Below, piece after piece: positions 1 through 23,252 of a stretch of 23,252 nucleotides of DNA (positions are counted from its first letter, which is position 1; each line of letters begins with the position of its first letter). The stretch covers positions 1-23,252 of IMG/VR virus record IMGVR_UViG_3300028840_000649. One strand, 5' to 3'. Both the position numbers and the translations under genes were made by a program. A model generated the notes under the pieces. That model saw only the letters and a list, made by a program, of their open reading frames with translations, had not been told where the DNA came from and ran no database searches. Source of the stretch: a virus.

Positions 1-80
1 AGAATCCTCCGGGTGGTTCCCAGACGCCGGGTGCGAAGGGAACGTGGCCCAAGCCGCCGCCCAAGAAGAACCGCAAATGA
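1..80 (+). CDS. C-terminal end of an upstream phage protein (partial)
   Basis: An open frame runs in from the left edge and stops at TGA 78-80. The visible residues are Pro-, Gly- and Lys-rich and end in PKPPPKKNRK. The stop overlaps the next ATG as ATGA at 77-80, the same translational coupling used repeatedly downstream, which supports this frame as real. Only about 25 residues are visible, so no function can be assigned. The basic, proline-rich tail looks disordered. Confidence 0.55.
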   Translation, partial: NPPGGSQTPGAKGTWPKPPPKKNRK

Positions 81-361
81 GCAATTTCAAGAATATCTTC
101 GGCAACGAGGGCTGGATTCAGTCAGCGATTGATCGCTCTCGTGGCAAGACCCGGCCTGGCGAGAGGCGCAGGCGGGCTGCTTCTCGGGATGCTTCTCGTC
201 GCCGGCAGACGTTGTTGAATGACCCGCTTTTCAAAAAATACGGGAATCCGTCTGATCTCGATCCGAACAAAGGCAATGCTTCCGGCAAGGGCATCAGTGG
301 ACTGCTGGCCGCTGCCTTGAAGAAGAAACAGCAGGAGCAGCCCAAGCAGGGCATGATCTGA
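77..361 (+). CDS. Small basic phage protein, unknown function
   Basis: The product has 94 residues and starts MSNFKNIFGNEGW. The ATG at 77 was chosen because it forms an ATGA overlap with the preceding frame; a GTG at 44 would extend it but lacks that support. The protein is strongly basic: an Arg-rich block at about residues 20-42 (GERRRRAASRDASRRRQ), a GNPSDLDPNKGN linker, then a short hydrophobic GLLAAAL followed by a Lys/Gln-rich end. There is no membrane span or recognisable domain. The Arg-rich patch would suit nucleic-acid binding, but that is inference. Its place a few genes before the terminase is typical of poorly conserved late-operon proteins. Confidence 0.6.
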   Translation: MSNFKNIFGNEGWIQSAIDRSRGKTRPGERRRRAASRDASRRRQTLLNDPLFKKYGNPSDLDPNKGNASGKGISGLLAAALKKKQQEQPKQGMI

Positions 362-388
362 TGGCTAGGGTTCTCCGGGTTGGGGTGT

Positions 389-727
389 ATGCGACCGCGT
401 GGCGCTGCATCCAGATTCACTGTGATATTGCTTGGATGCGCCGTGTCGGGGTTGGCGGCATGGTGGTGGGGCGCCGCGTTTTCTTTGCCAAACCGGCTGA
501 CCAGATCAATCCACAGCTATTGCGGGCTGGAGCACGTTTACCAGCAGATCCGTGAAGGCGTTGTGATTTTTTACCTGAAGTATTTCTGGTATTCGTTGCG
601 CTACGGCTACAAGGACAACCCGTTCGAGGTTGAGGCGCACGAACGCCAGCATGATCCACTCACGCAGACCGAGGAACAACTGCTATGGAAATTAAGAGAA
701 GGCTCAATAAAATCGCGAGTCGCCTGA
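389..727 (+). CDS. Single-pass membrane protein with degenerate metallopeptidase-like segment
   Basis: The product has 112 residues from ATG 389; a TTG at 380 is the only upstream alternative in frame. A hydrophobic segment at residues 10-32 reads as a membrane anchor or uncleaved signal. The rest contains EHVYQQIREG (48-57), an aromatic stretch, then GYKDNPFEVEAHERQHD (73-89). From memory, small phage and bacterial proteins with HExxHxxQQ followed by a distal NPxExEA block have this layout and are treated as minimal zinc peptidases. Here H49 fits the second His of that motif, but the first His and Glu are replaced by Cys45 and Gly46, so catalysis is doubtful. The gene overlaps the next by 43 bases. 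Function is unassigned and the family link is tentative. Confidence 0.6.
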   Translation: MRPRGAASRFTVILLGCAVSGLAAWWWGAAFSLPNRLTRSIHSYCGLEHVYQQIREGVVIFYLKYFWYSLRYGYKDNPFEVEAHERQHDPLTQTEEQLLWKLREGSIKSRVA

Positions 728-1269
728 CGCCTCAGATCGAGGTAATGAACATCGCAACCGAGATGCAGCGTATGTGCCAGCGCTTCGAGGAGCTGCTGGA
801 CTACGGTGAGGAAAAGGTCGAGAAGGCCGCGAGGAAGGGCGAGACAATGGCGGCGCGTGTCGATCGCCAGCGCAAGGAAGAACAGGCCGAGATTCTGCGC
901 CAGCAGAAGGCCGAGTCCGACGAGAACCGCAAGGATCAGGAAGAAGCGGCGGCAGAGCGTCAGAAGCTCATGGACAAGTCGAAGAAGAACCCCATGCCGG
1001 AGCAGCGCCGCGTCGAGGTCGAGATTGATCGCACGATCCCGCCGGGAACCAAGATGGGCGACCAGTTCGGTGACGGTGACGGTATCCCTGAAGACGATGG
1101 GCTGGATCGCTTCTATTCCGAGGATGCCAAGACCGGCGAGATTTTCGATCCGCGAGCCGATGCGCCGCAGTCCGTTCAGGACGGAACCTGCGATGATGAG
1201 CCGGTGAAGAAGAAAACCAAGAAGAAAACCAAGAAGAAGGCCAAGCGCAAGGCCAAGAAGAAAACCTGA
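685..1269 (+). CDS. Charged coiled-coil protein with poly-Lys tail, unknown function
   Basis: The product has 194 residues from ATG 685, with GAGG about ten bases upstream. Residues 25-105 are dense in Glu, Lys, Arg and Gln, have no prolines and look like a long helix or coiled coil. Residues 106-170 are acidic and Gly/Asp-rich. The last 20 residues are repeats of KKKT and KKKA, coded by a near-tandem 12-base repeat. The Lys tail resembles histone H1-like tails and may contact DNA, which is inference. It stops in a TGATG overlap with the next frame. Together with the 95-residue protein at 1414 it is a positional candidate for a small terminase subunit, but no helix-turn-helix is evident. Confidence 0.75.
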   Translation: MEIKRRLNKIASRLTPQIEVMNIATEMQRMCQRFEELLDYGEEKVEKAARKGETMAARVDRQRKEEQAEILRQQKAESDENRKDQEEAAAERQKLMDKSKKNPMPEQRRVEVEIDRTIPPGTKMGDQFGDGDGIPEDDGLDRFYSEDAKTGEIFDPRADAPQSVQDGTCDDEPVKKKTKKKTKKKAKRKAKKKT

Positions 1270-1451
1270 TGCAGCAGCATTATCCTGTTGATCGCTGCAC
1301 GACGATGAACTTCGGGCGCGGCTTTCTGTGCAATTGTGGCCGTACCGTTGTCGGCACAAACAGACTTCAGGAACATTTCGGGAAATCACTGGAAGAACTG
1401 GAGGCCGATCTCAATGCCCGGAGAGAATCTGCACAAACTGTCGAAGTCTGA
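1269..1451 (+). CDS. Possible mini zinc-finger protein
   Basis: The product has 60 residues from ATG 1269, which overlaps the previous stop by one base (TGATG). A second ATG at 1305 would give 48 residues. The centre reads FLCNCGRTVVGTNRLQEHFGKS: two cysteines as CxC, then a Leu and a His at finger-like spacing, with another Cys further upstream (C10). This could form a small zinc site but is incomplete by classical rules. The C-terminus is an acidic helix. The last 38 bases overlap the next gene, whose ribosome site lies inside this frame. The tight coupling supports it; the short length keeps confidence moderate. Confidence 0.5.
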   Translation: MQQHYPVDRCTTMNFGRGFLCNCGRTVVGTNRLQEHFGKSLEELEADLNARRESAQTVEV

Positions 1452-1701
1452 GCTGGATCAGCTTCGCGGCATCGTTCGCAAGGTGTACGGCAAGGAAGAA
1501 GGGCTCACTGACGCGATGGTGAAGGAGTTCCTGACGGATCGGGAGTGCGACAAGCTGATCGATTCCTTGCTGCCGTCCACGGTGGAGAAGCTGAAGGAAA
1601 TGGGCGAGTCGCGTGGCTTCCTGTCCGAGAAGAAGTTCTTCCTGCCGACCCGGATCGTTGGCATAAACGGCAAGCCTCTGCACAAAGAGGACGATGCCTG
1701 A
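1414..1701 (+). CDS. Small helical protein immediately upstream of TerL
   Basis: The product has 95 residues from ATG 1414. GGAGG at 1400-1404, nine bases before the ATG, decides this start over a longer frame opening at 1336, whose extra N-terminal part has no ribosome site. The protein is mostly charged helix (SELDQLRGIVRKVYG at about 9-23, then LTDAMVKEFL and VEKLKEMGE) and ends FLPTRIVGINGKPLHKEDDA. It overlaps the terminase start by eight bases. Size, helical nature and position make it one candidate for the small terminase subunit, but no DNA-binding motif is recognisable, so this is positional inference only. Confidence 0.75.
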   Translation: MPGENLHKLSKSELDQLRGIVRKVYGKEEGLTDAMVKEFLTDRECDKLIDSLLPSTVEKLKEMGESRGFLSEKKFFLPTRIVGINGKPLHKEDDA

Positions 1702-3229
1702 TTTTCATTACAAACCAGACGGCGCGACCCTTCGTGAGTTTATGAAGGATGATTCGTTCTGGCGCGGCATCCGTGGCCCGGTGGGTTCTGGTAAATCGGT
1801 CGCCTCCTGTGTCGAAGTGTTCCGGCGAGCTTTGCAACAGCAGCCGAATGAGAAGGGCATACGACGCAGCAGGTGGGCCGTCATTCGTAACACCGGGCCA
1901 CAGCTCAAGACCACCACCATCAAGACTTGGCTGGATTGGTTTCCCGAAGACGAGTTTGGCCCTTTCCGTTGGGGCGTGCCGTTCACCCATCACATCATGG
2001 TGGGCGACATCGACCTCGAGGTTATCTTCCTTGCGCTGGATTCCGAGGAAGATATTCGCAAATTGCTGTCCTTAGAACTCACTGGAATATGGGCAAACGA
2101 AGCAAGAGAAATGCCGAAGTCTATTATCGACGCCTGTACCATGCGTGTCGGTCGGTTTCCTTCCATGCGCGAAGGTGGGCCAAGCTGGTACGGGATGATC
2201 TGCGACACCAACGCTCCTGAAGACGATCACTGGTGGCCGATCATGGCCGGTGATGCGCCGCTGCCAGAGGATTTCACCGAACAGCAGGCATTGATGCTCA
2301 GGAAGCCCGAAGGCTGGAAATTCTTCAACCAGCCCGCGGCGATGGTGGAAATCAAGAACGAGGATGGTGATGTCACTGGCTACGAGATCAGCGACCTTGC
2401 CGAAAACCGCAAGAACCTGACGCCGGATTACTACAAGAAGATCATCACCGGCAAGACGAAGGACTGGATCGACGTCTACGTGATGAACCGCCTCGGGACG
2501 GTCAGCGAAGGCAAGATCATCTACCCGAACTTCAACGATCAGGTACACAAATCCAAGGACATCATTCCGGTTGCGCCAGGTCGGCCCATTTATGTCGGCC
2601 TCGATTTCGGATTCAGCCCCGCCGCTGTGTTCGCGCAGCGTTTCTACGGTGGTCGCTGGAACATTCTGGCCGAGCTGGTGCCTGAAGACATCTCGACCCC
2701 GGCCTTTGCGCGGGAAGTCAAGGCCAAGATCAAGGAACTGATGGTCGATGACCGGCAGGAAGTCCGTATCTTTGGCGATCCGGCTGGCGATCAGCGCACA
2801 CCGGGGCGCGAGGACACCAAGACCGCGTTCCAGATCATGCGCGCCGGGGGCATTCGGGCCAAGCCAGCGCACAGCAACGATCCGGCCATACGCATCGAGG
2901 CCGTGAAGCAGGTCATTGACCGTATGGTGGACGGTAAGCCAGCTCTGCTGGTCAGCCCTGAGTGTCGGAACCTTCTGAAAGGCTTTATCGCCGGGTACTG
3001 CCGCCGCCGCATCAATGCGCGTGGACCGGCGCGGTACGAGGATCGACCCGCCAAGAACAAGTATTCTCACCCTCACGATGCCCTGCAATACCTGATGTTG
3101 GGTGCTGGTGAGGGCCGGGATTTGACCAAAAGCGCATCGCCAAGCGCGCCAAAAGCCAAGGCTAAGACCAAATGGAACGTGTTCGGGAAGAAAAAACGCG
3201 CGAGGACTACGCGACGCTCGACTATCTAG
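1694..3229 (+). CDS. terL: Terminase large subunit (packaging ATPase/nuclease)
   Basis: The product has 511 residues, normal for the family. It is the motor that translocates phage DNA into the prohead through the portal and cuts the concatemer. Walker A is GPVGSGKS at residues 28-35. The Walker B-like strand is GIWANEARE at 131-139, with E136 the probable catalytic acid. The RNase H-like nuclease half follows: GLDFGFSP at 302-309 (D304), IFGDPAGDQR at 359-368 (D362) and SHPHDALQYL at 458-467 (D462), which supply the expected three acidic metal ligands. The tail from about 478 is Ser/Ala/Lys/Arg-rich and probably disordered. The start overlaps the previous gene by eight bases. The portal gene is three genes downstream, as expected for a head-assembly operon. 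Confidence 0.96.
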   Translation: MPDFHYKPDGATLREFMKDDSFWRGIRGPVGSGKSVASCVEVFRRALQQQPNEKGIRRSRWAVIRNTGPQLKTTTIKTWLDWFPEDEFGPFRWGVPFTHHIMVGDIDLEVIFLALDSEEDIRKLLSLELTGIWANEAREMPKSIIDACTMRVGRFPSMREGGPSWYGMICDTNAPEDDHWWPIMAGDAPLPEDFTEQQALMLRKPEGWKFFNQPAAMVEIKNEDGDVTGYEISDLAENRKNLTPDYYKKIITGKTKDWIDVYVMNRLGTVSEGKIIYPNFNDQVHKSKDIIPVAPGRPIYVGLDFGFSPAAVFAQRFYGGRWNILAELVPEDISTPAFAREVKAKIKELMVDDRQEVRIFGDPAGDQRTPGREDTKTAFQIMRAGGIRAKPAHSNDPAIRIEAVKQVIDRMVDGKPALLVSPECRNLLKGFIAGYCRRRINARGPARYEDRPAKNKYSHPHDALQYLMLGAGEGRDLTKSASPSAPKAKAKTKWNVFGKKKRARTTRRSTI

Positions 3230-3735
3230 TGTGCTTCGTTGACCGTGACGATCGCAACTGGTGGGATTATGTGTTCCGTACCCGCGAAGGCTTCCGGCAT
3301 TGCTTCGCGCTTCAGTGGTGTGAGTGGTCGAAACGCTGGCTGATGGTGGATTGGCGCCAGTCCCGCACTGATTTCACGGTGTTCTTCGACTTCGAGATCG
3401 AATTGATCCTGCGGCGAATGCACGAAACAAAAGGGACGGTGGTGAAGTTCACCGGCCCGAAGCGGCCTGACGATGCGGGTGGCCTCATCACCTATTGCAG
3501 CAACATCCTCAGTCGATTCCTCGGCCTCGGCAACCCGGTAATACTGACACCATACGGTTTATATCGTAGACTCGTCGCATCTGGTGGTGAGGTCGTCTTT
3601 TCATGGAGGGACGTAGCCCATGAGCAGCAAGCCCAAACAGTCGGCCCAATCGAAGGAACTGGAACGCATTCAGATCGAACGCGAGAAGCAGCTCCGGGTC
3701 GAGAATGCGCGCCAAACCACCAAGGCGTTCAGTGA
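3172..3735 (+). CDS. Candidate permuted papain-like (NlpC/LRAT-type) phage protein
   Basis: The product has 187 residues from ATG 3172, which overlaps terL by 58 bases. A GTG at 3229 forms a one-base TAGTG overlap with the terL stop and is a credible alternative start (168 residues). Key blocks are GFRHCFALQW (40-49), WLMVDWRQSRTDF (56-68) and ITYCSNILSRFLGL (106-119), then LTPYGLYRRL (125-134). His43 before Cys109 is the order found in circularly permuted papain-fold enzymes, and phage proteins with this layout commonly sit beside the terminase. Enzyme activity is not established. The last 39 or so residues, after about 148, overlap the next gene in another frame and look like an unconserved extension. 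Confidence 0.72.
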   Translation: MERVREEKTREDYATLDYLVCFVDRDDRNWWDYVFRTREGFRHCFALQWCEWSKRWLMVDWRQSRTDFTVFFDFEIELILRRMHETKGTVVKFTGPKRPDDAGGLITYCSNILSRFLGLGNPVILTPYGLYRRLVASGGEVVFSWRDVAHEQQAQTVGPIEGTGTHSDRTREAAPGRECAPNHQGVQ

Positions 3736-4009
3736 CAACATCGCCTTTCGCAAGAAACTCCGAGGTATTTTTTCCCTGCTATCGGCTGGCTTTGCCGGTT
3801 TTCCGCGTGGCCTTGGCGCTGGCGGCGGCAGGCAATTTGGTGGTCGTAGCACATCTGGCGGTGGCGGTAGCGGTTATGCAGGTGGCCTGGGTAGTGGCAG
3901 CACACGGCCCGGAAGCTACGGCGGCAGCGGCAGCGGTGGCGGTGGCGGTGGCGGTGGTAGCCCTGCTCCACGTAGGCCGTCAGTACCGAAGGGTGGGGTT
4001 TACCGATGA
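3620..4009 (+). CDS. Small phage protein with basic helix and Gly-rich tail
   Basis: The product has 129 residues from ATG 3620, with GGAGGG at 3604-3609 about ten bases upstream. Residues 5-50 form a charged helix (SKELERIQIEREKQLRVENA) leading to RKKLRGIFSLLSAGFAGFPRGLG. From about 70 the chain is almost all Gly, Ser, Ala and Arg, including eight Gly in a row coded by alternating GGT/GGC at 3935-3958. The helix plus RGxxSLLSAG-type segment recurs, from memory, in small proteins between terminase and portal of similar podoviruses, with no known function. It begins inside the preceding gene (116-base overlap) and ends in an ATGA overlap with the portal gene, implying coupled translation. Confidence 0.8.
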   Translation: MSSKPKQSAQSKELERIQIEREKQLRVENARQTTKAFSDNIAFRKKLRGIFSLLSAGFAGFPRGLGAGGGRQFGGRSTSGGGGSGYAGGLGSGSTRPGSYGGSGSGGGGGGGGSPAPRRPSVPKGGVYR

Positions 4010-5562
4010 AGCTCTCTGGCCCTGAACTGCTGAAGCGTTTCTCCAAGGCCAAGTCAGCGCGATCAAACTGGGAAGATTTGTGGCAGGACATCTACGATCT
4101 GGTGCTTCCTGCGCGTGAAGGTTTTTACGAAACGACCCCCGGCGAGGAAAGAACCGAGGAAATCTTTGACGAGACTGCGCTGGTTTCGCTCGCTGATTTC
4201 GTTTCCCGCATCCATCAAGGCGTCATTCCAGCGCACTTGATGTGGTTCAGGCTGGAGCCGGGTCCAGAAGTGCCGCCGCAGCAGCGGGCAGAACTGCAAG
4301 AGCAGCTTGATCTGGTTGGCAAGTTCATCTGGGAAGCCATCGTGAACTCCAACTTCGTCAATGAGGCTCAGGAAGTTCTGACCGATATTGCGATCGGCTG
4401 GTCAACGCTCATCATCGACGACGGTGTTGATGGCAAGCTGTTGAGCTTCAAGTGCGTCCCGCAATGCCAAACCTTCTGGGACACAGGCGGCCCCAACAAG
4501 GAGGTTGACGGCGTGTTCCGGGTGCGCCACAAGGTTCGCATCAAGGACATCAAGCTCATCTGGCCGGACGCCAAGATCAGCGATGCGCTTCAGGGCAAGG
4601 CCGATGGCGATCCCGAAGCAACGACCAATCTGGTCGAGGCCAGCTACCGCGATTGGAGCCGCAAGGAAACGCCGCGCTACTGCTATCAGGTGGTTGCCGG
4701 TGAAGACAAGTCGCTGGTGATCGATAACTACGAGGAAGGTCTGGGCTCGCGCCCGTATGTGACACCACGCTGGTCGGTTGCGGCCGGTGAGGTCTATGGC
4801 CGCGGCCCGTTGGTGTCGGCGCTGCCGGCGATCCGCACCACGAACCTCGTCACCGAAATGATTCTTGAGAACTCGCAGATGGCGATTTCTGGAATCTGGC
4901 AGGTGGACGACGATGGCACGATCAACGTGGATAACGTCGAGATTGTTCCCGGTGCTGTGTATGCGCGCCCCACTGACAGTCGCGGCCTCGAGCGCACTGA
5001 TAGCCCAAGCAATTTCAATGTGGCCGACATCGTACTGAGCAACCAGCAGGAGAACATTCGCAAGGCCCTGTTCGCTCAGAATCTTGGCCCATTGGATCAG
5101 ACGCCGCGTTCTGCTACGGAGATCCAAGCCCGAATGCAGGACTTGGCCGAACAGACCGCAGGGCCGTCAGGACGATTGAAAGTCGAATGGCTGGACAAAA
5201 TGATCCAGCGCATCGTGTGGCTGTTGACCCGCCGTGGCGTATTGGAAATGCCGCGTGTCGATGGCCGCCAGGTCCGTATCGTTGCCAAATCACCGCTTGC
5301 CCGCGCACAGAAGTTTGAAGAAATCGAGCGCATCCGTGGCTTTGCCGGTGACGTTGTGACGATGTTGGGGCCGCAGGCCAGCCAGCTTTACATCGATCAG
5401 GACGAGCTGGTTGACGAACTGCAAATGAAGTGGGAAGTGCCGCAAAAGATGGTACGCGATCAAGCCAACCGAGAGAGGATGATGCAGGGCATGGCTGAAG
5501 CGGCTCAGGAACAGGGAATTGTACCGGGCGGTCTGCCTGCTCAAGCTGAAATTGGGCAATGA
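4006..5562 (+). CDS. Portal / head-to-tail connector protein (Bbp21 type)
   Basis: The product has 518 residues, close to T7 gp8 (536). It should form the dodecameric ring at one prohead vertex through which TerL threads DNA and to which the tail adaptor binds. The N-terminus (GPELLKRFSKAKSARSNWEDLWQDIYDLVLP) and the following ETTPGEERTEEIFDETALVSLADFVSRIHQGVIPAHLMWFRLEPG are characteristic of the podoviral head-tail connecting family (Pfam Head-tail_con). The middle has RPYVTPRWSVAAGEVYGRGP, a segment conserved in these portals. The C-terminus is helical and Gln/Met-rich, suiting a crown or barrel. ATGA overlaps join it to both neighbours. Confidence 0.94.
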   Translation: MKLSGPELLKRFSKAKSARSNWEDLWQDIYDLVLPAREGFYETTPGEERTEEIFDETALVSLADFVSRIHQGVIPAHLMWFRLEPGPEVPPQQRAELQEQLDLVGKFIWEAIVNSNFVNEAQEVLTDIAIGWSTLIIDDGVDGKLLSFKCVPQCQTFWDTGGPNKEVDGVFRVRHKVRIKDIKLIWPDAKISDALQGKADGDPEATTNLVEASYRDWSRKETPRYCYQVVAGEDKSLVIDNYEEGLGSRPYVTPRWSVAAGEVYGRGPLVSALPAIRTTNLVTEMILENSQMAISGIWQVDDDGTINVDNVEIVPGAVYARPTDSRGLERTDSPSNFNVADIVLSNQQENIRKALFAQNLGPLDQTPRSATEIQARMQDLAEQTAGPSGRLKVEWLDKMIQRIVWLLTRRGVLEMPRVDGRQVRIVAKSPLARAQKFEEIERIRGFAGDVVTMLGPQASQLYIDQDELVDELQMKWEVPQKMVRDQANRERMMQGMAEAAQEQGIVPGGLPAQAEIGQ

Positions 5563-5870
5563 GTGAAGACGGAATCGGGAAATCCAAACGACCACCGAAG
5601 AAAACACCACGAGCAAAAGCAAAGCAGTATCTAGGGCCGGATGGCTTGCGCCGGCCACCGAAGGTTGAGCGCGAGCTCAATGAGTCCTTTGCCATTGTGT
5701 TTTCAAGCGCAGCAGGCAAGAAGACGCTCGACTACCTGAAGTCGATCACGACGAACCGGGTGCTGGAACCGGGTTTGCCGGAAAATACCTACTCGTATCA
5801 GGAAGGAGCCCGTTGGCTGATGGGCGTAATATCAACACGAATCAAAGACGGTGAGGAAAAGAAACCATGA
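5559..5870 (+). CDS. Bbp19-like phage protein
   Basis: The product has 103 residues. The N-terminal 35 residues are Lys/Pro/Arg-rich and likely disordered. The remainder (ESFAIVFSSAAGKKTLDYLKSI, then SYQEGARWLMGVISTRIKDG) fits the Bbp19-like domain of Bordetella phage BPP-1 and many podoviruses: Phe...Phe.s..Gk..LdyL, followed by an EGaR...I helix. The role of that domain is not firmly known; it is consistently found between portal and scaffold, so a head-assembly role is likely. ATGA overlaps link it to the portal upstream and the scaffold downstream. Confidence 0.85.
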   Translation: MSEDGIGKSKRPPKKTPRAKAKQYLGPDGLRRPPKVERELNESFAIVFSSAAGKKTLDYLKSITTNRVLEPGLPENTYSYQEGARWLMGVISTRIKDGEEKKP

Positions 5871-6712
5871 AATATTTACTGTGGCTCTTGTGGCTGGTTG
5901 TTCCACGTGAAACAGAAGGGGGCGAAGGTGACAGCGGTGGAGAGGGCGATGCTGGCGGTGATCCTGCTGGTGATGGTGATGGCGGTGGCGACGGTGACGG
6001 CGCAGCTGGTGAGCGCAAACCGCTTGGGGGGTCTGACCCGGAAGGCAAACCGGACTGGCTGGCTGACAAGTTTTGGAATCCTGACCTCAAAGCGCCGCGA
6101 ACCGAAGTCCTTGCCAAATCCTTCAACGAGCTCGAGGGCAAACTCCGCACCAAGACGGAAGAACTGAAGGAAGAAGTGCTTGCGGATTTGCGCGCACAGG
6201 CCCCGGAGAAATACGAAGTCAATCTGTCCGAGGATCTGAAGCTGCCGGAAAACGTCGAGTTCAATCTGACCGACGAAGACCCGCTGGTGGGCTGGTTCTC
6301 AGGTTTCGCCAAAGACATTGGACTCACTCAGGAGCAGTTCGACAAGGCGATCAACGAGTACGTTGGCATCGAGATCGGCAACATGCCGGACATGGAAGCG
6401 GAGATCGGCAAGCTGGGCGACCACGGCCAGGATCGACTGCTGCGCGTCCACAACTGGCTTGAAACAAGGCTTTCAGAGGATGAGCTGTCTTCGATGAGCT
6501 CGCTACTGAACTCAGCGGAGCAGATCGCCGCATTGGAGAAGCTGATGAAAGCGTCCGGCCCCAACGACTTTGACGGCGATTCTGGCGACGAGCCGTTGAC
6601 GCTGGAAGAACTGCGCGAGATGCAAAACGACACGCGTTACTGGCAGGACAAAGACCCGGCGTTCATCAAGAAAGTCGAGGCTGGCTACCAGAGGCTTTAC
6701 AAAAACCAGTAA
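5867..6712 (+). CDS. Scaffolding (capsid assembly) protein
   Basis: The product has 281 residues (T7 gp9 has 307). It should guide capsid polymerisation inside the prohead and then leave. The N-terminus is a hydrophobic leader (MKYLLWLLWLVVP), followed by a tract of about 30 Gly, Asp and Glu residues (17-47). The scaffold body starts at GKPDWLADKFWNPD (about 60-73) and has a long helix (KSFNELEGKLRTKTEELKEEVLADL, about 84-108). The C-terminal third is acidic and helical and ends RDPAF-like KDPAFIKKVEAGYQRLYKNQ, the usual basic capsid-contact end. ATG 5867 has GAGG ten bases upstream and an ATGA overlap, so the leader is probably translated. A parS-like site lies in its codons 11-16. Confidence 0.9.
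   Translation: MKYLLWLLWLVVPRETEGGEGDSGGEGDAGGDPAGDGDGGGDGDGAAGERKPLGGSDPEGKPDWLADKFWNPDLKAPRTEVLAKSFNELEGKLRTKTEELKEEVLADLRAQAPEKYEVNLSEDLKLPENVEFNLTDEDPLVGWFSGFAKDIGLTQEQFDKAINEYVGIEIGNMPDMEAEIGKLGDHGQDRLLRVHNWLETRLSEDELSSMSSLLNSAEQIAALEKLMKASGPNDFDGDSGDEPLTLEELREMQNDTRYWQDKDPAFIKKVEAGYQRLYKNQ
5899..5914. other. parS-like ParB-binding site
   Basis: The 16 bases TGTTCCACGTGAAACA match the bacterial parS consensus TGTTNCACGTGAAACA at every defined position and are the variant described inside Bacillus subtilis spo0J. parS is the centromere-like site where ParB loads as a clamp. It lies inside the scaffold gene, coding residues within VVPRET; in another frame it reads FHVKQ, the peptide such sites typically encode. 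About 15 fixed positions make a chance hit in 23 kb very unlikely. Binding by host or phage ParB is inferred, not shown. Confidence 0.7.
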
Positions 6713-6724
6713 ATCGACATATAG

Positions 6725-6762
6725 TTCGGGTCGAAGGCCGCTACGCAGCGCCTCGGCCCGGA
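6725..6762 (+). promoter_or_regulatory. Long stem-loop between scaffold and capsid genes
   Basis: The arms 6725-6742 and 6747-6762 pair over 16 base pairs (two G-U type) with single-base bulges at 6735 and 6739 and the loop ACGC. No T run follows, so it is not a canonical intrinsic terminator. In phage late operons such structures serve as RNA processing sites or 3'-end protectors, separating low-level scaffold message from abundant capsid message. The role here is inferred. Confidence 0.6.
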
Positions 6763-6786
6763 CTTCCGGCACAACCGATTCAGGCG

Positions 6787-6832
6787 CCAAGTAGAGATAA
6801 CCTGTAACCCTAGTTGTCATCTTTACTTGGAG
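6787..6832 (+). promoter_or_regulatory. Hairpin masking the capsid ribosome-binding site
   Basis: CCAAGTAGAGAT (6787-6798) pairs with ATCTTTACTTGG (6819-6830) over 12 base pairs, one of them G-U, around a 20-base loop. The 3' arm takes in the first two bases of the GGAG ribosome site (6829-6832), seven bases before capsid ATG 6839. The structure could restrain, time or stabilise capsid translation. No promoter is recognisable in the 126-base gap. Confidence 0.65.
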
Positions 6833-6838
6833 AAAACG

Positions 6839-7708
6839 ATGTTCTTGCTTCGTTTCATCCTGAGCCTCATCTTCCCGATGACTCAGGACAATTCGATCGA
6901 CACCGCCTTCACCAAGCAGTTTGAGTCCGAAGTCCACCTTGCGTATCAGCGCATGGGCTCCAAGTTGCTCAACACTGTTCGGCGCAAGACGAATGTCGTC
7001 GGCAAGTCCACCACTTTCCAGATCATCGGTAAAGGTTACGCAGGCACCAAGACCCGAGGCGGTCAGGTTCCGATCCTCAATCTCGTTCACACGAACGTCG
7101 AATGTACGCTGGCAGATCGCTATGCCGGTGAGTTCATCGACAAGCTGGACGAGCTCAAGATCGAGCATGACGAGCGAGCAGCCGTAACGGCCAGCATCGC
7201 CGGCGCTTTGGGTCGCGCATCCGATCAGGACATCATGGATGTCACCGATACGTTCACGCAGGAAACTTCAGCAACGGGCGTCGTTACGCAGCCCAAGATT
7301 GAGGAAGCCTACGAGTATTTCGGTAACAACGATGTGCCGGATGATGGTGGGCGTTTCCTTGCTGTTGCTCCGCAAGGGTGGACTGACCTTATGGGTCTTA
7401 CGACCTTCGCGTCTCTGGACTATGTACCGGAGTCGGATCTGCCTTTCCCGAAGGTAGGGTTCAGCGCGAAGAACTGGTTCTCGTTTAACATCTTCTCGTT
7501 CAGTGGTATCACGCTGACTGGCGGCACTGTCCGTCAGAACGTCGCGTACCACAAGAGCGCGGTCGGCCACGCAAGCGGTCAGGATGTGGCGATGGACATC
7601 ACCTGGCAGGGCAAAGAGCAGGCGCATCTCGCGGTCGGCTCGATGTCCATGAATGCCGTAATCATCGATGACGTCGGTGGCTACCGCATTCGCTCGACGG
7701 AGACTTAA
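6839..7708 (+). CDS. Major capsid protein
   Basis: The product has 289 residues and should form the icosahedral shell. Position after portal and scaffold and the core sequence identify it: SIDTAFTKQFESEVHLAYQR, SKLLNTVRRKTNVVG, GKGYAGTKTRGGQVPIL, CTLADRYAGEFIDKLDELKIEHDERAAV and FTFSGITL-type strands later are typical of the podoviral P22/HK97-fold capsid family. ATG 6839 was chosen because GGAG at 6829-6832 precedes it at good spacing. This adds a hydrophobic leader, MFLLRFILSLIFP, before Met14 (ATG 6878), where I expect homologues to begin; 6878 has no ribosome site. A TTG at 6827 is in frame but lies in the hairpin and is not needed. Confidence 0.93.
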   Translation: MFLLRFILSLIFPMTQDNSIDTAFTKQFESEVHLAYQRMGSKLLNTVRRKTNVVGKSTTFQIIGKGYAGTKTRGGQVPILNLVHTNVECTLADRYAGEFIDKLDELKIEHDERAAVTASIAGALGRASDQDIMDVTDTFTQETSATGVVTQPKIEEAYEYFGNNDVPDDGGRFLAVAPQGWTDLMGLTTFASLDYVPESDLPFPKVGFSAKNWFSFNIFSFSGITLTGGTVRQNVAYHKSAVGHASGQDVAMDITWQGKEQAHLAVGSMSMNAVIIDDVGGYRIRSTET

Positions 7709-7709
7709 G

Positions 7710-8000
7710 ATGAAAGCAATCTTCGATAAGCTCATCCTCGGTCTGCTTCGATTCTTGCCCTGTGCGTTTGATGCCACTGGCATGAACCGCCTTCACTCGG
7801 GCACCTGCACGCTCTGGATCTACAAAACGACTGACGCAATCGCAACGGTCGCCGGCTCCGGGTATTTCAATAGCTTTACGGATCAGCTTAGGAACGGCGA
7901 TGTCATCATCGTTTCTGACACGAACGTACCGACTATTGATATGTTGACGGTCACTTCCGCGGATAACGCGGCGACCGTGACGACCCTGAACGGCACGTAA
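7710..8000 (+). CDS. Small capsid-adjacent structural protein (possible decoration protein)
   Basis: The product has 96 residues from ATG 7710, with GGAG at 7699-7702 and a single base after the capsid stop. It opens with a hydrophobic leader, MKAIFDKLILGLLRFLPC. The body (LWIYKTTDAIATVAGSGYFNSFTDQLRNGDVIIVSD... ) has the pattern YkTTDa.atV...GYFN...d.LrnGDvI, recurring in small beta-rich proteins directly after podoviral capsid genes. Those are usually uncharacterised or assumed to be head decoration or fibre proteins. The final strand-rich part ends VTTLNGT. Co-translation with the capsid suggests a high copy number. The precise role is inferred. Confidence 0.8.
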   Translation: MKAIFDKLILGLLRFLPCAFDATGMNRLHSGTCTLWIYKTTDAIATVAGSGYFNSFTDQLRNGDVIIVSDTNVPTIDMLTVTSADNAATVTTLNGT

Positions 8001-8014
8001 TCCAAACCGAGGAC

Positions 8015-8022
8015 AGGAGTGT
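8015..8022 (+). promoter_or_regulatory. Shine-Dalgarno upstream of the hairpin
   Basis: AGGAG at 8015-8019 lies 43 bases before the tail-adaptor ATG at 8063, with the hairpin 8023-8053 between them. No ribosome site is seen between hairpin and ATG. With the hairpin folded, the effective gap falls to about 12 bases, so this may be the working ribosome site, as described for T4 gene 38. Confidence 0.4.
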
Positions 8023-8058
8023 GGGCCGGGGTTAGCTAGTCTAGCCTCGGCCCCTTTT
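8023..8058 (+). terminator. Intrinsic terminator-like hairpin between capsid block and tail block
   Basis: Arms 8023-8035 and 8041-8053 form 13 base pairs, two of them G-U type, around the loop CTAGT. CTTTT follows at 8054-8058. The G+C-rich stem plus T run fits a Rho-independent terminator, though four Ts suggest leakiness. Its place after the capsid genes and before the tail adaptor matches T7's T-phi, which lowers expression of downstream tail genes. Confidence 0.75.
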
Positions 8059-8062
8059 GCAT

Positions 8063-8674
8063 ATGGCCGAAGTAGATCGAATCGACAATGCGAACAAGGC
8101 CTGCCTTGCGGCTGGTGTGAATACCATCATCAGCTTTACTCAAGGTACGCCCGAATCCATTTTCTGCAACGACTGGTACGAGCTCATCGTTGATTCCGAG
8201 CTGTCACTTTACAAGTGGCGCTTTGCGACGAAGACCGTTGACCTCACAACGTCGTTGCTTGTCGGTGAACCGGATACGCGCTACAACACGCGCTACCAGT
8301 TGCCGACTGATGTTCTGTCCGTTGATACGGTACTGGTGGGGGAAGACCCTATCGATTACGACCGCTATCAGGACGAGATTCATACCAACGACACCAGCAA
8401 TGACACGGTGGTCATCAAGTATCGATTCCGCGCTGATGAAGCCTTGTGGAGTCCGTATTTCAAACTGCTGGTGATCTACCGGCTGGCGACCATGCTGTCA
8501 TTCTCATTGGCCCGCCGCGATGATGTTGCGGCATCAATGAAAAGCCTTGCCGATGAACACTGGCGTAGGGCCAAGACCGAAGACGCACAGGCGCAGACCA
8601 ATCAAAAGGTCAATCTCAGGCGACTTGCTAACGCAAGGGGCGGCTCTCTCGACAAGTTCTGGCGTAGACGCTAA
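8063..8674 (+). CDS. Tail tubular protein A / head-tail adaptor (T7 gp11-like)
   Basis: The product has 203 residues from ATG 8063 (T7 gp11 has 196). It should form the ring between portal and nozzle. The sequence has the family layout: an early DRIDNANKACLAAGVN helix, YELIVDSELSLYKWRFATKTVDL, then YQLPTDVLSVDTVLVGEDPIDYDRYQDEI, and the C-terminal helix pair LVIYRLATMLSFSLARRDDVAASMKSLADEHWRRAKTEDAQ. It ends in a TAATG overlap with the nozzle gene. No ribosome site lies between the upstream hairpin and this ATG. A TTG at 8057 in frame lies in the terminator T run and is unlikely. Confidence 0.9.
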   Translation: MAEVDRIDNANKACLAAGVNTIISFTQGTPESIFCNDWYELIVDSELSLYKWRFATKTVDLTTSLLVGEPDTRYNTRYQLPTDVLSVDTVLVGEDPIDYDRYQDEIHTNDTSNDTVVIKYRFRADEALWSPYFKLLVIYRLATMLSFSLARRDDVAASMKSLADEHWRRAKTEDAQAQTNQKVNLRRLANARGGSLDKFWRRR

Positions 8675-10965
8675 TGCCTCGCTTCCGCAACTATCAGACA
8701 AACTTTTCCGGGGGTTTGCTATCTGAGGGTATGTTGGGCCGGCTCGACCTGGCTCAGTACGAAAACGGTTGCAAGATTCTCGACAACTGGTGGCCGAAAG
8801 TCACTGGTGGAATGCGGCGCCGACCCGGAACCACTTACCTCAATTCTCAGGAAGGGGCGGTTCGCTTGGAGCCGTTTATCTTCTCTGAAGATCAGGTGTA
8901 CCTGTTCCTGTTCTGGAATGATCCACTTAGCTCAACCGATGGCATCAACATTTACGATGCGGATACGGGTGCGCTGATTCAGTTCCTCGATCTCAGTGGT
9001 GTTGCGTGGAGTGACGACATCATCAAGGAACTGTCGATCACGCAAACTGCCGATGTCATGTTCTGCGCGCACAACAGTTTCCCGCCAATAATGATTCGTC
9101 GGACTGGTGCCACGACGTTTGTGCAGGAATCATTTCAGTTTGAAAGCAAGTATCCGGTGGACGCTGGTGCGTATCCGCTGGCTATGCCATTTTTCAAATA
9201 CGCTGACACGGCTATTACAATCCAGACCAACGGCTATCAGGAAGGCGCCTCAGTCACAGTTACGGCCAGCTCGCCGGTCTTTGAGGATCGGCACTTGAAT
9301 CGAGCGATCCGCTATCGCGGCAAGCAGCTCTATGTAACAGCCGTTCCCGGTCCACTTCAGCCGCAATCAACCTGTACGGCTGTCATTCTTGAGGATTTGG
9401 ATCGCGGTGCCGTACTTACTTTTGCTGGTACGCCAACAGATATGCCAATGGATTACCTGATCGATGAGATCGTGGTAGGCCGCACTTCTGGCATCAAGGC
9501 CCAGGTCATCGACAAAAGCCCAACCTCAATCACGATTGCGATGATTGCTGGTGTGTTCCCGGCTGGCGCAACTGAACAGGTCGAGGGCCTGACCAGCGGA
9601 AACATTTGCACGATCACAGCCAACTCGAACGTGAATCCGGTGCCGACGACTGATTGGGATGAGGAAGCCTTCACTCCGACACATGGGTATCCATCCGTAA
9701 TCGAGTTCCACTCGCAGCGCCTTTGGCTCGCAGGTAGTTCCTCACTTCCAGCCCATATCTTCGGGTCAAGGGTTGCTGCGTTTTTTAACTTTGATGTGGG
9801 CGATGCTGAAGCTGCTGATTCCATTCAGGCTGTCATTTCCGACAAGCAGGTGAATGAAATCCGTGATGTTGTCAGTGGCCGTCACTTGCAGATTTTCACT
9901 GACGCTGCTGAGTTCTACGCACCACAGTCTGAAGATTTGCCGCTAGAACCTACCACGTTTGATTTGAGAAAGCAGACTCGGTATGGCGTCAACGCCACTA
10001 TTGAGCCGCAGATTTTCGATGAGTCGACGCTATTCGTACAAGCTCAAGGTAATGCAATTCGTGAGTTTATCTGGGTTGATACCCTGCGCGGTTACTCGTC
10101 AGATGCCATCTCACTGATCTCCGAAGAACATCTCAATGATATTCAGGAAGTCGAAGTGCTGTATGGCGGCTATGACCGTCCCGAGCAGATCGCTTTCTTT
10201 GTCAACGGTGACGGCACGATTACGTGGTATCACGCAGCTCGCGCCGAGCAGATTCGCACATGGGGCAAATGGACAACGCAAGGCAATTACAAATCCTTGG
10301 CCGTTATTCAGGACAAACTGTATTGCTTGGTTGAGCGCGAGATTGATGGCGATACTGTTTCCATGATCGAACGCTTTGAGCTTCATCTGACGGTGGACTC
10401 TGCAATCACCAAGGTTTCCGCAGGCCTTGTACCCGTGACCGGATTCACGGCTCATGCCTTGCACCTGAAAAATACCGAAGTCAACGTGGTGGTGGCTGTT
10501 AATGCCAGCAACTCCGGTTCGCTTGGTGGCCCGCAGGTTGCGGATCAGGAACTCGACGCGGATTACTACCTTGGCAATATCACCATTGGCGAAACAGGTG
10601 ACAGTGAATTGTCGGGTGTCATTGAGGTTGATCCGGTTGGCAATATGACGGTCGGCCTGCCATATACACAGTTGCTTGAAACCATGCCGATCGAAATCAA
10701 GGACAATCAAGGCGTCACTTCTGGCTTGCCGAAGCGCATCGTATCGGCCGATCTGTACCTTGCTTCGACACTGGCCGCGCAGTTGCAAGGTAATCGCGTG
10801 TTGACGTTCCTTGGCGAAATTGATCTTCAGCAGAGGCCGCTTGCTATTACCGGCCCGCGCAAGTTTTACCTGTATGGCTATTACGAAAGACCGACACTGG
10901 TAATTCAGAATGAAATTCCGCTACCGTGTGAAGCGTTGGCACTTGGCGCAGAGGTGGAATACTGA
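8674..10965 (+). CDS. Tail tubular protein B / nozzle (T7 gp12-like)
   Basis: The product has 763 residues (T7 gp12 has 794). It should form the hexameric nozzle at the tail tip and carry the spikes. The N-terminus is diagnostic: FRNYQTNFSGGLLSEGMLGRLDLAQYENGCKILDNWWPKVTGGMRRRPGTTYL matches the QtNFs.Gelsp...gR.Dl..Y..G...l.N......GG...RpGt pattern of these proteins. The rest is beta-rich, as expected for propeller and nozzle domains, including VIEFHSQRLWLAG and HIFGSRVAAFFNF, also typical of this family. The start overlaps the adaptor stop (TAATG) and the end overlaps the next start (TGATG). Confidence 0.92.
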   Translation: MPRFRNYQTNFSGGLLSEGMLGRLDLAQYENGCKILDNWWPKVTGGMRRRPGTTYLNSQEGAVRLEPFIFSEDQVYLFLFWNDPLSSTDGINIYDADTGALIQFLDLSGVAWSDDIIKELSITQTADVMFCAHNSFPPIMIRRTGATTFVQESFQFESKYPVDAGAYPLAMPFFKYADTAITIQTNGYQEGASVTVTASSPVFEDRHLNRAIRYRGKQLYVTAVPGPLQPQSTCTAVILEDLDRGAVLTFAGTPTDMPMDYLIDEIVVGRTSGIKAQVIDKSPTSITIAMIAGVFPAGATEQVEGLTSGNICTITANSNVNPVPTTDWDEEAFTPTHGYPSVIEFHSQRLWLAGSSSLPAHIFGSRVAAFFNFDVGDAEAADSIQAVISDKQVNEIRDVVSGRHLQIFTDAAEFYAPQSEDLPLEPTTFDLRKQTRYGVNATIEPQIFDESTLFVQAQGNAIREFIWVDTLRGYSSDAISLISEEHLNDIQEVEVLYGGYDRPEQIAFFVNGDGTITWYHAARAEQIRTWGKWTTQGNYKSLAVIQDKLYCLVEREIDGDTVSMIERFELHLTVDSAITKVSAGLVPVTGFTAHALHLKNTEVNVVVAVNASNSGSLGGPQVADQELDADYYLGNITIGETGDSELSGVIEVDPVGNMTVGLPYTQLLETMPIEIKDNQGVTSGLPKRIVSADLYLASTLAAQLQGNRVLTFLGEIDLQQRPLAITGPRKFYLYGYYERPTLVIQNEIPLPCEALALGAEVEY

Positions 10966-11555
10966 TGTTTGATCGATTTCTTGTTTGGGTGCTGAGTCGC
11001 TTCATCCCGCTTGGCGGCAGCGAATACCTGATCTATTACGCCTATGCGGCGGCCGCGGTGGGTACTGCCGTGACGGTGCAGAATCAGGCGTATGCCAACC
11101 GGATGCGCCAGCAGCAGCTCGAGGAAGAACTGCGCTCGCGGGAGCTCGCCGCGCTGGACGAAGAAAACCAGCGGCTTCAGGCATTACGAGAAGCGAATCA
11201 GGACATACTGGTACGGGCCGGTGGCATTGACGCATGGGCCTCGCCGTCACTAATTGCTGCCCGTAATTTCAACTTCAAGATGGGCATGGAAGACATCGAA
11301 AACATTCGCCTCAATTTGCAACAGGCTCGCTCGTCCGTGGCTGCAAGGATCTCGGTGCTAAAGAAAAACACGCGCGCTACTCAAATTGCCGGGCTCTTTG
11401 AGATTGCCAGTATTGGGCTGAACGCAGCTTCGGCTTACGGCCAGCTTGGTAAAACTGGAACCAAGGCAATTCCAAAAGACGGATCAGGCGGCATCAATCA
11501 AAAACTTGGCGTTGGCATTCTTGACACGCCGGGCGGTACGGGAGCACTTAGCTAA
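10965..11555 (+). CDS. Small internal virion (ejection) protein, T7 gp14-like
   Basis: The product has 196 residues, the same length as T7 gp14. By position it is the first of three ejection proteins, which leave the virion at infection and build the channel through the outer membrane and periplasm. It starts with the hydrophobic leader MFDRFLVWVLSRFIP, followed by an Ala-rich membrane-like stretch (YLIYYAYAAAAVGTAV, about 21-36). A long Gln/Glu/Arg helix (NRMRQQQLEEELRSRELAALDEENQRLQAL) comes next. The tail is Gly-rich. ATG 10965 is backed by GAGGTGG at 10951-10957 and a TGATG overlap. Assignment rests on size, gene order and helix layout rather than detailed motifs. Confidence 0.78.
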   Translation: MFDRFLVWVLSRFIPLGGSEYLIYYAYAAAAVGTAVTVQNQAYANRMRQQQLEEELRSRELAALDEENQRLQALREANQDILVRAGGIDAWASPSLIAARNFNFKMGMEDIENIRLNLQQARSSVAARISVLKKNTRATQIAGLFEIASIGLNAASAYGQLGKTGTKAIPKDGSGGINQKLGVGILDTPGGTGALS

Positions 11556-14158
11556 TGGCTCGACTGACACGACAGATCGGCATAACCGCACCGCAGGTTC
11601 GCTTGCCGCAGTCGCAAAGCGTTGGCCCGGCTATCGTCAAGACGGCCGCTACCCTGGCCGACATCGAATACCAGAAGATGTCTGACAAGCGCACGCAGGA
11701 AGCGCAGGTCGCCGCGGCCAAGCTGGTGTTCGAGCGTGACGACGAAGGCAATCTGGTTGCTCCGTCGCTGCCCTTTAGTGACAACGGCCTGCTTGCGCCA
11801 AGCATCTTTGATCGCAAGTACACGCAGATGGTGGGTCAGCGGTATTTGCAGCAGACGCAGATCGACACGGCCAAGACGCTCAATGAGATTGCTATCGAGC
11901 ATCGCTTTGACCCGACTGCTTTTCAGGAGGTTGCTGAAGGGTACGTCAACAAGGTCACGGAGCTGGCCCCGGACTTTCTCAAGCCTGACGTCAATAACGC
12001 GGCGCAGGTCAAGATGGTGGAGCATTACAACCACATCATCAGGCAGAAGGCCGAACGGGATCACAGCGAGGCTCGTGGCGTCCATCTGCAATTCATGGAT
12101 GACCTGAGCGATGAGCTGATTGGCTACATTGAATCCGGCGCCGATGATGAAATCGTGGGTGCAAAGATGCTGGAGATCCGCGCTGCCATTGAGCAGGGCG
12201 ACGAGCTGAACTACTGGCTCGATGATGAAAAGATGATGATGCACGATACGCTCAACAAGCGCATGAGCCTTGCTGAAATCATCACGCAGATTCAGCGCGT
12301 TCCCTTGGGTGACGATGTTGCTCAGGCTGAAATGATTCAGTCATTGAGTGAGTTTGCTAACGGCGATGGCAAGATTGTCGTGGTCAACGAGCTGGGCGAG
12401 CGTGAAAGAGTGGATGTCACCGACATCTATCCAAATCCTGAAGACCGGGCGGCGATTGCCGAGGTTGCGGCAAACACGCTAAACGCAAAAATGGCGAACT
12501 TCGAGAACCTTCAGGATGCGCGGTTGCAGCGTAATTGGGAGAAGTTCTTTAACTGGTACGATCAGCACGCCGTTACCCAGGCCGCAGCCGGTCAGCCATT
12601 GGATATGGGCCGACTGTCTGAAGAATTTTCCAAAGCACACAACGATGTTATGACCAAGGGTTATGACTCGACGCTGCGTGAAGCGATCCGCAACATCATG
12701 TTGGGTCAGTACACCAGTGGCGGTGATGGCTCGATGTCGAAGTGGAAAGAGCGCTTCTTGGAAGGTTGGGTCAACTGGCATGAGCGTTATCAGATCGAAC
12801 GCGAGAACTTCCTGCAAGGCCGCAACATTGAAGACCTGACGCCTGATGAAATGTCAGACCTTCACGAAATGGTGGTTGACAGGATTGGTTCTATCCCCGG
12901 TGGTCATGTGCAAAGCGAAGCGGCAACCGATGAGGTCAACGAGTTCTATACGGCGCTCACTGGCCGCACATTCGACCAAAGTCTATACGAGGATCTGATT
13001 GCGAACCCAGACGATCCCCGGTGGGCCGAGCTGAAAAACTGGATGCCATTGATGGGCGAGATTGGTTTGTGGGATCGCGGCATGGTCAACGCCATGATTG
13101 GCAAGCTGCGTGACCCGGAAACGATGTCGCCTGAAACGCTCAAAAATGTACTGGCGTTGAACCGGATGTTCTGGGAAGAACCGACGTTTCGTTACAACAT
13201 GATCGATAGCAATGCCCTCGGTGGCCGCATTGGTCGTGCGCTGGATTACGTTCACCGCACCAAAATGAACCCGACGCCGGCAGAGCTGAAGAAAATCCTC
13301 GATCAGTTTGCCGACTCAAACTGGTCGCCGCGCAAGGACTGGCTGGCTCGTTCACCTGAAGAACGTGAAACCTTCCGAAACATGGCGAATGAACGGCTTG
13401 AAAAAGTCTTTCAGGCACAGTGGACAAGTGCATGGTGGCCGAGTGGCATACAGGCGCCGGGCCTGTTTACCGAGCTGGCTGGTATTCCAGAAGAAGTTCG
13501 CAGCCTTGTCATTGATTCGGTAATTGCCGAGGCTGGTTTCATTGATACCAACGATCCTGAGACATTCGATACGTTTATTTACCGGGCCACGCATCGTGCG
13601 CTGGCCCAAAGCGGCTGGACGCCGAGCAAGATTGGTTATAGCCCGCAGCGGTATGGCGCGAATTACGATGGCCTGTTTGGCGGCTTTGATCGTCCTGATT
13701 ACGCGCTGTCCAAGTACGCGCCTGAATACTACGCTCGCGACAAGAACGGCAACGTTGATCGCACAATGATTCGTTACGTTGAAGAAGATGCCCAGGTCGT
13801 GCTGAACGCTTACGAGAAGCAAACTGGCAACAAGTTTGTGATTGGTAAGAATGCTGCGTTGATTTACAACGGTGAAGCCAGCCGTCGGCAGTCAGCCAAG
13901 ATGAATGACGGCCAGTGGCATCCGATGTACGAGATTGCACTCATAAAAGATGATGGCAATTACGAGACATTGCAGGAGTACCAGCAGCTTGAAGGCGTGC
14001 CGGTGTACTTCAACATGATGGGCAGCATGGTTCGGTACAGGAAAGACGAGCGCAAGATGATGGAGCTGCGCAACCAGCGCACCGCTGCATTCCGTACCGA
14101 TTACCAGAACGGCCAACTGAAAGGCGGCCAACGGTTGACGCATGGATCGATTCAATGA
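11555..14158 (+). CDS. Large internal virion (ejection) protein, T7 gp15-like
   Basis: The product has 867 residues (T7 gp15 has 747). It should be the second ejection protein, forming the periplasmic part of the DNA conduit. It starts MARLTRQIGITAPQVRLPQSQ, and the body is almost entirely helical with no membrane span (for example DTAKTLNEIAIEHRFDPTAFQEVAEGYVNKV). The later part holds an AIxxAGFxxTNDPETFDTFIYRATHRALAQSGW stretch and GYSPQRYGANYDGLFGGF, and the end is basic. No lysozyme or transglycosylase motif is visible. TAATG and ATGA overlaps join it to the gp14-like and gp16-like genes. Identification is by size, order and composition. Confidence 0.82.
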   Translation: MARLTRQIGITAPQVRLPQSQSVGPAIVKTAATLADIEYQKMSDKRTQEAQVAAAKLVFERDDEGNLVAPSLPFSDNGLLAPSIFDRKYTQMVGQRYLQQTQIDTAKTLNEIAIEHRFDPTAFQEVAEGYVNKVTELAPDFLKPDVNNAAQVKMVEHYNHIIRQKAERDHSEARGVHLQFMDDLSDELIGYIESGADDEIVGAKMLEIRAAIEQGDELNYWLDDEKMMMHDTLNKRMSLAEIITQIQRVPLGDDVAQAEMIQSLSEFANGDGKIVVVNELGERERVDVTDIYPNPEDRAAIAEVAANTLNAKMANFENLQDARLQRNWEKFFNWYDQHAVTQAAAGQPLDMGRLSEEFSKAHNDVMTKGYDSTLREAIRNIMLGQYTSGGDGSMSKWKERFLEGWVNWHERYQIERENFLQGRNIEDLTPDEMSDLHEMVVDRIGSIPGGHVQSEAATDEVNEFYTALTGRTFDQSLYEDLIANPDDPRWAELKNWMPLMGEIGLWDRGMVNAMIGKLRDPETMSPETLKNVLALNRMFWEEPTFRYNMIDSNALGGRIGRALDYVHRTKMNPTPAELKKILDQFADSNWSPRKDWLARSPEERETFRNMANERLEKVFQAQWTSAWWPSGIQAPGLFTELAGIPEEVRSLVIDSVIAEAGFIDTNDPETFDTFIYRATHRALAQSGWTPSKIGYSPQRYGANYDGLFGGFDRPDYALSKYAPEYYARDKNGNVDRTMIRYVEEDAQVVLNAYEKQTGNKFVIGKNAALIYNGEASRRQSAKMNDGQWHPMYEIALIKDDGNYETLQEYQQLEGVPVYFNMMGSMVRYRKDERKMMELRNQRTAAFRTDYQNGQLKGGQRLTHGSIQ

Positions 14159-17100
14159 GTGGTGATCGCCTCGCACAAGCCATTGGATTACCGAACCCGC
14201 AGTTTGTAAAACTTGGGGCTACCGGCAATATCAATGATCGCTTGCGCGATGCGTATATGCTCGATACCTCGGCTGGCCAGCTTACGATGTTTGCGGCCAC
14301 CGCCAAGGCTTTTGGTGTGCCTATCAATTCTTTGCAGCGAAGGGTTGAGCCTGGCTACTCGCCATTTGACGACGATCTGCGTGGCTTTGAGATGCATCTG
14401 GACGAGTTTGAAAATTCAACCTCGCCAGAAGAAACAAGGCTCATCAAGCAAATGATCGAGAACAACCTCGATCTGCGACGCAACCTCGAGGACTACGGCG
14501 GCACTCGCTTTCTCACTGGTCTGCTTGACCCGATCAATTTGATTCCGGTCCCTTTTGCTTTGGGCAAGGGATTCGCTGAAGGCGCAAAGGTAGCCCTGAA
14601 ACGCGGTACGCCGATCATCGCCGGCACCGAGCTCACGCGCCATGCCATTGACCCGACGAGTACGTGGGGCGAAACCACGATGAATACGTTGGGCGGCACA
14701 CTATTCATGGGCCTGATTGGCGGCGCGGTTGGCAAGATTCCCAAGAACACGATCACGGTCAGCGAGGCCCTGAACAAACTCACGCCACCTGCCGGCACCA
14801 CGATGATGTTCGGCGGTATGCCGTGGGGTATTGGTTCGGCCAAGGGTGCATGGGGCCGGGTCAAGAACGCGATCAAGTCAACGGCCAGCTCCGGCGAGCC
14901 GTCATGGAAAAAAGTCGATCCTGATGATGTTCACATGGAAGTGGACGAGTTTGGCGGCAGCGGCGTTGATCGCATTGTGCGAATCATTCACAACGATTCT
15001 GGTGAAGAAATCCTGACCGGCGTTGTGCGTGATGGCCGGATTGAAGTAGCTGTTGGTGTTCCAGAGGCCTTGCGTCGCCGTGGGCTTGCTTCTTATGCAA
15101 TTCGAGAAGCAGCCATGTACGCCGAAAAGAACGGCCTTACGGTAGCCTCACATGGAACTGTGTCACCGGACGCGATTCAGTTGTGGAAGTTCTTTGAATC
15201 GCAAGGCGTCAAAGTCAAAGAGAATCCGAACTTCAAGCTGGACTCCGAAGGCAACCGCGTATCGCTGGACGATCAACCGCTATTCGAGGCGGTGCAGCAG
15301 ATCGACCCGGAAGCAAAGCAGATCCCGAAAGAGGTTCGTGACGATCTCAATAGCCTTGAGCGTGATTACAAGCAATCCGAGATGGAACTCAAGGTTCTGG
15401 ATGAGGCGGTCAAGCTCCAGAAAGAGAAGGTCAAGAACGCCCCGGTTGCCGGTGGCGCCAAAACCAAGGCCAAGAACGCCCTCGAGGAGTTGCTGAAAAC
15501 CCAGAACGAAACAGCATGGAAGCTGAAGCGCCAGAAGTCAGCCTTTGATGACCTAAACGTCAAGGCCGCGCAAATGCTGGACGAGGCCACCATCAAGGAT
15601 TGGGACTTGCTGCCGACCGGCTACAACAAGCTGTTGGGCAAGCTGGATCAGTTTCCGTGGTGGACGTTGATGAAGACGCCGTTCCGCGAGCTGGCCCCGG
15701 ACCTTGCCGTGAAGTACCAGATGTTCGCTTTGAAGATGGCTGCAACACCGGGCCTGAACAATGCAGGCAACCGGCTTGGCTCATCTACTGGCCCAAGCGT
15801 TGAAGCGTTGACGATCGAGTACACCGGCAAATGGTTGGCAGCGGCCCGTAAAGCACAGACGATCTACCGCAAGTATGCAGGCTATGGCGAAACCAGCAGC
15901 CAGGTGAAGCACTTCATGGTGGATCAGGCGCAGCGCGTTCGTTCCACGGTGAATCGCGCCGCTGGCGGCGAGCCCATTAAGACAACCTCGGATGGCAAGC
16001 TGACCATCGAGGAGTTCAACAAACAGATCAGCATTGCCATTGCTGATAACGGCAAGCACACGATTCCTGAAGTGGCCGAAGCGGCCGCGGATTACGTTCG
16101 TGTTCTGAAAGAGATTGGCGATGAAGGCAAGCGGCTCGAAGTCTTTGCCACGCAGCGCAACATTCTCAGGCGTATCGCTAAGAAAGAACAGGCCCTCGCA
16201 GAGTTCGATGAAAAGTGGGGCCTCAAGTACAACGTCACTGGCGATCAGGATGTCCAGCTAAATGAAGCTGGACAGGCCTTGCTTGATGAGTTCAATCGGC
16301 TCAATTCTATAATTCTCGGTGACGCTTACACCAATACCAAGCCGACGTTTGTACCAGATCATGTGACTAAGCTGAAGGATGGGGTCAACGATGTTTACAT
16401 CGATGATGCCATTACGCCGCGTGACGGTTTGCGTAGCGCAACCGGCGTTGACACACCATCGCGTGTTGAGGTTCTGAAGAATCCGACGCGAACCAGTCTT
16501 GCTCGTTGGGCTGGCAGGGATGTTGAATCAGTACGTTTTGCAGTAGACACGAATGGTGACTTGTACGTCTGGGATGCCAACCTGATGCTTCACGAAACCT
16601 TCCGTCAGGCCACGGACGTTGGTGCCTACAGCAATACCTTCTTTGACATCACGATTGAGCCAAAGCGGCTATTCGATGCCTTTGAGGAATCGCTCAGTTC
16701 TCGTTTGTTTGATGGGCAGGAAACCAGCGGTGACATTTTGTACCCGAAGGTATTCGCCAAAGAGATTGAATCAACCGCTTACTTTAAGGAAGTCAATCAG
16801 AAACTCGGTGCGGCTGCTGACGCAGCACCAGACAAAGATCCTCTGCCGCCGCCGTTGCAGGCAACTCGTGACGCTATCGAGCTGGAGAAAATGCAGCTTG
16901 AGGAAATGAACGAGAAGTACAAGCTGCAAGAGAATGAAGATTACGTTCATCGGATGTGGGATGCCGAACAGGTAATCGCCCAGGCCGACGAACTCAAGAC
17001 CATGATCCGTGAGTCGTTCCTGCTTGATCCTCTGGAAGCCAAGACTGGCAAGAAGATCGATATTGATGTCCTGAATGCTCGCGTTGAGGAAGCCTATGCC

Positions 17101-18849
17101 TCGATTTTGCACGATGCAGAAACGGGTGGTGATTCAGCTTATGCCCCGAACTCAACTGAGCGCCGGAACTGGTTGGAAGCTCGCCTGAAATACCTCGAGG
17201 ACAACCCGGATGGTCTGCCGTCGAAGCAGGTGTTTACGCAGCAGAAGATCATCGAGCGCAAGCTGGAAAGGATTGAAGCAGGGCATGGTATTACCGGCGC
17301 CAGCGGCCCGTTGATTGCTCGTCGGCTGGATCTCGACGACAAGAAGCTGATCGAAATGGGCCTGACCGAAGGCAACGTCGATACGTGGATGAATCACTAC
17401 GTTATGCGAACGGCCCCGATGATCGAAACTGCTCGCGTCTTCGGTGATCCGAAAGCGCAGAAGGCGATTGACGATCTGTTCTACGAGGTTTACGAACGAG
17501 CTCAAGCGGAAACCAATCCGGCCAAGCAGGCCAAAATGCTCGAGGAAGCCGAGCGTGCCAAGCAGGCCATGATTGATCTGCGTGACATCGTTCATGGCGT
17601 ATATCAGATCCCCGAACACACTGACGCCATTACTCCTCGCCTGTTACGGATACTTCGCAACTTCAATATCCTCGGTGCGATGGGTCGCTCAGTGCTGATG
17701 GCAATGGGTGATATGGGCAATGTGATCGTGTCGCAGGGCTTTGTTCGTTCTCTGGGCCATGCGGTTGAGTCGTTTGCTGGCGGTCTGACTGACGGCAACA
17801 TCAAGATGATAAAGGATGAAGTCGACCTGGCTGGTTCCGTTTCCGAGGTCATTCTCGGTATGCGTTACCACCAAATGACTGACTTCGGTGCGGCTGTGGG
17901 CTACTCGTCCAAGGCCCCGAAGTGGTTCAACAAGCTCGAGCGCGGTATGTCCAATGCTTCGCAGCGCTTCTTCCTTTACAACCTGCTTGGTCCGTGGACG
18001 GATATGGCGCGGCGATTCTCTGGTGGAATGCTTCAATCGCGTTTGATCGAGAACTCGCGGCTATGGAAGGCCGGCCAACTTGGCGACGATCAGATCGAGA
18101 TAATGACTCGGCTTGGCATCAACAAAGAGCAGGCAATCCAGTTCGTCAACGAGTGGGAGGCCAGCGGTGGCCTCAAGCACAAGTCGATGTTCATTGCCAA
18201 TACGTCACAGTGGGTCAGTGAGCAGGCTGTTCGCACGTTCCGCGCTGCCATGAACACCGAGATCAATCGAATGGTTCCGACGCCCGGAGCTGTGGACAAG
18301 CCCAAGGCCCTTTTGAAATCCGAATGGTGGAAAGTGATCGGTCAATACCGGGGCTTTTCGATTGCTGCAACTCATCGAATCATGGGTGCTGGCATTCACA
18401 CCAAGGGCAAAACGAAGTGGGCCGGCATGGCCAGCATGGTCGGGATCGCCATGACCGTCGATGCGCTCAAGCGGCCTGACTACATCCAGATGCCCATCGA
18501 GGAGCAGCTGCTTCGCGCTGTTGAGCTCTCTGGCGTAACGGGAATCATTCTCGATTTGAACGATACGATTGAGCGCGCCAGTGCGGGAACCATTGGTCTC
18601 CGGCCAGCTCTCGGCATGGATATTCGTGAGCGCAATCCGAACTGGGCAAACCGCATGGGTACTATTGGTGCGGTTCCTAACCAGTGGTTGACCCTGATGT
18701 ACGGTCTGACCTCTGATGAGGCTACGACAAATGACCTTGCTCGCGGTATTCGGTATATGATCCCCTATAACAACTTGTTGTGGTGGAACGAAGCGTTCAA
18801 CCGTGGACAGAGGGCCGCTGTTGACACTATTGAGGACTTTCAAGAATGA
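14155..18849 (+). CDS. Giant internal virion (ejection) protein, T7 gp16-like, with GNAT-like insert
   Basis: The product has 1564 residues (T7 gp16 has 1318). It should be the third ejection protein, spanning the inner membrane to start DNA entry. Residues 110-200 hold Gly/Pro-rich hydrophobic stretches. Residues 253-362 resemble a GNAT acetyltransferase: VGVPEALRRRGLASYAIREA, with RRRGLA at 307-312 as the acyl-CoA loop, and DAIQLWKFFESQGV as the final motif. A coiled coil follows at about 392-480. The C-terminal 400 residues (IGQYRGFSIAATHRIMGAGI, then ELSGVTGIILDL) match the conserved end of such ejection proteins. The usual N-terminal transglycosylase is not apparent. ATGA overlaps flank it. 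Confidence 0.88.
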   Translation: MSGDRLAQAIGLPNPQFVKLGATGNINDRLRDAYMLDTSAGQLTMFAATAKAFGVPINSLQRRVEPGYSPFDDDLRGFEMHLDEFENSTSPEETRLIKQMIENNLDLRRNLEDYGGTRFLTGLLDPINLIPVPFALGKGFAEGAKVALKRGTPIIAGTELTRHAIDPTSTWGETTMNTLGGTLFMGLIGGAVGKIPKNTITVSEALNKLTPPAGTTMMFGGMPWGIGSAKGAWGRVKNAIKSTASSGEPSWKKVDPDDVHMEVDEFGGSGVDRIVRIIHNDSGEEILTGVVRDGRIEVAVGVPEALRRRGLASYAIREAAMYAEKNGLTVASHGTVSPDAIQLWKFFESQGVKVKENPNFKLDSEGNRVSLDDQPLFEAVQQIDPEAKQIPKEVRDDLNSLERDYKQSEMELKVLDEAVKLQKEKVKNAPVAGGAKTKAKNALEELLKTQNETAWKLKRQKSAFDDLNVKAAQMLDEATIKDWDLLPTGYNKLLGKLDQFPWWTLMKTPFRELAPDLAVKYQMFALKMAATPGLNNAGNRLGSSTGPSVEALTIEYTGKWLAAARKAQTIYRKYAGYGETSSQVKHFMVDQAQRVRSTVNRAAGGEPIKTTSDGKLTIEEFNKQISIAIADNGKHTIPEVAEAAADYVRVLKEIGDEGKRLEVFATQRNILRRIAKKEQALAEFDEKWGLKYNVTGDQDVQLNEAGQALLDEFNRLNSIILGDAYTNTKPTFVPDHVTKLKDGVNDVYIDDAITPRDGLRSATGVDTPSRVEVLKNPTRTSLARWAGRDVESVRFAVDTNGDLYVWDANLMLHETFRQATDVGAYSNTFFDITIEPKRLFDAFEESLSSRLFDGQETSGDILYPKVFAKEIESTAYFKEVNQKLGAAADAAPDKDPLPPPLQATRDAIELEKMQLEEMNEKYKLQENEDYVHRMWDAEQVIAQADELKTMIRESFLLDPLEAKTGKKIDIDVLNARVEEAYASILHDAETGGDSAYAPNSTERRNWLEARLKYLEDNPDGLPSKQVFTQQKIIERKLERIEAGHGITGASGPLIARRLDLDDKKLIEMGLTEGNVDTWMNHYVMRTAPMIETARVFGDPKAQKAIDDLFYEVYERAQAETNPAKQAKMLEEAERAKQAMIDLRDIVHGVYQIPEHTDAITPRLLRILRNFNILGAMGRSVLMAMGDMGNVIVSQGFVRSLGHAVESFAGGLTDGNIKMIKDEVDLAGSVSEVILGMRYHQMTDFGAAVGYSSKAPKWFNKLERGMSNASQRFFLYNLLGPWTDMARRFSGGMLQSRLIENSRLWKAGQLGDDQIEIMTRLGINKEQAIQFVNEWEASGGLKHKSMFIANTSQWVSEQAVRTFRAAMNTEINRMVPTPGAVDKPKALLKSEWWKVIGQYRGFSIAATHRIMGAGIHTKGKTKWAGMASMVGIAMTVDALKRPDYIQMPIEEQLLRAVELSGVTGIILDLNDTIERASAGTIGLRPALGMDIRERNPNWANRMGTIGAVPNQWLTLMYGLTSDEATTNDLARGIRYMIPYNNLLWWNEAFNRGQRAAVDTIEDFQE
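14910..15240 (+). other. GNAT-like domain inside the ejection protein
   Basis: This segment codes residues 253-362 of the giant ejection protein. It has strand-like DRIVRIIHND and RIEVAVGVP, then RRRGLASYAIREAAMYAEKNG (the Q/R-x-x-G-x-G/A loop and helix that hold acetyl-CoA), a VASHGTVSP strand, and DAIQLWKFFESQGVKV, which mirrors the closing helix-strand of GNAT enzymes. The early strands are short, so it may be a minimal or degenerate copy. Substrate is unknown. Confidence 0.65.
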
Positions 18850-21554
18850 CTCAGATTACGATTCCTAGCGTACCAACTGAGGTTGAATACTCAGTTACCG
18901 TATCGTCCACCGGCCCATTCACTGTGCCTTTCCCCTTCTTTTCTGAAGAAGATGTGAAAGCAACAGTAACGGATGCTCTGGCCGTTGTAACTGAGCTCGT
19001 TGTGGATACTGATTTCAGTTTCACCACGAAAGACACCCCGGTTGGTCAAGAAGGTAGCGGTTACACTGGCGGCACGATTACGCTCAATTCTGCGATCGGC
19101 GCCGATGGTGCAACCACGATCAAGATTTACCGTGACACGGTGATTGAGCGAACGGCCAACTACCCGAATACCGGCCCGTTCAGTATGCCGTTGCTCAATG
19201 ACGAGCAGAACAAAATGATCGCAATCCTTCAGGAGCTCGCGGTTGACGTCAATCAGGTAGCGGTCAACGAAGCGAACATCGCGCAGAACACCACCGATAT
19301 TGCGACCAATACCAGCGACATCGCAGACAACGCTTTTGCGATTACCAAGGCGGTGCGCGCACCTTCAGCTGATACCGCGGCCCAGATGGAACTGCCTGTT
19401 GCCAGTGGTCGACTCAACAAGTACCTCAAGTTCAACGGTGCTGGTAACGTCGAGGTGGCTGATGTCACTGGTTCGGGTACTGTCCTGAGTCGATCTGTCA
19501 TTTCCAACTTCTTGTGGCCGCAGACGGCGGCTGAGTTGGCTGCCGGTATTACGCCTTCTGATGAGGCTTACCCGCCGGGCAATGTGCTTCGTTATGGTGC
19601 TGTTGCTGACGGTGTGACAGACAACACAACGGCCTTCAACAACGCTATTACTGGTGCTGAGAAAGGCGTTGTTTACTTCCCGTATGTTGGTACGTCGTCT
19701 TACCGTACTGATCGAATCACGATGGCATCGACGGACAGTGACAAATACATCTTCCTCGAGCCGGGTGTTGTTCTTGAATGTACGGCGGGGGGTACTGGTA
19801 TTTTCCGAGGCAATGACGCGGATAACATCAGCATTGTTGGTTACGGTGCAACTTGCCAGATGGCGGGTCAGGCTGGCGGCTCAAGCAACGTCAACTTCTC
19901 AGGTGGTAAAAACATCCTGATTGAAGGCTTGCGAATTATTGATTCTGGCGCATCGAAAGACGGTATCTACATCGGTGTCGGTGGTGCTGGCGCACCTTGC
20001 GAGAACGTCACCATTCGGAAGTGCTACCTGCAAGGTGCCGAACGAAACCAGATCTCAATCGTTGGTGGCGTTCATGTGGTTATCGAGGATAACGAGATTG
20101 CGGGTGGCGAGGTTGTTAATCCGGGTGCCGGTATCGACATTGAGGCCAACACTTATAACGACATCGATCATATCGTCATTCGCAACAACTGGATTCACGA
20201 TTGCTTGAACTACGGCATCATCAATGCTTTCGGTGAGAACGGTATCATCGAAGGCAACCTGATCGAAGACATCGTGAACGAGGCGCCAATCCTGATTGGT
20301 GCTGGCGGTGGATGGGATGAGAATGGTGCATTGCATGATGTTCGTCGGCCGATCTCCGATTACACCTTGGCGACTGGCGAGGTACACATCAATGCGCCGG
20401 ATAACCCGCCGACACCGTGGCCAGGTCAGGAACCGCATCCCGGTCAGGTTGCATCGTTCATTACACTCAATGGCAAGGCGAAGCCTACCGAACATCAGGT
20501 GCAAACCTATTTCGTAATCGATTCTTACGATTCGGTTGCCGGTACGGTTGTGCTGTCTACTGCTGAAGATTGGGGTGTTATCGATTCCCTTTCGGACAAA
20601 GGTACGGCAATCCTGTCATCTGATCCTGCGGTGACTGAGCAGTTTCTTATCATTCGCACAGTTGGTTGCGCGTCGAACTGGACGGTTCGTAAAAACAAGA
20701 TTCGACATACCTCATCGGGTGAATTTGCGATTGTAATTGGTGCTGGTGCGGTTGATTGCATCGTGGCTGAGAACACGATCCAGACTGGTCCTGCAACGGG
20801 TGGCATCCAATTCATCTACTCAGAAGGTTGCCTGATTACCGGCAACAAAGTGTATGGCGATCAGACAAGCGTCAATGCTTTCAACAAGGCTTTGAGCCTA
20901 TCGAATGGCGCGAGTAACTGCGTCATCAATGACAACTATTTTGTTGGCTACTCGGAAGGTCTGCCACTTTCAGGCTGTCTCTCGAACAAGTCAATGAACA
21001 TCGGTGTTATTCAAAACTGCGGTTGGGATGCTGGCTACGCAATCGATATTCGAAATACTCGAAACTTCATTTTGAATGGTTGCACAATTCAAAACGATGC
21101 CAACGATTTTCCGACAACGTATGGTGTTGGTTTCTATACTACCAGCACGCTGACCTGCGGGATCATCGGTTGCATCATTGAGGTTGGTTCGACAGATGCT
21201 AATGCGATCCAAGGCCTGAGTGCCTACGAGAGCATGAACATCATCAATGGCAAGCAGACAGGTGCGGTTTGGGCTTACCCGAATGATCCTGCTGCGGTAA
21301 TTGGAACGTATCAAGACTTCATGCCGGGTGCGACCTGGGTTGATAGCTCACCGGCCAGTGGTTTGCCGGCGCTTGGTGCTTTTGACGGCAGCGCATTCCT
21401 CACGATCGGTGCGGGCCAGAACAGTAATGCTTACACGCCAACGAACGTCGTGACTGATCGGGCCTACGATGCAAACGCAACAACGGTTGATGAGCTGGCC
21501 GACGTGCTTGGCACACTGATCGCAGATCTCAAGTCAGCGAAAATCATCAGCTAA
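18846..21554 (+). CDS. Tailspike with T7-fibre-like N-terminus and beta-helix body
   Basis: The product has 902 residues. It should be the trimeric receptor-binding spike on the nozzle. Residues 1-115 (VEYSVTVSSTGPFTVPFPFFSEEDVKATV onwards) are the virion-anchoring domain of the T7 fibre type. Residues 118-168 form a coiled coil with Asn/Asp repeats (NIAQNTTDIATNTSDIADN). From VLRYGAVADGVTDNTTAFNNAI (247-268) a right-handed parallel beta-helix runs for about 500 residues, with pectate-lyase-like turns (NVTIRKCYLQG, HIVIRNNWIHD, GIIEGNLIED). Spikes of this build often cleave capsule or O-antigen; catalytic residues cannot be assigned by eye. The end (DELADVLGTLIADLKSAKIIS) looks like a helical trimer-forming tip. 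Confidence 0.9.
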   Translation: MTQITIPSVPTEVEYSVTVSSTGPFTVPFPFFSEEDVKATVTDALAVVTELVVDTDFSFTTKDTPVGQEGSGYTGGTITLNSAIGADGATTIKIYRDTVIERTANYPNTGPFSMPLLNDEQNKMIAILQELAVDVNQVAVNEANIAQNTTDIATNTSDIADNAFAITKAVRAPSADTAAQMELPVASGRLNKYLKFNGAGNVEVADVTGSGTVLSRSVISNFLWPQTAAELAAGITPSDEAYPPGNVLRYGAVADGVTDNTTAFNNAITGAEKGVVYFPYVGTSSYRTDRITMASTDSDKYIFLEPGVVLECTAGGTGIFRGNDADNISIVGYGATCQMAGQAGGSSNVNFSGGKNILIEGLRIIDSGASKDGIYIGVGGAGAPCENVTIRKCYLQGAERNQISIVGGVHVVIEDNEIAGGEVVNPGAGIDIEANTYNDIDHIVIRNNWIHDCLNYGIINAFGENGIIEGNLIEDIVNEAPILIGAGGGWDENGALHDVRRPISDYTLATGEVHINAPDNPPTPWPGQEPHPGQVASFITLNGKAKPTEHQVQTYFVIDSYDSVAGTVVLSTAEDWGVIDSLSDKGTAILSSDPAVTEQFLIIRTVGCASNWTVRKNKIRHTSSGEFAIVIGAGAVDCIVAENTIQTGPATGGIQFIYSEGCLITGNKVYGDQTSVNAFNKALSLSNGASNCVINDNYFVGYSEGLPLSGCLSNKSMNIGVIQNCGWDAGYAIDIRNTRNFILNGCTIQNDANDFPTTYGVGFYTTSTLTCGIIGCIIEVGSTDANAIQGLSAYESMNIINGKQTGAVWAYPNDPAAVIGTYQDFMPGATWVDSSPASGLPALGAFDGSAFLTIGAGQNSNAYTPTNVVTDRAYDANATTVDELADVLGTLIADLKSAKIIS

Positions 21555-21563
21555 GGAACTGAT

Positions 21564-22622
21564 ATGGCACTTACAGAAATCTACGTCGATCCTTCCATTG
21601 CGGCCGATAGCGGCGCCGGCACTATTGGTGATCCTTACGGTGATCTCGAGTACGCAATCGAGCAGGAAACTTTCGATACAACCAATGGTACTCGCGTCAA
21701 TATCAAGGCTGGTACTGATGAAATCATTGCCGCTAATTTGGAAACAGCATTGGCTGATACTTCGGTATCAGCGGCTTGGGTTCCATCTGAAGATGCGCCG
21801 TTAGTTATTCAAGGGTACACATCGGCGGCTGGTGATGGTGGCATTGGCGGAATCTCTGGTGGTGGCGCGGCCCTTTCGATCTTGAATACGACGCGAGATT
21901 TCATCTGGCTTATCGATTTGCATCTTCATAATGTTACTGGTGCAAATCGGATTATCGATCTTGATTCCTATTCGACAATTCTTCGTTGTGAAATCAATAA
22001 TGGTGCTGACACCGGTGTTGTAATTGGCAGTAATTGTGTAATTCAAAGCTGTTACATCCATGACGTAGGTGCAAATAACAGACACGGCATTCAAGCCAGT
22101 GGCAACAATCGTATTGCTTTTAATTATATTGATTGTGGCGAAGGTACTGATAAAGGTCAGTACGGCATTTTTGCTATTGGTACAAGTTGCTCCATAGAAA
22201 ACAACATTATTATTGCTGCGCCTTCCTACTATGGAATAGGTATTGCTTCGAACGGAAGCATGGTTAACAACAATTCAATTTTTGCTGTAGCAGGAACAGC
22301 AGCAGGTATAAACCTTTCTGCCAATTCATATGTTCCTACAGTAATGAACAATTTGGTTGAAGGGTTCAGCGGCGTTGGTGGTATCGGCATTGTGTTTTCA
22401 GCATCAACGACAGTTGGAGTTCTTGATGGTAATGCTGCTTATAACTGCACCACAGATTTCGATACAGGCACCATTGATGTATTGATTGAAAACGGCGCCG
22501 GGAATGAAAGTTTGTCTGCCTCACCATTTACTAATGCGGCAGCAGGTAACTTCAGTCCGGTTGATACTGGTAGCGTTAAAGAAGGTTCCATTCCGCAAAT
22601 CATTGGTGGAGGCTTTGTCTAA
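21564..22622 (+). CDS. Second beta-helix (pectate-lyase-fold) protein
   Basis: The product has 352 residues from ATG 21564, with AAGGAA in the spacer. The opening ALTEIYVDPSIAADSGAGTIGDPYGDLEYAIE is the usual start of beta-helix proteins of the Dxxa..g.Gt.a.PyatLq.Al type. Rungs such as IIDLDSYSTILRCEINN, VIGSNCVIQSCYIHDVG, RIAFNYIDCGEG and SIENNIIIAA follow. There is no virion-anchor domain and no coiled coil, so it must attach to another tail protein or be released. It may be a second spike subunit or glycan-binding or cleaving partner. The middle is clearly richer in A+T than its neighbours, suggesting recent acquisition. It overlaps the next gene by TAATG. Confidence 0.82.
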   Translation: MALTEIYVDPSIAADSGAGTIGDPYGDLEYAIEQETFDTTNGTRVNIKAGTDEIIAANLETALADTSVSAAWVPSEDAPLVIQGYTSAAGDGGIGGISGGGAALSILNTTRDFIWLIDLHLHNVTGANRIIDLDSYSTILRCEINNGADTGVVIGSNCVIQSCYIHDVGANNRHGIQASGNNRIAFNYIDCGEGTDKGQYGIFAIGTSCSIENNIIIAAPSYYGIGIASNGSMVNNNSIFAVAGTAAGINLSANSYVPTVMNNLVEGFSGVGGIGIVFSASTTVGVLDGNAAYNCTTDFDTGTIDVLIENGAGNESLSASPFTNAAAGNFSPVDTGSVKEGSIPQIIGGGFV

Positions 22623-22813
22623 TGGCTGTTGAATTTAAGCGATGGAAAGGTGCGGTTGAGCCAGCGGAAACAAGTCCATCAGCAAATGAGTTCAAGCGGT
22701 GGAAAGGTGCTGTTGAGCCAGCCTACGTTGCTCCGCCAATGTCAGGCGGTGAAGCGAAGACTGGTCCGGGCCTGTCGTTCGGAGTATTTGGAAAAGTAGG
22801 CGCATCGCAATAG
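22622..22813 (+). CDS. Small protein with duplicated FKRWKGAVEPA motif
   Basis: The product has 63 residues and is coupled to the beta-helix gene by a TAATG overlap. EFKRWKGAVEPA occurs twice, at residues 4-15 and 23-34, with a 19-residue period. The two DNA copies (22631-22666 and 22688-22723) differ at five bases, all synonymous, showing selection on the peptide. The C-terminus (LSFGVFGKVGA) resembles the N-terminus of the next protein. It may be a linker or adaptor for tail accessory proteins, but no function is recognised. Confidence 0.75.
   Translation: MAVEFKRWKGAVEPAETSPSANEFKRWKGAVEPAYVAPPMSGGEAKTGPGLSFGVFGKVGASQ
22631..22723 (+). repeat. Two-copy tandem coding repeat
   Basis: Copies at 22631-22666 and 22688-22723 match at 31 of 36 bases, separated by a 21-base spacer. 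All five differences fall at third codon positions, so the encoded 12-residue motif is identical. Confidence 0.9.
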
Positions 22814-22822
22814 GAGAAAGCA

Positions 22823-23104
22823 ATGGCTACGGCAAGACTAACTTTGGGAGTTCTCGGCAAAGGTGGCGCACAGGTAATGCTGCCGCTGAGTAACGAGCAG
22901 GTAACATTCACGACTTCAGCGCAAAGCAGCGCATTCGATGGTAGCGCAGATGTTGTGCGGTTCATTGCTGATGCTGATGCTTACTTGTTGTTCGGGGCAA
23001 ATCCAACGGCATTGGCCACGAGCATGTATGTGCCAGCTAATACGGTTGAGTATTTTGCCATTCGTCCAGGCGAGAAGTTGGCCATCTACGATGGCTCAAG
23101 TTAG
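22823..23104 (+). CDS. Small beta-rich phage structural protein
   Basis: The product has 93 residues from ATG 22823, with AGGAG at 22812-22816. The pattern TTSAQSSAFDGSADVVRFIADADAYLLFGANPTALATSMYVPANTVEYFAIRPGEKLAIYDGSS is a beta-sandwich-like layout often seen in tiny podoviral proteins near the tail genes: strands with adAyl.fG.nPtA, then lPAn..eyf.i.pGek.Ai. Function is unknown; virion association is probable. Its N-terminus LTLGVLGKGGAQ echoes the end of the preceding protein. It is followed by 30 bases without a gene. Confidence 0.82.
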   Translation: MATARLTLGVLGKGGAQVMLPLSNEQVTFTTSAQSSAFDGSADVVRFIADADAYLLFGANPTALATSMYVPANTVEYFAIRPGEKLAIYDGSS

Positions 23105-23134
23105 TACACATTTTTTTAGCAAGGAAGTTGGCGA

Positions 23135-23252
23135 ATGGCAAAGGAGAATGAAGACGTAAATGCAGTCAAGCGAGCTCTGGTCATTGCTATTACTTCTGCT
23201 TTTCTCGGGGGTGCTGGCGGTCCTGTGCTTTTTCTTAAGTTTACTGATGGTG
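23135..23252 (+). CDS. Small membrane protein, candidate holin (partial)
   Basis: The frame starts at ATG 23135, with AAGGAAG at 23121-23127 about seven bases upstream, and runs off the right edge after 39 codons. A charged N-terminus (MAKENEDVNAVKRA) is followed by a hydrophobic stretch (LVIAITSAFLGGAGGPVLFLKF), which looks like a membrane segment. Position after the tail genes is where T7-like phages carry the holin, so it may begin the lysis cassette. With only one segment visible, a structural or superinfection-exclusion membrane protein is equally possible. Confidence 0.6.
   Translation, partial: MAKENEDVNAVKRALVIAITSAFLGGAGGPVLFLKFTDG

Follow-up and report, generated by a model that had tools for sequence, protein, structure and literature searches.

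Do virulent phages place, protect or inherit their DNA by means of the host partition machinery? This question is raised by a parS site, a type of sequence bound by bacterial ParB, that lies in a virion gene of a podovirus; dependence on host chromosome segregation is not generally expected of lytic podoviruses. In the window, i.e. the whole stretch of 23,252 bases analysed here, all fixed bases of the parS consensus are matched at 5899-5914, in agreement with the original prediction. The sequence comparisons described below make it likely that selection at the DNA level maintains this 16-mer as a true host-type parS, read by host ParB.

The parS site and the gene carrying it

The following features of the window are concerned.

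5899-5914, + strand: parS site TGTTCCACGTGAAACA, with 0 mismatches to the consensus TGTTNCACGTGAAACA; recurs as DNA in relatives
5904-5909, strand not assigned: CACGTG core inside parS, sole copy in the window
5867-6712, + strand: scaffold (capsid assembly) gene, 281 aa; from gene order, a sub-cut-off PF05396 match and a 10-sequence alignment
5867-5905, + strand: hydrophobic N-terminal leader MKYLLWLLWLVVP, of a type conserved among relatives; parS lies at the leader-linker junction
5915-6016, + strand: low-complexity Gly/Asp/Glu linker, directly 3' of parS; aligns poorly across relatives
5850-5866, + strand: ribosome-binding context GGTGAGGAAAAGAAACC, upstream of the start codon; common to relatives

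The gene at 5867-6712 is flanked by a portal-like connector (PHROGs) and a major capsid gene (PHROGs and Pfam). The same gene order was found in MEP301 and CKB-S2, whose annotations at this position are 'capsid assembly protein' and 'scaffolding protein'. The scaffold label is drawn from this order together with the match of the product to the T7 capsid-assembly family PF05396, which at 24.5 bits stays under the 27.1 cut-off. The parS site covers the final base of codon 11 and codons 12-16 (GTT CCA CGT GAA ACA), which read VPRET. The FHVKQ reading announced for another frame is present in an 89-aa ORF with a TTG start at 5898, and no sign was seen of this ORF being a gene.

Several different virion genes in this phage family encode a short, hydrophobic N-terminal leader that ends in proline, in the window at 5867, 6839, 7710 and 10965 and in genes of L144, L290 and L291 (examples are MKYLLWLLWLVVP, MFLLRFILSLIFP, MKAIFDKLILGLLRFLP and MFDRFLVWVLSRFIP). 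The scaffold of an annotated relative, Pelagibacter phage Hodr, has no such leader. These leaders are possibly a shared assembly-targeting peptide.

The count confirmed that CACGTG occurs once in the window, versus 8.1 on average over 100 dinucleotide shuffles. Two relatives are nearly identical to the window, L002 at 99.96% over 11,434 bases and L003 at 99.92% over 12,714 bases. The contig of L003, G002, is 37,845 bp long and its 123-bp exact terminal overlap indicates that it is probably complete; it contains one parS. Its parts outside the window are devoid of CACGTG, so that the window and the rest of G002 hold one copy, the parS, versus about 13 expected over three pieces (the tally was made in pieces, window letters standing in for the shared middle). 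In the same way, the sole CACGTG is the parS in G069, a 33-kb contig with a 98-bp terminal overlap (8.0 expected), and in L287 (3.4 expected). On the contrary, G003 has one CACGTG (9.8 expected), which does not belong to a parS, and G067 contains 13 copies versus 15.6 expected. The scarcity of the hexamer is thus tied to parS in some genomes and not everywhere. G067 measures 39 kb, and a 367-bp repeat of its start, 90.7% identical, ends about 0.7 kb before the contig end. Of the 64 palindromic hexamers, 19 are missing from the window and the remainder of G002, for example GAATTC, GGATCC and CTGCAG, which suggests restriction avoidance. Since other palindromic hexamers are scarce too, the retention of the CACGTG of parS stands out.

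Recurrence of the site as DNA in relatives

Relatives were gathered by scaffold, MCP, alignment-based and ribosome-site searches, the ribosome-binding context used as bait bringing in 17 stretches of DNA. Once near-duplicates such as L187 and L190 had been dropped, 15 distinct scaffolds with a readable start were compared. A parS was found in the leader of five, namely the window and G067 (16/16 each), L183 and L213 (15/16 each) and L287, whose site is the perfect palindrome TGTTCCACGTGGAACA, has one mismatch to the consensus and encodes CSTWN before the leader. No leader parS was seen in the other ten (L004, L005, L006, L007, L008, L188, L189, L191, L205 and L210), of which three carry parS elsewhere on their contig. 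G060, the contig of L188, contains an exact parS read as NVSRGTS in a repetitive gene, which by our reading is fibre-like. G004, the contig of L005, has a 15/16 site in a gene resembling that of G060, where our translation gives LVSRGTS and the adjacent repeats LVATGTT. The third, L279 (contig of L205), carries GGTTCCACGTGGAACA at 188. No parS at up to one mismatch was found in G003, G005 and G061, which are fragments of 16-25 kb, or in five annotated relatives. G002, G067 and G069 contain one parS apiece, that of G069 being a 15/16 match. A search for the 16-mer beyond the window, proposed in the original prediction, therefore yielded a single site in G002 and, in relatives, sites at other places and in other frames too.

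In this family, parS was found as VPRET in the leader (four genomes), as CSTWN in the leader of L287 and as VSRGT in the repetitive gene (two genomes). In the scaffold tree, G067 and L287 are sisters (98/96), as are L183 and L213 (98/96); the VPRET scaffolds do not form one clade and the position of the window is unsettled. The sisters G067 and L287 bear parS in different frames, VPRET and CSTWN. That relatives keep parS while its gene and frame change suggests that ParB matters to these phages.

The codons of a conserved VPRET peptide could also happen to spell parS. This chance reading was the initial hypothesis and was dropped once L183, L213, G067 and L287 were found with the site. It would account for the absence of the site from the leaders of the early relatives L004-L008 and for the leader ending [VIL]PRE shared by relatives; L005 reads CTGCCACGTGAAGAA, showing that part of the core can come from LPREE codons. 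It is nevertheless extremely improbable, as this DNA reappears in other genes and frames, CSTWN being encoded by the L287 site, shuffled controls fail to reproduce it, and the flanks of CACGTG fall into two groups without intermediates.

These controls were run on the close family, comprising 23 contigs and 299 kb including piece overlaps, with the near-duplicate G001 left out. The symmetric consensus TGTTYCACGTGRAACA was found exactly in 4 of the 23 contigs, and in 8 with at most one mismatch. When 1000 shuffled half-sites were searched in the same contigs, 999 had no exact match, and at up to one mismatch 988 reached no contig, ten reached one, one reached three and one reached five. The two top shuffles (three and five) are near-copies of parS, and one of them also gave the sole exact match. 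Nineteen shuffles keeping the CAC core gave no exact match, three near-copies among them reaching 3-4 contigs at up to one mismatch. Across 25 records, parS was present at up to one mismatch in 14, which include the near-duplicates G000-G002 and three with a core mismatch, and the reversed pattern in none. Finally, the ten flanking positions of 34 CACGTG copies from the 23 contigs and G069 (one G004 copy counted twice, pieces overlapping) showed 0-1 mismatch in 9 cases, 2-3 in none and at least 4 in 25.

Another outcome was conceivable, and had been named as the test of the claim: homologous scaffolds could have kept VPRET while varying its third-codon bases. The opposite was found, nearly all third bases being kept. 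In the four VPRET scaffolds (window, G067, L183 and L213), GTT CCA CGT GAA is present in 4/4 and ACA in 3/4. Over the whole gene, 81 residues (M and W excluded) are invariant. Of these, 15 use a single codon throughout the four scaffolds, V, P, R and E of VPRET being among them; the hypergeometric chance of keeping at least 4/5 VPRET codons is about 0.004, columns being treated as independent. Pairwise, the window and G067 have identical codons at 35% of conserved residues and at 5/5 in VPRET, while for the window and L183 the figures, 50% and 4/5, differ weakly. The VPRET genomes share some ancestry and are therefore not independent. By itself, this codon comparison carries moderate weight.

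In a distant clade (L240, L258 and L261), the scaffold C-terminus contains parS read as VSRET. Of 203 residues identical in these three, 98 have an unvaried codon, and seven consecutive invariant codons surround VSRET, the codons on either side being variable. VSRET is absent at that place in 49 of 52 aligned distant scaffolds. No exact parS was found over 61 distant loci (416 kb). At up to one mismatch it was present in 6, which belong to two clades, the mismatch of one clade falling in the core, and 290 of 300 controls gave 0. The core-mismatch clade contains TGTTTCATGTGAAACA, at 1642 in L271, 2729 in L272 and 636 in L274, the L272 copy lying between the scaffold and major capsid genes; these loci are counted in the totals at up to one mismatch and are not regarded as parS. 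Hodr (L296) carries at 5018-5033 TGTTTCATTTGAAACA (complement TGTTTCAAATGAAACA), reading NVSNET, a parS-like palindrome with an altered central CG in the N-terminal part of the scaffold, near the corresponding place.

As in bacterial chromosomal parS, the 16-bp consensus is matched at all fixed bases, and relatives, shuffles and codon comparison agree in that the site is maintained as DNA and not as peptide. Unlike them, it lies inside a phage scaffold gene and not near oriC or parAB, and for this reason it is named here a phage-borne host-type parS and not a chromosomal centromere.

Candidate readers of the site

The original prediction considered recruitment of host ParB or a phage ParB encoded outside the window. 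A phage protein with a ParB domain does exist, but the residues that would read parS appear to be missing from it. The ParB_N family PF02195 was found by profile search in G001, G002 and G005, and tblastn gave a partial copy at the contig end of G003; 16 other records, mostly fragments and including the parS-bearing G067 and G069, had no match. In G002 the protein has 540 aa and aligns with Spo0J/ParB, and no Pfam match was obtained for its large C-terminal part. Its gene adjoins an SSB-like gene and a recombination gene (G002:C1, about 2696-2965; L018 226-1848, minus strand). According to PMC7383237, ParB contacts parS through G170, K171, S172, R173, N178 and G201. In our reading of the alignment to Thermus Spo0J, whose GKAR was equated with Caulobacter 170-173, GKAR is replaced by SLTP and N178 and G201 are both replaced by R, R204 being kept. 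The 540-aa protein thus probably does not read parS.

The site could still be a centromere for this protein, given that it matches Spo0J/ParB, is encoded in G001, G002, G005 and partially G003, and could have been missed in G067, for which completeness is not claimed. Apart from the replaced contact residues, this is countered by G069, whose ends overlap by 98 bp and which has a 15/16 parS and no PF02195, by G005 and G003, which have the protein and no site at up to one mismatch, and by the lack of a ParA-type ATPase: PF13614 was found in 0/10 records, several of them fragments, a control profile being positive in 14/14 genomes. A centromere of the phage's own is therefore judged highly unlikely. 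Neither component sought for a phage-encoded ParABS, a ParA ATPase and a ParB with the parS-contact residues, was seen, and an exact parS in a phage without its own ParABS is present in G067, together with the 15/16 site of G069. In ten records there was no match to the integrase PF00589 either, nor to the polymerase PF00476. Ten non-structural ORFs were scanned, nine from G067 and one from G002, and five of those of G067 match PHROGs: an endonuclease, an excisionase-like regulator, a RecE-like exonuclease, an exonuclease-labelled family and an SSB.

A phage ParB-like protein without parS contacts, and parS-bearing G067 and G069 without PF02195, would make host ParB the likelier partner, so that the recruitment of host ParB envisaged in the original prediction is favoured. 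A hint of the host was sought in genome contigs, where 114 stretches matched a pattern and none encoded a relative.

We infer ParB binding, spreading and a benefit to the phage as follows. Host chromosomal ParB, a CTP-dependent sliding clamp, would load at the phage parS during infection and spread along the genome of about 38 kb, much of which could be coated from one site. This coat would link the phage genome to the ParA-ParB(-SMC) machinery of the host, by which it might be positioned or co-inherited in cells that grow slowly or divide, as phi29 reportedly does with Spo0J. By this analogy, an effect on genome placement is a tentative proposal. In PMC13190303, CFP-ParB decorates the DNA of an engineered lambda-parS in infected cells, which then lyse; ParB loading during infection thus appears feasible.

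The same sequence evidence fits a decoy, in which numerous phage copies would sequester host ParB and impair chromosome segregation or ParB-dependent processes. The high copy number reached late could make one site per genome effective, but a sponge should have many sites, and G002, G067 and G069 have one each. This slightly favours placement or co-inheritance by host ParB, the ranking being weak, and the decoy is regarded as rather unlikely. Alternatively, ParB at parS may load SMC, or shield phage DNA from nucleases or loop-extruding defence. The recruitment of SMC at bacterial parS sites, described in PMC10197239, is in keeping with this role, which is considered unlikely.

Known systems and other viruses

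That a phage can carry a host-type parS is already precedented by phi29, which reportedly uses host Spo0J (ParB) for spore trapping (Meijer et al. 2005). Four exact copies of TGTTTCACGTGGAACA, the reverse complement of the window site, were counted in phi29 (NC_011048), and 300 shuffled controls gave a mean of 0.007 matches at up to two mismatches. In both cases a lytic phage bears host-type parS in or beside structural and early genes. The two differ in the number of sites, four versus one here, and in that phi29 encodes a DNA polymerase of its own and infects a sporulating host, whereas no PF00476 polymerase was found here. P1 and extrachromosomal mycobacterial prophages carry their own ParA and ParB. 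They share with the present phage a partition site on mobile DNA and differ from it in that neither a PF13614 ATPase nor a parS-reading ParB was found here. Fusion proteins of the ParB-CTPase fold are known in phages (PMC12704722). The 540-aa protein, a ParB domain with a large C-terminal part, resembles these, and differs in probably not reading parS. Among the literature matches listed, there was no report of host-type parS as a general feature of natural phages or in this podovirus family.

In IMG/VR, parS was found in at least 120 stretches versus 35 for a control motif. The N position, which in known parS is T or C, was T in 102, C in 41, G in 4 and A in 2 of 149 sites from the 120 loci listed. 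If A and G estimate chance, most C-type sites do not arise by chance. The same bias argues against another DNA-binding protein that would read an identical 16-bp palindrome in place of ParB, an explanation held to be very improbable. Fifty contigs were examined (49 of the 120 listed loci and L012, many being fragments), and ParB_N was detected at E 0.001 or better in three, two of them over the cut-off. Thirty site-bearing ORFs were compared with PHROGs, 29 chosen by us from 50 site rows plus that of L012, and 22 of them match, including four terminases, two DNA polymerases, a connector, four tail or virion-lytic proteins and an endolysin.

In GenBank phages, a BLAST query consisting of parS with made-up flanks retrieved 397 records and 1113 places (both strands), with 180 records at 99% identity or more, versus 34 records, 3 of them at this level, for a scrambled query; these matches include core mismatches and near-identical isolates counted repeatedly. 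They are led by phages of Listeria, Microbacterium, Arthrobacter, Bacillus, Gordonia and Pseudomonas. A C-type query gave 224 records, with 14 Erwinia phages, and a Cronobacter phage was among the matches of the parS query. To our knowledge, enterobacterial hosts lack ParB; phages of such hosts are thus not free of parS matches.

Whether host-type parS is widespread among lytic phages whose hosts have ParB, and has been acquired by them repeatedly, is evenly poised. It would often be in-frame in terminases, portals, tails, polymerases and scaffolds, and would let phages without partition genes hitch-hike on host ParABS beyond the sporulation case of phi29. If true, phage genomes would in this way be placed and inherited when infection is slow or non-lytic, and the motif would be a sequence marker, on viral contigs, for hosts with chromosomal ParB.

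Several viruses contain more than one site. L012, an unrelated short virus contig, has two exact parS in one gene (186-201 and 291-306, 105 bases apart), reading VSRET and VPRET. Three to five exact parS were found in L042, L085, L110 and PQ006097.1 (bajarodino virus 3), and the parS query matched a 6-kb record at 12 BLAST places, both strands counted.

Follow-up and report, generated by a model that had tools for sequence, protein, structure and literature searches.

Genome context of the gp16-like ejection protein

The DNA studied here, a stretch of 23,252 nucleotides that we call the window, represents part of the genome of an uncultivated podovirus (IMG/VR record IMGVR_UViG_3300028840_000649). 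A second record of 37,845 bp is 99.95% identical to it across the entire window and is probably a complete genome, because it carries a 123-bp terminal direct repeat. The structural block runs terminase, portal, scaffold, capsid, gp11, gp12, gp14, gp15, gp16 and tail fibre, which is a T7-like order (gp8-9-10-11-12-14-15-16-17), and the open reading frame for the gp16-like protein is intact (Table 1). This protein resembles T7 gp16 (internal virion protein D) in its homologous C-terminal region, in its homology to the region of T7 transmembrane segment TMH I and in its place after gp14 and gp15. It differs from T7 gp16 in that Pfam detects no N-terminal transglycosylase and in that it carries a GNAT domain and further inserts. 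The neighbouring gp15-like protein (11555-14158) has no detectable lytic transglycosylase either; at 31-44% identity among members of the window's clade, it is much more divergent than gp16 or gp12.

The protein also has a coiled-coil-like segment and a second mobile domain, the latter with the pattern NPTR..LARWAGR....R.AVD..GNLYVWDA..LH. This second domain sits at a different position in the gp16 of the relative L107, is present in L089/L168 and is absent from L103 and L165; it gave no Pfam match and no tblastn match in phages. Elsewhere in these genomes, an ORF of 1897 aa (3989-9682) lies downstream of the tail fibre in the clade member L154 (G003), and L024 (G001) has, outside the window, an inverted repeat of ~650 bp per arm (9877-11370, arms 73% identical) overlapping two divergently oriented ORFs of 253 and 200 aa.

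Table 1. Features of the gp16-like protein, its gene neighbourhood and its Drulisvirus counterparts (res, residues of the gp16-like protein).
Feature	Position in window	Strand	Evidence or remark
gp12 (8674-10965) abutting gp14-like gene (10965-11555), no gp13 gene between	8674..11555	+	
gp16-like internal virion (ejection) protein, 1564 aa	14155..18849	+	phrog_342 E 1.8e-51, residues 910-1552; T7-like gene order
N-terminal domain (res 1-204), homologous to T7 gp16 TMH I region	14155..14766	+	HMM, PDB profile, hydropathy
GNAT domain (res ~249-382)	14899..15300	+	Pfam, PDB profile, AlphaFold, Foldseek
Acyl-CoA loop motif R307-R-R-G-L-A312 = [R/Q]xxGx[G/A]	15073..15090	+	kept in 6/6 clade members and Drulisvirus inserts
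DAIQLWKFFESQGV (res 339-352), helix at GNAT 'NxxAxxLYxxxGF' place	15169..15210	+	
Coiled-coil-like segment (res 383-470)	15301..15564	+	clade-specific; fast-evolving, as the GNAT is
Second mobile domain (res ~735-875)	16357..16779	+	
Conserved gp16 C-terminal domain (res 1044-1553)	17284..18813	+	
Drulisvirus gp16 with N-acyltransferase domain			SFN6B YP_009798620, KpV48 YP_009787604, myPSH1235 YP_009799489, ZH5 UOL48265

Sequence and structure evidence for a GNAT domain

An earlier note on this DNA, made from its letters, had proposed that residues 253-362 of the gp16-like protein form a GNAT-like domain. Taken by itself, the window sequence is suggestive of this. It matches Pfam Acetyltransf_CG at 0.0021 and Acetyltransf_1 at 0.0028, both under the curated cut-offs (18.3 bits for Acetyltransf_1 against a gathering cut-off of 20.7), phrog_7861 'acetyltransferase' at 7.6e-4 and the PDB acetyltransferase 2g3a at 0.016. 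Homologous inserts in related phages, described below, sharpen the picture: all six match Acetyltransf_1 (best 2.7e-6), two of them above the gathering cut-off (L165 with 28.1 bits, L107 with 21.8), and a profile of the six-member family searched against the PDB returns a list headed by acetyltransferases, with 2g3a first at 3.7e-4.

Structure prediction followed by a fold search, the check put forward in the earlier note, points the same way. AlphaFold predicts the elements in the order beta-beta-beta-beta-alpha-beta-alpha-beta, which is the GNAT order, with a pLDDT of 75.6 from one sequence and 73.7 from six. Foldseek comparisons of both models with the PDB return GNATs almost exclusively, with probabilities near 1 for the best matches; RimI (2cnm) is first with probability 1.00 and a TM-score of ~0.41-0.44, and the TM-scores are modest throughout, mostly 0.35-0.5. 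In a viral structure library, three large proteins (A0A516MAL9, A0A516MAA7 and A0A6J5MSB5) are among the best fold matches. As the AlphaFold models are of middling confidence, it is the agreement among kinds of evidence that carries our assignment of residues ~249-382 to a GNAT domain, somewhat larger than the extent first proposed. That the assignment is an artefact of chance or composition is suggested by the scores of the window sequence alone, which fall under the Pfam cut-offs, but we consider it negligibly probable, since six inserts are homologous to one another, the evidence is of three independent kinds and the homologues in Drulisvirus score over the cut-off.

The motifs of the domain are partly those of a classical GNAT. 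The acyl-CoA loop that had been read in RRRGLASYAIREA (residues 307-319, 15073-15111) is indeed intact. At the 'NxxAxxLYxxxGF' place, N is replaced by S or T, and Y by W in the window protein. The catalytic Glu of RimI-type enzymes is absent from all six inserts, where its position holds S, T, A or P, and the RimI-type Tyr is kept in only two (L107 and L165), the other four having W or F. These two residues are not universal among GNATs, and some GNATs function without them. Acetyltransferase activity is putative, because the RimI-type Glu and Tyr are not conserved.

Distribution and evolution of the insert

Relatives were gathered by an alignment-based scan and with a degenerate DNA pattern built on a conserved stretch, SPEET..IK. 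This yielded five further phages whose gp16s are 57-64% identical to that of the window, all with the same insert. (Nine diverse gp16s, once aligned, differed too much to support a pattern scan; a query with the ZP6 gp16 gave no relatives, and the L033 gp16 recovered only itself.) The full gp16 set comprises 102 sequences in 25 clusters at 80% identity, and the insert is present in six of these. In a tree of the C-domain, the six insert-bearing clusters form one side of a single branch with support 100/100, so that one change accounts for the distribution, and we conclude from this phylogeny that the insert has a single origin among the window's relatives. Every cluster of the window's clade with a complete gp16 carries it (6/6). 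The earlier note had also asked which relatives lack the insert: it is absent from all gp16 clusters outside the clade, among them those of Pelagibacter phage Hodr and its relatives from the environment. At the same junction, the gp16 of L004 (Hodr and kin) has ~200 residues of other, unrecognised sequence (residues ~216-415), so more than one kind of insert may be accepted at the site after TMH I.

Mean identity within the clade is 38% for the GNAT, 59% for the N-domain and 76% for the C-domain, so the insert evolves faster than the rest, as would be expected for an accessory module whose target keeps changing. In those comparisons with unsaturated synonymous divergence, for which the ratio can be estimated, dN/dS of the GNAT is 0.20-0.25, which indicates purifying selection and hence an insert kept by selection; the estimates are rough because synonymous sites are near saturation. 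Two scans of genome contigs found no close relative in bacterial genomes.

An optional homologous cassette in Drulisvirus

We considered whether the insert is unique to this virus, and rejected this: besides the five clade relatives, four cultivated phages carry an equivalent. A tblastn search with the GNAT of the relative L109 finds matches inside gp16 of the Drulisviruses (Autographiviridae: Slopekvirinae) ZH5, SFN6B, myPSH1235 and KpV48, at 2e-8 to 5e-6 and 87% coverage, with the following matches at E 0.1 or worse. The insert thus comes and goes in the injection protein of well-known phages of Klebsiella and E. coli. The window's own GNAT gave no tblastn matches in phages, and the link runs only through L109. 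On the full gp16, the Drulisvirus cassette scores 30.4 bits against Acetyltransf_1 (cut-off 20.7), and that of KpV48 scores 34.4. The architecture is not wholly unrecorded, since the SFN6B GenBank record already notes a cd04301 N-acyltransferase on gp16. In both groups a homologous GNAT (~30% identity) follows an N-terminal membrane region of gp16 and there is no gp13 gene, whereas the gp16 bodies show only distant kinship (C-domain HMM 4e-8 to 1e-6 when four sequences were searched).

The two groups differ in how regularly the domain occurs. While it is found in all six clusters of the window's clade that have a complete gp16, the Drulisvirus sequences identify it as optional within that genus. 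The insert region of SFN6B is matched by 249 phage records, nearly all through its flank alone; the GNAT is present in seven of these, which represent the same four phages, and ~97% of Drulisvirus records lack it. Any benefit of the cassette is therefore conditional. The gp16s of KP34, AV102 and Indie are 1232 aa long, compared to 1420 aa with the cassette, a clean absence of ~188 residues. On the two sides of the cassette, KpV48 is 96.5% and 97.0% identical to KP34, and SFN6B is 94.7% and 95.5% identical to AV102, yet SFN6B and KpV48, which both bear the cassette, are only 80% and 86% alike in these flanks. Since the pairs with and without the cassette are closer than the two that share it, its state changed at least twice within the genus. 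It is this presence and absence at an empty site in gp16 that leads us, from comparison of sequences, to regard the GNAT as an accessory cassette in an ejection protein. In Klebsiella phage fHe-Kpn01, which has been compared with Drulisvirus, a small stand-alone toxic protein, Gp38, is N-acetyltransferase-like by HHpred (PMC7291057).

Relation to T7 gp13

T7 gp13, phrog_308, phrog_4177 and the Cobavirus GNAT pc40 are likewise GNAT-like proteins encoded beside ejection genes, raising the question of whether the insert is a gp13-type protein that moved into gp16 and replaced gp13. The missing stand-alone gene suggested this at first: gp12 abuts gp14 in 7/7 clade members examined, with no phrog_308/4177 gene found, and Hodr, ZP6, ctHz2215 and TL-2011b have such a gene and no insert. 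A gp13-type model is also among the fold matches, and the Cobavirus paper equates a GNAT with T7 gp13 (PMC6775973). These stand-alone proteins, however, have no detectable sequence kinship with the insert (no match of the insert to phrog_308/4177; hhalign probability 0.3% against gp13 proteins), and the CoA-loop motif is absent from the members examined. No replacement is needed in any case, because KP34, AV102 and Indie live with neither gp13 nor cassette. We thus reject relocation, which we hold to be very improbable.

Position in the ejection machine

If the cassette travels with gp16, its location in the protein bears on where it would end up. The N-domain has a scored hydrophobic segment at residues 119-137 and another at about residues 177-196, seen in the alignment with relatives. 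By HMM it aligns to T7 gp16 297-375, and its matches in the PDB, at modest E-values, are Gp29 (9vvp, 281-382, E 8e-4) and T7 gp16 (7eyb/7k5c, 298-379, E 0.24); TMH I of T7 gp16 (243-410) spans the match. In the window protein, ~50 residues separate the second hydrophobic segment from the start of the GNAT; in Drulisvirus, too, the cassette comes after the hydrophobic segment. That the two N-domains are colinear has modest support (hhalign E 3.4e-4, probability 38%). The composite model published for T7 gp16 places the N-terminus in the periplasm and the region beyond residue 411 in the cytoplasm (PMC8954989). Coming just after the TMH I-homologous segment, the cassette would therefore face the cytoplasm, where acetyl-CoA is, if the T7 topology holds.

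A proposed role for the cassette

From homology, the packaging and ejection of this gp16 can be inferred, and delivery into the host with the phage DNA is well founded. We propose that an accessory GNAT cassette was inserted into gp16 directly after its first membrane-associated region. Being a part of gp16, it would be packaged into the capsid, be ejected alongside the core proteins as infection starts and, with T7 topology, come to lie at the inner membrane on its cytoplasmic face. Once there, with acetyl-CoA or a different acyl-CoA bound, it would acylate a protein of the host or of the ejectosome ahead of phage gene expression. We give this account a probability of about 0.5. Weighing against it are the absent RimI-type Glu and the Tyr kept in two of six inserts, the low TM-scores (~0.4-0.5), a T7 topology that is itself a composite model, the lack of acetyl-CoA in the periplasm should the domain stop there, and the ~97% of Drulisvirus records that do without it. 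A more specific version, in which an active acyltransferase enters the cytoplasm on an ejectosome protein, modifies a target in host defence or takeover ahead of the reading of any phage gene and is gained and lost like anti-host cassettes, shared by unrelated podophage lineages at one tolerated gp16 site, is put forward tentatively, at somewhat less than even odds.

Two other readings compete with early acylation. The GNAT fold could be a non-catalytic spacer, structural or CoA-sensing, of the core stack or ejectosome, as the unconserved catalytic residues would allow; a GNAT-like fold is already in use by phages in gp13, and the gp13 sequences examined lack [R/Q]xxGx[G/A]. We find a spacer unlikely, because the CoA loop keeps its motif in all six clade members and the Drulisvirus inserts despite low overall identity, and because phages that are 97% identical would not be expected to differ in a structural component of an essential machine. 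Alternatively, the domain could act late, while virions are assembled, on proteins of the virion or the host in the cytosol of the cell that produces them, with its ejection incidental: gp16 lies within the late structural block, and its synthesis presumably takes place in the cytosol, which is rich in acetyl-CoA. But nothing links the domain to assembly and a site adjoining TMH I would suit a role after ejection, making this decidedly less probable than a spacer.

Discussion

The gp16 of the window combines a gp16 body, a GNAT and a second mobile domain in a protein whose delivery is inferred. The earlier note likened it to the 'polyvalent' proteins of phages and conjugative elements, among whose listed catalytic domains are GNATs (Iyer et al. 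2017, PMC5512222). The likeness holds in kind, in that foreign domains have accumulated in an injected protein, and extends to a GNAT (RimI-like clade) within a large injected multidomain protein. Of the two GNAT families described in that paper, one has an ART neighbour; Pfam found no ART domain in 24 gp16s and no other named polyvalent domain here, and the carrier is a T7-type core protein. A term search of PMC5512222 turned up neither ejection proteins nor internal virion proteins nor gp16, and a GNAT-gp16 fusion was not found in open-access papers. Already known are the occurrence of GNATs in injected polyvalent proteins (PMC5512222) and the N-acyltransferase note in one GenBank record. 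New are the clade of environmental phages, the connection between it and the cassette of Drulisvirus, the common site behind TMH I and the pairs with an empty site.

As a channel and motor protein, gp16 is obliged to refold through a narrow portal. That an enzyme-type domain is tolerated at one gp16 site in two distant lineages suggests that this site can carry cargo into the cell; it further points to the part of gp16 that is exposed to the cytoplasm. Nature offers two pairs without and with the cassette, KP34/KpV48 and AV102/SFN6B, which are 94.7-97% identical in the rest of gp16. Because such near-identical phages exist and can be cultured, the role of the cassette, and with it that of injected enzymes at the first moment of infection, is directly testable.
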